From positions 1 to 64,000 of the forward strand of contig JABIFY010000082.1 of assembly GCA_018650465.1 (NCBI GenBank): a DNA stretch of 64,000 nucleotides, read 5' to 3'. Made by a program: the position numbers and the translations under genes. The notes beneath the pieces are model-generated. The model saw only the letters and a program-made list of their open reading frames with translations. It did not search any database and was not told where the DNA came from. Numbering within the stretch: position 1 is the first letter of the stretch; every line of letters begins with the position of its first letter. Below, piece after piece: positions 1 to 64,000 of this stretch. This DNA is from Alphaproteobacteria bacterium. GTDB taxonomy: Bacteria > Pseudomonadota > Alphaproteobacteria > UBA2966.

Positions 1-2463
1 CCCAAATATTATGTCCTTGAGATGTTCCCCTATCCGTCCGGGCGTATACATATGGGCCATGTCCGCAACTACACTCTTGGCGATGTTGTTGCTCGTTATA
101 AAAAGGCACAAGGCTTCAATGTGCTGCACCCCATGGGTTGGGATGCCTTCGGATTACCGGCGGAAAATGCTGCCCGGGACAAAGGTATTCACCCGGCCGA
201 GTGGACCTATTCCAACATCGAAAACATGAAGTCGGAATTGAAGATCATGGGCCTGTCACTGGACTGGTCCCGTGAAATCGCCACCTGCCATCCGGGATAC
301 TATGCCCATCAGCAAGCCTTGTTTGTTGATCTGTTTGAAAATGATCTGGCCTACCGGCGAGAAAGCTGGGTCAACTGGGACCCGGTCGATAATACGGTGC
401 TGGCCAATGAACAGGTAATCGATGGCAAGGGCTGGCGCTCTGGTGCGGAAGTTGAAAAGCGTTTGCTGTCGCAATGGTTCTTCAAAATCACCGATTACGC
501 CGACGAATTGCTGGAAGCCCTGGAGGACCTCGATCGTTGGCCGGAACGTGTGCGTTTGATGCAGCAGAACTGGATTGGCCGATCCGAGGGCATGTCCCTG
601 AAATTTGATCTGACTGATCGCAAAGACAATCTGGAAATCTACACGACCCGCCCGGATACCCTGTTTGGTGCCAGCTTCATGGCTTTGTCACCAGATCACC
701 CACTGGCCGGGGAGGTTGCTGCCAATAATCCGGCCGCCGCAGAATTCATTGCCGAATGCCATCGCAATGGTACCACAGAAGAGGCCATCGAGACCGCCGA
801 GAAACGCGGCTTCGATACAGGCCTGAAAGCCCGTCACCCCTTTGGCAACGCAGACTTGCCGGTCTACATCGCCAACTTTGTTTTGATGGAATATGGCACC
901 GGTGCGATCTTTGGCTGTCCGGCCCATGATCAACGCGATCTTGATTTTGCCCGTAAATATGGTTTGCCCGTTATCCCGGTTGTTGGCCCAAAGGGCGTTG
1001 ATCCGGCCACAATCGAAATTGGTACCGAAGCTTATGTGGGCGATGGCCTGCTGATTAATTCTGATTTCCTCAATGGCATGGACGTGCCAACGGCCAAAGA
1101 TGAAGTGGCCGGTCGCCTGGAAAAATCACACGGCGCGACACGCACGGTTAATTTCCGTCTGCGTGACTGGGGTGTTTCCCGGCAGCGTTATTGGGGCTGT
1201 CCGATCCCGATTATTCATTGTGAAGAATGCGGTCCCGTTGCGGCCCCGAAAGAAAGCCTGCCCATCATCCTGCCAGACGATGTGACCTTCGATGCAGTTG
1301 GCAATCCACTGGACCAACATCCGACCTGGAAACATGTGGCCTGCCCTACCTGCGGGAAGCCCGCGGTTCGCGAGACCGATACTCTGGATACCTTCGTTGA
1401 CAGTTCGTGGTATTTTGCCCGTTTCTGTTCACCACGTGTGGACCAGCCCGTTGACAAGGACGCGGTCGATTACTGGCTGCCGGTTGATCAATATATCGGC
1501 GGCATTGAACATGCCATTTTGCATCTTCTCTATTCGCGCTTTTTTACCCGCGCCATGAAAAAATGCGGTCACCTGTCCGTGGATGAACCCTTTCAGGGCT
1601 TGTTCACACAAGGCATGGTTTGTCACGAGACCTACAAGGACGAAGGCGGCCAGTGGCTCTATCCGGAAGAGGTTGTTTTCGGTGATGGCGGGGCGGCCAG
1701 CCTGAAGGCAACCGGCGCACCTGTGACTATTGGTCGTTCGGAATCAATGTCAAAGTCCAAGAAGAACGTGGTCGACCCAAGCTCGATCATCAATGAATAT
1801 GGCGCCGACACAGCGCGCTGGTTCATGCTGTCCGATAGCCCGCCCGAGAGGGATCTGGAATGGACAGATTCCGGCGCCGCCGGAGCCTGGCGCTTTACCC
1901 AAAGACTTTGGCGTTTGTTCGATGGTGCGCTTGATGGTTTGCCTGACGGTGACATGCCGTCGGAACTTGGGGCCGCTGGTCTTGCATTGCGCGGCGAGAC
2001 CCATCGCATGTTGGCCGGCATAACTGACGACGTTGAAAAATTTCGTTTCAATCGCGCCGTCGCCCGTATTTATGAATTCACAAATACCGTCAGTAGCTTC
2101 AAGCCAGATAACGAGGTTGATCACCACGCCTTAAAAGAAGCCCTGACAATATTGGTCCAGGTTGTCGGTCCGATGATGCCTCATCTGGCGGAAGAAATGT
2201 GGCACCGTTTGGGGCATGACGTTTTGCTGGCAGATACACCCTGGCCGTCCGTCATTCCACAACTGGCCGAAGAAGATATCATCACCATCGGCGTTCAGGT
2301 TGCGGGTAAAATGCGCGGCACCATTGATGTCGCAAAAGACGCCGAACAAAGTATCGTACAGGAAGCCGCCCTGGCCCTGCCAACTGTGCAGTCAGCCATT
2401 GGTGATAAAAAAATCCGCAAAGTCATTGTGGTACCAAACCGGATCGTCAATGTGGTTGTCTAA
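1..2463 (+). CDS. leuS: Leucyl-tRNA synthetase, 5' end cut off by the window
   Basis: Class I aminoacyl-tRNA synthetase that charges tRNA(Leu) in the cytoplasm. The reading frame is open from base 1 ([20 protein letters not shown]), so the gene starts upstream; about 35-45 N-terminal residues are missing by comparison with the usual 850-870 aa, and 820 aa are present. The HIGH-type signature reads HMGH at window residues 17-20. The KMSKS loop reads MSKSK at about 1747-1761. Between them lie the CP1 editing region and a zinc-binding-like CxxC pair (HCEEC, ACPTC) near 1219-1360. The anticodon-binding domain and C-terminal domain follow. The stop at 2461-2463 overlaps the start of lptE, so the two are translationally coupled. 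leuS-lptE-holA is a common alphaproteobacterial order. Confidence 0.97.
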
Positions 2464-2965
2464 ATTCATAACAACATCGCTGTTGCTGGTCGCCTTGTCG
2501 GCCTGCGGTTTCAAACCGCTTTATGGCGTAGACAATTCTGGTCTGTCCGATCCACAAGCCGAGTTGGCAACTGTGCGGGTTGGCCCGATTGAGGATCGCC
2601 TCGGCCAGCTGGTGCGAAACCAGTTGGTGTCATATTTTTCGCCCCGCGGTCATGGTGCGCAAAAACAATACGAGCTCAGGGTAAATCTTTCGCTCTCCAG
2701 TGAAGGCACCGCTCTTGCACAAGACGAAAGTGCCACGCGGTATAACCTGACGCTGACGTCCGGCTTTGCGCTTTTTGATCTGGCCTCGAACAAAAAGATA
2801 TTCGCTGGCAATGTCAGATCGATTGCCGTCTATAATGTGATCGCCAGCGAATATGCAACGCTGATTGCCAAACAAGATGCCGAGCGTCGGGCCGCCCGAG
2901 ATGTCGCTGAAGAATTACGCACCCGTATCGGGGTATTTTTTTCCCGCCGCACCAAGTCTTCCTGA
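2450..2965 (+). CDS. lptE: LPS-assembly lipoprotein LptE
   Basis: 171 aa. LptE is an outer-membrane lipoprotein that plugs the LptD barrel and helps deliver lipopolysaccharide to the cell surface. The ATG at 2450 lies 14 bases inside leuS in another frame and gives a clean lipoprotein signal: a basic start (MWLSK), a hydrophobic stretch, then the lipobox LSAC followed by GFKPLYG, the hallmark of this family. The open frame extends further upstream, but those residues belong to a shadow of leuS. The body (residues 25-165) has the alternating pattern expected of the LptE fold. Context is the standard leuS-lptE-holA order, which supports the call despite the low sequence conservation of this family. 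Confidence 0.9.
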
Positions 2966-3071
2966 ACGAATTTTCGTTTGTCATTTTCATGATTGAAATA
3001 TTCATGATCGATTTTTTCGTATTCAATATTTCATATTCGAGTTTTTTGGGATCGTCCCCTATAATCTCGTC

Positions 3072-4115
3072 ATGAAAATTGCAGCCCGCCAGGTCGAAAG
3101 CTTTGTCCGTACACCCAATCCGGATGTGCGGGCCATTCTGGTTTATGGGCCCGACCAGGGCGCGGTTCTTGAACGTGCGACAAGTCTCTGCAGATCTGTT
3201 GTCGAAGATCTACGTGACACTTTTCGGGTGGTCGATATTGCCCCCAAAAGTTTGAGCAGTGATCCGGCCCTGCTTTCTGACGAGGCCGCCGCGATCGCTT
3301 TTGGTGGGGGCCGACGGGTTATTCGGGTGCGGGGTGCTGGCAATGATATCGCCGACCGGTTTAGCGATTTTTTTGATCATCCAAGCGGTGATGCCCTGAT
3401 CGTGGTGGAGGCCGGCGAACTTCAGGCCCGGGCCAAACTCAGAACCTGTTTTGAAAAATCGGATATTGCCGCAGCGCTACCTTGTTATGTCGACGAAGGC
3501 GTCGGCCTGGAAGGTACCATTCGTCAGATGTTAAGTGAAAGCGGGCTTACAGTGGACCCGTCAGCACTTGATTATCTGTCGTCTAACCTTGGTGGCGATC
3601 GCCAGGTCACGCGGCGCGAGCTGGAGAAAATTGTGCTCTATATTGAGCCCGGTGGTCGCGTCAGTTTGCAGGATGCCCAAGCCTGTGTTGGCGATGGCGC
3701 AGCAACGTCGATGGATGATGTAACGATTGCCACAGCCAGTGGCGATTATGCCGCCCTCGATACGGCCTTGCGTCGCTGTCAGGCAAATGGTGATCCGGCC
3801 GTGATGATTGTGCGGGCAGTGCAGCGACATTTTCATCGCCTGCACCTGGCTGCAGGTGTTATGCAAAACGGTGCCAATGCCAATACAGCCATGTCGTCGC
3901 TGCGACCGCCGGTTTTTTTCAAAACCCAGGATGCCTTTCGTCGACAGTTAGGTATCTGGCGACCGGCGACCTTGTCCACTGCCCTGCAAATTCTGACCGA
4001 TACGGAACTGGATTGTAAATCAACGGATCTACCAGACCAGGCCATATTGGGCCGCGCCCTGATGCGGGTCGCGCAAGCCGCCCGGCAAGGCTTAACAGGA
4101 GGGCGTCGCCGCTAA
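3072..4115 (+). CDS. holA: DNA polymerase III subunit delta
   Basis: 347 aa, the usual length for HolA. The delta subunit opens the beta sliding clamp within the clamp-loader complex. The N-terminal region contains the degenerate nucleotide-binding-like segment VYGPDQGAVLERA (about residues 25-37), normal for delta, which does not hydrolyse ATP. The middle has the conserved pattern LSSNLGGDRQVTRRELEKIVLY (about residues 167-188), and the C-terminal helical collar domain completes the protein. The gene follows lptE after a 106-base AT-rich gap that may hold its own promoter. A short weak hairpin (CTATTG/CAATAG, 4117-4133) follows the stop, between it and the convergent GST gene. Confidence 0.93.
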   Translation: MKIAARQVESFVRTPNPDVRAILVYGPDQGAVLERATSLCRSVVEDLRDTFRVVDIAPKSLSSDPALLSDEAAAIAFGGGRRVIRVRGAGNDIADRFSDFFDHPSGDALIVVEAGELQARAKLRTCFEKSDIAAALPCYVDEGVGLEGTIRQMLSESGLTVDPSALDYLSSNLGGDRQVTRRELEKIVLYIEPGGRVSLQDAQACVGDGAATSMDDVTIATASGDYAALDTALRRCQANGDPAVMIVRAVQRHFHRLHLAAGVMQNGANANTAMSSLRPPVFFKTQDAFRRQLGIWRPATLSTALQILTDTELDCKSTDLPDQAILGRALMRVAQAARQGLTGGRRR

Positions 4116-4139
4116 ACTATTGAAATACAATAGAACTAT

Positions 4140-5144
4140 CTAAACCAGATAAGAAAGTGTCCCACAGCTCTCAAGAATGGCTGTTGCGCGATCACGGGGC
4201 TCACCTGTCAGCGCTGCAAATCGTTCACGCAAATCTGTCAGGCATTTAACCTGATAACCGAACGTACCCTGGGCATAAGGCATGCCCATGATCTTCAGTG
4301 AAAAATTTGACTCCCCAGATTTTGCCGCGTTAGCATTTGCGCTGAGGAAAGGCAGATAGATGTCACCGGCCATGGCCAATATCCCAAGAGTTGCCTCCGG
4401 CAAACTATCGCCTTCTGGCAACCAGTCCCCTTCCACACCAGACGCATCATCCAATTGGCGCAACCAGTCTTCTGTGCGCTGGGTATGTTTGCGCATCAGG
4501 GCCTGTGGCGTTGGATCAGTGGCGAGCACAATCAGCTGCCCAAACAATCCAAAGTCTGCCAAAGCGGGACGGCTGCCAAACAAATAACTGTGTAAACCCA
4601 CATGTTCTTCCAGCAGCGCCAAAAGACGTAGATAGCTGCTTTCGATTACAGGCGCATTTTCCGGTGTACAGCCAACCATTGGCATGCGACCGACCTGGCG
4701 CTCAGCAAACATTTTTGCAGTTTGCGCGCGTTGGGCGCCAATATGATCCGGAAAGCTGTCATCTGCGATCCAGTGACTGGCATATTTGATGTCCGCATCA
4801 TTGGCCCAGCGATAGTGAAACATCGCCTTGGTCAGCCATTCGTCAGCCATATCCTCGATCATATGACTGAGGAACGCATTGCACGGATCATCCGGCATAA
4901 TACTGCGCCCTGCATGACGCGCTTCAAGGTCATAGGCCAGTGGTGTTGAATCAATTTTCATCTGATCGCTGTCGGGATATTGCAGAACCGGAACAAGGGC
5001 CGGTTTCAAGTGCGCAAATTCATCCCGGTTGCGTTCCGTGCGCAACACCCAGTCGTGCGGCAGGCGACGATAGCGCATGATGGCACGCATTTTCCGTGAG
5101 TAAGGTGAGCCCAGAGAGCCAATCAAGCGATACCTTCCGGACAT
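4140..5144 (-). CDS. Glutathione S-transferase family protein
   Basis: 334 aa. The N-terminal 80 residues look like a thioredoxin-fold GST domain: YRLIGSLGSPYSRKMRAIMRY carries a SPYS motif where the glutathione-activating residue normally lies. A helical C-terminal GST domain follows (FGLFGQLIVLATDPTPQAL around residues 205-225). It is longer than classical GSTs (200-230 aa), with about 80 extra residues at the C-terminal end. The substrate cannot be read from the sequence. It is on the minus strand between holA (convergent) and parB (same strand, 47 bases upstream). GST genes are not part of the conserved par/gid cluster, so this is probably a lineage-specific neighbour. Confidence 0.75.
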   Translation of the reverse strand: MSGRYRLIGSLGSPYSRKMRAIMRYRRLPHDWVLRTERNRDEFAHLKPALVPVLQYPDSDQMKIDSTPLAYDLEARHAGRSIMPDDPCNAFLSHMIEDMADEWLTKAMFHYRWANDADIKYASHWIADDSFPDHIGAQRAQTAKMFAERQVGRMPMVGCTPENAPVIESSYLRLLALLEEHVGLHSYLFGSRPALADFGLFGQLIVLATDPTPQALMRKHTQRTEDWLRQLDDASGVEGDWLPEGDSLPEATLGILAMAGDIYLPFLSANANAAKSGESNFSLKIMGMPYAQGTFGYQVKCLTDLRERFAALTGEPRDRATAILESCGTLSYLV

Positions 5145-5191
5145 CAGTCTTACTCCATAAACACGCTAAGTATTTGATATAATTAGGTAAA

Positions 5192-6088
5192 TTAACTTAC
5201 TGAGAGCCGCCGACAAATTTCATCCAGTTGCTCCAGAGTTTGGTACAGGATATGAACCTGACCACCGCTGTCGCCCTTATGATCGATTTCTATCTTCAAA
5301 CCGAGGGCGGCCGAGATGTTGGCTTCCAGAGCCAAGGTATCTGCGTCCTTGCCAGGCAAGGGCTGATGGCGGCTGGCCTGCTTGCTGGAGCCTTCTTTCT
5401 TTACCAATTTTTCGACCTGACGCACATTCAAGCCTTTTTTGACCGCTTCCCGTGCCATGGCAAGAGGATCGGATGCGCCCAGCAATGCCCGTCCGTGGCC
5501 GGCAGAAAGACTGCCATCTTCGATCAAAGCCTTAATTTTGTCTGGTAGAGCCAGAAGACGCAGGGTGTTGGCGATATGACTGCGGCTTTTGCCAATGACA
5601 CCAGAGAGATATTCCTGGGTATGGCCGAATTCATCCATCAAACGCTGATAACCATCGGCCTCTTCCAAAGCAGACAAATCGGATCGTTGCACATTCTCGA
5701 CAATTGCGATTTCCAGTGCCTGAACGTCATCCATGTCGCGCACAACAATTGGGACCTGATGTAACTGCGCCCGCTGGGCAGCACGCCAACGGCGTTCGCC
5801 GGCAATGATTTCAAATTCGGTTTCGCTGCCGGCCTTTGCATTGCGCACCAGGATGGGTTGAATAATGCCCAGCTCCAGGATGGAGGCCTCCAAAGACGCG
5901 AGGTCTTCTTCCGAAAAATGCTGGCGCGGCTGCCAGGGATTGGGCCGTAACTGATCGATCGCAACTTCACGCGTTGCCCGCGGCGCACTGTCATCGGTGT
6001 TGGCAACGGTGACCGCCGCTGGTGCATCGCCCAGCAAGGCAGATAGTCCACGACCAAGACTTTTGCGTTTTCCCTCTTCAGCCATCAT
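5192..6088 (-). CDS. parB: Chromosome-partitioning protein ParB
   Basis: 298 aa. ParB binds parS sites, spreads as a CTP-dependent clamp and stimulates ParA to move the origin to the new pole. Features in order: an N-terminal basic/glycine segment GRGLSALLG that contacts ParA (residues 11-20), the ParB/Srx domain with the CTP-binding motif GERRWRA (about residue 96), a helix-turn-helix HTQEYLSGVIGKSRSHIANTLR (about 143-165), and a C-terminal dimerisation domain. The open frame runs further upstream into parA. I chose the ATG at 6088 (or the adjacent ATG at 6085) because a GGGGAAG ribosome-binding site sits just before it and the protein then begins like its relatives. It follows parA by 25 bases, and two parS sites lie nearby. 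Confidence 0.95.
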   Translation of the reverse strand: MMAEEGKRKSLGRGLSALLGDAPAAVTVANTDDSAPRATREVAIDQLRPNPWQPRQHFSEEDLASLEASILELGIIQPILVRNAKAGSETEFEIIAGERRWRAAQRAQLHQVPIVVRDMDDVQALEIAIVENVQRSDLSALEEADGYQRLMDEFGHTQEYLSGVIGKSRSHIANTLRLLALPDKIKALIEDGSLSAGHGRALLGASDPLAMAREAVKKGLNVRQVEKLVKKEGSSKQASRHQPLPGKDADTLALEANISAALGLKIEIDHKGDSGGQVHILYQTLEQLDEICRRLSVS

Positions 6089-6113
6089 CTCTTCCCCGTA
6101 TTCAGTCTTTTTC

Positions 6114-6986
6114 TCAAGCTGCACGACTGCGTTCCCGTTTAAGCATTTCGCTGGCAAGCTGGATGTAAGCCTTGCTGCCGGCACATTCATGATCATAAAG
6201 CAGCGCCGGTTTACCATAGGACGGCGCTTCGGAAATTTTCACATTCCGCGGAATGACTGTTTTATAAACTTTGTCGCCGAGGAACTCACGGACATCATCT
6301 GCAACCTGTCCTGAAAGGTTATTGCGTTTGTCAAACATAGTCAGAACCACGCCTTTAATATGCAGCTCCGGATTAAAGGCAGCACTCACCCGTTCAATGG
6401 TGCGTATCAACTGGCTTAAACCTTCCAGGGCAAAGAATTCACATTGTAGCGGCACCAATACTGAATGTGCGGCCGTCAAGGCGTTCAGGGTCAACAAGCC
6501 CAGCGACGGCGGGCAGTCGATGAGAACATACTGATAATTCTGAACAGTGTTTTCCATGGCATCGCGCAAACGATAGCTGCGGCGTTCAATGTCGACAAGC
6601 TCCAACTCAGCCCCGGATAAATCAACGGTCGATGGAATAATATCCAGGCCCGGAATGCGGCTGCGAAACAGGGCCTGATCAAGTGTGGCAAGTCCGGTCA
6701 ACACTTCATAGGTCGAGGTTTCCCGTTGGGCACGATCAACGCCCAAGCCAGTACTGGCATTACCTTGCGGGTCAAGATCAACAATCAGAACCTTGCAACC
6801 AACAGCCGCCAAAGCTGTCGCCAGGTTTATGGTCGTAGTGGTTTTGCCAACGCCACCCTTTTGATTTGCAATCGCCAGAATCTGTGGACCTGGTGCAGCA
6901 GCACGGCTTGTCTCCTGAGTCGAAACCTCAAGGACTTCAACCTTGTCATCCATATCCGGATCATCCATATCATCTGCCTCTGTCAT
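6114..6986 (-). CDS. parA: Chromosome-partitioning ATPase ParA
   Basis: 290 aa from the ATG at 6986. ParA is a Walker-type ATPase that binds DNA and drives segregation of ParB-bound origins. The deviant Walker A motif KGGVGKTTTTINLA follows NQ in the classic way, and Walker B is DCPPSLGLLTLNAL. The start was chosen because a GAGGGG ribosome-binding site precedes it by about nine bases; the frame stays open to 7085, but that would overlap rsmG. Even with this start the protein has about 37 extra N-terminal residues, very acidic (DDMDDPDMDD), ahead of the core ILAIANQKGG. Most chromosomal ParA proteins start only 5-15 residues before the P-loop strand. It lies in one block with rsmG, mnmG and parB. 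Confidence 0.95.
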   Translation of the reverse strand: MTEADDMDDPDMDDKVEVLEVSTQETSRAAAPGPQILAIANQKGGVGKTTTTINLATALAAVGCKVLIVDLDPQGNASTGLGVDRAQRETSTYEVLTGLATLDQALFRSRIPGLDIIPSTVDLSGAELELVDIERRSYRLRDAMENTVQNYQYVLIDCPPSLGLLTLNALTAAHSVLVPLQCEFFALEGLSQLIRTIERVSAAFNPELHIKGVVLTMFDKRNNLSGQVADDVREFLGDKVYKTVIPRNVKISEAPSYGKPALLYDHECAGSKAYIQLASEMLKRERSRAA

Positions 6987-7056
6987 TTTAACAGGCCCCT
7001 CGCCCAGGCTACCAATCAAGCCACTAATTGTCGGATATCGGCAGCCATAAGAACAC

Positions 7057-7704
7057 TCAATGCGACGTAACTTGTAACACGACACTCTGGTCTTGTGTGC
7101 GGCTAGGCCACTTTTTTATTATGGAATCATCAAATTCTAACAGATGTTCCAACTCGAAATCAACATCTTGTCCCTTTGGGAACAGGCATACTGTATTTTG
7201 TGATCGAAAAGGCGCTGCCCAAGCAAGCAATTGATCGGTTTTTGCCAATGCCCGGGCAGATATAAAGTCAACTTGACCCGGATTGTCTTTTTGCCCTGCG
7301 AGCTTTTCAATGCGGCAGGTGTGAAAAATGACATTCGCGCCGGTCTCTCGTGCAACTTCCCGCATAAAAGTGCATTTCCGGGCGTCGCTTTCCACCAGAT
7401 GCATCTGCCCCACGCCCATAATTGAAAGCACCAGACCGGGAAAACCCGCGCCACTGCCCAGGTCAAGCCAGGTACTTTCATTCAAGGGCCGGATATTCCT
7501 GCCCTGCTCAGCGACAACTGCTTTGGCAATATCATAAATCTGGGCGCTATCCAGCATGTGCCGCTGCCACAAATCGGGCAAGGTATTCTTGCTGACAAGA
7601 TTGATGGCCTTCTGCCACTTCACCAGAAGATCTGCATAGACCTTCAGCCGGTCCAATGTTTCACGTGAAACATTGGTTGCGGATTGGAAGCCATCAGGGG
7701 TCAT
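7057..7704 (-). CDS. rsmG: 16S rRNA (guanine527-N7)-methyltransferase RsmG
   Basis: 215 aa. RsmG (GidB) uses S-adenosylmethionine to methylate G527 of 16S rRNA. The SAM-binding motif reads WLDLGSGAGFPGLVLSI, followed by LVESDARKCTFMREVARE, as in the family. The start is the ATG at 7704; a TTG one codon earlier is less likely. The gene is 24 bases from mnmG in the usual mnmE-mnmG-rsmG-parA-parB order. Its N-terminal codons (NVSRET, residues 11-16) are written over a perfect parS site, so this stretch of protein is constrained by DNA function too. Confidence 0.95.
   Translation of the reverse strand: MTPDGFQSATNVSRETLDRLKVYADLLVKWQKAINLVSKNTLPDLWQRHMLDSAQIYDIAKAVVAEQGRNIRPLNESTWLDLGSGAGFPGLVLSIMGVGQMHLVESDARKCTFMREVARETGANVIFHTCRIEKLAGQKDNPGQVDFISARALAKTDQLLAWAAPFRSQNTVCLFPKGQDVDFELEHLLEFDDSIIKKWPSRTQDQSVVLQVTSH
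7657..7672. promoter_or_regulatory. parS centromere site 1, inside rsmG
   Basis: The 16 bases TGTTTCACGTGAAACA match the bacterial parS consensus exactly. The perfect palindrome extends four more bases on each side (7653-7676, 24 bp). It lies about 12.4 kb from oriC and about 0.7 kb from parA, as expected for a ParB loading site. Confidence 0.95.
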
Positions 7705-7728
7705 CAAAGCTTTTCTGCCATTCGATAG

Positions 7729-9663
7729 TCAGGCACTGCGCCGGTTCGGGTCGAGATGGTGGCCCCTCTTCACATGGACCAACAGAGCCGTCAATGCAGC
7801 AGGCGTGACCCCTGAGATCCTGGCCGCCGCCCCCAAAGTTGCTGGCCGGGACGCAGCAAGTTTGTTTCGTACTTCGTTGGACAATGAACCGACAGAAGCA
7901 TAGTCGAGGTTTTCCGGCAGTTTCAAATCTTCGTCCCGGCGGAAGGCTTCAATGTCGGCAACCTGTCGATCCATATACCCGGCATAGAGAGCATCGGTCT
8001 CCAATTGCTCCACCGCCCGACCAGAAAAAGATTTGAATTCCGGCCAGATATTAAAGATGTCTTCTATATCTATATGGGGATAAGCCAGCAAATCCACAAC
8101 CGATCGCCGCACGCCATCCAGATTGACTTTCAGTCCATGCTTCTGTGCTTCATTGGGTGTAATCAATGACTCGGCTGCCAATGCCCGGATGGCGTCCAGT
8201 TCATTTCTCCACAATCCCCAGGCCGCCGTTCGTTCAGCTTTGACGCAGCCGAAGGCAATACCGCGCATCGTCAGGCGCTGATCTGCATTATCCGCCCGCA
8301 GTGTCAGTCGATATTCGGCACGTGACGTGAACATCCGGTATGGCTCTTCCGTGCCACGCGAAATCAGATCATCAATCATCACGCCGATATAGGCTTCGGC
8401 CCGGTCAAGAATAAGAGGCTCTCCCCCACTCGCCGCACTGGCGGCGTTCAAGCCGGCCATCAACCCTTGTGCGGCGGCTTCTTCATATCCCGTGGTGCCA
8501 TTGATCTGACCCGCCAGATACAGGCCTGGTGATTTCAGGGATTGTAAACTCGCTGACAATTCGCGGGGGTCGACAAAGTCATACTCAATAGCGTAACCCG
8601 GCCTCAGGATCACTGCATTTTCCAGACCCGGAATGGTCTTCAACAGGCCGCGCTGCACATCTTCAGGCAGGGACGTGGAAATACCATTGGGATAAACCGT
8701 GTGATCATCCAGTCCTTCCGGTTCCAGAAAGATCTGGTGGCTGTCGCGTTCAGCGAAACGAACGACCTTGTCTTCTATGGAGGGACAATAGCGCGGACCA
8801 GTACTTTCGATTTTGCCACTATACATCGGCGCGCGGTGAATATTGGCCCGGATCAACTCATGCCCGGCTTTTGTCGTACCCGTAATATGACAAGAAATCT
8901 GCGGTATTGTGATTTCAGTACTCAAAAAGGAAAACGGCACCGGTGGATCATCAGCAAGTTGTTCGTCCAGCTGGCTATAATCAATGGTTCGCCCATCCAG
9001 CCGCGGCGGCGTCCCGGTTTTCAGTCGCCCCAGACGCAGACCCAATGACCGCAAGGTATTCGAGAGACCCCTGGCAGGTGCCTCCCCGGCACGACCGGCT
9101 GGTGTGGTTTCTTCGCCTATATGAATAAGACCGTCAAGAAAGGTTCCGGTTGTCACAACGACGGCCTTGGCAGAAACAGATATGCCATCGCCAGTACGCA
9201 CGCCGGTGACCCGGTTGCTGCCGTCATCACTTATAATAAGGTCTTCAACGCCGCCTTCAGCAATAGACAGGTTTTCCCGCCCGGCCAACTCGGTTTGCAT
9301 GGCCTGGCGATATAGCTTGCGGTCGATCTGGGCCCGGGGACCGCGCACGGCTGGGCCCCTGCGTCGGTTCAATAAACGAAACTGAATACCGGCCTTGTCC
9401 GCCATTCGGCCCATAATGCCGTCAAGCGCATCAATTTCCCGCACCAGATGCCCCTTGCCCAATCCACCTATAGCCGGATTGCAAGACATTTCGCCAATGG
9501 TATCGGCGCGATGGGTCAACAACAGTGTATTGGCCCCCTGCCGAGCTGATGCCGCTGCCGCTTCACTGCCCGCATGGCCGCCGCCGACGATGATGACATC
9601 GAAGTGCTGGCCCTCGGATAGTATGAGTGGCTGGATCGGATTCTGAAATGGGTTCTGGCTCAT
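7729..9663 (-). CDS. mnmG: tRNA uridine-5-carboxymethylaminomethyl synthesis enzyme MnmG
   Basis: 644 aa. MnmG (GidA) is an FAD protein that, with MnmE, modifies U34 of several tRNAs at the wobble position. The dinucleotide-binding motif [20 protein letters not shown] is near residues 23-42. The family signatures [17 protein letters not shown] and the cysteine motif [10 protein letters not shown] follow within the first 85 residues. [14 protein letters not shown] and [19 protein letters not shown] (about residues 440-460) are further MnmG hallmarks. Length is slightly above the usual 620-630 aa. It lies between mnmE (158 bases upstream, with a parS site in the gap) and rsmG, as in most alphaproteobacteria. 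Confidence 0.97.
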
Positions 9664-9761
9664 GGCCGGGGAACCTACGCAGCCTGGACCCTTAAGTCAA
9701 ACCCTGATTTAACGTCAAACACTGGCAGTGTGGCGGGTTTGCCCTGTCCTGGGCTGCCCAA

Positions 9762-9777
9762 TGTTTCACGTGAAACA
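9762..9777. promoter_or_regulatory. parS centromere site 2, between mnmG and mnmE
   Basis: A second exact copy of TGTTTCACGTGAAACA, here in intergenic DNA and without the longer flanking symmetry of site 1. It is 2.1 kb from site 1 and about 10.4 kb from oriC. Two closely spaced exact sites near parAB make ParB loading here very likely. Confidence 0.95.
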
Positions 9778-9820
9778 ATTACATGACCTGATACTCATTT
9801 CTGAACCAAAACTAATTCCG

Positions 9821-11185
9821 CTATTTACCGATACAGAAATCCCGAAATACTATATCTAGTAGGCTTTCAACATCGACACGCCCGGTAATCACGCCTAAGG
9901 ACCGCGCTGCGAGGCGAATATCCTCAGCCGCCAGTTCAGCTGGCATATCAACTTTATTTTCAAAAAACCGTGCCAGGCTGGCCAGGCATTCCTTCAGGGC
10001 TTCACGATGCCGCAAACGGGTCAAGCCAGGTGCCGCCTGCAAACCATATCGCCCCGCCACCTCTGATCCCAGGTCATCCAGCAGGCCTTTGACGCCGTCT
10101 CCGGTTTTAACCGAAATCGCCCGCACATTGCTGCTTAATTTTAACAAGGCGGCTGAAACTTCCCCCGGATTTATAATATCGGACTTGTTGAGGACAACAA
10201 AACAATCATCGTCAATCAAAGCCATCGTCGCATCATCAGGCGCGTCTGCACTGGCGCCATCCAACACAATGATCTTGAGGTCGGCTTCGCTTGCTCTTTG
10301 CAGGGCTCGTTTGACGCCCTCGTCCTCCACCAGGTCGGCTGTACGACGTAACCCAGCGGTATCTGCCACCACGACCGGATAGCCACCGAGGTCCAGATGA
10401 ACCTCAATGACATCCCGCGTGGTCCCCGCCTGATCGGACACTATCGCGGCATCACGTTTTGCTAACTCATTGAAAAGACTTGATTTTCCGGCATTTGGCG
10501 GGCCCAGTATGGCCACGTAAATCCCATCCCTCAGGCGTTCCCCGCGATGATTATCAGCAAGGTGTTCCTTGATCGCCGCTAAAATTTGCGCCAGCTGAGG
10601 GCGAACCTGATCAACCAGATTGTCTGGCAAATCTTCGTCATCCGAAAAATCAATGTCCGCTTCCAGATAAGCAAGTGCCCGCAACAAGCCATGCCGCCAG
10701 TCTTCGTACAAAGCGCCAAGGGCTCCACCGGTCTGGCGCAAGGCCTGTCGACGCTGGGCTTCAGTTTCTGCGTGAACCAGGTCACCGATGCCTTCGGCCT
10801 GGGTCAGATCCAGCTTGTTATTCTCGAAGGCACGCCGGGTAAATTCACCGGGTTCGGCCAGCCCCACGCCGGGTTGTGCCGCCAACAAATCTGACAGGGC
10901 CGCAATCACGGCCCGTCCGCCATGCAAATGGAACTCAACAACATCTTCGCCGGTAAAACTGTTGGGGGCCGGAAACCACAGCACCAGGGCATCGTCAATA
11001 ATTTCCGGATTTTCTTCAGCTGCAAAGTTTTTCAGTTGCGCCCGTGTCGCCATACGTGGCGGCGGCAGCTTTCCAGCAATCTTTTTCAGTAAAGGCCCGG
11101 CATCCGTTCCTGAGAGCCGAACCACAGCAAGCCCCGCCGGAGGAGCCCCGGAAGACAAGGCAAAGATTGTATGGGGCCGCATCAT
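9821..11185 (-). CDS. mnmE: tRNA modification GTPase MnmE
   Basis: 454 aa, full length. MnmE (TrmE/ThdF) is the GTPase partner of MnmG in wobble-uridine modification and binds the one-carbon donor through its N-terminal domain. Domains in order: an N-terminal tetrahydrofolate-binding domain (to about 120), a helical domain, and a GTPase domain with Walker A GPPNAGKSSLFN (about residue 228), DTAG in the switch II position and NKSD as the G4 motif. The protein ends in the conserved FCIGK, whose cysteine is needed for modification. It starts MMRPHTIFALSSG, typical of the family. It is the most upstream member of the mnmE-mnmG-rsmG-parA-parB block. Confidence 0.97.
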   Translation of the reverse strand: MMRPHTIFALSSGAPPAGLAVVRLSGTDAGPLLKKIAGKLPPPRMATRAQLKNFAAEENPEIIDDALVLWFPAPNSFTGEDVVEFHLHGGRAVIAALSDLLAAQPGVGLAEPGEFTRRAFENNKLDLTQAEGIGDLVHAETEAQRRQALRQTGGALGALYEDWRHGLLRALAYLEADIDFSDDEDLPDNLVDQVRPQLAQILAAIKEHLADNHRGERLRDGIYVAILGPPNAGKSSLFNELAKRDAAIVSDQAGTTRDVIEVHLDLGGYPVVVADTAGLRRTADLVEDEGVKRALQRASEADLKIIVLDGASADAPDDATMALIDDDCFVVLNKSDIINPGEVSAALLKLSSNVRAISVKTGDGVKGLLDDLGSEVAGRYGLQAAPGLTRLRHREALKECLASLARFFENKVDMPAELAAEDIRLAARSLGVITGRVDVESLLDIVFRDFCIGK

Positions 11186-11256
11186 TCGTCCATTTGGTAT
11201 TATTTATTATTTATCTTCAATGGCTTACAGGTATTTTTCGGTCGTTAGCACAGCGG

Positions 11257-11502
11257 CTACTTGCCCTTGCTACCCATGGATCCCGCCATCTGCCCCCAAA
11301 ACTTTTGCATGGATTCGAAGCCCTCAGTGCTGTTTGGCAGCCAGGTCTTGAACATGGTTTCCGCATCCAGCATTGTCATTTTGCTGAGCATTTCTTCCTG
11401 CATCTTGTCCATGACGGCCTTTTGCATGGGTGCCACATCTGGCAAGCCCATAAAAGCCCTTGCTTCTTCGGGCGAACAATCAATATCGATAGTGACCTTC
11501 AT
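11257..11502 (-). CDS. Small conserved protein, DUF6489-like
   Basis: 81 aa. It begins MKVTIDIDCSPEEARAFMGLPDV and contains MQKAVMDKMQEEML, a pattern I recognise from a small alphaproteobacterial family without known function (DUF6489), often found beside mnmE or phasin genes. The start at 11502 has a GGAGAAG ribosome-binding site; the open frame continues upstream but lacks family similarity there. There is no signal peptide or membrane segment; a helical, methionine-rich cytosolic protein is likely. It precedes mnmE on the same strand by 71 bases and is divergent from the thioredoxin-domain gene. Family name from memory, so moderately sure; that it is a real gene is more certain. Confidence 0.75.
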   Translation of the reverse strand: MKVTIDIDCSPEEARAFMGLPDVAPMQKAVMDKMQEEMLSKMTMLDAETMFKTWLPNSTEGFESMQKFWGQMAGSMGSKGK

Positions 11503-11746
11503 GAAGCTTCTCCGGGTTGTTGACCGTGTTGTCAGAAATTTTGGGGGCGGCATTTCGGCGACACTAGAGTGTTTCTGGATTATTTGAAACAGCGAAACCA
11601 CTGCGTCAAAGAGAATATGCCGGGCATTGAAGATGGCAACTTCGATCAAGTCACGGCTCGCTGTATGGAGTCATCATTGGCCCTGCTGTTTTGGCATCGT
11701 CGGTAGCTGAGTGAATTCGATTTGGTGTTATGGGGAATTCCAAAAA

Positions 11747-13804
11747 ATGAGTAATCGCCTGGACCAGGCAACCAGTCCATATCTGCTGCAACATCAAGAC
11801 AACCCTGTGCATTGGCAAACCTGGGGGCCGGAAGCGCTTGCCCAGGCCCGCAGCGAAAACCGTCCAATTCTGTTAAGCGTTGGTTATGCCGCCTGTCACT
11901 GGTGTCATGTCATGGCCCATGAAAGTTTCGAAGACCAGGCCACGGCTGATATCATGAACAAATTGTTTATTTGCATCAAGGTCGACCGCGAGGAACGACC
12001 GGACATTGATGCCATTTATCAACAAGCCCTGTCCCTGATGGGTGAACAGGGTGGCTGGCCGCTTACCATGTTCCTGACGCCGGACACAGAACCCTTTTGG
12101 GGTGGCACCTATTTTCCACCTCGCCCGGCATATGGCCGACCCGGTTTCCCTGAATTGCTGCACCAAATTCACGGCGTCTGGACCGACCGACCAGAGACTA
12201 TTTCAAAAAATATCACGGCGCTGAAATCCGGCCTTGCCCGCCTGTCCACACCGGCCGCCGGCCCCGCCCCTGAAGCCCTTTCCCATGGCGGACTGACGCC
12301 CGGGTTAATGGATGCGGCGGCCCGGCAATTATTGGATGCCGTTGATAATCAGCATGGCGGTCTGTCCGGTGCACCCAAGTTTCCCCAACCTCATATCTTC
12401 GCCTTTTTATGGCGGGCCTGGCACAGAACAAGTGAACAACCGCTGGCAGATGCCGTCACTCTGACACTCGACAATATTTGCCAGGGCGGCATTTATGATC
12501 ACCTGATCGGTGGCTTTTCCCGGTATTCCACAGACGCTTATTGGCTGGCCCCGCATTTTGAAAAAATGCTTTACGACAATGCCCTGCTGATCAGCTTGAT
12601 GACCACAGTCTGGCGGCAAACGAAATCGCCGCTATACGCGGTGCGGATCCGCGAAACCATAGACTGGCTACAAGCCGAAATGATGAGCGATGATGCCGGA
12701 TTTGACGGCACATTTACGGCAGCACTTGATGCTGATTCAGAAGGAGAAGAGGGCCGCTTTTACGTCTGGGGAATAACTGAAATCGACGAGATTCTGGGTG
12801 ACGACAGTGCTGCCTTCAAGGACATCTATGACGTCAATCCTGGTGGTAACTGGGAAGGCAAAACCATCCTTAATCGATCTGAAAACTTGCTGCTGGCAGA
12901 CGGCCCAACCGAGGTTTCCCTTGGCATCGCCCGCAACAAATTATTGGCCGCACGGGCCGGGCGCATCCGACCGGGGCGCGATGACAAGGTGCTGGCCGAC
13001 TGGAACGGTTTGATGATTACAGCCCTTTGTCAGGCCGCGATGGTGTTCGAAAAACCGGACTGGCTACAAATGGCGGAAACAGCTTTTGCCAGCATCATCA
13101 CCTCCATGACAGATGGTGATCGACTGCATCACAGCGCCTGCGCCGGTATCAATGGTGGACCGGCTTTTCTGGATGATTATGCCAACATGTCCGAAGCAGC
13201 CCTCGCCCTGTTCGAGGCCACCGGAGATCAAAGTTATCTCAAACACGCCAAGGCCTGGTTTGACGTTCTGGAACAACAATATCTGGATAGTGAATTTGGC
13301 GGGTACTTTTTCACCTCGGCTGATGGCGAAAGCCTGATCACCCGCACCCGCAACGCCACCGACAATGCCATCCCTGCCGGCAACGGCACCATCATCAACG
13401 TGCTGGCCCGCCTCTGGCTGGCCACCGGCGACGAAAAATATCGCGCGCGGGCCTTGTCGATCATTGATTGTTTCGCTGGTGAAGTTGCCCGCAATTTCAT
13501 CGCCATCACCACCCTGATGAACAATACAGAATTTTTGCACAGCGCCTTGCAAGTCGTCATCATCGGTCATCGAGATGATATAGCTACGCAAAGTTTAATC
13601 CGCACGGCCTGGGCCTCGCCTGATCCCGACAGATACGTGCAGGTTATCACCCCTGGTTTCGATTTACCAAAAGGCCACCCCGCCACTGGCAAAAACAGGA
13701 TCGACGGCAAGCCCACAGCATATGTCTGTCGCGGGCCCGTGTGTTCCCTGCCCGTGACCGATCAAACCCACCTTGCACAAGTCATGTCACAGGGCGTAAA
13801 TTAG
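11747..13804 (+). CDS. Thioredoxin-domain protein of the YyaL/SSP411 (DUF255) family
   Basis: 685 aa. The N-terminal domain (about residues 3-160) is the thioredoxin-like DUF255: [16 protein letters not shown] is its signature, and [15 protein letters not shown] holds a CxxC motif. The rest is an (alpha/alpha)6-barrel-like region resembling N-acylglucosamine epimerases and glycoside hydrolases ([28 protein letters not shown]). Homologues occur from bacteria to mammals (spermatogenesis-associated protein 20), with no firm biochemical role. The ATG at 11747 was chosen because the family starts with NRL..ATSPYL. A 244-base region separates it from the divergent DUF6489-like gene. The MGMT-like gene follows five bases after its stop. 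Confidence 0.92.
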
Positions 13805-13809
13805 GGCGC

Positions 13810-14310
13810 ATGGCCACAACCGATTCTTCTTCCATTTGCTGGCGCTCGCTGCACAGTCCCGTCGGTGACCTCACGGTCTATCAGGCAAATGACAAAATCA
13901 CCGTGCTGGAATGGGGCCGCGTGCCCAACGATATGGACGGCGCTAATTCTGACCATTCTGTCCTGCTGGAGGCCTGCGCCCAGCTCAATGATTATTTCGA
14001 TGGTAAGCGTCAGGAATTTGATTTGCCACTCGACCCTGAAGGCAGCGATTTTCAAAAAGCCGTCTGGCGAGCCATGTGTGAAATACCGGCAGGCAAAACC
14101 AGAACCTATGGCTCGGTCGCAAAGGAACTCGACAGTGCCGCCCAACCCGTGGGTACAGCCTGCGGTGCAAATCCCATTCCCATCATCATCCCCTGTCATC
14201 GTATCGTGGCCAAAGAAGGCCTCGGTGGTTTTTCCGGCGATGGCGGGGTTGAAACCAAAAAGCAATTGTTGCGCCTGGAAGGTGTAGCCATCCAAGGGCA
14301 ACTGCTTTAG
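13810..14310 (+). CDS. ogt: Methylated-DNA--protein-cysteine methyltransferase
   Basis: 166 aa. This suicide repair protein transfers alkyl groups from O6-alkylguanine to its own cysteine. The active site IIPCHRIV is present (about residues 124-131), preceded by the DNA-binding helix region GKTRTYGSVAKEL and followed by GLGGFSGDGGVETKKQLLRLEG. The N-terminal ribonuclease-H-like domain is short. Length fits Ogt-type single-domain enzymes, not the Ada fusion. It starts five bases after the preceding gene's stop, so the two are probably cotranscribed. The longer open frame to 13741 overlaps the upstream gene and is not needed. Followed by a long hairpin repeat. Confidence 0.93.
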   Translation: MATTDSSSICWRSLHSPVGDLTVYQANDKITVLEWGRVPNDMDGANSDHSVLLEACAQLNDYFDGKRQEFDLPLDPEGSDFQKAVWRAMCEIPAGKTRTYGSVAKELDSAAQPVGTACGANPIPIIIPCHRIVAKEGLGGFSGDGGVETKKQLLRLEGVAIQGQLL

Positions 14311-14332
14311 CTTTTATGAGTTTTGATTCACA

Positions 14333-14406
14333 GGCCAGCCCGCTCCCCCTCCCAACCACCCACAGGATAATCGCACTGGGTGGTTGGGAGGGGGAGCGGG
14401 CTGGCC
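14333..14406. repeat. Perfect 30-bp inverted repeat with 14-base loop
   Basis: Arms 14333-14362 and 14377-14406 are exact reverse complements; the loop is CAGGATAATCGCAC. The arms are strongly strand-biased (one arm C-rich, the other G-rich, with runs such as GGGAGGGGGAGCGGG). It lies between the methyltransferase gene and the oxidoreductase gene. It could act as a transcription barrier, although no T-run follows, or be a member of a dispersed palindromic repeat family. A related single arm is seen at 17641-17664. Confidence 0.9.
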
Positions 14407-14433
14407 GAGCCAACCAAACTTGAAAGTTTATTT

Positions 14434-15408
14434 ATGACAAAAGCAATGGTCAACGACACCTTCGGCGCAGCCTCCACAATGAAATGGCGGGACGTCAAAG
14501 TCAACAATCCAAAAAAGGGTGAAGCCCTGATCCGCCACACCGCTGTCGGCCTGAACTACATCGATATCTATCAGCGCACCGGTCTTTATCCCATGGCGCC
14601 TGGTTCAACCATCGGCCTCGAGGCAGCCGGTGTGGTCGAAGCCGTTGGCAAAGGTGTGACCGTTGTCAAACCTGGTGACCGAGTTGCTTATGCCGGTGGC
14701 CCGCCCGGTGCCTATTGCGAAGCCCGTGTGATCCCGGCCCATGTATTGGTGAAGATCCCCGACGGCATTTCAGATGAAACAGCCGCCGCCATGATGTTGC
14801 AGGGCATGACCGTGGAATATCTTATCCGCCGTACCTTCAAGGTTAAAAAAGGCATGAACATCTTGTGGCAGGCTGCCGCAGGTGGTGTCGGCCTGATCGC
14901 AGGACAATGGCTGAAAGAACTCGGCGTCAATGCCATCGGTACCGCAGGCGGTCCGGCCAAGGTTAAACTCGCCAAGGCTCATGGTTTTGCCCACGTCATC
15001 GACTACAACAAAAAAGACTTCGTGAAAGAAGTAAAACGCCTGACCAAAGGCGAAGGCGTGCCGGTCGTATACGACGCCGTCGGCCAAAGCACCTGGGACG
15101 GCTCGCTCGACTGCCTGCACCGTCTCGGCACCATGGTTTCCTTCGGCAATGCCTCAGGTCCGGTACAGCCAATTCCACCAGCATTGCTCGGTGCCAAAGG
15201 ATCGATCTACCTGACCCGTCCGTCGTTGATGAACTACAACGTCACCCGCGCCGAACTGACAAAATCCGCCAACGCCCTTTTCAAGGCCGTACTATCCGGT
15301 GCCGTCAAAATCGAGATCAACCAGACCTACAAACTAAAAGACGCCGCCAAAGCCCACCGCGACCTGGAAGGCCGCAAAACAACGGGATCAACCATCTTCA
15401 CGGTTTAG
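14434..15408 (+). CDS. qorA: NADPH:quinone reductase (zinc-independent MDR family)
   Basis: 324 aa, the normal length for Qor. A medium-chain dehydrogenase/reductase that passes electrons from NADPH to quinones. The N-terminal GroES-like domain has HTAVGLNYIDIYQRTGLYP and GLEAAGVVEAVGKGV, both typical of quinone reductases. The Rossmann domain shows AAAGGVGLIAGQWLKELG (about residues 148-165), binding NADPH. No structural zinc ligands are present, as expected for this subgroup. Start chosen at the ATG at 14434 (MTKAMV); the frame extends into the upstream hairpin but that part is not family-like. A strong terminator follows. Confidence 0.9.
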   Translation: MTKAMVNDTFGAASTMKWRDVKVNNPKKGEALIRHTAVGLNYIDIYQRTGLYPMAPGSTIGLEAAGVVEAVGKGVTVVKPGDRVAYAGGPPGAYCEARVIPAHVLVKIPDGISDETAAAMMLQGMTVEYLIRRTFKVKKGMNILWQAAAGGVGLIAGQWLKELGVNAIGTAGGPAKVKLAKAHGFAHVIDYNKKDFVKEVKRLTKGEGVPVVYDAVGQSTWDGSLDCLHRLGTMVSFGNASGPVQPIPPALLGAKGSIYLTRPSLMNYNVTRAELTKSANALFKAVLSGAVKIEINQTYKLKDAAKAHRDLEGRKTTGSTIFTV

Positions 15409-15427
15409 GGTTTTCGACGACAAAATT

Positions 15428-15461
15428 GGGGCCGCCGGTAAATACCAGCGGCCCCTTTTTT
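15428..15461 (+). terminator. Rho-independent terminator after qorA
   Basis: An 8-bp GC stem (GGGGCCGC / GCGGCCCC), a 12-base loop and then TTTTTT, 20 bases after the qorA stop. It lies between convergent qorA and rho. Confidence 0.9.
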
Positions 15462-15551
15462 GTTTGCAGGCTTTTCTGTTTCGTTCACTGTACCCAAGAG
15501 CTGCGACCGCGGAGCCGGTCGCACATGCGACCCAGGGGTGAGCGAACTTGA

Positions 15552-16808
15552 CTACGTATTCATGCTGTCGAAGAACTCGCTGTTCGCCTTGGTTTCTTTC
15601 AACTTGCCGAGCAGGAATTCCATGCTGTCGGTGACGCCCATGGGCATCAGGATGCGGCGCAGGACCCACATTTTGGCGAGGGTGCCTTTGTCGACCAACA
15701 GTTCTTCTTTCCGGGTGCCGGACTTGGTGATGTCGATAGCAGGCCAGGTGCGTTTGTCGGACAGCTTGCGGTCGAGGATGATTTCCGAGTTACCGGTGCC
15801 CTTGAATTCTTCAAAGATCACTTCGTCCATGCGGCTGCCGGTATCGATCAGGGCGGTGGCGATAATGGTCAGCGAGCCACCTTCTTCAATGTTACGTGCC
15901 GCACCGAAAAAGCGCTTCGGGCGTTGTAACGCATTTGCATCCACACCACCTGTCAGCACCTTGCCCGATGACGGTACGACAGTGTTGTAGGCACGGGCCA
16001 GACGGGTAATTGAGTCCAGCAGGATGACCACATCGCGACCATGTTCGGTTAAGCGTTTGGCCTTTGCGATAATCATTTCGGCGACCTGCACGTGGCGGGT
16101 GGCCGGTTCGTCAAAGGTGGAAGAAACAACTTCGCCCTGGACCGAACGTTTCATGTCGGTGACTTCTTCCGGGCGCTCATCGATCAGCAAGACGATCAGA
16201 TAAATTTCCGGGTGATTGGCGGCAATGCTTTTGGCCACGTTCTGCAGGATCACGGTTTTACCGGTCCGCGGCGGGGCCACGATCAGGCCACGCTGGCCTT
16301 TGCCAATCGGGGTAATCAGGTCAATCACCCGGCCCGTGGGATCAGGCAGGGTTGGATCGTCCAGTTCGAGGCGCAGCATTTCGTCGGGGTACAACGGCGT
16401 CAGGTTGTCGAAGTTCACCTTGTGGCGCGATTTTTCCGGCTCGTCAAAGTTAACGGTAGTCACTTTCAGCAAGGCAAAATAACGCTCACCATCTTTTGGG
16501 GAGCGGATCGGACCTTCGACCGTATCACCGGTCTTTAAACCAAAGCGGCGGATCTGGCTGGGGCTGACGTAAATATCATCGGGACCCGGCAGATAGTTGG
16601 CTTCTGGGGCGCGCAAAAAGCCGAAGCCATCTTGCAACACTTCCAGCACGCCTTCGCCAGTAATTTCCACACCCTGTTCGGCGACGTTCTTCAAAATAGA
16701 GAACATCATATCCTGGGTGCGCATGGTACTGGCATTTTCGACGTCGTGCTCCTCGGCAAAGGAAAGCAGTTCGGTCGGTGTCTTTTTCTTCAGTTCCTGA
16801 AGATTCAT
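15552..16808 (-). CDS. rho: Transcription termination factor Rho
   Basis: 418 aa, full length. Rho is a hexameric RNA helicase that ends transcription of untranslated RNA. Features in order: N-terminal helix bundle ([20 protein letters not shown]), the RNA-binding cold-shock-like domain with [22 protein letters not shown] (about residues 62-83), the P-loop [12 protein letters not shown] (about 178-189), Walker [19 protein letters not shown] with the Q/R loops, and the C-terminal motif GMEE-type region reading [10 protein letters not shown]. All essential motifs look intact. It lies on the minus strand after hemJ, in the order seen in many alphaproteobacterial origin regions. Confidence 0.98.
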
Positions 16809-17154
16809 GGTGTTAGCCTGTTTTGGTAATGCAGCCGAACAGCGGTTCGGCGATTACGATTATAAAATTGAGGGTTCTTTGAAGGGATAAAACAATTCAG
16901 TTGAATGTATTTAGGGTGAGGAGTCGGAATGCTCGCTGTTGGTACAGATTGAGAAATGCCGAGTGTTGGAAGGTTTTTTGGGAACCAGATTTTTTGTGAA
17001 CCAGTCGGGCCAGAAAGGCCCGCCAGCGTCAGAATTTTACGACCGGTGTCAGTACGTTCGTTTGTTCTGATAACCGAAATAAACTTTGACGCCGCGTAAG
17101 TCAACGGAAAATAACCATTTTCCAAAATGTTAATTAGTCAAAAATATTCCATTT
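16809..17154 (-). promoter_or_regulatory. Upstream region of rho with candidate promoter
   Basis: A 346-base gap without a convincing gene. On the minus strand a TTGACT (17104-17099) is followed 17 bases later by a poor -10 (TATTTC, 17081-17076; TTTATT with a 15-base spacer is the alternative). That would give a rho leader of about 270 bases, and long leaders are common where rho controls itself. A 106-codon open frame fills most of the leader but has proline- and asparagine-rich, unstructured-looking content and no homology that I recognise. Promoter assignment is tentative. Confidence 0.35.
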
Positions 17155-17601
17155 TTAAAACGGCTTAACCACAATCGTAATCACGACCAGGATCATCAGC
17201 ACGGTCGGGACTTCGTTCATCAGGCGATAGAATTTTGCACTGTGGGTGTTTTCATCTCTTTCGAACTGACGTCGCCAGCGCGACAAGAAGCCGTGAATGC
17301 CCGTCATGGCGATAATCAGGGCCAGCTTGATCCACGGCCAACCCATGGACCAGTCAACAATGCCGGGTGTCAGGGCCAACAATACACCAAACACGATGGC
17401 CACATTCATGGCCGGATTGATGATCGCCCGCATCAGCCGGCGTTCCATGATCTTGAAGGTTTCTGATTGCACCGATCCGGGTTCAGCATCGACGTGATAA
17501 ACAAACAGGCGCGGCAAATAGAGCATGCCCGCCATCCACGCCATCACCGAAATGATGTGCAGGGCCTTGATCCACAAATACCAGTCTGCCAGCCAGCTCA
17601 C
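17155..17601 (-). CDS. hemJ: Protoporphyrinogen oxidase HemJ
   Basis: 148 aa integral membrane protein. HemJ oxidises protoporphyrinogen IX to protoporphyrin IX, the penultimate step of heme synthesis in many alphaproteobacteria and cyanobacteria that lack HemG/HemY. The signature KALHIISVMAWMAGMLYLPRLFVYH is at residues 13-37, with the conserved histidine in ALH. ERRLMRAIINPAM and a terminal NEVPTVLMI segment are also typical. About four membrane helices are visible. It sits with hemH and hemE, the steps before and after it, beside the origin. Earlier annotations call this family UPF0093. Confidence 0.93.
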   Translation of the reverse strand: MSWLADWYLWIKALHIISVMAWMAGMLYLPRLFVYHVDAEPGSVQSETFKIMERRLMRAIINPAMNVAIVFGVLLALTPGIVDWSMGWPWIKLALIIAMTGIHGFLSRWRRQFERDENTHSAKFYRLMNEVPTVLMILVVITIVVKPF

Positions 17602-17640
17602 GTCGTTTTACTCCGATTTCAAGTTATGATTTGCCGTGCC

Positions 17641-17664
17641 GCCCACGCCCCTCCCGACCACCCA
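17641..17664. repeat. Possible half-copy of the 14.3-kb inverted repeat
   Basis: This C-rich stretch (GCCCACGCCCCTCCCGACCA and the CCCA after it) resembles one arm of the 30-bp inverted repeat at 14333-14406, with a few differences, but has no partner arm nearby. It is in the 146-base gap between hemH and hemJ. Could be a decayed copy or simple C-rich DNA. Confidence 0.35.
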
Positions 17665-17747
17665 TCGTGCTTCGCGCATGCAACACGACAACGATTATAC
17701 TGGTTGACGTTCATGACGGGATGAGTGCAAAGCCGCAAGTCAGAAAA

Positions 17748-18788
17748 TTATAAAGCTTCCTTACACAAACAGCGCTCAAATCGCTGCGGACAATATCGTG
17801 TTCCACGCGGTGGGCATAGGCCCTTTTTTGTCGCTGCGTCGCGGGCCAGATTGGCAAGACCATCGATATAACCAGCATCAGCCGTCAGGGTTGGTACCCG
17901 CCGGTAATGTTCAATACCCAAATCCCCGGCGATTTTTTTATATTCGATATCCAGTTCCACCAGGGTTTCTGAATGTTCAGAAACAAAAGAGATCGGCTGA
18001 ACCACCACATTCATGCCGTGTTCGGCGGTTTTTTCCAGGGCTTCATCCAGTGAGGGTCCGAGCCATTCCAGACGCCCCACCCGGCTTTGATAACAGACCC
18101 GGAAATCACCGGTACCCAGTCCGGCATCGCGGGCAATGGCGAGAGCACATTGTTCGATTTGCCATTGATAGGGATCACCACCCTCAACAAATTTGACCGG
18201 CAAGCCATGGGCTGAAAACAATACTCGCGCCGGATTGGGAATTTGTCGCAATTCCGCCCGCAAAAGTTTTGCCTGGGCAGCGATATAGTCATGCTGGCGC
18301 GGATAACAACAAATCACCGATGTGGTTGCCGATAGCCCTGCCGCCGACGCCGCCCGAGACCAATCCCTCGCAGAGCTTTCGGTGGTTGTCGTGGAAAATT
18401 GCGGATACAGCGGCAGCAACACCACATGCTCCGCGCCCCAATCCATCACTTCGGCAGCTGTTTGATCGCTCATGGGATGCCAATACCGCATGGCCGTAAA
18501 GACCTTGAAATCGTGATCTTCATCGCTCGCCAGTTGGGCTTCCAGGGCAGACATCTGGAGTTTGGTTTGGGCCAATAAAGGGGACGAGCCACCCAGTTCA
18601 GCATAGATTTTTTGAGCCACCGGGGCCCGTCGTGTGGAAATAAATTTCGCCAGTAACCAACGCACAGGACCCGGCAAAGTGATAATCGCCGGATCACTGA
18701 ACAGGTTAAACAGAAACGGCTTGACCGCCGCCGGACTGTCTGGTCCGCCCAGATTAAAAAAAACGATGGCCGTCTTTTTACGGTTCAT
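17748..18788 (-). CDS. hemH: Ferrochelatase
   Basis: 346 aa. HemH inserts ferrous iron into protoporphyrin IX to make protoheme. The start MNRKKTAIVFFNLGGPDSP matches the family's N-terminal signature (NLGGPD). The catalytic histidine lies in FSAHGLPVKFVEGGDPY, and the second signature reads NVVVQPISFVSEHSETLVELD with the conserved glutamate. A GTG seven codons earlier (18809) is possible but gives an untypical N-terminus. The C-terminus has CPPRGTRYCPQRFERCLC, cysteine-rich, which might be an Fe-S ligand set as in some ferrochelatases. Lies between hemE and hemJ on the same strand. Confidence 0.96.
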   Translation of the reverse strand: MNRKKTAIVFFNLGGPDSPAAVKPFLFNLFSDPAIITLPGPVRWLLAKFISTRRAPVAQKIYAELGGSSPLLAQTKLQMSALEAQLASDEDHDFKVFTAMRYWHPMSDQTAAEVMDWGAEHVVLLPLYPQFSTTTTESSARDWSRAASAAGLSATTSVICCYPRQHDYIAAQAKLLRAELRQIPNPARVLFSAHGLPVKFVEGGDPYQWQIEQCALAIARDAGLGTGDFRVCYQSRVGRLEWLGPSLDEALEKTAEHGMNVVVQPISFVSEHSETLVELDIEYKKIAGDLGIEHYRRVPTLTADAGYIDGLANLARDAATKKGLCPPRGTRYCPQRFERCLCKEAL

Positions 18789-18836
18789 ATTTTGACAACT
18801 GTTCTCCACGTCAATCTGGCGAAAACCTTTTTCTTA

Positions 18837-19877
18837 TCAATAATTCCGGATCAACTCTGACAATTCTTCAACATGCTCCGGCGGTGTCTGCGGCACAAAT
18901 CCGTGGCCCAGGTTAAAAATAAAGGGTCCATTACCCAGGGTTTCCAGAATACGATTTGCTTCCCTGCGCATGGGTTCGCCACCAGCCACCACCAATAGTG
19001 GATCAAGGTTACCTTGAACCGCGCAAGAAGTCTGCACATTATCGCGGGCCCATTCCAACGGCACGGATGTATCCAGGGAAACCGCGTTTACCCCGGTTTG
19101 GGCCGCAAAGTTTGCATAACCCGCCCCGGCCCCGCGCGGAAAGCCAATAACCGGAATATCTGGGTATTTTGCCCGTAAATTGGCAACGATCTGTTTAACG
19201 GGTGCGATACACCATTTATTAAACTCGGTTTCCGACAGGGCGCCGGCCCAGGTATCAAAAATCTGAATAACCTCGGCACCGGCCTCGATCTGGGCCAGCA
19301 GATATTCTGTGGTCGCCTCAACCAGCATATTGATCAGGCGCGCAAAACCCGCTTCGTCGGAGAAAGCCCAGCTTTTGGCGTTGGCGAAATCTCGACTGCC
19401 CTGTCCCTCCACCATATAGGTCGCCACGGTCCAGGGTGCTCCTGCAAAGCCGATCAAGGTCACTTCCGGCGGTAGCTCCCTACGCAGACCTTTTAACGTC
19501 TCAAAGACGGGCTGCAGGTGTTCTGTGATGCGCCCTGTTTCCAGGCGATCAAGATCAGCGCTGGACCGGACGGGCTCCAGCTGCGGGCCTTCCCCTTCCT
19601 TGTAAGCCAGCGTCTGCCCCATGGCATCAGGAATGACCAGGATGTCAGAGAACAAAATCGCCGCATCCATGTGATAACGCCGGATCGGCTGTAAGGTGAC
19701 TTCCACCGCCAGCTCCGGATTGTAACATAGCGACAGGAAATCTCCGGCCTCAGCCCGGGTGGCGCGATATTCTGGCAAATATCGTCCGGCCTGGCGCATA
19801 AACCAGAAAGGCGGCCTTGCCTGCTTCTCTCCTGCAAGCGCTTTGAGCATGTTTTTATCGTTCGTTGGTGCGTTCAT
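18837..19877 (-). CDS. hemE: Uroporphyrinogen decarboxylase
   Basis: 346 aa. HemE removes four carboxyl groups from uroporphyrinogen III to give coproporphyrinogen III. Both family signatures are clear: PPFWFMRQAGRYLPEYR (about residues 22-38) and GFAGAPWTVATYMVEG (about 140-155), plus DAAILFSDILVIPDAMG with the catalytic aspartate. The ATG at 19877 was preferred; a GTG at 19904 would add nine residues. It transcribes away from oriC, and its promoter must lie in the AT-rich edge of the origin, as in Caulobacter where hemE borders the origin. Confidence 0.97.
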   Translation of the reverse strand: MNAPTNDKNMLKALAGEKQARPPFWFMRQAGRYLPEYRATRAEAGDFLSLCYNPELAVEVTLQPIRRYHMDAAILFSDILVIPDAMGQTLAYKEGEGPQLEPVRSSADLDRLETGRITEHLQPVFETLKGLRRELPPEVTLIGFAGAPWTVATYMVEGQGSRDFANAKSWAFSDEAGFARLINMLVEATTEYLLAQIEAGAEVIQIFDTWAGALSETEFNKWCIAPVKQIVANLRAKYPDIPVIGFPRGAGAGYANFAAQTGVNAVSLDTSVPLEWARDNVQTSCAVQGNLDPLLVVAGGEPMRREANRILETLGNGPFIFNLGHGFVPQTPPEHVEELSELIRNY

Positions 19878-19910
19878 TATTTCTGCTGCTTCCCGGTTAC
19901 CCACAGTCCC

Positions 19911-19955
19911 CTTACATATACTATATTTATACTAATAAGGTTGTTGTAGTAGTAG
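19911..19955. other. AT-rich unwinding element with DnaA-trio-like triplets
   Basis: 19911-19938 is nearly all A and T (ACATATACTATATTTATACT...), unlike its surroundings. Next to it TTGTTGTAGTAGTAG (19941-19955) holds three in-phase TAG triplets. Read on the minus strand the order is GC-rich DNA, then CTACTACTA, then the AT-rich run, the arrangement described for DnaA-trio unwinding elements in other bacteria. Assignment by pattern only. Confidence 0.55.
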
Positions 19956-20035
19956 ATCCCTGTGTGTTGTGGGGAGAACTCGCGCTCCCGAACTTATCCC
20001 GCATTTCGCAGGTGCGACAACGTGGCTGCGCCCCC

Positions 20036-20044
20036 TCTGTATAA
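20036..20044 (-). promoter_or_regulatory. Candidate DnaA box (TTATACAGA)
   Basis: One mismatch to TTATNCACA, on the minus strand, inside the predicted origin. Confidence 0.5.
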
Positions 20045-20160
20045 CTTCGGGGGAAGCCCGCGACAACCCGCAGACATTGGCAGATTTGTGCGCCCCAACC
20101 CTGTGATCAAGTTTTCAGGAATAGTGGGGGTAACATCGATTGAGGGGCCCAATTCCAGAC

Positions 20161-20169
20161 TTATCCAGA
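20161..20169 (+). promoter_or_regulatory. Candidate DnaA box (TTATCCAGA)
   Basis: One mismatch to the strong box TTATCCACA, in the middle of the predicted origin. Confidence 0.6.
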
Positions 20170-20270
20170 AGCTGCACAGATCCTGGTTTTTTTCCTGCAC
20201 ACCGGGGCGAATTGCTTATGGACCTAAGGTCAAGGTGCATGGAATTTTGTGGATTGTGAAATAAGGCCAG

Positions 20271-20279
20271 TTATCCCCA
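20271..20279 (+). promoter_or_regulatory. Candidate DnaA box (TTATCCCCA)
   Basis: One mismatch to TTATCCACA. It is one base away from the triple GANTC cluster, so DnaA binding and methylation could influence one another. Confidence 0.6.
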
Positions 20280-20280
20280 T

Positions 20281-20300
20281 GATTCACGTGACTCAGAATC
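20281..20300. promoter_or_regulatory. Triple GANTC (CcrM) methylation-site cluster
   Basis: GATTC (20281), GACTC (20290) and GAATC (20296) occur within 20 bases. GANTC is the target of the alphaproteobacterial cell-cycle methylase CcrM. The first two sites are arranged symmetrically about ACGT, giving an inner TCACGTGA palindrome. It directly follows a DnaA box. Confidence 0.8.
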
Positions 20301-20364
20301 GGTGGTTGGAGAATGAATTATGACCGCTGTCACTCCGGCAACCCTGACATTGCTTCTCTTCGTC

Positions 20365-20470
20365 ATGCCGGACTTGATCCGGCATCTACGCGGCAGGATT
20401 GGGCGCAGTGCCACGAGACGATATGGTGCCTAAAATATTCGAAGCATGGACCCCGCATCAAGTGCGGGGT
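20365..20470. repeat. Pair of REP-like palindromes left of hutD
   Basis: ATGCCGGA-CTTGA-TCCGGCAT (20365-20385) and ACCCCGCA-TCAAG-TGCGGGGT (20450-20470). Each has perfect 8-bp arms and a 5-base loop. The loops are reverse complements of one another, so the two units face opposite ways, like a BIME pair. Palindromes with a CTTGA loop are common between genes in many alphaproteobacteria. Confidence 0.85.
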
Positions 20471-20673
20471 GACATTGATCTTTTCAGCATCGCTCCTGCA
20501 CAAACCCCGTTCAACAAAAACCATCCACGAACAGACCACGGGGTCATGTGGCCAAGTCGCGAACCAAATTTACGCGAAGATATTTAAAAGCTAACACGCG
20601 CCATTGAGGCGCGCAGGCGCAAGCGCCGCTTGAGCGGCATATCAAACCTCCCTGGAAGGGAGATTTGGAAAGA
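20456..20673. repeat. Left arm of long imperfect inverted repeat around hutD
   Basis: About 215 bases that reappear as the reverse complement at 21385-21601. Recognisable blocks include AAACCCCGTTCA, AACAGACCACGG, GTCATGTGGC, GCTAACACGCGCCATTGAGG and TCCCTGGAAGGGAGATTTGG. Inside the arm are smaller hairpins (CGCGCC-ATTGA-GGCGCG; CAAACCTCCCT-GGA-AGGGAGATTTG with one mismatch). I judge the arms to be roughly 80-90 percent identical by eye. Confidence 0.85.
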
Positions 20674-20784
20674 GATCGGTCTGGACAACGGACGAGACTA
20701 TTTTCACAACGACTGTCGGTTAAAAAGCTGTATATATTTTCAGTCCTGATCGCGGAGACAGAAAATTAAACCCAGAGTCCAGAA

Positions 20785-21384
20785 ATGCCCAACATAACCC
20801 CGCTCCCCTCAACCACCTTCAAAACCATGCCTTGGGCCAACGGCCAGGGCTCCACGACGGAAATTTTCAAACAGCTCTTCCCAACGACCGACAGGTTTCT
20901 CTGGCGGGTTAGTCTGGCGGATGTGCCGGACTCCGGGCGCTTTTCTGTATTTGATGGCTATGAACGGGTGATTGCCGTGGCGACGGGAGCGGGCATGTCC
21001 TTGTCGGTGGCCGGCGTGCAGCCGGTGACGCTTCGGGTGGGAGATGACGCATTCGGGTTTTCTGGTGCGGCGGCCACGGCGTGTGAATTACTGGACGGGG
21101 CCATCCGGGATTTTAACCTGATTTTCGATCCTGAATTTGTTCGTGGTGATGTGGTTGTTTTAAGCGATCAGGGGCGGGGCGAGTTTAAAAGCGCTGCGGA
21201 TCAGATGGTGCTGGTTTATGTTTTTGAGGGATCGGCTGAGGTTGCGGGGGATGTCGTTGAAGCTGGCGAGGCTGTTATGATTGAAGATGCGGCGGTGAAG
21301 GTTGAGCTGCACGCGGGGTTGGCGTTTGTGGTGTCTGTTGTTGTGGTGCGAACGGGGGCGGTTTTGGGTTCGGGCGTGGTGTGA
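20785..21384 (+). CDS. HutD/Ves family cupin-like protein
   Basis: 199 aa. It matches the HutD/Ves family: an N-terminal TFKTMPWANGQGSTTEIF, then FLWRVSLADVPDSGRFSVFDGYERVI, GAGMSL and a C-terminal beta-rich half. These are bicupin-fold proteins; HutD accompanies histidine-degradation genes in some bacteria and Ves is a cold/stress protein in E. coli. No hut genes are near. The gene is framed by long inverted repeats, the right arm beginning directly after the stop codon. The second half of the gene is rich in G on the coding strand with many GTG, GCG and GTT codons, unlike neighbouring genes. It splits the usual hemE-oriC-ppsR arrangement, so it looks inserted. Confidence 0.8.
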   Translation: MPNITPLPSTTFKTMPWANGQGSTTEIFKQLFPTTDRFLWRVSLADVPDSGRFSVFDGYERVIAVATGAGMSLSVAGVQPVTLRVGDDAFGFSGAAATACELLDGAIRDFNLIFDPEFVRGDVVVLSDQGRGEFKSAADQMVLVYVFEGSAEVAGDVVEAGEAVMIEDAAVKVELHAGLAFVVSVVVVRTGAVLGSGVV

Positions 21385-21601
21385 GTCTTTCCAAATCTCC
21401 CTTCCAGGGAGATTTGATATTACGCTCAAGCGCCGCTTGCGGCTGCGCGCCTCAATGGCGCGTGTTAGCTCATAAGAAACTTCGCGTGAATTTGGCAAGG
21501 AACTGTGCCACATGACTCCGTGGTCTGTTGGTGGAGGGTTTTGCTGAACGGGGTTTCTGCAGAGCTGATGCCAAAAAAACCGGCGTCACTCCGGGCTTGA
21601 C
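21385..21601. repeat. Right arm of long imperfect inverted repeat around hutD
   Basis: Reverse complement of 20456-20673. It starts at the base after the hutD stop. An internal perfect hairpin (CAAATCTCCCT / AGGGAGATTTG, 21391-21415 region) could end hutD transcription. Confidence 0.85.
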
Positions 21602-21685
21602 CCGGAGTCTCAGCAGCCCTTCCATCTCTTCATAGGCAATTGATTTTTGCAGGCTCGCCAGAGACTCCGGGTCGGGGCCCGGAGT
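21588..21685. repeat. Pair of REP-like palindromes right of hutD
   Basis: ACTCCGGG-CTTGA-CCCGGAGT (21588-21608) and ACTCCGGG-TCGGGG-CCCGGAGT (21664-21685). They are of the same type as the pair at 20365-20470. The rest of the 402-base gap up to ppsR (21686-21786) holds no feature that I can name, though the ppsR promoter must be there. Confidence 0.8.
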
Positions 21686-21786
21686 GACGAAGTAAAGAGG
21701 GGCCGGAGAGACGACGATACATAATATCGCAATCGCACAAATATTCCGGGGCTGTGCGCTCTCCCTCGCCATGCTATCCTCCACCC

Positions 21787-22662
21787 ATGACAGAACCAAA
21801 ACAGTTCCATCTTCATCTCGTTTCGGACGCCACGGGCGAAACGCTGATATCTATCGCCCATGCGGCGATTGTGCAATTTGAAGACGCCGACCCCATCGAA
21901 CATACCTGGGCGCTTGTGCGTTCGGTGCCGCAAATGGAAAAAGTGTTGGCGGAAATCAAGGACAAGCCCGGCCTTGTGATGTTCACGCTGGTCGATAAAG
22001 AAATTCGGCGCATTCTGATCAACGGCTGCCTTGATCTTGGCGTGCCTTGCGTGCCGGTGATGGATACGGTGATGGCGGCCCTGTCGACCTTTCTGGGCTC
22101 AAAAACCGTGGATCGGCCGGGCATGCAGCACGTCATGAATGCGGAATATTTTCATCGCATGAATGCCATGAGCTACACCCTCGCCCACGATGATGGCCAG
22201 GGCGTGGGCAATCTGGCTTCGGCGGATATTGTATTGCTGGGGGTCTCGCGCACCTCCAAAACGCCGACCTCTATCTATCTCGCCAATCGTGGCCTGAAGG
22301 TTGCCAATGTGCCCATGGTGCCTGAAGTGCCACCGCCGGCTGAGCTCGAAGATATTGGCAGCATCGAAGATACCGACGGTCCATTAGTTGTGGCGCTGAC
22401 CACCAGTCCCGAGCGCCTGGTGCAGATCCGGCGCAACCGGTTGCTTGCCCTGCATGAGGAAAAAGAGACCAGCTATATCGACCTCGACATTGTGCGCGAG
22501 GAAGTTAAAAAGGCGCGCAAGATGTTTTCGGCCCGCGGTTGGCCGGTGATCGATGTGACGCGGCGCTCTATTGAAGAGACCGCTGCCGCTATTCTCAACC
22601 TTTATAATGACTATCGACCTGAAGGGGCTCGGCGCTCGGATACCGCGACGCATGGTTGGTAA
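21787..22662 (+). CDS. ppsR: Pyruvate, water dikinase regulatory protein (DUF299)
   Basis: 291 aa. A bifunctional serine/threonine kinase-phosphorylase that switches PEP synthase or pyruvate phosphate dikinase on and off. It starts with the family signature FHLHLVSDATGETL. The P-loop-like motif is LGVSRTSKTPTSIYLANRG (about residues 156-174), and the C-terminal SARGWPVIDVTRRSIEETAAAI is conserved. The start is the ATG at 21787. This gene borders oriC on the right in many alphaproteobacteria (RP001 in Rickettsia), which is one of the main reasons for placing oriC here. Its end overlaps maf by 11 bases. Confidence 0.95.
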   Translation: MTEPKQFHLHLVSDATGETLISIAHAAIVQFEDADPIEHTWALVRSVPQMEKVLAEIKDKPGLVMFTLVDKEIRRILINGCLDLGVPCVPVMDTVMAALSTFLGSKTVDRPGMQHVMNAEYFHRMNAMSYTLAHDDGQGVGNLASADIVLLGVSRTSKTPTSIYLANRGLKVANVPMVPEVPPPAELEDIGSIEDTDGPLVVALTTSPERLVQIRRNRLLALHEEKETSYIDLDIVREEVKKARKMFSARGWPVIDVTRRSIEETAAAILNLYNDYRPEGARRSDTATHGW

Positions 22663-23287
22663 AGTGGGGGTTGGTGATGCGCCCCAGGTCGTGCCGGAAA
22701 TTGTATTGGCCAGTGGCAGTGTTGTGCGGGCCAGATTGCTGAAAAATGCCGGGCTTGATTTTACCGTCGATGTGGCCGCCGTCGATGAAGAGACCATCAA
22801 GGAAAGCATGCTGGCCGAAAACGCATCGGCGCGGGATATTGCCGACGAACTGGCCGAACTGAAAGCCTTGCGTGTGTCGCGTCGCCATCCTGAGGCTTTG
22901 GTCATCGGGGCGGATCAGATATTGGGTTTAGGCAAAGACATGTTCGATAAGCCTGTCGGCATGGATGGTGCGCGAAATCACTTACAAAGTTTGCGGGGTA
23001 AAGAGCACCGCCTGGTGACGGCCGCCTGTGTTGTGCAAAATGGCAAGCCGCTCTGGCGCCATGTGGAAATTCCCAAGCTGACCATGCGCAATTTCAGCGA
23101 TGAATTTCTCGAAGACTATCTTGCGGCATCCGGGACAAAAATTCTCAGCTCTGTCGGGGGCTATCTGCTGGAAGAGCGCGGGGCACAGTTGTTTTCCAAA
23201 ATTGATGGCGATTATTTCAGTATTCTGGGATTGCCTCTGTTGCAACTGCTCGATTTTTTGCGCGAGCACGGTGTTGGGATGAAGTAG
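22652..23287 (+). CDS. maf: Maf-like nucleotide pyrophosphatase
   Basis: 211 aa. Maf proteins hydrolyse non-canonical or excess nucleoside triphosphates and are linked to septum formation. The N-terminal signature is EIVLASGSVVRARLLKNAGLDF (about residues 15-36), and the catalytic aspartate lies in VIGADQILGL (about 86-95). DKPVG and SSVGGYLLEERGAQLFSKIDGDYFSILGLPL complete the family pattern. The start at 22652 overlaps the ppsR stop, implying translational coupling; longer versions would read through ppsR. In the ppsR-maf-aroE-coaE-dnaQ run of alphaproteobacterial origins. Confidence 0.93.
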   Translation: MVGKVGVGDAPQVVPEIVLASGSVVRARLLKNAGLDFTVDVAAVDEETIKESMLAENASARDIADELAELKALRVSRRHPEALVIGADQILGLGKDMFDKPVGMDGARNHLQSLRGKEHRLVTAACVVQNGKPLWRHVEIPKLTMRNFSDEFLEDYLAASGTKILSSVGGYLLEERGAQLFSKIDGDYFSILGLPLLQLLDFLREHGVGMK

Positions 23288-23359
23288 GGGGGTTGGGCTA
23301 CGCGAGCGTTTCGGCGTAATATCAGCCAACCTCAATCGATCAGGATCCAGCCGCAGACT

Positions 23360-24235
23360 ATGACCCTATCCGGAAACAGTAAACTTGCAGGCGTGATGGG
23401 TTGGCCTGTCAAACATTCGCGCTCGCCCTTGCTGCATGGCCATTGGTTGGACCGGCACAATATCGATGGTGCCTATGTCCCCTTGGCGGTTGCCCCTGAA
23501 CATTTTGCCTCAGCCCTGACGGCTTTGCCGCAGCTCGGCTTTCGCGGTACCAATATTACCGTGCCGCACAAACAATCCGCCCTCGAACTGCTGACGGAAA
23601 TTGGCGAGGTTGATGATGTGGCCCGGCGCATCGGGGCCGTAAATACGGTGGTGGTCGGCGACGATGGCCGCATGCATGGCAGCAACACCGATGCCTTTGG
23701 GTTTATGGAAAATATTCGCGTCAATGCACCCGACTGGCAGGCTGATGCCGGACCGGTGGTTTTGCTCGGTGCCGGAGGTGCTGCGCGGGCGATTATTGTG
23801 GCGTTGCTGGATGCGGGTGTGCCGGAAATTCGACTTGCCAACCGAGGTCGTGATCGGGCCGATGGGCTGGCCACTGAATTTGGCGCAAAAATAAATGTAG
23901 CCGATTGGGAACAGCGCGCAGATATTCTCGCCGATGCCAATGGCCTGGTAAATTCCACCAGCCTTGGCATGGAAGGCCAACCGCCACTAGGCATGGATTT
24001 GGCCAGTCTAGGTGAAAATTCCCTGGTAACGGACATCGTTTATGCCCCGCTTGTGACCGAATTGCTACTTAATGCTCGCAGGATGCCAGAAAAAGCCTGC
24101 CAAATTGTGGACGGCCTTGGCATGTTATTGCACCAGGCCCGGCCCGGCTTTTCTGCCTGGTTCGGGGTTGAACCCACCGTTGATGACGATCTGCGCCAAG
24201 CCGTTTTGCGCGATCTCGGCGCCTCTGATAAATGA
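23360..24235 (+). CDS. aroE: Shikimate dehydrogenase
   Basis: 291 aa. AroE reduces 3-dehydroshikimate to shikimate with NADPH in aromatic amino acid synthesis. The substrate-binding part has GVMGWPVKHSRSPLLH and GTNITVPHKQSAL with the catalytic lysine (about residues 57-69). The NADPH-binding motif is VLLGAGGAARAIIVALL, followed by the NRxxxRA element LANRGRDRADGLA. The C-terminal VDGLGMLLHQARPGFSAWFG is typical. The stop overlaps the coaE start (ATGA), so translation is coupled. It lies 72 bases after maf. Confidence 0.96.
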   Translation: MTLSGNSKLAGVMGWPVKHSRSPLLHGHWLDRHNIDGAYVPLAVAPEHFASALTALPQLGFRGTNITVPHKQSALELLTEIGEVDDVARRIGAVNTVVVGDDGRMHGSNTDAFGFMENIRVNAPDWQADAGPVVLLGAGGAARAIIVALLDAGVPEIRLANRGRDRADGLATEFGAKINVADWEQRADILADANGLVNSTSLGMEGQPPLGMDLASLGENSLVTDIVYAPLVTELLLNARRMPEKACQIVDGLGMLLHQARPGFSAWFGVEPTVDDDLRQAVLRDLGASDK

Positions 24236-24834
24236 TCACCATCGGCCTCACAGGCTCCATCGGCATGGGTAAATCCACGGCTTCTGCCATGTTTCGAAAG
24301 TTAGGCGTGCCGGTCTTTGATGCGGATGCCGAAGTGCACAAAATCATGGCTGCTGGCGGCGTCGCCGTGGCCCCGGTGGAGACTGCTTTTCCTGGTGTAA
24401 CCCATGCTGAGAGCGGTGTTGATCGGCAAAAGCTGGGTGCCGCTGTGTTTGGGAATCCGCAAAAACTGAAGATTCTCGAAGGCATTATTCACCCCTTGGT
24501 GGGTCGTGGACGGGAGCAGTTTACCCGACGTGCCCGGGCCGCCCGCCTGCCCGTTGTGGTCTATGATATTCCACTTTTGTTTGAGACCGGCGGCGAGAAA
24601 AAAGTGGATTATGTTTGTGTCGTCAGCGCCCCCAGGCCCATCCAAATCGCCCGTGTTATGGCCCGCCCCGGCATGACGCGTGATAAACTGAATCATATTA
24701 TGGCTGTGCAAGTGCCAGATGTGATCAAGCGCCGCAAAGCAGATTTTGTTATTCCCACCGGGAATGGCAAAAGCTTTGCTTTAATGCGCATTCGAAATAT
24801 TCTTAACTCCTTGAAAGTAAAGACTAATGCGTGA
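24232..24834 (+). CDS. coaE: Dephospho-CoA kinase
   Basis: 200 aa. CoaE phosphorylates dephospho-CoA in the last step of coenzyme A synthesis. The P-loop GLTGSIGMGKSTASAMF (residues 4-20) opens the protein. The motif PVFDADAEVHKIM and the central VVYDIPLLFETGGEKKVDYVCVV are CoaE hallmarks. It overlaps aroE by four bases and dnaQ by eight, within a tightly packed plus-strand run. Confidence 0.96.
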   Translation: MITIGLTGSIGMGKSTASAMFRKLGVPVFDADAEVHKIMAAGGVAVAPVETAFPGVTHAESGVDRQKLGAAVFGNPQKLKILEGIIHPLVGRGREQFTRRARAARLPVVVYDIPLLFETGGEKKVDYVCVVSAPRPIQIARVMARPGMTRDKLNHIMAVQVPDVIKRRKADFVIPTGNGKSFALMRIRNILNSLKVKTNA

Positions 24835-25501
24835 AGTTGTTCTGGATACCGAAACCACCGGCCTGACCCCGAAAACCGGCCACCGCATCGTTGAAATCGG
24901 CTGTCTGGAACTGGTCAACCTGGTGCCCACCGGCAACGTCTATCACGTCTATATCAACCCGGAACGGGATATGCCGGAAGAAGCCTTTAACGTGCACGGC
25001 TTGTCTGAATCTTTCCTGCGCGACAAACAAAAATTTGAAGAAATTGCCGAGGATTTTCTGGAATTTGTCGAGGGTGCCCAACTGGTCATTCACAATGCCG
25101 AATTTGATATGGGGTTTCTGAATGCGGAGCTCAAACGGTTGCACAGAGCCGAGCTTGGCAATGAAACGGTGGATACCGTGCGCATGGCGCGTCAGAAATT
25201 CCCCGGTGCGCACGCCAATCTGGATGCCTTGTGCCGGCGCTTTGGTATCGATAACTCAGCCCGCGAAAAACATGGTGCTTTGCTCGATGCGGAATTGCTG
25301 GCGGAGGTCTATCTTGAGCTAACTGGCGGTCGCCAGCCCGGATTGCTGCTGAGTGAAGATGATAGCAAACCGGAGACGATTGATCTTGAGGTCACGGAAA
25401 AAACCGAGCGGAAACCGCGTGACCATAGCGCAAGTACCGAAGAACTGGAGGCACATGCGGCGTTTCTGGAAAAGGTGGATGATCCAATTTGGCGGTCGTA
25501 G
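24827..25501 (+). CDS. dnaQ: DNA polymerase III subunit epsilon (proofreading exonuclease)
   Basis: 224 aa. DnaQ is the 3'-5' exonuclease of the replicative polymerase. The ExoI motif is VVLDTETTGLTPKTGHRIVEIG (residues 4-25) with the two catalytic acids, ExoII is LVIHNAEFDMGFLNAEL (about 87-103), and ExoIII contains HGALLDAELLAEVY (about 147-160). The C-terminal tail after residue 165 is variable and binds the polymerase alpha subunit. It starts eight bases inside coaE. Convergent with secB, 65 bases away. Confidence 0.96.
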   Translation: MREVVLDTETTGLTPKTGHRIVEIGCLELVNLVPTGNVYHVYINPERDMPEEAFNVHGLSESFLRDKQKFEEIAEDFLEFVEGAQLVIHNAEFDMGFLNAELKRLHRAELGNETVDTVRMARQKFPGAHANLDALCRRFGIDNSAREKHGALLDAELLAEVYLELTGGRQPGLLLSEDDSKPETIDLEVTEKTERKPRDHSASTEELEAHAAFLEKVDDPIWRS

Positions 25502-25566
25502 TTACTTCCGTTTTTTGGCTTCAGGCCTGACGTTTCAGTTCCAGAGCCACGTTTCAGTTCTAGGTC

Positions 25567-26103
25567 TCAGACTTCGGCTTTTTCTTGCTCCGCGGCCCGG
25601 GCTTCCAGTTTGCGGCGATACAGAACCGCGAAATTAACCGGGTCAATAAGCAAAGGCGCAAAGCCACCTTCGCGCGTGGCCTCTGCAATCAGGCGACGGG
25701 CAAAAGGAAAAATAACCCGCGGGACTTCCACCAGGCACAGGGGCTCGACGCGTTCTGCCGGAAAATGCTCGGCGGAAATAGTGGCGCCGTATAATAGTTC
25801 GGCGACAAACAAGACCATGTCGCCACGTTTGGCTTGGGCTGTGATGCGCAACTGGGTTTCGTAGTTAACCCCGCCCAAAGGCTTGGCACCGACATCAACG
25901 TTTACATCGATGGCAGGCTTTTCATCAGAAGGTGCCAGGCTGGCTGGCGCATTAGGGTTTTCAAAGGAATAATCCTTGATATATTGCGCCCGGATGCTGA
26001 AGCGTGGCGCTGCTTGTGTGGCACCGCCGGAATTGGTATCTGCGCCCGTATCTGCGCCCGTATCTGCGCCCGTATCTGCGCCTGTATCTGCCAAGTCCGA
26101 CAT
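25567..26103 (-). CDS. secB: Protein-export chaperone SecB
   Basis: 178 aa. SecB is a cytosolic tetrameric chaperone that keeps precursor proteins unfolded and hands them to SecA. The core is well conserved: RFSIRAQYIKDYSFENPNAP (about residues 34-53), then the acidic SecA-binding and peptide-groove regions, and CLVEVPRVIFPFARRLIAEATREGGFAPLLIDPVNF (about 121-156). The N-terminal 30 residues are unusual: four tandem GADT tetrapeptides encoded by a 12-bp tandem repeat. Convergent with dnaQ, as in Caulobacter-type origin regions. Confidence 0.96.
   Translation of the reverse strand: MSDLADTGADTGADTGADTGADTNSGGATQAAPRFSIRAQYIKDYSFENPNAPASLAPSDEKPAIDVNVDVGAKPLGGVNYETQLRITAQAKRGDMVLFVAELLYGATISAEHFPAERVEPLCLVEVPRVIFPFARRLIAEATREGGFAPLLIDPVNFAVLYRRKLEARAAEQEKAEV
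26041..26088. repeat. Tandem 12-bp repeat, four copies, within secB
   Basis: TGCGCCCGTATC repeated at 26041, 26053 and 26065, then TGCGCCTGTATC at 26077. It encodes (GADT)n on the minus strand and keeps the frame whatever the copy number, so length can vary by slippage. Confidence 0.95.
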
Positions 26104-26239
26104 GCCTGTTACTCCTGACCGTATGTCCCGCTATTCGACATCAGTTTATGTCTGTGGAACTTATCTGTGTAATTCTGATACAGATATATAAGGTCGCCAA
26201 GGCCTGTCTGGCAACCGCCCGTCCCCACTTTATCGCGGT

Positions 26240-26734
26240 TTAACCAGTACCGCCAAGCTTGTTTTTGTCGGCATTTGCCTGATTTTTGGGTGTATCCGTC
26301 ACATCCGCGTAATCGCCATCTATTACATCGCTTTGCCCTGCAAACCCGCTATTTCGGTGGCTGCCGCCGTGGATATCCGTCATTTGAACACGAGCCCCGA
26401 CAAATTTCCGTAATATCAGACGCGCTGCCGGGATAAGCAAAATGGCGCCGAGACTGTCGGTGACAAATCCAGGTGTCAGCAAAAATGCGCCGGCGACCAG
26501 CAGGCAAATTGCATCAAATATCTCGGCCAGGGGTAGCGCGCCCTGATTCAATTGCTGGCGCGCCCTGTTCAGGGTTGCCAGGCCTTGCCGGCGCAGCAAA
26601 GCTGTCCCAATCACCGCCGTCAAAACCACAATCACCAGCGTCGGCCCGAGACCAACAATACCGCCGATCTTGATAAAGACTGCGATTTCGATCAGGGGAA
26701 TGCCGATAAAGGCGAGTAGTAACAGCCAACCCAA
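26240..26734 (-). CDS. fxsA: FxsA family membrane protein
   Basis: 164 aa. FxsA is an inner-membrane protein; in E. coli its overexpression relieves exclusion of phage T7 by the F plasmid, but its normal role is unknown. The pattern GWLLLLAFIGIPLIEIAVFIKIGGIVG, then a second and a third hydrophobic segment (VIVVLTAVIGTALLRRQG; CLLVAGAFLLTPGFVTDSLGAILLIP), is the family signature. The C-terminal 40 residues are polar and variable. It starts 234 bases from the divergent Tim44-domain gene; in that gap I see no named motif. Confidence 0.9.
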   Translation of the reverse strand: MGWLLLLAFIGIPLIEIAVFIKIGGIVGLGPTLVIVVLTAVIGTALLRRQGLATLNRARQQLNQGALPLAEIFDAICLLVAGAFLLTPGFVTDSLGAILLIPAARLILRKFVGARVQMTDIHGGSHRNSGFAGQSDVIDGDYADVTDTPKNQANADKNKLGGTG

Positions 26735-26968
26735 TGAATTACCTCGTTGATAACAGGGCGATACAAGCCAAAAAACAGACGCTCACATTATCAGGAGAAC
26801 GTCTGGACCGCTTGCACCACAGGGGATTAAAGTAGATAACGATAGCACAACGTCACATATCACTTATATGAGCATGCGAACACGTCATTCAATCGTTTGT
26901 TGGAAGATTTGATTGTTTGGTCAAATGCAAACTCATGAGACCTAAGAGTACCAGGGAAACGGAGCGAA

Positions 26969-27697
26969 ATGGAAGGTTTTCAACTGTGGGATATTTTACT
27001 GTTCGGCGCCATCGCCGTGTTTATCTTGTTGCGACTGCGCGGCACGCTTGGCACGCGGCCTGACGACAGTGAAGACCAGGACAAGGATCGCGGCGGTATG
27101 TGGTCGGCCCGGTTTGGTGGAGAAAACAAAGATGGGGCTGAGCAGCAAAAACAAGAAAGCCAGGACGGGAACGTTATCCAGTTGCCCGGCAATGATAGTC
27201 ATTCCACTCCCCCACCAGCTTCGGTCGAAAATGATTTTCCGGTCGAGATCGTTGCCGGTGTAAACGAGATATTGCTGTCAGATCCAAAATTTAACATCGA
27301 GCAGTTTCTGGATGGTGCAGCCTCAGCGTATGAAATGGTGATCAACGCCTTTGCAAGGGAAGATTTCGCGGCACTTCGCAATTTGCTGGCCGACCATATC
27401 TATGATGATTTTGGCGCTGCGATAAGGGATCGCGAGCAACGTGGTGAAACATTGGAAACCACGCTTGTCAGCATCGAAAATGTGGAACCCATTGAAGTTC
27501 GCATGAATGGCAGTATAGCTGAAATAACCATTAAGTTTACGGCAGAAATGACAAACGAATTGAAGGGCCCGGATGGCCAAACCCTGTCCGGTTCACCAGA
27601 TATTACAGACGACGTTATTGATATCTGGACCTTTGCACGCGATGTACAATCCCGGGACCCGAACTGGCCATTGATAGCGACCCGCAAAGCGAACTGA
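26969..27697 (+). CDS. timA: Tim44 domain-containing protein (TimA-like)
   Basis: 242 aa. Alphaproteobacterial relative of the mitochondrial import protein Tim44. It has one N-terminal membrane anchor (LWDILLFGAIAVFILLRLRG, residues 6-25), a charged, low-complexity linker (about 30-85) and a C-terminal Tim44/MBA1-like domain (about 95-240: FLDGAASAYEMVINAFAREDFAALRNLL). Bacterial TimA faces the periplasm or membrane and its function is unsettled. secB-fxsA-timA-mltA is a typical alphaproteobacterial arrangement. The start ATG follows GGAAACGGAGCGAA, a usable ribosome-binding site. Confidence 0.9.
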   Translation: MEGFQLWDILLFGAIAVFILLRLRGTLGTRPDDSEDQDKDRGGMWSARFGGENKDGAEQQKQESQDGNVIQLPGNDSHSTPPPASVENDFPVEIVAGVNEILLSDPKFNIEQFLDGAASAYEMVINAFAREDFAALRNLLADHIYDDFGAAIRDREQRGETLETTLVSIENVEPIEVRMNGSIAEITIKFTAEMTNELKGPDGQTLSGSPDITDDVIDIWTFARDVQSRDPNWPLIATRKAN

Positions 27698-27714
27698 ATG
27701 CAACAATCGCCGCG

Positions 27715-28980
27715 TTGGATAAACCAGTCAGCAACAAGGCGGCCCGAATTGTGAGGCCCAATCCAAATCAGTTTGCCATAGTAGTGGCTTTTTTGTTGGT
27801 GTCCGCGGGCGTGCTTTTGCATCTGTATCGACCCGCAGCAGTGCCGGATGGACTGGTCCTGAAACAAGTTGCCTTTGACGATTTGACTGGATGGCGGAAA
27901 GATCGCCAGTCACAAACCCTGGAGGCTTTTGGAAAAAGCTGCGCCCGGTTTGAAACACTTCCAGAAAAGAGATCCCTGGGTGCTAAGGGTGTTGCCGGAA
28001 CCGTAGGCGACTGGCGGCAATCTTGTCTGGCCGCAAAGACAATTCCTCGAGGTGACGATCCCGCAGCGCGGTTGTTTTTTGAGACCCGCTTTACGCCCTA
28101 TCAAGCCCACAATCGCGACGACCCAACAGGCATGTTCACGGGATATTACGAGCCATCCTTGCGCGGCAGTCTTGTAAAGTCTGGTCCCTTCCAAACGCCG
28201 TTGTATGCCCGACCGGATGACCTGATCACCGTTGAGTTAAAGAATTTTCGAGCTGATATGCGGGGACGCCGGATCGCCGGCCGCCTGGATGGAAGCCGCC
28301 TTGTGCCCTATCCGGAACGGAAACAAATTATCGCAGGTGCCATGGCTGATCAGGCTAAGCCATTGGTCTGGGTAGATGACAATGTCAGTGCATTTTTTCT
28401 GCATATCCAGGGGTCGGGCCGCGTGGCGCTGGCAGGTGGGGGTGAAATGCGGGTGGGCTATGCTGCAACCAATGGTCAGCCCTATATGGCCATAGGTCGA
28501 GAATTAATCCGCCGCGGTGTGATGACAAAGAAAACGGTTTCCCTGCAAACCATACGCGCCTGGTTGAAAGAAAACCCGGCAGCGGCCCCCGGCGTCATGA
28601 ATATGAACAAGTCCTTTGTGTTTTTTCGTGAGCTGATTGGCGATGGCCCTATTGGCGCGCAAGGTGTCGCCCTGACGCAGGAACGATCTATGGCCGTAGA
28701 TCGAAAATATATTCCTTTAGGCGTGCCGATCTGGCTGGAAGCGACGGCACCAGCACAAAAAGCCGATCGGCCCGACCAGAAACTACACAGGCTTTTGGTG
28801 GCACAAGATACCGGCGGCGCCATCAGAGGACCGGTTCGAGGTGATATATTTTGGGGTTATGGAGACCGCGCTGAACAAATCGCAGGCCGCATGAAACATG
28901 CAGGCCGTTACTTTTTACTTTTGCCAAAAACGATCGCCCAGCGTATAGAGGCGACCGGAGAAAAAATTAATGCCGATTAA
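27715..28980 (+). CDS. mltA: Membrane-bound lytic murein transglycosylase A
   Basis: About 421 aa with a TTG start at 27715. A GTG at 27751, preceded by AAGGCGG, is an equally good or better start and gives 409 aa. MltA cleaves peptidoglycan to 1,6-anhydromuropeptides. A signal-anchor segment (FAIVVAFLLVSAGVLLHLY) is at residues 21-39, without a lipobox. The MltA domain has FTGYYEPSLRGSL and YPERKQIIAGAM. The C-terminal 3D domain reads VAQDTGGAIRGPVRGDIFWGYG, with the catalytic aspartates. It follows timA by only a few bases and overlaps metA by 11 bases. Confidence 0.93.
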   Translation: MDKPVSNKAARIVRPNPNQFAIVVAFLLVSAGVLLHLYRPAAVPDGLVLKQVAFDDLTGWRKDRQSQTLEAFGKSCARFETLPEKRSLGAKGVAGTVGDWRQSCLAAKTIPRGDDPAARLFFETRFTPYQAHNRDDPTGMFTGYYEPSLRGSLVKSGPFQTPLYARPDDLITVELKNFRADMRGRRIAGRLDGSRLVPYPERKQIIAGAMADQAKPLVWVDDNVSAFFLHIQGSGRVALAGGGEMRVGYAATNGQPYMAIGRELIRRGVMTKKTVSLQTIRAWLKENPAAAPGVMNMNKSFVFFRELIGDGPIGAQGVALTQERSMAVDRKYIPLGVPIWLEATAPAQKADRPDQKLHRLLVAQDTGGAIRGPVRGDIFWGYGDRAEQIAGRMKHAGRYFLLLPKTIAQRIEATGEKINAD

Positions 28981-29887
28981 GATACCCAACGATTTGCCAT
29001 CGACTGACATACTGCTTGATGAGGGTGTTGCCCTGATGCGCGAGCAGGATGCGGTACGCCAGGATATTCGACCCCTGCAAATTGCGTTGCTCAATCTGAT
29101 GCCTGAGAAGGTAAAGACAGAAACCCAATTGATCCGACAGCTGGGCCGCACCCCTTTGCAAATTGAATTAACCTTGCTGACGACGGGAAGTTACGAAGCG
29201 ACAAATGCGCCCCAAGGCCACATGGCTGCCTTCTATCAGCCCTGGCCGGAAGTGAAGCATCGTAAATTTGATGGTTTGGTAATCACCGGTGCTCCCATTG
29301 AGCGCCTGGAATTTGAAGAGGTAAAGTACTGGCCGGAATTTGCTGAAATTCTAGACTGGGCGACGACCCACGTACATTCTTGCTATTTTCTTTGCTGGGC
29401 CGGGCAGGCAGCACTTTTTCACTATTATGGTGTGCCGAAATATGATCTTGGCAAAAAACTGTCCGGTGTCTTTGATCACTATCGAACCCTGGAGCGCCAT
29501 CCGCTGATTGCCGGCTTTGATGATGTGTTCAGAGTGCCGGTTTCGCGCTGGACAGAAGTTCGGCATGATGACATCGACAAGCACGAAGATCTGACTGTGC
29601 TGGCAGAATCTGATCAATCCGGGATTTGCATTGTTGAAGACGAAAAGAAGCGCCGGGCCTTTGTTTTCAATCATTTCGAATATGATGCCGACACCTTGCA
29701 GAATGAATATATGCGGGACGTCAAAAACGATGATCAAGCAATGCTGCCGGCTCACTATTTTCCGAACGATGATCCGACAAAAAACCCGCGCAATGATTGG
29801 CGCAGTCATGCCCAGTTGCTTTACGGTAACTGGATCAATGAATTGTACCAAACCACAAACTTCGACATGTCAAAAATCGGGACTTGA
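28970..29887 (+). CDS. metA: Homoserine O-acyltransferase MetA
   Basis: 305 aa. MetA acylates homoserine with an acyl-CoA (acetyl or succinyl) to start methionine synthesis. The first residues MPIKIPNDLPSTDILLDEGV match the family. The catalytic cysteine is in CYFLCWAGQAALFHYYGVPKY (about residues 138-158), the histidine in FVFNHFEYDADTLQNEY and the glutamate near it. Whether it uses acetyl- or succinyl-CoA cannot be told safely from sequence; many MetA enzymes labelled succinyl are acetyl-specific. It overlaps mltA by 11 bases. Its TGA stop is in frame with lutA, six bases before that gene's second codon. Confidence 0.95.
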   Translation: MPIKIPNDLPSTDILLDEGVALMREQDAVRQDIRPLQIALLNLMPEKVKTETQLIRQLGRTPLQIELTLLTTGSYEATNAPQGHMAAFYQPWPEVKHRKFDGLVITGAPIERLEFEEVKYWPEFAEILDWATTHVHSCYFLCWAGQAALFHYYGVPKYDLGKKLSGVFDHYRTLERHPLIAGFDDVFRVPVSRWTEVRHDDIDKHEDLTVLAESDQSGICIVEDEKKRRAFVFNHFEYDADTLQNEYMRDVKNDDQAMLPAHYFPNDDPTKNPRNDWRSHAQLLYGNWINELYQTTNFDMSKIGT

Positions 29888-29890
29888 GCC

Positions 29891-30673
29891 TTGCCAGAAT
29901 CAAAGCCAATAAATGTTGCCTTGTTTGTCACCTGCGTGGTCGACCTCTTTCGCCCCAGCGTCGGTTTTGCTGCCTTGCAATTGTTGGAAGATGCAGGCTG
30001 CACTGTATTTGTCCCCGAAGCCCAGACCTGTTGTGGCCAGCCAGCCTATAATTCGGGTGCGCGGGAAAAAACCATGGTCATTGCGAAACAGGTCATCGAA
30101 AGTTTCGATGATTATGATTATGTGGTTGCCCCGTCGGGCAGCTGCACAGGCATGATCAAAGTGCACTACCCACAGCTGTTTCTAAAAGACGAAGTTTGGG
30201 GACCAAAGGCCCGTGCCTTGTCCGGCAAAACCTTTGAATTGATTTCGTTTTTGACAGACCGTCTGGGTGTCGAGGCTGTTGAAGCCGCCTATGCGGGCAA
30301 GGTGACCTATCATGATGCTTGCTCGGGTTTACGCGAACTGGGCATTCGTGATCAGCCCCGCAAACTGTTGAATTCGGTCGAAGGTCTTGAGCTTGAAGAA
30401 GCGCCGGACCGGGATGTCTGTTGCGGATTTGGTGGTACATTTTCGGCCAAATATGGTGAAATTTCCGGCGCCATCGTGACGACCAAAACAAAGGCCCTGG
30501 GATCAACAGAAGCAGCAACTGTTCTCGGCGGGGACCTTGGTTGTCTGTTGAATATCGCCGGTCGTCTTCAGCGCGAAGGGTCCCCCATTTCCGTCCGCCA
30601 CATTGCTGAAGTTCTGGCGGGCATGACCGAGACACCGCCCATCGGTGCCGAGAACACGGGAGATGGCAAATGA
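29891..30673 (+). CDS. lutA: Lactate utilisation protein A (LutA/LldE), Fe-S oxidoreductase
   Basis: 260 aa. LutA, LutB and LutC form a complex that oxidises L-lactate to pyruvate. Two CCG-domain motifs are visible: TCCGQPAYNSG (about residues 47-57) and VCCGFGGTFSAKYGEIS (about 177-193), which bind an Fe-S cluster or link to a disulfide-reductase-like centre. The N-terminus NVALFVTCVVDLFRPSVG is typical. The only start available after the in-frame metA stop is TTG at 29891. It overlaps lutB by four bases (ATGA). Confidence 0.92.
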   Translation: MPESKPINVALFVTCVVDLFRPSVGFAALQLLEDAGCTVFVPEAQTCCGQPAYNSGAREKTMVIAKQVIESFDDYDYVVAPSGSCTGMIKVHYPQLFLKDEVWGPKARALSGKTFELISFLTDRLGVEAVEAAYAGKVTYHDACSGLRELGIRDQPRKLLNSVEGLELEEAPDRDVCCGFGGTFSAKYGEISGAIVTTKTKALGSTEAATVLGGDLGCLLNIAGRLQREGSPISVRHIAEVLAGMTETPPIGAENTGDGK

Positions 30674-32106
30674 TTCCTGAAACCCGCACCTTCAAGGAAA
30701 ATGCCAGAAAAGCCTTGGCCGATGAAAATCTGCAATCTGCCTTGAAAGGTATGGAAAGCGGTTTTGTACTTGGCCGCCTGGCGACCGTTGGCAAGTTGCC
30801 TGAATATGAAGATATCCGCGACGGCGCCGTGAAAATAAAAAATCACGTGCTGGAAAACCTGGATGTCTATCTTGAGAAGTTTGAAGCCAATGTCATCAAG
30901 AATGGCGGGGAAGTACACTGGTGTCAGTCACCGGAACAAGCCCGGCAAAAAGTTCTTGAACTGTGCAAGTCTATTGATGCCAAAACGGTGACCAAGGGAA
31001 AATCGATGATCGGCGAGGAAATGGACCTGAACCATTTTCTGGAAGAACATTCTATCGAGCCCATCGAAACGGACCTTGGCGAATATATTATTCAGTTGGC
31101 CGACGAGCGCCCCAGCCATATCATCGCACCTGCCATCCACAAGACCAGAGCGCAGGTCTCGGACTTGTTCCACGAACATCACAAACAGTACGGCAAAACC
31201 GAACGCCTTGAAGATCCCCGAGAATTGCTGGAAGAAGCCCGGGAGGTTTTGCGGCCCAAATATGTCACGGCGGATGTTGGTATTACCGGCGCAAATTTCA
31301 TGATTGCCGAAACGGGTTCAACCGTGATCGTCACGAACGAGGGCAATGGTGATCTGACCCAGACATTAGCAAAAATGCACATCGCTCTGGCCACGCCCGA
31401 AAAAATCGCCCCTACACTGGAAGATGCCTCGACAATGTTGCGGGTGTTGGCGCGCTCTGCGACAGGCCAGGAATATTCAGTTTATACAACATTTTCCACT
31501 GGCCCGCGTCGGTCAGAAGACCTTGATGGGCCTTCCAGTTTTCACGTGATCATTCTCGATAATGGGCGGAGTGAAATGGTCGGCGGCGATTTTCAGGAAA
31601 TGTTGCGTTGTATAAAATGTGGCGCTTGTCTGATGCATTGTCCGGTCTGGTCGACCATCGGTGGTCACGCCTATGGCTGGGTCTATCCTGGCCCCATGGG
31701 ATCGGTGCTAACGCCAAATATTGTGGGCCTGGAAGATTCTTGCCACCTGCCCAATGCTTCGACATTTTGTGGCCGTTGTCAGGAAGTGTGTCCGGAACGC
31801 ATTCCTTTGCCGCGCATGCTGCGCACGCATCGGGAAAATGCCTACAAAGCCAAACTGGGCGCGCCCAAAGAACGCGTTGGCATTAATCTTTGGGCATTCT
31901 TTGCCAGCCGACCCACCCTGTATCGCTTTGCTACCGGCATCGCCATGAAGGCCTTGAAGATGATGGCCGGGGGCAAAGGAAAATTGCGCAGTGTGCCACT
32001 GGCCAGCGGCTGGACCGGGGCCCGGGATTTACCTGCCCCGGAAGGCCGCACATTCATGGCGCAGTATAAGGATCAAAAACAGCGTCGTGCGGGAGGCCGG
32101 TCATGA
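30670..32106 (+). CDS. lutB: Lactate utilisation protein B (LutB/LldF), iron-sulfur protein
   Basis: 478 aa. The N-terminal part is the LUD domain (KTVTKGKSMIGEEMDLNHFLEE; GITGANFMIAETGSTVIVTNEGNG). The C-terminal part carries two 4Fe-4S ferredoxin-type motifs, CIKCGACLMHCP (about residues 316-327) and CGRCQEVCPERIPLP (about 365-379). It acts with LutA and LutC to pass electrons from lactate to the quinone pool. Length and domain order are as in LutB from Bacillus and LldF from Shewanella. Overlaps both neighbours by four bases, a strongly coupled operon. Confidence 0.95.
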   Translation: MIPETRTFKENARKALADENLQSALKGMESGFVLGRLATVGKLPEYEDIRDGAVKIKNHVLENLDVYLEKFEANVIKNGGEVHWCQSPEQARQKVLELCKSIDAKTVTKGKSMIGEEMDLNHFLEEHSIEPIETDLGEYIIQLADERPSHIIAPAIHKTRAQVSDLFHEHHKQYGKTERLEDPRELLEEAREVLRPKYVTADVGITGANFMIAETGSTVIVTNEGNGDLTQTLAKMHIALATPEKIAPTLEDASTMLRVLARSATGQEYSVYTTFSTGPRRSEDLDGPSSFHVIILDNGRSEMVGGDFQEMLRCIKCGACLMHCPVWSTIGGHAYGWVYPGPMGSVLTPNIVGLEDSCHLPNASTFCGRCQEVCPERIPLPRMLRTHRENAYKAKLGAPKERVGINLWAFFASRPTLYRFATGIAMKALKMMAGGKGKLRSVPLASGWTGARDLPAPEGRTFMAQYKDQKQRRAGGRS

Positions 32107-32813
32107 GCAGCGCCCGCGATCAGATCCTCGGACGTATCCGGGGCAAGCTTGGTGATGACAAGCGGGTCAAATCCGAACAGGCCGTGTCGGACTGGCTGGC
32201 CAAACCGGGGCCTAAACCTGAAATCAATCCGATCCCGGCGCGGGGCCAGCTTACAGGGCAGCCCCTGGTTGATCTCTTTCGCGAAATGATAATTACAGCC
32301 GCCGCGACGATTGACGAGGTTGATGACGTAAAGGATGTGCCTGCCGCTGTCAGTAGCTGGCTGGCCGAACATAATTTGCCAGCTGAAGCAGTGATGTCGC
32401 CAGACCAGCGCCTGGATGATATTCCCTGGGGGGATCAGTCCTTGTTGACGCTGCGTCGCGACAAGGCACAAACCACTGATGCTGTTGGCATTACGCCCGT
32501 CTTTTCCGCCATCGCTGAAACAGGAACATTGATGATGGCCTCGGGTGCAGACACCCCGACGACATTAAACTTCTTGCCAGACAATCACGTGGTCATTGTT
32601 CGTAAAAGTGAAATTGTCGGCACCTATGAAGAAGGCTGGGCAAAAATGCGCGAACGTGCGCCACGGGATGGTGACGGCAACTTCATGCCGCGAACGGTCA
32701 ATCTGGTAACCGGTCCTTCGCGATCCGGCGATATCGACAAAACGCTGTTTATGGGCGCCCATGGTCCACGGCGCCTGCACATCGTGGTTGTTGATGATGG
32801 CAAAGAAGACTAA
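32103..32813 (+). CDS. lutC: Lactate utilisation protein C (LutC/LldG), LUD domain
   Basis: 236 aa. Third member of the LutABC lactate oxidation complex. The LUD domain is recognised by VGITPVFSAIAETGTLMMASG and DNHVVIVRKSEIVGTYEEGWAKM. The N-terminal third is variable, as in relatives. No metal-binding cysteines are present, consistent with LutC. The start overlaps lutB by four bases, and the end overlaps the Smr gene by 17 bases. No lactate permease or GntR-type LutR regulator is visible nearby, unlike in Bacillus. Confidence 0.93.
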   Translation: MSSARDQILGRIRGKLGDDKRVKSEQAVSDWLAKPGPKPEINPIPARGQLTGQPLVDLFREMIITAAATIDEVDDVKDVPAAVSSWLAEHNLPAEAVMSPDQRLDDIPWGDQSLLTLRRDKAQTTDAVGITPVFSAIAETGTLMMASGADTPTTLNFLPDNHVVIVRKSEIVGTYEEGWAKMRERAPRDGDGNFMPRTVNLVTGPSRSGDIDKTLFMGAHGPRRLHIVVVDDGKED

Positions 32814-33411
32814 GGGCAAAAAACAATCTGGTGCCAGGATCCGACCCCTGGAGGGTGATGATCTTTTTCGTACCGTAATGGAAACGACCACACCACTGGA
32901 CCGGATCACACGGCGGCGTTTTGTAGATGAAGATCCGCTGTTTGATGGCGCGGCCAAAATCAGGCCCCTGGGGAAACCGGTACCGGTTAACAATCCGGTC
33001 ACCGTGTCTTTACGAAAACAAGCCGCAATTTCTCCAACAGGACCTGTGCCGCAGGAAGGGTTTGATCGCGGGATATTACGCCAGGTTAAACAGGGTAAAA
33101 TCGAAATTGACGGGAGGCTTGATCTGCACGGCATGACCCAGGCCCAGGCGCATTTACGCCTGAACCGATTTATTGAAACGGCGGCCCGTACCGGGAAACG
33201 CTGTGTGCTGGTCATTACGGGCAAAGGGGCGCCGGCGGACCAGCAGACACATGGGTTTCTGGAAGGCAGCACACGTGGTGTGCTGCGCCGGATGGCGCCG
33301 ATCTGGTTGTCTGCACGCAATCTGGCTGCTTATGTCGTTGACTATCAATCTGCCTTGCCGCGCGATGGGGGGGATGGCGCGTTGTATGTTCGACTGCGCC
33401 GACAAAAGTGA
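32797..33411 (+). CDS. Smr/MutS2-type domain protein
   Basis: 204 aa. The N-terminal half (to about residue 105) is polar and variable. The C-terminal half is an Smr domain: IDGRLDLHGMTQAQAHLRLNRFI carries the LDLHG motif, followed by VLVITGKG with the TGKG motif and GGDGALYVRLRR at the end. Smr domains act as nucleases on DNA or RNA. Proteins of this layout (DUF/Smr, YdaL-like) are common next to mltA in alphaproteobacteria. The ATG at 32797 (or 32794) lies within the end of lutC; the preceding open frame only repeats lutC in another frame. Confidence 0.88.
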   Translation: MAKKTKGKKQSGARIRPLEGDDLFRTVMETTTPLDRITRRRFVDEDPLFDGAAKIRPLGKPVPVNNPVTVSLRKQAAISPTGPVPQEGFDRGILRQVKQGKIEIDGRLDLHGMTQAQAHLRLNRFIETAARTGKRCVLVITGKGAPADQQTHGFLEGSTRGVLRRMAPIWLSARNLAAYVVDYQSALPRDGGDGALYVRLRRQK

Positions 33412-33435
33412 TTTTCTGAAAGAAGGATTTTTGCC

Positions 33436-33783
33436 ATGACACCTTTTGCAGAAAAAATTCGAGACCTTCGGGCTGAAGTGGGTGTAACTCTGAAGCAAAT
33501 GGCGGCAGCTCTGGAAGTTTCACCTGCCTATTTGTCGGCTTTGGAACATGGTCACCGGGGTCGACCGTCGCCAGGACTAATCCGCCAGATCTGTACCTAT
33601 TTCGACATCATCTGGGATGATGCCGAGGAATTGCGAAAACTCTCGGAACTTTCGCATCCAAAAGTAACGGTTGATACAAGTGGCCTCAGTGCGCGTCATA
33701 CAGAACTGGCCAATCGCCTTTCGCAAAAAATTCGCGATTTGTCGACCCGTGAAGCAGAAGAACTGCTGGCCCGCCTCGGTTAG
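33436..33783 (+). CDS. Small XRE-family transcriptional regulator
   Basis: 115 aa. A helix-turn-helix domain of the Cro/CI type occupies residues 5-65: IRDLRAEVGVTLKQMAAALEVSPAYLSALEHGHRGRPSP. The C-terminal 45 residues form a charged helix (LANRLSQKIRDLSTREAEELLARL). The gene follows the Smr gene by 24 bases with an AGAAGGA ribosome-binding site. This pairing of Smr-domain and XRE genes after mltA is frequent in alphaproteobacteria. The targets are unknown; autoregulation is possible. Confidence 0.88.
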   Translation: MTPFAEKIRDLRAEVGVTLKQMAAALEVSPAYLSALEHGHRGRPSPGLIRQICTYFDIIWDDAEELRKLSELSHPKVTVDTSGLSARHTELANRLSQKIRDLSTREAEELLARLG

Positions 33784-33923
33784 GTTGGGCAGTTTCAGTC
33801 AAAAAGGCTGATGGGTTTGCATTTCCGTGCCAAATAGTTAGGATCGCCAACTTCCCGGCCCGGGCCTGTTTGAGACGGTCCCCGGAAGTACAATTTGCTA
33901 AAGGTAATTTTCAGGAGAGCGGC

Positions 33924-34364
33924 ATGGCCGACGATACCAAATTGATTGAAGAAGGCACAAAAGTCAGGGTGCATTATAAAGGTACACTGTCAGACGGGAC
34001 TGTATTTGATTCATCTGAGGGCCGTGAGCCACTGGAATTTGAAATTGGTGGCGGCCAGGTCATTCCGGGTTTTGAAGCGGCCATCGTTGCCATGTCACCG
34101 GGTGAAGCCCAGACGATCACCATCCCCATGCTCGAGGCCTATGGTCCGCGTGATGAGGACCTGCTGCGCAATTTTCCACGTGACATGGTGCCCGATGATA
34201 TGCCCGTCGAACCAGGCATGACGTTGCAGGTTCAGGATGAAAACGGTCAGGCATTTCCGGTTCTGGTCGCGGCCATTGATGACGAACATGTAACTCTGGA
34301 TGGCAACCATCCTATGTCAGGCCACGATCTGACCTTTGCCCTGCAACTGGTCGAAATCGTCTGA
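33924..34364 (+). CDS. FKBP-type peptidyl-prolyl isomerase, SlyD-like
   Basis: 146 aa. Catalyses cis-trans isomerisation of proline bonds. The FKBP core reads VRVHYKGTLSDGTVFDSSEGREPLEFEIGGGQVIPGFEAAIVAMSPGE (about residues 13-60). An inserted 'insert-in-flap' region (about 70-120) marks SlyD-type rather than simple FKBPs, and FALQLVEI ends the protein. The metal-binding histidine tail of E. coli SlyD is missing. The ATG at 33924 follows CAGGAGAG, a strong ribosome-binding site. Convergent with the desaturase-like gene. Confidence 0.92.
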   Translation: MADDTKLIEEGTKVRVHYKGTLSDGTVFDSSEGREPLEFEIGGGQVIPGFEAAIVAMSPGEAQTITIPMLEAYGPRDEDLLRNFPRDMVPDDMPVEPGMTLQVQDENGQAFPVLVAAIDDEHVTLDGNHPMSGHDLTFALQLVEIV

Positions 34365-34374
34365 TTATCCGGAT

Positions 34375-35316
34375 TTAGCCGTCGATGGAAGACGGCAGGC
34401 CTGGATGCCCGGTCTCCTGAGGATATCGCCGCACGTGATCAGCCTTGATCATGTCCGATGTCCGCCGGGACCGGTCGTGGCTCCAGCCTGGCGGGGCGAA
34501 CAAGTAGGCGAGGCGCTGGTTAATCGATAGTCCTGGCCTCAGAAAGTCCGCCAACATGTTGATCCATTCGTGAAAAGCAATCTTCAGGGGATTGAAAGTT
34601 GCCAAATTACGAATGATGCCATATTTCACCGGCACAAGATCGTCTTCCGGCACAAAGGTGCCAAACATGCGGTCCCAGATAATCAGGGTGCCAGCATAAT
34701 TGGCATCCAGGTATTTGGCATTGATGCCGTGGTGTACGCGGTGGTGTGACGGTGTGTTGAAGATCGCTTCAAACGGGGCTGGCAGGCGTTTGATTGTCTC
34801 TGTGTGAATCCAGAACTGATAGACCAGATTAAATCCATTTACAAAAACCAGCATGGCCGGATGAAAGCCCAGCAACACCAAGGGCACATTCAGCATAAAG
34901 ATACCAGTGAAAACACCCGTCCAGGTTTGGCGCAAAGCCGTTGATAAATTGTAATGTTGGCTGGTGTGATGGTTCACATGTGACGCCCAGACCCAGCGCA
35001 CACGGTGGGCAATGCGATGGAACCAGTAATACCGCAGGTCATCCAGTACAAAACAAAGGACAAAAACCCATGCGGCCAAACCGGGCTCAAAGATTCGAAA
35101 TTGATAAAAATATAATAAGGATCTAAAGCCAATAAATCCGACCAACATGCCGGAAATAATGCTGCCAGCCCCCATAATCAGACTGGCAAGAGTGTCGCGG
35201 GTTTCATATCGGGCGGTACCCTTGAATCGCGCCAGGGCAACCTCCAAAAGCACCAGACCGATAAACAAGGGCACGGCCATTTGGGTGACGTTGGGGAACT
35301 TATGCATGACATCCAT
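34375..35316 (-). CDS. Sterol desaturase / fatty acid hydroxylase family membrane protein
   Basis: 313 aa. A di-iron membrane oxygenase family. Histidine clusters for two irons are visible: HRIAHR and HVNHHTSQHYN (about residues 100-122), and HRVHHGINAKYLDANYAG (about 194-211). Four or more membrane segments surround them. The substrate (sterol, hopanoid, carotenoid or fatty acid) is not evident. It shares one base (TAATG) with the small membrane-protein gene upstream, suggesting coupled translation. Confidence 0.88.
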   Translation of the reverse strand: MDVMHKFPNVTQMAVPLFIGLVLLEVALARFKGTARYETRDTLASLIMGAGSIISGMLVGFIGFRSLLYFYQFRIFEPGLAAWVFVLCFVLDDLRYYWFHRIAHRVRWVWASHVNHHTSQHYNLSTALRQTWTGVFTGIFMLNVPLVLLGFHPAMLVFVNGFNLVYQFWIHTETIKRLPAPFEAIFNTPSHHRVHHGINAKYLDANYAGTLIIWDRMFGTFVPEDDLVPVKYGIIRNLATFNPLKIAFHEWINMLADFLRPGLSINQRLAYLFAPPGWSHDRSRRTSDMIKADHVRRYPQETGHPGLPSSIDG

Positions 35317-35741
35317 TATTGGCCAGCCTCCGAATTGGTCAGACTGTTCAATAGCGATTTAACATCACGATCGGAAAAGGACATGTGAATTTTTGGGGTG
35401 GTGAAATCAGCAAGTCGCATCAAGACCTGGGTGCCTTGTGCCTGGTCGTCCACTTCTATTGACTTTACTATTTGCGGTGTCAGTCTGCGGGTCACGAATT
35501 TGTCGCCGAAGGAAAAAATCAGGCCGATGGCGTTATCGGAAAGTTCCAGCAAGCCAGCCAGGCCATCTGTGGACAACATGACTTTTCCGATTTCCAGCTC
35601 AGGATGATCCAGCCGGAATTGATTCTTAACTTCTTCTGTGGATACAAGTCTTGTGGGCCGGGCCCAACCCAGGGCCCAGGTCAGCAGAACGACGCCGCCG
35701 ATGCCGATAACAACAAGGATAATCAGAATATCCAGCGGCAA
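35316..35741 (-). CDS. Hypothetical protein with one N-terminal membrane segment
   Basis: 141 aa. Residues 3-26 (LDILIILVVIGIGGVVLLTWAL) form a membrane anchor; the rest is a soluble, mixed alpha/beta domain (LDHPELEIGKVMLSTDGLAGLLELSDNAIGLIFSFGDKFVTRRL). I do not recognise the family well, although similar small proteins accompany sterol desaturase genes. The gene lies 9 bases after hslU on the same strand and overlaps the next gene by one base, so the three may be cotranscribed. Confidence 0.75.
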   Translation of the reverse strand: MPLDILIILVVIGIGGVVLLTWALGWARPTRLVSTEEVKNQFRLDHPELEIGKVMLSTDGLAGLLELSDNAIGLIFSFGDKFVTRRLTPQIVKSIEVDDQAQGTQVLMRLADFTTPKIHMSFSDRDVKSLLNSLTNSEAGQ

Positions 35742-35750
35742 AGATTTCTC

Positions 35751-37067
35751 CTACAAAATAAACTTCGACAAGTCTGCGTTGCTTGCCAGTTCCCCGACTT
35801 GCTTTTGCACATAGTCAGCATCGATGACAACCGAATCGCCATCCCGGTCGGTGGCCGTAAACGAAATCTCGTCCAGCAGTTTTTCCAAAATGGTGTGCAA
35901 ACGACGGGCGCCTATATTTTCGACCCCCGCATTCACTTCCGTGGCCAGATCGGCGATAGCATCAATTGCACCATCTTCAAATTCCAGGGTCAAACCTTCC
36001 GTCCCCATCAAGGCAACATATTGTTTGATCAAGCTGGCTTCAGGTTCAACCAGAATGCGTTTCATATCGTCGCGCGACAAGGCTTTCAGTTCGACCCGAA
36101 TGGGGAGGCGGCCCTGAAGTTCCGGCAATAAATCAGACGGCTTGGCCACATGAAAAGCACCTGATGCAATGAACAGTATATGATCGGTTTTAACGGGGCC
36201 GTGTTTGGTGGCAACCGTCGTGCCTTCGATCAGCGGCAACAGGTCGCGCTGTACGCCTTCACGACTGACTTCAGCACCGCCGCGTTCACCACGGGCACAG
36301 ATTTTGTCGATCTCATCCAAAAAGACAATGCCGTTTTGTTCCACAGAATCGATGGCCGAGCGGACAATTTTTTCATCATCCAGCAGCTTGTCGCTTTCTT
36401 CGGCGATCAGGACTTCGTAACTGTTTTCTACTGTCATGCGACGCTTCGAAGTTTGCTGGCCGAAGGCTTTGCCAAAAACATCGTTCAAGTTCAGCATGCC
36501 CATACTGGCACCCGGCATGCCCGGGACTTCAAAAGTTGGCAAGGCACCTGCACCACCACCGTGATCGGCAATATCCAGTTCAATTTCTTTTTCTGCCAAT
36601 TCGCCGCTGCGCAGCTTGTCGCGGAAGCTTTTGCGGGTTGTCTCGCTGGCGTGGTCTCCGACCAGGGCATCCAGCACACGTTCTTCGGCGGCCATTTCGG
36701 CGCGGGTAACAACTTCGCGTCGGTTTTTGTCACGTTGTTGGGCAATGGCGAATTCCACCAAATCCCGAACGATTTGTTCCACATCGCGCCCGACATAACC
36801 GACTTCGGTAAACTTGGTGGCCTCAACCTTTACAAAGGGGGCCTCTGCCAAACGGGCCAGGCGGCGGGCAATTTCGGTTTTACCGACACCTGTTGGGCCG
36901 ATCATCAGAATATTCTTTGGCACCACTTCTTCACGCAGGCCTTCTTCAAGTTGCTGACGGCGCCAGCGATTACGCAGGGCAATGGCGACGGCGCGCTTGG
37001 CGTCATTTTGGCCAACAATGAAGCGGTCAAGTTCGGAGACAATTTCGCGGGGACTGAATTCGGACAT
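35751..37067 (-). CDS. hslU: ATP-dependent protease ATPase subunit HslU
   Basis: 438 aa. HslU is the AAA+ unfoldase of the HslUV (ClpYQ) protease. Walker A is [15 protein letters not shown] (about residues 54-68), the I-domain spans about 110-230, Walker B is [11 protein letters not shown], and the sensor-2 region is [13 protein letters not shown]. The protein ends SKFIL, close to the usual C-terminal tail that docks into HslV. It follows hslV by 71 bases on the same strand. Heat-shock control would be expected. Confidence 0.97.
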
Positions 37068-37138
37068 GTAAAGGGTCTTTATGTTTGGTTGCTGTGCCAG
37101 GAGGGGGCGTGGGCGGCATGGCTAATCAGATGTTTAAT

Positions 37139-37687
37139 CTAAAGCTTTTCCAGCGTTACGTTGGTGTTTGTATAGACACAGATATCGGCCGCAATGGCCA
37201 TGGCCCGGCGAGCAATGGCTTCGGCGTCCATGTCGTCACGATCAAATAAGGCACGGGCTGCCGCCAAGGCATAATTGCCACCGGAACCAATACCAATGAC
37301 ACCGTCATCAGGCTCCAGTACGTCGCCGTTGCCCGTCATAACCAGGGCTGTTTCGCTATCCGCTACGGCCATCATGGCTTCCAGGCGGCGTAAATAGCGG
37401 TCAGTGCGCCAGTCCTTTGCCATCTCAACACAGGCACGGGTTAGCTGATTGGGGTATTGCTCCAGCCTGCTTTCCAGGCGTTCAAACAGGGTAAAGGCAT
37501 CGGCGGTAGCACCGGCAAAGCCCACCAGGACTGATCCGTCGCCTAATCTACGCACCTTGCGGGCACTGCCCTTGATTACTGTGTCGCCCAGGCTGACTTG
37601 GCCGTCACCGGCAATAACGGTCTGGCCGTCCTTACGCACTGCCAAAATGGTTGTGCCGTGCCAAGAGGGCAATTGTCGCTCACTCAT
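37139..37687 (-). CDS. hslV: ATP-dependent protease proteolytic subunit HslV
   Basis: 182 aa. HslV is the threonine protease core of HslUV, related to proteasome beta subunits. The precursor starts [29 protein letters not shown]. After processing, the first threonine of TTILAV becomes the nucleophile. [33 protein letters not shown] and [16 protein letters not shown] are family signatures. The pairing with hslU immediately downstream supports the call. Confidence 0.97.
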
Positions 37688-38096
37688 CTATTCGTCCGTC
37701 TAATACATTTCATGGTGCCAAAAGGCGACCTGGAGCAATTTCAGAGAAAACAGGTTCACTGTATTCGGCAAAAATTGCACGAGATTAATAAGCAAGACGT
37801 TTTTAATGACTCGATTGTCATTGAAAACGCTCTTGCGTCGCCAACATGTGGCGATTTTATATGGCTGGTCAAGGGTGCATGACCTGATTTCACTCTCTGT
37901 TAAGGATGATGTGACAAAATCCAGTTGAAGCATCCAATATTTCAGGGTCTGGCGATTTTTGCGATCTCCTGATAAAAGGACGCCAGCAATCAGCGCGTTT
38001 CCGGTCTTGAGGGAAACGTGGCGTTGCATTGGGCGTTGGATATTAAGTCAGAAGCAATTCCGTCAAGACCGGGATTGCCTTGGCAGGAGGGCCATG
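37688..38096. promoter_or_regulatory. Divergent promoter region between hslV and hisB, with hairpins
   Basis: A 409-base gap. It contains a long imperfect hairpin (CGTTTTTAATGAC-TCGATT-GTCATTGAAAACG, 37798-37829, one mismatch, extendable with AAGA/TCTT past a bulge) and a palindrome TCGCCA-ACATG-TGGCGA (37839-37855). On the minus strand CTTGACC (37873-37867) lies about 18 bases before CCACATG; this loosely resembles an RpoH heat-shock promoter for hslVU. No gene that I trust is present. Confidence 0.4.
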
Positions 38097-38714
38097 ATGG
38101 CTCGGTCAAATCGCGAAGCCAGTATTGAGCGGAACACGCACGAAACGCAGATTTCTGTGCGCGTGGACCTTGATGGTACAGGCCAGTACCATATTTCAAC
38201 CGGCATAGGGTTTCTGGATCATATGCTGGAACAGTTATCTCGCCATTCCCTGATCGATCTCGACGTCAAGGCGGTGGGTGACCTGCATATTGATTTTCAT
38301 CACACCACCGAAGATACCGGCATTGCCATTGGCAAGGCTGTGAGCCGGGCATTGGGCGAACGCAAGGGTATTCGGCGTTATGGTTCTGCTTTGGCGCCCA
38401 TGGATGAAACCTGCACACGGGTGGCACTGGATGCGTCAAATCGGCCTTATCTGATCTGGCGGGTTGAATTTTCGTGCGACAAACTGGGCGAAATGGATAC
38501 GGAATTGTTCAAGGAATGGTTCCAGGCCTTTGCTCAGGGTGCCGGGCTGACCCTGCATGTTGAAACATTTTATGGTGAAAATAACCACCATATCATTGAG
38601 TCATGTTATAAGGCTTTGGCGCGGGCCTTGCGTGAGGCCGTGGAGATCGACCCCCGACAGGCTGACGCCGTACCGTCGACCAAGGGCGTGCTTGGCGGCT
38701 CGCTCGATAGCTGA
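38097..38714 (+). CDS. hisB: Imidazoleglycerol-phosphate dehydratase
   Basis: 205 aa. HisB dehydrates imidazole glycerol phosphate to imidazole acetol phosphate (histidine pathway step 6). It is the single-domain type without the histidinol-phosphatase half found in E. coli. Metal-binding motifs [12 protein letters not shown] (about residues 71-82) and [21 protein letters not shown] (about 163-183) are complete. The ATG at 38097 (a second one at 38094) follows AGGAGG. The open frame extends upstream to 37959, but that part is not family-like. First gene of the histidine block. Confidence 0.96.
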
Positions 38715-38784
38715 AAATATAGCCCCGTTCGCAAGAACGACTTCAAGATCTGTGGCAATCGTTTAACCAAACGGGAGACAGGCC

Positions 38785-39177
38785 ATGCAAGTTTTTACAG
38801 CTTATGAAAAACCAGGGCCCGCTGGCCGCGGATCAGATGCTGATGTTTTGCTGATCCAGGAAGGTGGCTCCTATAAAGCCATGCTGATGCCATTGCTTTG
38901 GCCTCTGTTCCACGGTCTGTGGATTGTCTTGATCGCACAGATATTGATCATTGCAGGTCTGGGCATGTTGCCGACATTGCTTCCCGACACCGGCGTTGTG
39001 GCCACGATACTGGCTTTGGTTTTCGCGGCCTTGATGGGGCTACATGGCAATGACTTGCGACGCTGGAATTTGCGCCAACGTGGATACGCATTTACCGGCA
39101 TTGTTGCGGGCCAGGACGTGGCGGAGGCCGAGCGGCGGCTATTTACAGCCCTTGGGCCTCATATCTATTTATCCTGA
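38785..39177 (+). CDS. DUF2628 domain-containing membrane protein
   Basis: 130 aa. One or two hydrophobic segments in the middle (about residues 37-85: MPLLWPLFHGLWIVLIAQILIIAGLGMLPTLL and GVVATILALVFAALMGLHG) are followed by a cytoplasmic part (NDLRRWNLRQRGYAFTGIVAG), the pattern of DUF2628. The gene lies between hisB and hisH, a placement that is usual in Rhodospirillales and relatives. Its role is unknown. An AACGGGAGACAGGCC ribosome-binding region precedes the ATG. Confidence 0.82.
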   Translation: MQVFTAYEKPGPAGRGSDADVLLIQEGGSYKAMLMPLLWPLFHGLWIVLIAQILIIAGLGMLPTLLPDTGVVATILALVFAALMGLHGNDLRRWNLRQRGYAFTGIVAGQDVAEAERRLFTALGPHIYLS

Positions 39178-39223
39178 TCGGTTTTTCAAACAGCTGACTT
39201 ATTAAGCAGGCGGACACCAATTT

Positions 39224-39868
39224 ATGACGGTTGCCATTATCGATTATGGCTCGGGCAACTTACGCTCGGCAGCAAAAGCATTTGAGCGCATGGTGCGTGA
39301 AACCGGGCGTAGCGACGACATTCTGGTCACGTCCGATGCAGACGTCGTGCGCCAATCAGATCACATTGTCTTACCGGGTGTGGGGGCCTTTGCGGATTGT
39401 CGTCGTGGGTTGTACGCGGTCGATGGTATGGTAGATGCCCTGCAACATGTTGTTGTTGATAAAGGCCAGCCCTTCCTCGGCATTTGCGTTGGTATGCAGT
39501 TGATGGCGACGGTTGGGCGGGAACATGGTGAACATGCCGGACTGGACTGGATCAAAGGTGACATTGTACCGCTGTCACCCGCTGATGCGTCGTTGAAAGT
39601 ACCGCACATGGGCTGGAATGATCTTCAGATTAAAGAAAATCAGCACCCTGTGTTATCCGGGATCGACACCGGAGACCATGTCTATTTTGTGCACAGCTAT
39701 CATCTAAGAACAGAAGACCCGGCTCATATACTGGCAACCGTAGACTACGGGGAAGCCGTAACCGCGATTGTTGGTCGGGACAATCTGATCGGCACACAGT
39801 TTCACCCGGAAAAAAGCCAACAGGTTGGTTTGCACCTGATCGCAAATTTCCTGAACTGGAAACCATAA
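39224..39868 (+). CDS. hisH: Imidazole glycerol phosphate synthase subunit HisH
   Basis: 214 aa. HisH is the glutaminase that provides ammonia to HisF. The catalytic triad is visible: cysteine in [12 protein letters not shown] (about residues 84-95), and histidine/glutamate in [13 protein letters not shown] (about 188-200). The start [14 protein letters not shown] is typical. The stop codon overlaps the next gene's start (TAATG). In the hisB-DUF2628-hisH-GNAT-hisA-hisF-hisE block. Confidence 0.96.
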
Positions 39869-40422
39869 TGAACAATGACAATACAATGATCGAATGGCTT
39901 GAGGAGTTTCGCGGCAATGATCTCGACGAGCTTTGCAATGCGACAGAGGAAGCCATAATTGATGGAAATGGTTTTGGCTGGCTAAAATCGCCACAGCGCC
40001 AGGTTTTGGAAAATTTCTGGCGTGGGGTTTTGTTGGTGCCGCAGCGGCGCCTGGTTGTGGCTCGCCTGGAAGGGTCAATTGTTGGCTCTGCCCAGTTCAT
40101 CACGCCTGCGGCAAATAACGAAGCCGGTGCATTTTCCGTCGAGATGACGACTTTCTTTATTGCACCTTGGGCGCGCGGACATAATCTGGGGGCGGGCATG
40201 ATGTCGGTCATGATCGACCAGGCCCGGGCCGAAGGCTTTCGGACATTTGAATTCGACGTGCGGGGAACCCAGGCTGCCGGCATCCGTTTGGCAGAGCAAA
40301 TGGAATTCCAGCTATGGGCAACCAAGGAAAAATATGCCCTTGTCGATGGTGACTTTGTTGCCGGATATTATTACACAAAAGACCTCGACGCCAAAAATCC
40401 GGACACCGGGGTGCAGGAGTAA
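39868..40422 (+). CDS. GNAT-family N-acetyltransferase
   Basis: 184 aa. A Gcn5-related acetyltransferase fold: [74 protein letters not shown], with acetyl-CoA-binding pattern near residues 104-116 (RGHNLGAGM). The substrate is unknown. It is placed between hisH and hisA with a one-base overlap to hisH and five bases to hisA, so it is translated with the histidine genes. This position is recurrent in related bacteria, suggesting a link to the pathway. Confidence 0.85.
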
Positions 40423-40427
40423 CATTC

Positions 40428-41153
40428 GTGATTTTATACCCAGCAATTGATCTGAAGGATGGCCAGTGCGTGCGTCTGCTGCGCGGCGACATGGATAAGG
40501 CCACGGTGTTTAATGACGACGCTGGTGCCCAGGCCGCGAAATTTGTTGCCGGCGGATGTCAGTGGCTTCATGTCGTTGACCTGAATGGCGCGTTTGCCGG
40601 TCACCCGGTAAATGGCGATGCGGTTGATGCCATCTTGGCAGCGGTCAATGTGCCGGTACAATTGGGTGGCGGCATTCGCGATCTGGAAACCATTCAGATG
40701 TGGCTTGAGCGGGGTATTTCTCGCGTTATCTTGGGTACCATCGCAGTGCGCGACCCTGATCTGGTGCGGGCGGCTTGCAAAAAATTTCCGGGCAAAGTCG
40801 CCGTTGGCATTGATGCCCTGGGCGGCAAGGTTGCAGTTGAAGGCTGGGCGGAAGCTTCTGAACTTGGGGTTATTGAGCTGGCCAACCGCTTTGAAGATGC
40901 CGGTGTTGCCGCCATTATATATACCGACATTGACCGCGACGGGGCCATGCAGGGCGTAAATGTTGAAGCCACCGCTGAATTGGCTGAAGCCACATCTATT
41001 CCGGTAATTGCCTCAGGCGGTGTGTCCTCTGTTGAAGACCTCAAGGCTCTGAAACAAAGGGCAACCAGTGGCATTGCCGGTGCCATATCGGGCCGCGCCT
41101 TGTACGATGGCGGCATGGACCTCGCCGAGGCTATCGCGGTCTGCGCAGCCTGA
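40428..41153 (+). CDS. hisA: Phosphoribosylformimino-5-aminoimidazole carboxamide ribotide isomerase
   Basis: 241 aa, GTG start. HisA is a TIM-barrel isomerase of ProFAR in histidine synthesis. The start reads [21 protein letters not shown], with the catalytic aspartate. [44 protein letters not shown] (second catalytic aspartate) and [12 protein letters not shown] follow. It is 26 bases before hisF. All residues expected for activity appear present. Confidence 0.97.
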
Positions 41154-41179
41154 CGTCCCAGGCCTCCAGGAATAAACAC

Positions 41180-41938
41180 ATGTTGAAATCCCGTATCATT
41201 CCCTGCCTCGACGTCAAGGACGGCCGTGTCGTTAAAGGCATCAACTTTGTTAATCTGGTTGACGCCGGTGACCCGGTCGAACAGGCCCGTGTCTATGACG
41301 AACAAGGAGCTGATGAGCTTTGTTTTCTGGATATTACCGCCAGCTCTGACAATCGCGACTCCATGTATGACGTTATCTCGGGCACGGCAGAAAAGTGCTT
41401 TATGCCCCTGACCGTTGGTGGTGGTGTACGCACAACAGAAGACATTCGGAAACTTTTGCTGGCCGGGGCCGACAAGGTTTCAATCAACACAGCCGCAGTA
41501 ACCAACCCGGAATTTGTCCGGGAAGCGGCCCAGAAATTTGGCAGTCAATGTACTGTCGTTGCGGTCGATGCCAAAAGCACGGGTCCCGATACCTGGGAAA
41601 TCTTTACGCACGGCGGGCGTAATGCCACAGGCCTGGAAGCCGTCGCCTGGTGTCAGCGCATGGTCGAATTGGGCGCCGGGGAAATCCTGCTGACCAGCAT
41701 GGATCGCGATGGTACCAAAAAGGGCTTTAACTTGCCTCTGACCCGCGCGGTCGCTGATGCCATTCCGGCGCCGGTAATCGCGTCGGGTGGTGTTGGCACC
41801 CTGGACCACATGGTTGAAGGCATTACCGAAGGCCACGCAACCGGTGTATTGGCGGCGTCGATTTTTCACTTCGGGACCTATACGATTGCCCAAACAAAAG
41901 CACATATGAAGGCCGCCGGTTTGGCGGTTCGCGATTAG
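41180..41938 (+). CDS. hisF: Imidazole glycerol phosphate synthase subunit HisF
   Basis: 252 aa. HisF is the cyclase half of IGP synthase, paired with HisH. It starts [36 protein letters not shown] with the catalytic aspartate at residue 11. [49 protein letters not shown] (second catalytic aspartate) and [16 protein letters not shown] are clear. Twelve bases separate it from hisE. Confidence 0.97.
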
Positions 41939-41950
41939 GAATTTCTTGTC

Positions 41951-42292
41951 ATGACAGAACAAACATCAGTGGATGCCCGGATGCTGGACCGGTTGTTTGA
42001 CGTTATCGAGGGCCGCAAGAGCCAGGATGCGGACAAAAGTTATGTGGCAAGTCTTTATAAAAAGGGCCGTCAAAAGATTGCCCAGAAAGTTGGCGAAGAA
42101 GCCGTAGAAACAGTTATCGCAGCAATCGCGGATGACCGCGCCGGGGTCGTCAATGAAAGCGCTGACTTGCTGTTTCATCTGATGGTTTTGTGGGCAGATA
42201 GTGGTGTGTGCCCTGATGATATCTACTTAGAACTGGCGCGTCGGGAGGGCCTGTCTGGCCTGGACGAAAAAACTGCACGAAAACAGGATTGA
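41951..42292 (+). CDS. hisE: Phosphoribosyl-ATP pyrophosphatase
   Basis: 113 aa. HisE hydrolyses phosphoribosyl-ATP in the second step of histidine synthesis. KSYVASLYKKGRQKIAQKVGEEAVETVIAAIADDRAGVVNESADLLFHLMVLWADSG (about residues 27-83) holds the EExxE/ExxD metal-binding pattern of the all-alpha NTP pyrophosphatases. It is separate from HisI, which is not in this window. The HIT-family gene follows after 11 bases. Confidence 0.96.
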   Translation: MTEQTSVDARMLDRLFDVIEGRKSQDADKSYVASLYKKGRQKIAQKVGEEAVETVIAAIADDRAGVVNESADLLFHLMVLWADSGVCPDDIYLELARREGLSGLDEKTARKQD

Positions 42293-42303
42293 GGGAACCG
42301 TCC

Positions 42304-42675
42304 ATGAGCTACGATAACGATAATATTTTTGCCAAAATTCTGCGCGGTGAAATCCCCAACAATACTGTCTATGAAGACGAGCACGTGTTGGCCTTTCACG
42401 ACATCACGCCCCAGCGCCCGGTTCATATCCTGGTCATTCCCAAGGGTGCTTACGTCAACATGGATGACTTTACGGCAAAGGCCTCTGACGAAGAAGTCAT
42501 CGCTCTGATGCGTGCCAGCGGAAAAATCGCCCGCGATCTTGGTCTGGCGGAAACCGGTTATCGTGTGATCAATAATAACGGCGACGACGGTCACCAGGAA
42601 GTACAGCATCTCCATCTGCACATCCTGGGTGGCGCACCCGCGGGTCCCATGTTGAAGAAAGTCAGCGCCGGGTAA
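42304..42675 (+). CDS. HIT-family protein (HinT-like purine nucleoside phosphoramidase)
   Basis: 123 aa. The catalytic histidine triad is QHLHLHILGG (about residues 104-113). FAKILRGEIPNNTVYEDEHVLAFHDITPQRPVHILVIPK is the standard N-terminal half. HinT enzymes hydrolyse adenosine phosphoramidates. This gene often follows hisE in alphaproteobacteria. The ATG at 42304 was chosen over a start five codons earlier. A short palindrome AAGGTATACCTT lies after it, at the end of the convergent gene. Confidence 0.93.
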   Translation: MSYDNDNIFAKILRGEIPNNTVYEDEHVLAFHDITPQRPVHILVIPKGAYVNMDDFTAKASDEEVIALMRASGKIARDLGLAETGYRVINNNGDDGHQEVQHLHLHILGGAPAGPMLKKVSAG

Positions 42676-42692
42676 CCAGACAAAGGTATACC

Positions 42693-43379
42693 TTAATCCA
42701 GATAGACTATTCCCTTTGCCTTGAACTGATCCGGGTTCCAGAAGCGGTCGACCTTTTTGGCTTTGATCTCTTTCTCTTTTGCCACCTCTGCCTTTTTGAT
42801 GGCCGCCAAGGCAATTTTTATGTCAGGGGCTTCCTCCCGCGGCACTACAACAACACCGTCCCGGTCGCCGACAATAATATCGCCCGGAAAAATAGCGACC
42901 CCGCCAACTGAAATGGGTGTATTGATTTCGCCAGGGCCGTTACGAAAACCGGCATTAGGGCTGAGGCCACGACTGAATGTAGGTGGGCCCATTTTTTCGC
43001 AGCCAGCGGCGTCGCGCACAAGACCATCGGTGACAATACCAACAACGCCTCGTTGCTTGGCGAGGGCAGCCCAATGATCACCGATAACCGCGCCAGATTC
43101 ATCCTGGTTTGTTGCGATGACCAGAACATCACCTTTTTGGGCGTAGTCCAGCATGGCCATGGCGGCCAGATTGTCACGCGGACCGTTCAGGGATGTGACG
43201 GCAACACCACAGAACTTTTGTTTGGTGTTCAGGCCTTTAATTGAATAGTGCAGGCTGTTCATGCCTTGCATGGCATCTGTAATAAAACTGGTTTGGGCGC
43301 TGGCAAAAGCGCGAACCAAAGATGCTGTCGGGCGTTTTATTTTGCGGCGAATTTTCAGGGCGACGGGATCACCGATCAT
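42693..43379 (-). CDS. RraA-family protein / HMG aldolase-like
   Basis: 228 aa. The RraA fold is recognised by GPRDNLAAMAMLDYAQKGDVLVIATNQDESGAVIGDHWAALAKQRGVVGIVTDGLVRD (about residues 67-125) and GGVAIFPGDIIVGDRDGVVVVPRE. Relatives include the RNase E inhibitor RraA and class II 4-hydroxy-4-methyl-2-oxoglutarate aldolases; the GD..H and DG..RD residues seen here resemble the aldolase subset, which binds a divalent metal. The C-terminal 30 residues (VDRFWNPDQFKAKGIVYLD) are an extension over RraA. The real substrate is unknown. Minus strand, between the HIT gene and glnD. Confidence 0.82.
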   Translation of the reverse strand: MIGDPVALKIRRKIKRPTASLVRAFASAQTSFITDAMQGMNSLHYSIKGLNTKQKFCGVAVTSLNGPRDNLAAMAMLDYAQKGDVLVIATNQDESGAVIGDHWAALAKQRGVVGIVTDGLVRDAAGCEKMGPPTFSRGLSPNAGFRNGPGEINTPISVGGVAIFPGDIIVGDRDGVVVVPREEAPDIKIALAAIKKAEVAKEKEIKAKKVDRFWNPDQFKAKGIVYLD

Positions 43380-43424
43380 GAACTTGGTTCCTTTATTTAT
43401 TTTGTGGGGAAACAGATATGCCTG

Positions 43425-46196
43425 TCAGACGGCTTTTGTCTTTGACTTTTTGCCAGGGGCGCCGGCGATCAGGACCTCCAGCAATCGTTCGCGTATTTTT
43501 TCCAGTTTGCCTTCGTGCGTCACTTTCAGACCGAATACATCCTTTACATAAAACACATCGGATGCACGTGTGCCGTAAGTTGCGATCCGGGCACTGGCGA
43601 CAGAGAGACCAAGGTCTGCAAGTGCGCGCGTGATATCATGCAAAAACCCCCGCCGGTCGTGTCCGCTAACTTCAACGACTGTGTAGACGTTTGATGCCTT
43701 GTTATCGATCAAAACGCGCTGGGCGACTTTGAAAACGCGCGTGCGACTGGGCATTCCGGTCCGGGCATTCAGGGTTTCGCGAATGCGAATTTTGCCGGCC
43801 AGCGTATCGCGGATGGTAATTTTCAGCTTGGCAATTCTGGCTTTTTCCGTAACGGCTTTGCCATCAGCATCCTGGATCCAGAAAGTATCCAGGGCCATGC
43901 CGTCGGTGGTTGTAAAAATTGTTGCACGAACCACGTTCATGCCGGCAACGGCGATGGCGCCGGCAAAGCGTGAAAACAGGCCCGGGTGGTCCGAGGTATA
44001 AACCATGACCTCCGTTATGGATTGAAACTTGTTGGCGCGTGTTTCAATTGTCAGGTCTTTTTGTGCCTCATCGGCTTTCCGCATTAACAAGGCATCGACC
44101 TTGTGGCTTGGGGTTTCCGCACTTAGCCAATAGGAATCATAAAAGCGATCCAGGTGACTTTGAACCGCATGCCCTGGCCAATTGGGCAGGTCTTCAGCCA
44201 AGGCAAGTTTGGCGTGTTCAACGCGGGCTTTTGCACCTTCACCGGACATGCCACCGGACAGGGCCTCTTCTGCACGGTGATATAATTCTCGCAAAAGCTG
44301 ACCCTTCCAACCGTTCCAGGTGCCGGGGCCGACAGCACGAATATCGGCAACTGTCAGGATCAGCAGCAGGCGCAGGCGTTCCAGGTCTTGCACATTGTCG
44401 GTGAAATCAATGATGGTCTTTGGGTCCTGTACATCACGCTTAAAGGCAGTGCGGCTCATGTCCAGGTGATGTAATACCAGCCAGGCAACGGTTTCCGTTT
44501 CCTCCGGCGTCATACCAAAACGGGGGCACAATTTTTTGGCGATCCTGGCGCCCAAAACAGCGTGGTCGCCACCCCGGCCCTTGGCGATATCGTGCAGTAA
44601 CACCGAGACATATAACACCCGGCGCGACAGCACTTTGTGGATGATATCGTGGCTCAGGGGGTGTTCGTCTTCCAGCTCGCCAGCCTCGATTTGTGCCAGC
44701 ATGCCGATGGCCTGGATGGTGTGCTCATCAACCGTGTAGACGTGATACATGTCGTGCTGCATCTGGGCGACGACACGACCAAAGTCAGGCACAAAACGAC
44801 CCAAAACACCTGCTTCGTTCATGTGCCGCAAGACAGTTTCAGGATCATGTTTTGAGGCCAACAATTCCAGGAACAAACGATTGGCTTCCGGGTCTTTGCG
44901 CAAAGTCGCATCGATCCGTTTCAGATTCCGGGTTACCTGTTTCAGAGTGCCGGGATGGATATCGGCGCCATGTTCATGGGCCAGGTGGAAAAGCCTGATC
45001 AGGGAAACGGGATCTTTTTTAAAAAGATCTTCGTCTTTCAGTTCGACCCGTCCCCCCTGCATTAAAAAGCCGTCAAACTCCTTGCGTCGTAAACTGCCAA
45101 GACGCGGTAAACGAAAGCGGCTGGTGCGTTTATGTTGTTCTTCCAGGGAAGCACAAACAATACGCGTTAGATCGCCGACTTCCTTGGCGATCAGATAATA
45201 GTGCTTCATAAACCGCTCAACGCCCTGGCTGGATTTGCGATCGGTGTAGTTCAGACGCCGGCCAATTTCCATTTGCACGTCAAAGGTCAGGCGCTCTTCC
45301 GGGCGATTGGCCAAATAGTGTAAATGACAGCGCACTTTCCAGAGAAATTCTTCCGCCTTCTGAAAACGTTTCAGTTCGTTTTTTGTCAGCACTTCCAGTT
45401 TGACCAGTTTGGCGACATCGTCGATCTGATAATAATATTTGCTGATCCAGAACAAGGTGTGCAGATCACGTAAGCCCCCCTTGCCTTCCTTGATATTGGG
45501 CTCGACAAGATATCTTGAATTTCCGAAACGCAATAATCTGTCATCTCGTTCCGCCAATTTAAGATGGGCGAATTCAGGGCCGGTGCCGGTCACAACTTCC
45601 TTTGCGAAACGCTCTCGCATTTCAGTGTACAAGGCTTTGTCACCACAGATGTATCGAGCCTCCAGGATAGCGGTCCGGATGGTCGTATCTGACAATGATA
45701 AACGCATACATTCGTCATTTGAACGCGTGGCATGGCCAACCTTCAGGCCGAGATCCCACAACAAATAGAGCAGATATTCCACGACCTGTTCGCCCCAGGG
45801 CGTTTGTTTGTAGGGCAACAAGAACAACAAATCCACATCGGAAAAAGGTGCCATGTCGCCGCGACCGTATCCGCCCACGGCCACCATGCTAAGACGTTCA
45901 CCGGAGGTGGGGTTATGGGCCGGATAGACGTTTGAGATCGTAAAGTCATAAGCCGTGCGCAGGATTTGGTCGATCAAATAACAAATTGACTTGGCGGTAC
46001 CGATACCCGTCGCGTCCTCTTTTTCAAACCGTCGTTTAACTTCTTCTTGGCCCCCCCTCAGCGTCTCTTTCAGAATTGCCAGTATTTTGGCCCTGGCAGC
46101 CGGGGTGCGACTATCTTCCGCGTCGGCAAGGGCTGTCAGCTCAGCGCCCAGGGTACGGCGGTCAACAATGTCGCGACGGTTTTCAATTTTATACAT
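43425..46196 (-). CDS. glnD: Bifunctional uridylyltransferase/uridylyl-removing enzyme GlnD
   Basis: 923 aa. GlnD senses glutamine and adds or removes UMP on PII proteins (GlnB/GlnK). Domains in order: nucleotidyltransferase with VGGYGRGDMAPFSDVDLLFLLP (about residues 107-128), a middle helical region, an HD hydrolase domain with LLHDIAKGRGGDHAVLGARIAKKLC (about 525-549), and two C-terminal ACT domains (about 717-800 and 830-915) that bind glutamine. All catalytic motifs look intact. It lies between mutS and the RraA-like gene on the minus strand, and mutS-glnD is a frequent alphaproteobacterial pair. Confidence 0.97.
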   Translation of the reverse strand: MYKIENRRDIVDRRTLGAELTALADAEDSRTPAARAKILAILKETLRGGQEEVKRRFEKEDATGIGTAKSICYLIDQILRTAYDFTISNVYPAHNPTSGERLSMVAVGGYGRGDMAPFSDVDLLFLLPYKQTPWGEQVVEYLLYLLWDLGLKVGHATRSNDECMRLSLSDTTIRTAILEARYICGDKALYTEMRERFAKEVVTGTGPEFAHLKLAERDDRLLRFGNSRYLVEPNIKEGKGGLRDLHTLFWISKYYYQIDDVAKLVKLEVLTKNELKRFQKAEEFLWKVRCHLHYLANRPEERLTFDVQMEIGRRLNYTDRKSSQGVERFMKHYYLIAKEVGDLTRIVCASLEEQHKRTSRFRLPRLGSLRRKEFDGFLMQGGRVELKDEDLFKKDPVSLIRLFHLAHEHGADIHPGTLKQVTRNLKRIDATLRKDPEANRLFLELLASKHDPETVLRHMNEAGVLGRFVPDFGRVVAQMQHDMYHVYTVDEHTIQAIGMLAQIEAGELEDEHPLSHDIIHKVLSRRVLYVSVLLHDIAKGRGGDHAVLGARIAKKLCPRFGMTPEETETVAWLVLHHLDMSRTAFKRDVQDPKTIIDFTDNVQDLERLRLLLILTVADIRAVGPGTWNGWKGQLLRELYHRAEEALSGGMSGEGAKARVEHAKLALAEDLPNWPGHAVQSHLDRFYDSYWLSAETPSHKVDALLMRKADEAQKDLTIETRANKFQSITEVMVYTSDHPGLFSRFAGAIAVAGMNVVRATIFTTTDGMALDTFWIQDADGKAVTEKARIAKLKITIRDTLAGKIRIRETLNARTGMPSRTRVFKVAQRVLIDNKASNVYTVVEVSGHDRRGFLHDITRALADLGLSVASARIATYGTRASDVFYVKDVFGLKVTHEGKLEKIRERLLEVLIAGAPGKKSKTKAV

Positions 46197-46255
46197 TTGT
46201 CAAAACTGCCGACTGTGGCCCCGGATTTCAAGGAAAGACTGGAACAGTTCCAAAA

Positions 46256-48988
46256 TCATTTCAGTAAACCCCGTAAACGATAAAGGGCTTCCAGCGCTTC
46301 CTTTGGTGTCATTTCGTCCGGATGCAGCGCTGAAAGCTCTTCCTCAACGACCGAGGCCTCAGCAGGTTGAAAGGATACCAGACCGGACTTTGGTGCTGCT
46401 GCGAACAAAGGCAAATCGTCTGCGAGGCGCGAGACAGCCCCGGCCTGATCGCCCTCTTCCAGAATGGCCAGCACTTCCCCGGCGCGGTCGACAACGGCAC
46501 CGGGCAACCCGGCCAGTTTGGCGACCTGAATACCGTAGGAGCGATCTGCGGACCCTGTTGTGACTTCATGCAAAAAGACAACTTCGCCCTGCCACTCCTT
46601 GACCCGCATGGTGTGGTTGGAGAGCGCCGGCAACTTGGCTGACAAGGATGTCAGCTCATGATAGTGCGTGGCAAACAGCGACCGGCATCGGTTAACTTCA
46701 TGCAAGTGTTCTATCACGGCCCAGGCGATGGACAGGCCGTCAAAGGTCGCGGTGCCGCGCCCGATTTCATCCAGGATGACCAGGGACCTGTTCCCGGACT
46801 GGTTCAGGATTGCGGCGGCCTCTACCATTTCGACCATGAAAGTTGATCGCCCGCGAGCCAGGTCATCGGCAGCACCCACCCGGCTGAAAAGCCTGTCGAC
46901 AGCACCAATGCGGGCACTTTTTGCAGGCACGTAAGACCCCATCTGCGCCAGCACCACAACCAGAGCATTTTGCCGCAAAAAGGTACTTTTACCGGCCATA
47001 TTAGGACCTGTCAGTAGCCACAACCGTTGCGCATCCGAAAGGTCACAGTCATTGGCAATAAAGTCACCTTCGGCGGCTTTTTCCAGGGCGGCTTCAACGA
47101 CAGGATGACGCCCGCCTTCGATTTTGAATTCCAGACTGTCGTCGATAGTGGGGCGCGCATAGCGACGCAGGACCGAGAGCTCCGCCAGGCCTGTCGCTAC
47201 GTCCAATTTGGCGAGGGCCTCGGCAGTGACAATAATTTCCTGATTGCGCTGCCTAATTTCACTGAGTAGAGCTTCGAATAATTGGCTTTCCAGGGCCAGA
47301 GCCCGGTCGGCGGCAGAAGAAATTTTGCGTTCGAGCTCGCCCAGTTCAGTCGTCGTAAAACGAACGGCATTGGCCATGGTCTGACGGTGGATGAAAGTAT
47401 CATCCTCGCGACTCATGATCTTGTCACCATGTATGGCGGTGACTTCGATGAAGTATCCCAACACATTGTTATGTTTGATTTTCAGACCACTGACACCGGT
47501 CTCTTTGGCATAATCAACCTGCATGGCGGCGATCATGCGCCGACTTTCGTCGCGCAATCCGCGCAGTTCGTCCAGGGCTGCGTCATATCCCGGGGCGATA
47601 TAGCCGCCATCACGCGACAGTAGCGGAAGTTCTGCCGCCAGGGCGCGGGTCAGGCGTTCGACCAGGGTTTCATGATGACCAAGGTCGCGGGCAATGTCGG
47701 CGACACCCTGCGGCACCGGGGCCAATGATGGGTGCATCAGATTTACCCGCAAGACTGCGGTGTCTTTCAGGCCGTCGCGAACAGCAGCAAGATCACGCGG
47801 GCCGCCCCGACCCATGGTCAGGCGAGACAAGGCGCGTTCAATATCAGGCGTTGCCTTCAGGGACTGGCGTACAGCCTCGCGCTCGGACGGGGCATCCATA
47901 AAAAATCCGACATCATCCAGGCGCGCGTTTATGGCCGCCGGGTCTGTCAGTGGTGCGGAAAGACGCCCTGCCAACAAACGAGCACCGGCCCCGGTCACGG
48001 TCTGATCAATTACCGACAACAAGCTACCACGCTTTTCGCCGGACAAGGTGCGCACAAGTTCCAGGTTGCGTCGGGTCGCGGCATCGATGGCCATGCTGGT
48101 CCCGGCGCTAAGTCGCTTCGGCGCTTTCAGATTTGGCAGCTTGCCCTTTTGGGTCAGATCAAGGTAATCGACAAGACCACCCAAGGCAGCCAATTCAGGT
48201 CGGGAAAACTGCCCAAATCCATCCAGTGAGGCGACATTATACAAGGACTTGAGGCGTCGTTCTCCGGATTGGCTATCAAACTTTGACGCAGGTAACGGCG
48301 TCAGGATATCGGCCCAGTCATTGAAGGTTTCAAACAGTTCCGGAACCTGCAGCATGTTTTCGGCCAGCAGTAATTCACTGGGTGACAGGCGGGCAATTTC
48401 GGCACCCAAGGTCGCCTCATCGCCAGGGGATACAAAAAAATCACCGGTCGACATGTCTGTCCAGGCATAGGCGATTTGCCCCCCGGATCGCGCGATGGCG
48501 GCCAGAAAATTATGGGACCTGGAATCCAATAAAGTATCTTCGATCAGGGTGCCGGGGGTGACCACCCGTACGACCTCCCGGGCCACGACCGATTTGGGTC
48601 CGCGCTTTTTGGCTTCAGCCGGATTTTCGGTTTGTTCGGCAACCGCAACCCGAAAGCCTGCCTTGATCAGACGTTGTAGATAGTTGTCGTAGGCATGAAC
48701 AGGCACACCGCACATCTGGATATCTTCACCCAGATGTTTACCGCGTTTGGTCAGAACGATATCAAGGGCTGCGGCGGCTTTGACCGCATCATCAAAGAAC
48801 AGCTCGTAGAAATCACCCATGCGATAAAACAGCAATTCATCCGGGTGATCTTTTTTTATCGACAAAAACTGCGCCATCATGGGTGTGACTGCATTGTCTT
48901 TTGCTGCCTGCTTCCGGGCAGCAGGTTCCTTGCTCGCCGGAACAGGTTCGGACGCCTGGGTTTCTTCGCTGCCTGTCTGTTCACTCAT
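46256..48988 (-). CDS. mutS: DNA mismatch repair protein MutS
   Basis: 910 aa from the ATG at 48988. MutS recognises base mismatches and starts repair. The mismatch-binding domain has [27 protein letters not shown] with the Phe-x-Glu motif reading FYEL. Walker A is [15 protein letters not shown] (about residues 658-672), Walker B is [24 protein letters not shown], and the H-loop has [11 protein letters not shown]. The C-terminal end holds the tetramer-forming [13 protein letters not shown]. The N-terminal 40 residues before [10 protein letters not shown] are variable and rich in Glu, Ala and Pro. Divergent from the malic enzyme gene. Confidence 0.97.
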
Positions 48989-49150
48989 GATCGGCAATCT
49001 AGCACACTGGTTAAACTTGGCTACACTTCGCGCCATTTGGGGTCCAAAGCCATTTGCGCAATATGGAATTACGCTTTAGGTTTGAATGACCAGCATTCAC
49101 GGGTGCCGGTTCCCTTAAAAACATACCGCCAGCAAGAAGTTAGAGTAATC

Positions 49151-51415
49151 ATGAGCGACGAAATTCTGCAGATCACCGACGAGGAAGCCCTCGAGTTTCA
49201 CACCAGAGGCAAGCCTGGCAAAATAGAAGTGGTGCCGACCAAACCACTGACAACGCAGCGTGATCTGTCACTCGCCTATTCACCCGGCGTGGCCGTCCCG
49301 TGCCTTGCCATCGCCGAAGACCCGGATCTGGCTTATGACTATACGGCCAAAGGCAATCTGGTCGCCGTGATTTCCAATGGCACAGCGGTTCTGGGCCTTG
49401 GTGATCTGGGTGCGCTGGGGTCAAAACCTGTGATGGAAGGCAAGGCCGTATTGTTCAAGCGCTTTGCCGATGTAGACGGCATTGATCTGGAAGTAGATAC
49501 CAAGGACGTTGATGAATTTGTCAATGCGGTGCGTTATCTGGGCCCATCCTTTGGCGGTATCAACCTCGAAGACATCAAGGCCCCGGAATGCTTCATCATT
49601 GAGCAGCGCCTGCGCGAATTGATGCCGATCCCGGTCTTTCATGATGATCAACACGGCACGGCCATCATTACCCTGGCGGGTTTGATCAACGCGGCCCACC
49701 TCACCGGGCGTAACATGGAAGATATCAAGGTTGTTGCCAACGGTGCCGGTGCCGCAGGCATTGCTTGTGTTGAACTGGTCAAGGCGGCCGGAATCAAACA
49801 CGATAATGTTCTGCTTTGTGATTCCAAGGGCGTGATCTATCAGGGTCGTGAAGAAGGAATGAACCAGTGGAAGTCTGCCCATGCGGTTGCCACCGACAAA
49901 CGCACGCTCGCTGAAGCCATGGAGGGGGCCGATGTCTTTTTGGGCATTTCCGTCAAGGATGCCCTGTCAGCAGAAATGGTGCTCAGCATGGCAGATAAGC
50001 CGATTATCTTTGCCATGGCCAATCCGGATCCGGAAATCTTGCCAGAAGAAGTCGCCAAAATTCGCGATGATGCCATCATGGCTACAGGCCGCTCGGATTA
50101 TCCCAACCAGGTCAACAATGTCTTGGGTTTCCCCTACATATTCAGGGGCGCGCTGGATGTGCGGGCCAGCTCCATCAATGATGAAATGAAAATTGCTGCG
50201 GCCCAGGCCCTTGCCGAACTGGCTCGCGAAGATGTGCCGGACGAAGTTTCCATGGCTTATCAGGGGGAGCGTCTGGTTTACGGACCCGAATACATTATTC
50301 CCGCCCCCTTTGATCCGCGCCTGATCAGTGAAATCCCGGCTGCGGTGGCGAAAGCTGCCATGGACAGCGGTGTCGCCAAACGACCTATTTTTGATCTTGA
50401 AAACTATCGTAACGAATTGCGGGCCAGGCTTGATCCCATCGCCGAGCCCATGCAGCAGATTTTGGAGGAGGTTCGGGCCAACCCTGCCCGTGTCGCCTTT
50501 GCCGAGGGTGAAGAAGAACGTGTCATGCGAGCTGCTGTGTCTTTTCGCAATGCGGGGTTCGGCACGCCGATCCTGGTGGGTGATGAAGACAAGATCAAAA
50601 AAGGCCTCACGAACCTTGGTCATGGTGATATGGCCGGCATTGAAATTGCGTCGCCTAATTCAGGCAGCAATGTTGAAGAATATACCGAATTTCTCTATCA
50701 GCGCCTGCAGCGTCAAGGCGTTTTACAGCGGGAATGTGAGCGAATGGTGCGAGTCTATCGCACCGTTTTTGCTGCCTGCATGGTGGCCTCGGGCGATGCT
50801 GACGCCATCATCACCGGTGGCACACGAAGCTACAATGATGTGCTGGATGATGTTCAACGGGTACTGGACCCGGCACCGGACAGCCTGGTGTTCGGGCTTT
50901 CCATCCTGGTGGCCAGAGGTCGCACGATCTTTATTGCCGATACAACGGTGCGCGAGCGACCAACGGCTGAGGAATTGGCCCGGATTGCCATACAAAGCGC
51001 TGACCTTGCCCGCTTGATGGGGCATGAGCCTCGGGTGGCCATGTTATCGTTCTCCAACTTTGGCAATCCCGTGCGGGAACGCACGGACCGTATTCGTGAT
51101 GCCGTAGGTCTGTTGGACGAACGTGAAGTGTCGTTTGAATATGACGGTGAAATGACTGTCGATGTGGCGCTGAACCCAAAACTGCTAGCGCTCTATCCCT
51201 TTTGCCGTCTCTCGGAACCAGCCAATATCTTGATTATGCCTGGCCTGCATTCTGCCAATATTTCTGCTCAGCTATTGCAGGAATTTGGCGGCGGTAATGT
51301 CATCGGCCCGCTGGTCGTCGGTATGTCCAAGCCCGCCCAGATCGTGCAAATGGGTGCCACAGACAGTGACATTGTGACTTTGGCGGCTTTAGCTGCCCAT
51401 GGGGCGAACCGCTAG
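49151..51415 (+). CDS. maeB: NADP-dependent malic enzyme (MaeB type)
   Basis: 754 aa. MaeB decarboxylates malate to pyruvate with NADP. The N-terminal 430 residues are the catalytic part: [63 protein letters not shown] and NADP-binding [16 protein letters not shown]. The C-terminal 320 residues resemble phosphotransacetylase ([35 protein letters not shown]), a fusion typical of proteobacterial MaeB that serves allosteric control by acetyl-CoA. The ATG at 49151 fits the family start ([17 protein letters not shown]). 162 bases from divergent mutS. Confidence 0.96.
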
Positions 51416-51445
51416 GAAGTTATCCAGTCTTTTACGTCAAGACAG

Positions 51446-53005
51446 TCAGGGGCTGAGAAAGCCTTTGAGGGCGAAGAACAGCAAGCTTGAAAGCAGGGCA
51501 GCCAAGGGCACGGTGACCAGCCAGGCAGCAATGATTGTCAAAAAGTGAGAGCGGCGCACGAGGCGTTTTTTCCGTCTTTTCTTTTCCTTCTTGGCTTTCT
51601 TCTTGTCGTTTATGGGCAGGGCCAGGCCAAGGCCATCAACCGCTTCAGACGATAACGGGTCATCGGCGGGGGCAACACTGACTGATGATACGTTGTTTGC
51701 GCTGACCGCCATGGCGGGCCGGGCATGTTTGTTGACCAGCCATTCACGGAAAAATCCAACGCCAAATATGGCGCCAACCGCGATATGGGTGGAGCTGACC
51801 GGCAGGCCAAGGGCTGAGGCCACAATCACAGTGATCGAGGCAGACAGTGCGACGGTAAAGGCCCGCATGCGATCCAGTTTGGTGATCTGGCTGCCGACCG
51901 TGCGGATGAGTTTGGGACCGTACAAAACAAGCCCGGCAGAGATCCCGATGGCACCGACGATCAATATCCAATAGGGCACAGCGACCTTGCTGACGACTTC
52001 ACCGGAATAAACCGACCCGACAATAGCGGCCAGGGGTCCAACGGCATTGGCTACATCGTTCGCCCCGTGCGCGAATGACAACATGGCTGCCGAACAAATC
52101 AGCGGTACGGTAAACAAGGTACCAACAGATTTACGGTTATTCTCAAGGCCCTCCGCCGCCTTAAAGACCCAGATGCGGACCAGATACCAGGCAATGAAAA
52201 AAGATGCTGCTGCGATGGCTAACAGCATCGGTGCCCCGGGCTTCCAGATATTTTTAAGGCCCTTCATGATCAAATAGGTTGAAAATGCTGCGGCCATAAT
52301 GGCGACCAATATGGGCACCCAACGCTTGGCCGCTGAAATCTTGTCGTCCTTGAAGACGATCATAAATTTGATCAAGGCCAGAAAAGCTGCTGCGACCAGT
52401 CCACCCAACACAGGCGATATAACCCAGCTTGCGGCGATCTTGCTCATGGTGGTCCAGTTAACGGCGCTCCAGCCAGCAGCTGCAATTCCCGCCCCCATGA
52501 CACCGCCGACGATGGAGTGCGTGGTTGACACCGGCGCGCCTACCCAGGTGGCCAGATTGATCCACAGAGCTGCCGACAATAATGCCGCCATCATGGCCCA
52601 GGTAAACTGGGCCGCGGTGGCGATCCCCGCCGGATCAATGATGCCCTTGCGAATAGTGCTGACGACGTCTGATCCAGCCAGAACAGCACCTGCTGTTTCG
52701 AACACCGCGGCAATGATCAGGGCACCTGTCAGTGTCAAGGCAGCGGAACCTACTGCCGGACCAACATTGTTGGCCACATCGTTGGCGCCGATATTCAAAG
52801 CCATATACGCGCCGATCAAACCGGCAGCGACAACAAAAAGTTCGCCCTCACCGGTGCCGGCTTGCAGTGCCAGATAGATCCCGACACCCAGAACAAAAAG
52901 AAAGCCAATGCCAATTTTGACACTACCACGGCCCATTTGCAGGGTCGCTTTCTCCACACGGGAGAGGCGTTTCAGATCTTTATCAACAGTTTTGGTCCCG
53001 ACCAT
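51446..53005 (-). CDS. pit: Inorganic phosphate transporter (Pit family)
   Basis: 519 aa. A sodium- or proton-driven phosphate carrier of the PiT/PHO-4 family. The two inverted signatures are present: GANDVANNVGPAVGSAALT (about residues 73-91) and FAHGANDVANAVGPLAAIVG (about 309-328), as well as PVSTTHSIVGGVMGAGIA and PVSSTHIAVGAIFGVGF. About 10-12 membrane helices are visible. Between the last two helices is a polar stretch with a lysine/arginine cluster (KKKAKKEKKRRKKR, around residues 467-480), not standard for Pit. A near-perfect Pho box lies upstream. Confidence 0.92.
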   Translation of the reverse strand: MVGTKTVDKDLKRLSRVEKATLQMGRGSVKIGIGFLFVLGVGIYLALQAGTGEGELFVVAAGLIGAYMALNIGANDVANNVGPAVGSAALTLTGALIIAAVFETAGAVLAGSDVVSTIRKGIIDPAGIATAAQFTWAMMAALLSAALWINLATWVGAPVSTTHSIVGGVMGAGIAAAGWSAVNWTTMSKIAASWVISPVLGGLVAAAFLALIKFMIVFKDDKISAAKRWVPILVAIMAAAFSTYLIMKGLKNIWKPGAPMLLAIAAASFFIAWYLVRIWVFKAAEGLENNRKSVGTLFTVPLICSAAMLSFAHGANDVANAVGPLAAIVGSVYSGEVVSKVAVPYWILIVGAIGISAGLVLYGPKLIRTVGSQITKLDRMRAFTVALSASITVIVASALGLPVSSTHIAVGAIFGVGFFREWLVNKHARPAMAVSANNVSSVSVAPADDPLSSEAVDGLGLALPINDKKKAKKEKKRRKKRLVRRSHFLTIIAAWLVTVPLAALLSSLLFFALKGFLSP

Positions 53006-53060
53006 GGGGTCCTCTTTTTACTAATTCAGCAATAGTTGCTTTGTTTGATACAGTAGTTTT

Positions 53061-53078
53061 GCGACAGTTTTATGACAG
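53061..53078 (-). promoter_or_regulatory. Pho box upstream of pit
   Basis: On the minus strand it reads CTGTCATAAAACTGTCGC. Seventeen of 18 positions fit the PhoB consensus CTGTCATAWAWCTGTCAY. It lies 56 bases before the pit start codon, between pit and the OlsB-like gene. PhoB-controlled expression under phosphate limitation is the straightforward inference. Confidence 0.85.
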
Positions 53079-53095
53079 TTGAGATTTATTACTCG

Positions 53096-53902
53096 CTAAC
53101 GATCAAAATGGGCGTAATAGCGGGCTGGAATTCTGTCCGTTGGCAATAAAATAAATACATCCGTTGTATCAAATTGAGTATCAATTGAAGCGCCGTCTCC
53201 CACCCAGGCACCCAGACGCAGATAGGCTTTGATCAAGGGCGGTAAATTTTTCAGGACAGATCGTTTGTCCGGGTGTGGCAAATTTGGTTGGCCCAGAGGC
53301 GCTGCACGTTCCGGCAAAGCCGTCACGCGCAAGGGCAATGGGGCCAGGGCCTGTTGGTGTAAAAATGACAGTTGCGGTGCCAGGGCAGCAGCATTTGTAC
53401 CGGGCAAACTGGCGCAGCCGAACATGGCCTCGATTTGGTGGTCGGCCATATAGGTGGCGATACCGCGCCACAGCATCTGTACGGTTCGGTTGCCCCGGTA
53501 CCCCTTGGCGACGCAGGACCGTCCGCATTCAAGCAGTCTGTCCAGCGCTGGTCCATTGGCCAACATCGGGCCGAGATCAAATTCGCTGGCGGAATAAAAA
53601 TCTGTGGGATCGGCAAGGCGGCTGCCCGGCAATAGCCGATAGGTTCCAACGACTGATTGTTCTCTTGGCAGTAAGGGATCGATCACCAGTAGATGGTCGC
53701 AAAGCGCATCGAAATGATCAATGTCCAAGCCATGCCAAATATCATTGACCAGGGGTGTGGCGCCCATCTCTTCATAAAAAACTTGATACCGAAGTCGCTG
53801 GGCCGCTTCAAGATCAAGCGGTGTCTCGGCCAGGCGGACTTCAAGGGTTGCCGGGTTCAGCGTTCGAGCAGGGGTCTGGATATATTCCGCAGACAAGGAC
53901 AT
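53096..53902 (-). CDS. Ornithine-acyl-ACP acyltransferase (OlsB-like)
   Basis: 268 aa. A GNAT-related acyltransferase: EVRLAETPLDLEAAQRLRYQVFYEEMGA (about residues 22-49), VGTYRLLPGSRLAD, FYSASEFDLGPML, ECGRSCVAKGYRGNRTVQMLWRGIATYM (about 127-154) match the OlsB/hemolysin-like family, which transfers a 3-hydroxyacyl group to ornithine in the first step of ornithine-lipid synthesis. Ornithine lipids replace phospholipids when phosphate is short, and the next gene is a Pho-box phosphate transporter on the same strand. An OlsA partner is not in this window. The exact acceptor amino acid is inferred. Confidence 0.8.
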   Translation of the reverse strand: MSLSAEYIQTPARTLNPATLEVRLAETPLDLEAAQRLRYQVFYEEMGATPLVNDIWHGLDIDHFDALCDHLLVIDPLLPREQSVVGTYRLLPGSRLADPTDFYSASEFDLGPMLANGPALDRLLECGRSCVAKGYRGNRTVQMLWRGIATYMADHQIEAMFGCASLPGTNAAALAPQLSFLHQQALAPLPLRVTALPERAAPLGQPNLPHPDKRSVLKNLPPLIKAYLRLGAWVGDGASIDTQFDTTDVFILLPTDRIPARYYAHFDR

Positions 53903-54027
53903 GGGCGCTGAGTAATTTCACAAAAGAAAGCCATCGGGGATAATTGCCTGTATCAGCACATATCCCGCGATGGCAAACAAGTCACTTAATCTACGCCGCC
54001 GGAAAATTCCTGACGGTTGTTTCAGTC

Positions 54028-54198
54028 TCAACCTTCTTTTTTGGTTACCGGCTTGGCAACGGGCTGTGACGACTGAACGGTTGTTGTACTTGATTTGGTT
54101 TGCACGGATTGAAAATGCTCACAGCCTTCTCCGGCCAATACTGGCGAAGAAATTAACATGGCACCGGCTACCAAAGCAATCATTCCACTCATACGCAT
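54028..54198 (-). CDS. Small secreted protein of unknown function
   Basis: 56 aa. The sequence MRMSGMIALVAGAMLISSPVLAGEG has a clear type I signal peptide with cleavage after VLA (residue 22). The mature part, about 34 residues, is Ser/Thr/Gln-rich and holds one cysteine (EGCEHFQSVQTKSSTTTVQSS), ending in basic residues KPVTKKEG. A good AAAGGAG ribosome-binding site supports the ATG at 54198. Proteins of this size and type (often mature ~40 aa, one Cys) occur in alphaproteobacteria without annotation. It lies between the OlsB-like gene and the AmpG-like gene. I do not recognise a family. Confidence 0.65.
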   Translation of the reverse strand: MRMSGMIALVAGAMLISSPVLAGEGCEHFQSVQTKSSTTTVQSSQPVAKPVTKKEG

Positions 54199-54284
54199 AT
54201 CAGGCTCCTTTATTTTCAGGAAAAGCCAAGGCAAAAAGTTTAAGCCTGGAACGATTCCAGGTCAAAGATAAAATGGGGCCACCT

Positions 54285-55547
54285 TCAGCGTGTAATCCAG
54301 CCACGGCGGGTTAAAAACCACAGGATCAGCAGCCCTGGTATGGCCCCAATGGCCGTATAGACAAAAAAATCAGTCCAGGCGACGGCTTCAGCGACATAGC
54401 CCGTGCCGGAAGAAATCAGCGTGCGCGGAATGGCAAATAACGAGGACAACAAGGCATATTGGGTGGCTGTGTAGGAGATATTGCAAAGGCTGGAGAGATA
54501 GGCGATGAAAATGGCCGTGCCCATGCCCCCCGCCAGATTCTCAAAGCCAATGGTCAGGGCCAGAAAACTGACATTGTGGCCCACTTCGGCCTGAGCTGCG
54601 AACATCAGATTGGATAAAAGCTGCAAAATTCCACAAATCCAAAGACTTTTGACCATACCACTGGCATTCAGCAGCCAGCCACCAACGGCGAGACCGGCCA
54701 TAGTCGCGGTGAAGCCATAGATTTTTGAGACGTTTGCGATCTCAACCTTGCTGAAACCCAGTTCAACCAGAAAAGGGTTCGTCATGACCCCGGCCATGGA
54801 ATCCCCCAGTTTGTAGAATATGACAAAAGCCAACACCGCAAACGCCATCCCGCCACGCGAGCCGATAAACTGGGTAAAGGGACCGATTACAGCGTCCGTG
54901 AACCAGTTTCCGCCTACCGTGTCCGTATTTTCTTCGAGGACTGGTTCAGGACTTAACAAGGTTGCAACAATGCCAACGCCCATCAAGGCTGCCATGACTG
55001 TATAAGCCATTCCCCAATTTGTTCCACTAGCGATATAAAGTGCACCCGCGCCTGATACCAGCATAGCGATGCGATAGCCCCAGACAAAAATGGCCGCCCC
55101 GGCAGCGAAAGTACGATCGTCCAGTGTTTCCACCCGGTAGGCATCCAGAACAATGTCCTGGCTGGCCGAACAAAACGAGACGATAACAGCCAGCAAGGCC
55201 ATGCGACCGGCGTCAAGGCCAGGGTCGGCCTGACCCAGGGCGAATATGGCCAGGACGAGGGCTGCCTGAGAAAACAGCATCCAGGCTCGTCTTCTGCCAA
55301 ACAGGGTGGTGAGCCAGGGTATTCGGGCCCGGTCTATTAACGGCGCCCAGACAAATTTCAGGGTGTAGGGCACGCCAAGGGCAGCAAACAGACCAATAGT
55401 TGATTTGTCGACACCATTTTCTGCCAGCCAGACGCTAAGGGTACTGAAAGTCAAAGCCAGCGGCAGACCGCTGGAGAAACCCAAAAAGACCAGGCGTATT
55501 ATTTTTGGCTGGAAGTATAATTTACTGGCGTTGATCCAGAGATTCAT
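54285..55547 (-). CDS. ampG: AmpG-like MFS permease
   Basis: 420 aa, about 12 membrane segments. AmpG imports anhydromuropeptides from the periplasm for cell-wall recycling and is coupled to AmpC induction. The N-terminus MNLWINASKLYFQPKIIRLVFLGFSSGLPLALTFSTLSVWLAENGVDKSTIGLFAALGVPYTLKFVWAPLIDR is highly characteristic, as is AVIVSFCSASQDIVLDAYRVE (about residues 130-150). The ATG at 55547 is preceded by GGTGAG; a GTG four codons earlier (55559) is an alternative. Stands after the dehydrogenase gene on the same strand with a 19-base gap. Confidence 0.88.
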   Translation of the reverse strand: MNLWINASKLYFQPKIIRLVFLGFSSGLPLALTFSTLSVWLAENGVDKSTIGLFAALGVPYTLKFVWAPLIDRARIPWLTTLFGRRRAWMLFSQAALVLAIFALGQADPGLDAGRMALLAVIVSFCSASQDIVLDAYRVETLDDRTFAAGAAIFVWGYRIAMLVSGAGALYIASGTNWGMAYTVMAALMGVGIVATLLSPEPVLEENTDTVGGNWFTDAVIGPFTQFIGSRGGMAFAVLAFVIFYKLGDSMAGVMTNPFLVELGFSKVEIANVSKIYGFTATMAGLAVGGWLLNASGMVKSLWICGILQLLSNLMFAAQAEVGHNVSFLALTIGFENLAGGMGTAIFIAYLSSLCNISYTATQYALLSSLFAIPRTLISSGTGYVAEAVAWTDFFVYTAIGAIPGLLILWFLTRRGWITR

Positions 55548-55566
55548 GGATACACTCACCCGTTAA

Positions 55567-56673
55567 TCAAGCTGACGCGCGCTTCAAGAATTCTTCAACC
55601 GGCGTATAGGGGCGATTCTGGAACCGGCCTGCTTCAGCCAATATCAATTCGCCTGCGCAACAAGTTAATCCCTTCGCGAGATAATCGTTTTGTCGGCAGG
55701 CATCCAGAGCACCTAGTTCAGCGATCAATTTAATGTTATCGAACAAGTCTCTGGCATAGCCAGCTGAGGCCGTAACGGGCACGGCACCGGGAATATTGTC
55801 GACACAAAAGTGGCGAATGCCTTCTTCCACATAAACCGGCTCATCCCAGGTTGTGGCGCGGCTGGTTTCAATGGCGCCCGCCGGGTCACATGAAATATCA
55901 ACCAGAACTGAAGTCCGGGACAGTTTTGCCAGGTCCTTGCGGAAGATCAAATGATCATCACGGTCCTTGGGCCACAAAACACAATTGTAGATGACATCTG
56001 CGGATGCCAGGTGATCGCCCAGCTCACTGATATCAAACACCTGCAACGGACTGTCTTCCCATTGCATCAGGGTGCGTCGACGGGCGCCGACGTCTATATC
56101 AAATGCCTTGACCGAAACACCCAGTTTCAAAAGGGTTCGCAAGGCCCCCTGACCGACGCCGCCCAGGCCAATGACCAGTGCCTCGGCCGCAGGCGCGCCA
56201 TAATGGTTCAGGAAGTGCCGGCCCGATCCGCCATGGGGGGCGAACACCAGACGCAACCCCTCAAAGGCACCGACCTCCCCGGCCAGGGCGCTATTGGGTG
56301 ATCCGTATTGGTGAGTTTCCTCCGCTGCAATCGCCGTCAGGCCAACCTCCAGCATTTTATCGATCTGTTCGCGGTTGGCCGCGCCATGCACATTGGTAAA
56401 GATGACATGTTCAGGCCGAAGGAAATCATATTCCGTCGGCATGATTTCCTTGACCTTAATGATCAGGTCAGCAGCGGCATAAATCTCCTGACCGCTAGCC
56501 ATCATCTGTGCTCCGGCGTTTGCGTAGTCCTGATCGGAAACACTGGATGCGCTGCCCGCGGTCGATTGAACAAGAACTTCATGTCTGGCTTCGACCAGAT
56601 CTGCTGCCTGGACCGGCAACATGGCCACCCGGCCTTCACCTGGCTTGACTTCTTTTGGCACGCCGATTTTCAT
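55567..56673 (-). CDS. Alanine dehydrogenase/PNT-family enzyme, opine-synthase-like
   Basis: 368 aa. It starts MKIGVPKEVKPGEGRVAMLP, like alanine dehydrogenase and transhydrogenase. The NAD-binding motif is VIGLGGVGQGALRTLLKLG (about residues 166-184). Yet the section YNCVLWPKDRDDHLIFRKDL...VLVDISCDPAGAIETSRATTWDEPVYVEEGIRHFCVDNIPGAVP looks nearer to N5-(carboxyethyl)ornithine synthase (VLW, DISCD..G.IETS.PTT) than to classical Ald. Thus its substrate could be alanine or an amino acid plus pyruvate. The second ATG (56673) has a CAGGGA ribosome-binding site at good distance; the ATG at 56682 is too close. Family placement is sure, substrate is not. Confidence 0.75.
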   Translation of the reverse strand: MKIGVPKEVKPGEGRVAMLPVQAADLVEARHEVLVQSTAGSASSVSDQDYANAGAQMMASGQEIYAAADLIIKVKEIMPTEYDFLRPEHVIFTNVHGAANREQIDKMLEVGLTAIAAEETHQYGSPNSALAGEVGAFEGLRLVFAPHGGSGRHFLNHYGAPAAEALVIGLGGVGQGALRTLLKLGVSVKAFDIDVGARRRTLMQWEDSPLQVFDISELGDHLASADVIYNCVLWPKDRDDHLIFRKDLAKLSRTSVLVDISCDPAGAIETSRATTWDEPVYVEEGIRHFCVDNIPGAVPVTASAGYARDLFDNIKLIAELGALDACRQNDYLAKGLTCCAGELILAEAGRFQNRPYTPVEEFLKRASA

Positions 56674-56902
56674 GTTTTTCATTCCCTGGAATCTGCTTGG
56701 TAACTGCCTGGTAATTGTCGGGAAATATTAACCGAACTGCCCCGCATGGTCCCATAGTGAATGCCAAATTTTTGCTATTATCGGCAAAATCATGGCAGTG
56801 AAAATTTTCCTGGTTTGCGACAAATTGATATAACTCTGACAAACTTCCATGACAAATTTGTGTAATAACAGGGTCAGTCAAAATAATCGGGTGGAGTTGT
56901 AA

Positions 56903-58420
56903 ATGAAGCGGCTGTTTTATGGCGGCGTGTTTCTGGTGCTGGTTGTGGCCCTGATCGCTTGGCGGCAGGGGCACTTTGGTTCCGGAGAGCGTCGGGATGG
57001 TGCGTCTTACCGGCTGGCCAAAGTCACAACCGGTAATATCATGATGGCCGTCTCGACCACAGGTAAAGTAACGCCGGTGACAACTGTTGAAGTCGGCTCG
57101 CAGATTTCCGGCCAGATTTCAGAAATGTTGGCGGATTTCAATTCTAATGTCCTTGCAGGCCAGATCATTGCCCGGCTTGACCCGGCTTCGTTTGCCACCC
57201 GTGTCCAGGCTGCTGACGCTGAACTGGCTGTTGCCCGGGCAAATGTAGCTGTCCAGATGGCAGCGCTGGAAGAACTGAAAGCCGACGCTGAAGGGGCGGT
57301 TGCCGCCCTGCGTGATGCGGACCAGGAACTTCAGCGCGTCATGTCGCTCTACGACAAAAAAGTTGTGGCCCAGAGCAATGTTGATCGGGTCTTGTCCAAT
57401 CGCGACCAGGCGCGGGCCCGCTATAATGCCGTGTTGGCCCGGGAAAAAAAGCAGCAGGCGCAATTACAAAACACCCAGGCCGTGGTGCTGGTCAGACAGG
57501 CCACGCTAAAGGATCGACAGCTTGACCTGGATCGCACGAATATTCGCTCACCCATTGATGGCGTCGTGACAGGACGGAATGTTGATCAGGGTCAAACAGT
57601 CGCCGCCAGTTTGCAAGCACCCGTGCTGTTTTCCATTGCCGGTGATCTCAGTCAGATGCAGGTTGAGGTCTCTGTGGATGAAGCTGATATCGGCCGCGTG
57701 CTGGACGGCCAGAAGGTCGTATTTACGGTTGATGCGTTTTCGCAACGCAAGTTCAGTGGCGCAGTTCAGCAGGTTAGAAAATCACCTACCGAAGTTGCCA
57801 ATGTTGTAACCTACACTGTGATTGTCGGGGCAGCCAATCCTGACCAGGCCCTGTTACCTGGCATGACGGCGAATGTTGAAATTATCGTTGGTGAAAAGAA
57901 ACAGGTGCTCAGGGTGCCGGAAGCGGCCCTGCGATTTCGCCCACCCGGAGAAAAGGCGAGGTCATCCGGTGGTGGGCCGTCTGGCGGTCCTGAAGCTGTC
58001 CGTGCCCGTGCGATCGCCCTGATCAAACATCTCAGCAAACAACTGGCCCTGACAGCTGAGCAGCGTTCAGCAGTTGGTGGTGTTTTCCGGGAAACAGGTC
58101 TGTCGATCCGGGGTTTGCGGCAAGGCGGCATGTCGCCGGATGAAATACCGGAGGCCATCAGGAATTTACGCAGCCAGTCGCGCCGCCGGATTGCTGCCTT
58201 GTTAAACGAAGACCAAGCTGCAAAATACAGGTTGATTCTGGCCGAGGCAGCGGCCAGCAACCGCCGCAAAGCAACGGTTTGGTTGTCCGGCGAGAACGGT
58301 GATCCGCAAGCCATAAATATTGTCGCCGGATTGTCCGATGGCAGTCATGCTGAAGTCATCCGTGGCGACCTGACTGAAGGTGCAGAAGTTATCGTTGGCA
58401 TCGCGGTTCGCAAGAAATAG
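56903..58420 (+). CDS. macA: MacA-like periplasmic adaptor subunit with helical insert
   Basis: 505 aa, well above the usual 370-400. MacA joins the MacB ABC transporter to an outer-membrane channel. An N-terminal membrane anchor (residues 5-21) is followed by barrel-sandwich strands and a long alpha-hairpin (about 90-210), then SPIDGVVTGRNVDQGQTVAASLQAPVLFSIAGDLSQMQVEVSVDEADIG, the adaptor signature. After the beta-barrel domain (to about 345) an extra section of about 105 residues appears: GGGPSGG linker, then charged helices with LALTAEQRSAV and LLNEDQAAKYRLIL. The membrane-proximal strands resume at about 455. Upstream lies a 220-base gap with three GACAAA copies. Confidence 0.88.
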   Translation: MKRLFYGGVFLVLVVALIAWRQGHFGSGERRDGASYRLAKVTTGNIMMAVSTTGKVTPVTTVEVGSQISGQISEMLADFNSNVLAGQIIARLDPASFATRVQAADAELAVARANVAVQMAALEELKADAEGAVAALRDADQELQRVMSLYDKKVVAQSNVDRVLSNRDQARARYNAVLAREKKQQAQLQNTQAVVLVRQATLKDRQLDLDRTNIRSPIDGVVTGRNVDQGQTVAASLQAPVLFSIAGDLSQMQVEVSVDEADIGRVLDGQKVVFTVDAFSQRKFSGAVQQVRKSPTEVANVVTYTVIVGAANPDQALLPGMTANVEIIVGEKKQVLRVPEAALRFRPPGEKARSSGGGPSGGPEAVRARAIALIKHLSKQLALTAEQRSAVGGVFRETGLSIRGLRQGGMSPDEIPEAIRNLRSQSRRRIAALLNEDQAAKYRLILAEAAASNRRKATVWLSGENGDPQAINIVAGLSDGSHAEVIRGDLTEGAEVIVGIAVRKK

Positions 58421-58441
58421 CCCTGACATGATAAAACTGGC

Positions 58442-59182
58442 ATGACGGATTCGATTATACAGGTGACGGGCCTTGGGCGAAACTATCCCATGGGCGAACA
58501 TACAGTGCGGGCGTTGCGCGGTGTGGATTTCAATCTTGATCGCGGTGAATTTGTTGCCATCATGGGACCGTCTGGTTCCGGCAAATCTACCTGTATGCAT
58601 TTGCTGGGTTGCCTGGATACACCGACAAGCGGGACCTATGTGCTGGACGGAGTCAATGTCTCGGAGCTTGCGCGGGATGCCCTGGCGGAAATCCGCAATC
58701 GAAAAATCGGATTTGTATTCCAGTCTTTCAATTTGCTGTCCCGCGCCAGCGCCTGCAAGAATGTTGAACTGCCGTTGATGTATGGCGGAACGGCGGGAGC
58801 CGACCGCGTTATCCGGGCTGAAAAAGCACTGGCTGATGTCGGTCTGGCCGACAGGGCTGGTCACCTGCCGACACAGCTTTCCGGTGGCCAGATGCAGCGT
58901 GTCGCCATTGCCCGTGCCATGGTCAATGACCCTGTTTTGTTGCTGGCGGATGAACCAACAGGTGCGCTGGACAGTCAGACCAGCATCGAAATCATGGCCT
59001 TGTTTCAGGCCTTGAATGATAGCGGTATCACAGTTGTTGTTGTCACCCATGAACAAGAAGTTGCCCGTTTCGCCAAACGTATTCTTAACTTCCGCGACGG
59101 CCTTCTGCTGGAGGACAGGTTCCTGACCGACCGGGCAGACGCCAAAGCCATGCTTGCTGAATACCGGGTGGACTCGCCATGA
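58442..59182 (+). CDS. macB: MacB-type ABC transporter, ATP-binding subunit
   Basis: 246 aa. Walker [16 protein letters not shown] (about residues 41-55), Q-loop [12 protein letters not shown] signature [19 protein letters not shown] and Walker [13 protein letters not shown] are all intact. Closest type is the LolD/MacB/FtsE family. In E. coli MacB the ATPase and permease are fused; here they are separate genes, with the permease overlapping by four bases. It starts 21 bases after macA. The exported substrate (macrolide, peptide, lipid or other) is unknown. Confidence 0.92.
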
Positions 59183-60411
59183 GGCCGCTGGATTGGGTGC
59201 TGGCCGCTTTCGACAGTTTGCGCGCCAATATTTTGCGTACAGCCCTCACCACGCTGGGAATCGTCATCGGCGTCGCTTCGGTGATCGCTATGGTTTCTGT
59301 CGGGGCCGGGGCCGAACAACGCGTGCAGTCTGTGATCCAGAGTCTGGGGGCCAATATCCTGATTGTGTTGAACGGATCAAGCACGGCTGGCGGCGTCCGT
59401 GGAGGGGCTGGTTCCCGCTTTTCACTGACAGAAGATGATGCAAGGGCGCTGCAACAGGAACTGCCAGCCATCGCCATTGCCGCCGCCAATGTCAGGGGTA
59501 CGGGTCAGGTGATTTTTGGCAATACGAACTGGTTCACCACGATCTATGGTGCCAACACAGGATATCTTGAGGCCCGGGAATGGGTTGTCGCATCGGGCCG
59601 TAACTTCAGCCCGGCAGATGAAAGATCAGCGGCCAAGGTCGCAATCGTTGGCCAGTCCATTGTCGATAATGTTTTTGCCGGGAACTCTCCTCTTGGCCAG
59701 ACGATCCGCATCAAGCGAGTGCCGTTTACGGTGATCGGCTTAATGGCAGAAAAGGGCCAAACCCCCATGGGATCTGATCAGGATGATGTTGTGTTTGTGC
59801 CGCTGTCGACCGCGAAAAAAAGGATATTGGGTGGCGCCCGCCTGCGGGGCAAGTTTGTTGGCGCCATTACCCTGAAGGCTGCCCGTGGAGATTTGATCCG
59901 GGAGGCAGAGCGTCAAGCAAAGGAATTGTTGCGCGTCCGCCACCGAATTCAGCCCGGACAACGCGACGACTTTACGGTCCGCAATATCGCCTCAATTCTG
60001 GAGGCCAGGGCAAGCTCCCAGCGCACCATGGCTTATCTGTTGGCGGCTGTGGCCGGTGTATCGCTGATTGTCGGCGGTATTGGTATCATGAACATCATGC
60101 TGGTTTCGGTAACAGAGCGAACCCGTGAAATTGGCCTGCGCATGGCTGTGGGTGCAAGAGGCCGGGACATCATGATCCAGTTTGTGATTGAAGCCGTTGC
60201 CCTGTCCCTGATCGGCGGCATAATCGGTATCGCTTTGGGTGCTGGTGGTTCCGTGCTGGCAGCGAAAGTAGCAGGTTGGCCGCTGATCTTTTCGCTCTGG
60301 TCAGTGGTTCTTGCGATTGTTTTTTCAGCTGCCGTAGGTGTGTTTTTCGGCTATTACCCGGCCCTGAAGGCTTCCCGCCTCGACCCTATCGAAGCCCTGC
60401 GTCACGATTAA
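59179..60411 (+). CDS. MacB-type ABC transporter, permease subunit
   Basis: 410 aa. Four membrane segments with a large periplasmic domain: one near the N-terminus ([34 protein letters not shown], about 15-48) and three near the C-terminus ([70 protein letters not shown]). The central MacB periplasmic domain (about 50-270) has the MacB_PCD pattern. The ending [18 protein letters not shown] is the FtsX-like hallmark. Overlaps the ATPase gene by four bases. Confidence 0.92.
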
Positions 60412-60416
60412 GCCTT

Positions 60417-61940
60417 TTACCTTTGCTGCAAGCCCAACCGGCGATATGACAAGGCCTCGGCAATGTGCAGGCGACTGATTTTGCTGCCACCTTCCAGGTC
60501 TGCCAGTGTGCGGGCCACCCGCAGGACACGGTTGTGGCCCCGCGCTGACAGGCGCATGGCCTCGGCAGCGCTGGTCAGCAAATCGCGTCCGGCTTCATCG
60601 GGAGAAGCGACTTCTGCAAGCAAGGCACCATCCACATCTGAATTGCTTCTGACTGCGTCCGCGACACCAAAGTCAGCATATCTTTTATTCTGTATGTTTC
60701 GGGCATTGGCAACCCGAAGGGCAACTTCCGCCGTGCCTTCGGCAGCTGGTGGCAAGGTCAAGTCGGCGATCTCCACGGCCGGCACGTCAATATGAATATC
60801 GATGCGATCCAGTAGGGGCCCTGATATTTTTGCCTGATAGTCGGTGGCACATTTTGGCGCCCGGCTGCAGGCAAGCCCTGGGTCCGATAGGTGACCACAG
60901 CGACAGGGGTTCATGGCGGCAATCAACTGGAAGCGGGCCGGATAGGTGACATGATTGTTGACGCGGGCAACACTGACACGGCCTGTTTCCAGGGGCTGGC
61001 GTAAACTTTCAAGTACCGGTCTGGGAAACTCCGGCAGCTCGTCCAGAAACAAAACGCCATTATGGGCCAGGGAAATCTCGCCTGGCTTGGCCCGTGTGCC
61101 ACCGCCGACCATGGCCGGTGTCGAAGCCGTCTGGTGGGGATCGCGAAAGGGCCGGACGCGCGTCAGGCCGGTTTCCGTCAGCAATCCCGCAACGCTCTGG
61201 ATCATGCTGACTTCCAACATTTCTGTCGGGGTCATTTCTGGCAGAATGCCCGGCAGTCGTGCCGCCAGCATGGATTTTCCGGCACCGGGTGGTCCGGTCA
61301 TGCGCATGTTATGGCCACCCGCGGCGGCTACTTCCAGGGCTCGTTTGGCTGTTTCCTGACCACGAATATCTTTTAGATCCAGAAAATTTCTTTGTTCTTC
61401 TGCCATCATTGGTTCTGGTGGTGACAGAACCTGCGTGCCTTTGAAGTGGTTGACCAGGGCCAACAGGGAACCGGCGGCCAGAACTTCCAGATCCCCGGCC
61501 CAGGCCGCTTCACCACCACTGGCGGCGGGGCAGATCAGACCACGTCCAGCTGCCGTTGCAGCAACAGCAGCAGGTAGTACGCCGGCTACCGGGGCAACCG
61601 CACCATCCAGCGCCAGCTCCCCCAGGACCGAATACCCGGCGACTTCATCGGCGGGCAAAACATCCATTGCGGCCAACAGGCCAAGGGCAATGGGCAGATC
61701 AAAGTGACTGCCTTCTTTCAGAACGTCCGCCGGGGCCAGGTTAACGGTAATTCTTTTGGGTGGCAGGGCGAGACCGATGGCCGTCAAAGCGCTGCGTACC
61801 CGTTCGCGGCTTTCCGCGACCGCCTTGTCCGGTAATCCGACAATCGTGAAGGCCGGAAGCCCTGGCCCGAGATGTACCTGAACATCCACATCAATGACCT
61901 CGACGCCCTGAAAGGCGACCGTATTGATCCGTGCAACCAT
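60417..61940 (-). CDS. YifB-family Mg-chelatase-like AAA ATPase (ComM-like)
   Basis: 507 aa. The N-terminal Lon-protease-like ChlI domain (LPAFTIVGLPDKAVAESRERVRSALTAIGLALPPKRITVNLAPADVLKEGSHFDLPIALGLLAA) is followed by an AAA domain with Walker A GPPGAGKSMLAARLPGILP (about residues 219-237), Walker B VLFLDELPEFPRPVLESLRQPLE and a C-terminal Mg-chelatase part. ComM, a close relative, is a branch-migration helicase in natural transformation. No competence genes are nearby. Start at the ATG at 61940 (a TTG at 61949 is unneeded). Convergent with the MacB permease gene, five bases apart. Confidence 0.93.
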   Translation of the reverse strand: MVARINTVAFQGVEVIDVDVQVHLGPGLPAFTIVGLPDKAVAESRERVRSALTAIGLALPPKRITVNLAPADVLKEGSHFDLPIALGLLAAMDVLPADEVAGYSVLGELALDGAVAPVAGVLPAAVAATAAGRGLICPAASGGEAAWAGDLEVLAAGSLLALVNHFKGTQVLSPPEPMMAEEQRNFLDLKDIRGQETAKRALEVAAAGGHNMRMTGPPGAGKSMLAARLPGILPEMTPTEMLEVSMIQSVAGLLTETGLTRVRPFRDPHQTASTPAMVGGGTRAKPGEISLAHNGVLFLDELPEFPRPVLESLRQPLETGRVSVARVNNHVTYPARFQLIAAMNPCRCGHLSDPGLACSRAPKCATDYQAKISGPLLDRIDIHIDVPAVEIADLTLPPAAEGTAEVALRVANARNIQNKRYADFGVADAVRSNSDVDGALLAEVASPDEAGRDLLTSAAEAMRLSARGHNRVLRVARTLADLEGGSKISRLHIAEALSYRRLGLQQR

Positions 61941-62017
61941 GTTAACCAACCCTGTTTCAAACTTCGGGCCAGTTGATCCAGCCCTTCATTCTTGTGTATG
62001 CAGGGACCAGAGCTGTT

Positions 62018-62929
62018 TTATCGCAGCGGCGTCGCCAGTTCGTCCCTCAAATGCTCGCCCAGCAGACGAAACTCTTTGGCGCGCCTGGAAGATTTACGCC
62101 AGGCAAGGGCTATGTGACGTGACGCATGGGGGCTGGAAAAAGGTCGAAAATCGAGTTTCAGGCCGCGCAGGATACCTGTATCAACCGCCATCTTTGGCAG
62201 TACTGTCAGCCCCAATCCATTGTCGACCATCTGTACCAGGGTATGAAGGCTGGTCGCCTGGAACCTGTTTGCTGCCCCTTCGGTTCCGGGTCTTCGCATG
62301 GCCAGGGTTTGGTCAGTTAGACAGTTCCCACTTTCCAGAGTCAGGAGATCAAACTTTTTCAGGCGTGCTGGTGTCATGGTTTCGAAGTCCGAAAGATCAT
62401 GGCCACGCGGGAAGACCGCGAGGAATGGGTCATCCGCGACAGCGAGGGTTTCAAAGCCATCTGTATTGTAGGGCAGGGCGATCAAGGCCAGATCGAGTGC
62501 TCCTTCCGACAATAGCTGCAGCAAAGAAGCAGACTTTTCCTCTCGCAGAAAAAGCTTTAGATCGGGATAGTCTTTCCTCAACCCAGGCAGCACGCGGGGC
62601 AGCAAAAAGGGTCCGATGGTCGGGATGACACCCATGGTCAATTCACCCGTCAGAGGCAGCCCTCCCCCCCTGGCATGTTCCGTCAGGTCATCCAGGTCCG
62701 CCACAATACCCTTCGCCATTCCGACCAGATCGCGGCCCATAGGCGTCAACAAGACCGTTCGTTTGGTGCGTTCAAACAACTGGCAGTCCAGCACTGATTC
62801 CAGTTCCCTGATACTGGCGCTGAGGGAAGATTGTGTAATCAGGCAGACTTCGGCGGCTCGACTGAAATGACAATGTTGTGCCAGGCTGAGGAAATGACGC
62901 AGTTGTCGAATAGTTGGTTCAGGCTTCAT
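62018..62929 (-). CDS. LysR-type regulator, OxyR-like
   Basis: 303 aa. The N-terminal winged helix-turn-helix (TIRQLRHFLSLAQHCHFSRAAEVCLITQSSLSASIRELESVLDCQLFERTKR) is typical of LysR regulators, and the ligand-binding domain has the OxyR feature LESGNCLTDQTLAMRR (Cys203), matching the peroxidatic cysteine of OxyR (LEDGHCLRDQ). The resolving cysteine nine residues on is arginine (Arg212). It is divergent from a peroxiredoxin gene with a palindrome between them, so it probably controls it in response to peroxide. It could instead be a cysteine-sensing LysR regulator with a different signal. Confidence 0.83.
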   Translation of the reverse strand: MKPEPTIRQLRHFLSLAQHCHFSRAAEVCLITQSSLSASIRELESVLDCQLFERTKRTVLLTPMGRDLVGMAKGIVADLDDLTEHARGGGLPLTGELTMGVIPTIGPFLLPRVLPGLRKDYPDLKLFLREEKSASLLQLLSEGALDLALIALPYNTDGFETLAVADDPFLAVFPRGHDLSDFETMTPARLKKFDLLTLESGNCLTDQTLAMRRPGTEGAANRFQATSLHTLVQMVDNGLGLTVLPKMAVDTGILRGLKLDFRPFSSPHASRHIALAWRKSSRRAKEFRLLGEHLRDELATPLR

Positions 62930-62941
62930 CGGATAAATCTT

Positions 62942-62962
62942 TTAAGTGATTTTATCACTTAA
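62942..62962. promoter_or_regulatory. Candidate operator between OxyR-like regulator and peroxiredoxin
   Basis: A palindrome with 9-base arms, TTAAGTGAT-TTT-ATCACTTAA, in the 121-base gap. It lies close to the regulator start (13 bases) and about 90 bases before the peroxiredoxin start. It fits the place and symmetry of a LysR-type binding site. The actual target is inferred. Confidence 0.6.
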
Positions 62963-63050
62963 TATAGCAAGTATTACTCATTTTACAAATTAAGATGAGA
63001 AACATATCTTCTGTTTCAGGCACACACATCCATCCCAACAGGAGAAGACA

Positions 63051-63584
63051 ATGCAATCTGTCCCCGAAGTCACTTTCAAAACCCGTGTTCGCAACGACGC
63101 CCTCGAAGGCCCAAACCCTTTTGAATGGAAAGACCTGACCAGCGCAGAAATATTCAAGGGCAAGCGCGTTGTTGTATTTTCCCTGCCGGGTGCGTTTACG
63201 CCAACTTGTTCGACAAGCCATCTGCCACGTTTTGAAGAGCTGTATGAAGATTTTCGGGCGCAAGGCATTGATCAGATCGTGTGCTTGTCAGTCAATGATG
63301 CCTTCGTCATGCACCAGTGGGGTCTTTCGCAAAAGGCTGAAAATGTATTCTTGTTGCCGGACGGCACAGGTGAGTTCAGCCGCAAAATGGGCATGCTGGT
63401 TGATAAATCCAATCTTGGGTTTGGCATGCGCAGCTGGCGTTATTCCATGCTTGTGGAAGATGGCCAGATCAGCAAAATGTTTGTCGAAGACGGGTTTGCT
63501 GACAATTGTCCAACCGACCCGTTTGAAGTGTCCGATGCCGACACAATGCTTGGCTATCTGAAGGAAGTCCGCCAGGCAGCGTGA
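63051..63584 (+). CDS. Peroxiredoxin, Prx5/AhpC-TSA type
   Basis: 177 aa. The peroxidatic cysteine Cys53 lies in LPGAFTPTCSTSHLPRFEELY, the Prx5-subfamily signature. The full protein spans one thioredoxin fold: VVVFSLPGAF, IVCLSVNDAFVMHQWG, LLPDGTGEFSRKMGML, FGMRSWRYSMLVEDGQISKMFVEDGF. A second cysteine (DNCPTDPFEVSDADTML, about residue 151) may serve as resolving cysteine, as in atypical 2-Cys Prx5. It reduces hydrogen peroxide and organic peroxides using thiols. It is divergent from the OxyR-like regulator. Confidence 0.93.
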   Translation: MQSVPEVTFKTRVRNDALEGPNPFEWKDLTSAEIFKGKRVVVFSLPGAFTPTCSTSHLPRFEELYEDFRAQGIDQIVCLSVNDAFVMHQWGLSQKAENVFLLPDGTGEFSRKMGMLVDKSNLGFGMRSWRYSMLVEDGQISKMFVEDGFADNCPTDPFEVSDADTMLGYLKEVRQAA

Positions 63585-63657
63585 ACCAAGCAGCGTGAAG
63601 AAGTGTCAAAATGCTATGTTGTGGTGAAGTCAATCGTTCTGCCAGGGCGAATCCGGT

Positions 63658-63999
63658 TTAACCGAAAACGCTCTGATCATTCAGTCGATTGTACTTCGCC
63701 ATGACCTCACGCAGTTTTTGATGGTCCAGCTTATGCCATGATTTGCCCGCAGGTTTAACAAGCGGCACGGTTTCGGCGGCGACCAGTGCGTTGATGATGG
63801 CCTCTTCAACGGACTGCACAGCGGCTTCATAGATGGCGTCCAGGTAATGATCATCAAGGCAGGTCATGTTTTGCAGAACAGAGGGGGTCTCTGCATTCCG
63901 GCGATTGATATCACGGTCATTGGCGACCGAAAAAGCCAGAATGATATCGCCCGAATAATGCCCCCCTGATGACCCTGTGCGTGCGATGCCAAGGGCCCC
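63658..63999 (-). CDS. P1-family peptidase (DmpA-type), 5' part beyond window
   Basis: 114 residues of the C-terminal part. The frame stays open to the window edge, reading GALGIARTGSSGGHYSGDIILAFSVAN, a pattern of the DmpA/BapA and L-aminopeptidase/D-esterase family (S58), where a serine in a GSxGSGD-like motif is the autoprocessing nucleophile's neighbourhood. The end reads LDAIYEAAVQSVEEAIINALVAAETV, also typical. These enzymes release N-terminal amino acids. The N-terminal two thirds, including the catalytic Ser start of the small subunit, are outside the window or partly so. Convergent with the peroxiredoxin gene. Confidence 0.78.
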   Translation of the reverse strand, partial: GALGIARTGSSGGHYSGDIILAFSVANDRDINRRNAETPSVLQNMTCLDDHYLDAIYEAAVQSVEEAIINALVAAETVPLVKPAGKSWHKLDHQKLREVMAKYNRLNDQSVFG

Positions 64000-64000
64000 T

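Follow-up and report, generated by a model that had tools for sequence, protein, structure and literature searches.

Genes and features of the locus

The window (the whole stretch of DNA analysed, 64,000 nt) carries three GANTC sites within 20 bp, located in what its sequence features indicate to be an alphaproteobacterial chromosomal oriC of the hemE type. The features of the locus are as follows (coordinates are those of the window).

5192..7085, minus strand: parB (5192–6217) and parA (6114–7085)
7657..7672, no strand: perfect parS TGTTTCACGTGAAACA
9762..9777, no strand: perfect parS TGTTTCACGTGAAACA
18837..19904, minus strand: hemE (uroporphyrinogen decarboxylase), origin-flanking gene; Pfam URO-D, E = 1.9e-126
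19880..20302, no strand: conserved oriC block; conservation with the congener stops just past the GANTC cluster, and the GC skew changes sign here
19897..19905, plus strand: DnaA-box-like TTACCCACA, at the start of hemE
19910..19960, plus strand: AT-rich stretch, probably the unwinding element, and after it the DnaA-trio-like GTTGTTGTAGTAGTAG; recognisable in the family
20161..20169, plus strand: DnaA-box-like TTATCCAGA, overlapped in the congener by a fourth GANTC site (TTATCCAGAATC)
20271..20279, plus strand: DnaA box TTATCCCCA, one mismatch to TTATCCACA, identical in the congener; ends one base before the GANTC cluster
20281..20300, no strand: cluster of three GANTC sites (GATTC, GACTC and GAATC), retained in the congener (G001)
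21754..22662, plus strand: ppsR-type kinase/pyrophosphorylase, which together with hemE flanks the origin in relatives; PF03618, E = 3.5e-89

The initial annotation had placed the cluster at an origin of replication, and the surroundings agree: hemE adjoins, parAB and parS lie nearby, DnaA boxes and an AT-rich element are present, and the GC skew flips sign, from −0.076 (18–20 kb) to +0.087 (20–22 kb). Three near-consensus DnaA boxes fall in the region, as compared with 0.4 expected in the 3-kb locus. Octamers of the GTAGTAGT type, resembling the DnaA-trio (for the concept see PMC8287927), show strong enrichment in the hemE-upstream DNA of 117 related loci. A second exact copy of TTATCCCCA (8075–8083, minus strand, inside gidA) is probably due to chance, 0.8 being expected in the window.

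To the left of the cluster lies hemE on the minus strand and, farther left, parB, parA, gidB, gidA, trmE and rho; to the right lie hutD, 485 bp away, and then the ppsR-type gene. In other genera of the family, as read from the sequence, little DNA separates the oriC block from the start of the ppsR-type gene. In the window hutD is flanked by inverted repeats (20449–20673 and 21386–21609; 157 nt at 87% and 74 nt at 73% identity). An 86-bp part of this repeat has five more copies in the genome, so that hutD together with its repeats appears to have been inserted between oriC and ppsR in this genus.

A tight GANTC triple in a GANTC-poor genome

The arrangement reported in the initial annotation, with GATTC, GACTC and GAATC packed into 20 bp one base past TTATCCCCA, was confirmed from the window sequence: positions 20271–20300 read TTATCCCCATGATTCACGTGACTCAGAATC, and the sites start at 20281, 20290 and 20296. 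Base pairing of GATTC with GAATC in a hairpin found no support (z = 0.53).

One GANTC per 256 bp, the frequency against which the cluster had been judged, turned out to be too generous an expectation, since the motif is depleted in this genome. The window contains 69 GANTC sites versus 236 ± 14 in shuffled sequences. The initial annotation had suggested counting beyond the window; in 455 kb (about 10% of the genome, a few contigs, window included) we found 544 sites, or 1.20 per kb, with an observed to expected ratio (O/E) of 0.32 relative to shuffled sequence. Thus GANTC is avoided. Under-representation of GANTC in genomes, with intergenic DNA enriched relative to coding DNA, has been described previously (PMC8725594, PMC8116508).

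The triple at 20281–20300 is the tightest in the 455 kb sampled (the runner-up spans 43 bp), and its exact spacing occurs once in the genome. At the sampled density the number of triples within 20 bp expected in the 880-bp hemE–hutD intergenic region is ∼0.00017, and among 5000 composition-matched shuffles of this region 3 contained a triple this tight. Across the whole genome (4.8 Mb) ∼0.9 such triples would be expected; it is therefore the position in oriC that makes this one notable.

We compared the locus with that of the sole congener available, a single genome whose HemE is 90% identical. There the cluster reads GATTCAGGTGATTCAGAATC and retains all three GANTC sites; the two differences affect the N position of GACTC, the second site, and the spacer, which reads CAGGTG instead of CACGTG. 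The cluster is conserved, but the conserved block shows only these 2 changes over about 56 bp, so retention of the three sites is, on its own, weak evidence for selection on GANTC. Similarity drops directly after the cluster. No match to the exact element was found in other genera, whose origins have GANTC sites elsewhere; the sites therefore change place between genera, yet several of them continue to be present.

The methylase and its possible readers

The genome encodes a single canonical CcrM of 367 aa, which has a RAMA domain and matches 6pbd, the structure of Caulobacter CcrM, at E = 9e-163. Its gene adjoins rnhB, with mutY nearby (both named from translations), and the protein is 97% identical between this genome and the congener. 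The initial annotation had named three observations that would speak against a methylation switch; two of them, absence of CcrM and lack of conservation of the cluster, did not occur.

Control through GcrA, also proposed there, did not hold. The Pfam model gave no GcrA match in this genome even at E ≤ 10, or in any of the 15 genomes of the order (this one and 14 order-mates); the same search does find Caulobacter GcrA. The GcrA route is therefore unavailable here, unless the genome encodes a GcrA that has diverged beyond the reach of the Pfam model. For SeqA, the best match in this genome had E = 0.65, below the cut-off.

The combination of a CcrM (RAMA) match and no GcrA match was seen in G000, G001, G003–G005 and G007–G014 of this order and, outside it, in G035, G037, G043, G045, G047 and G057, from several families. 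In G002 and G006, of the same family, the canonical CcrM match is missing as well.

GANTC sites at hemE-side origins across the class

To see the locus in a wider setting we used hemE-upstream regions of 117 Alphaproteobacteria. GANTC density rises from ∼1.5 per kb to 4–6 per kb within the last 600 bp upstream of hemE. With coding regions assigned by a simple ORF criterion, the O/E is 1.53 in hemE-upstream intergenic DNA, as opposed to 0.55 in intergenic DNA elsewhere in these loci and 0.39 in coding DNA. Triples within 25 bp occur in 10 of the 117 regions versus 0.25 in shuffles (∼40-fold), and triples within 70 bp in 24 regions versus 7. Elsewhere in the intergenic DNA of these loci no triples within 40 bp occur at all, and control windows at other offsets have few GANTC triples. 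The excess and clustering on the hemE side, set against depletion in other intergenic DNA, suggest selection for the sites. We found no statement of this class-wide breadth and tight clustering in the literature searched, with subscription journals mostly outside the search.

The closeness of GANTC to DnaA boxes stressed in the initial annotation is not a general property of these origins. Across the class a GANTC site lies within 6 bp of a DnaA box in 14 of 117 regions, and chance placement gives 13.3. Overlap of GANTC with the DnaA-like words GAATCCCC or GANTCCACA upstream of hemE shows no clear excess; GANTCACA is mildly over-represented (16 observed, 8.2 expected).

CcrM-negative relatives, in which no canonical CcrM was detected, have a similar GANTC excess upstream of hemE (34 versus 24, in only eight genomes with a usable region), so the excess is perhaps partly unrelated to methylation. 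Two of the eight belong to this family, next to a CcrM-positive genome from their own genus, and may have lost CcrM recently; one assembly is 86% complete.

A proposed CcrM-marked origin element

We propose that the 20281–20300 cluster, at the outer edge of the origin, is a CcrM-methylated element that marks replication status, and assign to this reading a probability of about 0.5. In its favor are the position, the density beyond chance, the presence of a CcrM gene, retention in the congener, the raised O/E and the tight triples on the hemE side, and the extra chromosomes that Caulobacter forms when CcrM is over-expressed (PMC3973325). Against it stand the normal control of initiation in Caulobacter cells lacking CcrM (PMC3973325), the chance-level closeness of GANTC to DnaA boxes across the class and the GANTC excess in CcrM-negative relatives. 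That CcrM methylates the adenines of the three sites is predicted with high confidence. Each copying of the origin would then leave the sites hemimethylated until CcrM acts late in the cell cycle, a step in which we also have high confidence. With moderate confidence, three sites packed beside a DnaA box would make local DnaA binding or DNA bending dependent on methylation, and a freshly copied origin would thereby be distinguishable from an old one. Since neither GcrA nor SeqA was found, the methylation state would be read directly or via an unknown protein. An effect of methylation on DnaA is plausible; a role of the cluster as a switch of origin firing, as put forward in the initial annotation, is a reasonable hypothesis.

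Origin GANTC sites together with CcrM are already known from Caulobacter, and the modest twist here is their occurrence without GcrA. Several GANTC sites are present in origins of C. crescentus and close relatives, as reported in PMC3973325 with reference to Shaheen et al. 2009. The likeness to the C. crescentus origin thus includes a hemE-side alphaproteobacterial oriC, CcrM and multiple origin GANTC sites; the differences are that here three sites are packed in 20 bp at the outer edge, that GcrA was not found and that no CtrA-type TTAA-N7-TTAA motif, allowing up to one mismatch, occurs in the 3-kb locus. Assignment to the GcrA/CcrM regulatory module was rejected, GcrA not having been found.

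In E. coli oriC the GATC/Dam/SeqA system likewise involves an origin cluster of adenine methylation sites that become hemimethylated upon replication. The locus described here differs in methylase and motif and has fewer sites, and Dam/SeqA-like sequestration was rejected on the SeqA result given above. Origins of the repABC type are GANTC-rich (PMC6090056), and in A. tumefaciens the CcrM level affects RepC-dependent ori2 but has little effect on DnaA-dependent ori1 (PMC11514494). These share with our locus the presence of GANTC at an alphaproteobacterial origin, and replication from A. tumefaciens ori2 is sensitive to CcrM level; however, they are second origins that are driven by RepC and work in part via GcrA, whereas the origin in the window is a main origin of DnaA type.

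A further idea, speculative and in our estimate distinctly unlikely, concerns the order as a whole, which has CcrM and would either have lost GcrA or never had it. Origin methylation might here tune DnaA loading directly, or a reader of hemimethylated DNA, as yet unknown, might bind it, giving SeqA-like once-per-cycle control of the main origin. Whether CcrM controls DnaA-dependent initiation was asked in Caulobacter, and the answer was no. The question could be put again more cleanly in a lineage with canonical CcrM, without GcrA and with a conserved triple next to a DnaA box, where effects on transcription mediated by GcrA drop out.

Alternative explanations

Methylation of the cluster could be a passive mark, with GANTC kept for sequence reasons or under lax constraint and initiation unaffected. 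We regard this as possible, if on the unlikely side. Caulobacter cells without CcrM show normal control of initiation, for which CcrM is thus dispensable (although over-expression of CcrM leads to extra chromosomes; PMC3973325), and both the chance-level closeness of GANTC to DnaA boxes and the excess in CcrM-negative relatives fit a passive mark. Lack of coding constraint alone is nonetheless insufficient, because intergenic DNA elsewhere in these loci has the low O/E and the lack of tight triples described above.

Alternatively, the unit TGANTCA-NG-TGANTCA could be a tandem site for an unknown dimeric DNA-binding protein, or a weak DnaA-like array, in which GANTC is incidental. The first two sites are indeed 7-bp palindromes in both species, and the mismatch-free pair occurs once in the genome. 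GATTCAC contexts are ∼2.4 times commoner among upstream GANTC sites (27 of 732) than in shuffles (47 of 3106), and both GATTCAC and the mildly over-represented GANTCACA resemble weak DnaA boxes. Yet the third site, GAATC, does not conform to the 7-bp unit and is retained as well; TGANTCA is not favoured among hemE-upstream GANTC sites of other lineages (25 of 365); and clusters in other origins differ in their flanks, with GANTC as the common feature. This explanation seems to us rather doubtful.

An improbable option is that the cluster serves ppsR, hutD or hemE as a methylation-sensitive promoter element, similar to those at known CcrM-regulated promoters, and has no origin role. CcrM does act mainly on transcription in Caulobacter (PMC3973325), and GANTC sites are found a short way upstream of ppsR in the family's other genera. 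The cluster, however, is retained regardless of its distance to hutD (485 bp in the window; ∼1.3 kb to the homologous stretch in the congener), and GcrA, the known reader at promoters, was not found.

Finally, the initial annotation had correctly counted a 13 of 16 base match to parS (three mismatches) across the first two GANTC sites, but a degenerate, ParB-bound parS is extremely improbable and was rejected: the CACGTG core is destroyed by the spacer change to CAGGTG in the congener, so the resemblance is probably chance, and perfect parS sites are present twice, at 7657 and 9762, in the usual place near gidA and parAB. Hybrid parS/GANTC words were also seen near hemE or parS in relatives, namely TGTTTCACGTGAGTCA, TGACTCACGTGAAACA and TGATTCACGTGAAACA (loci L061, 2751–2766; L046, 10720–10735; and L069, 10426–10441).
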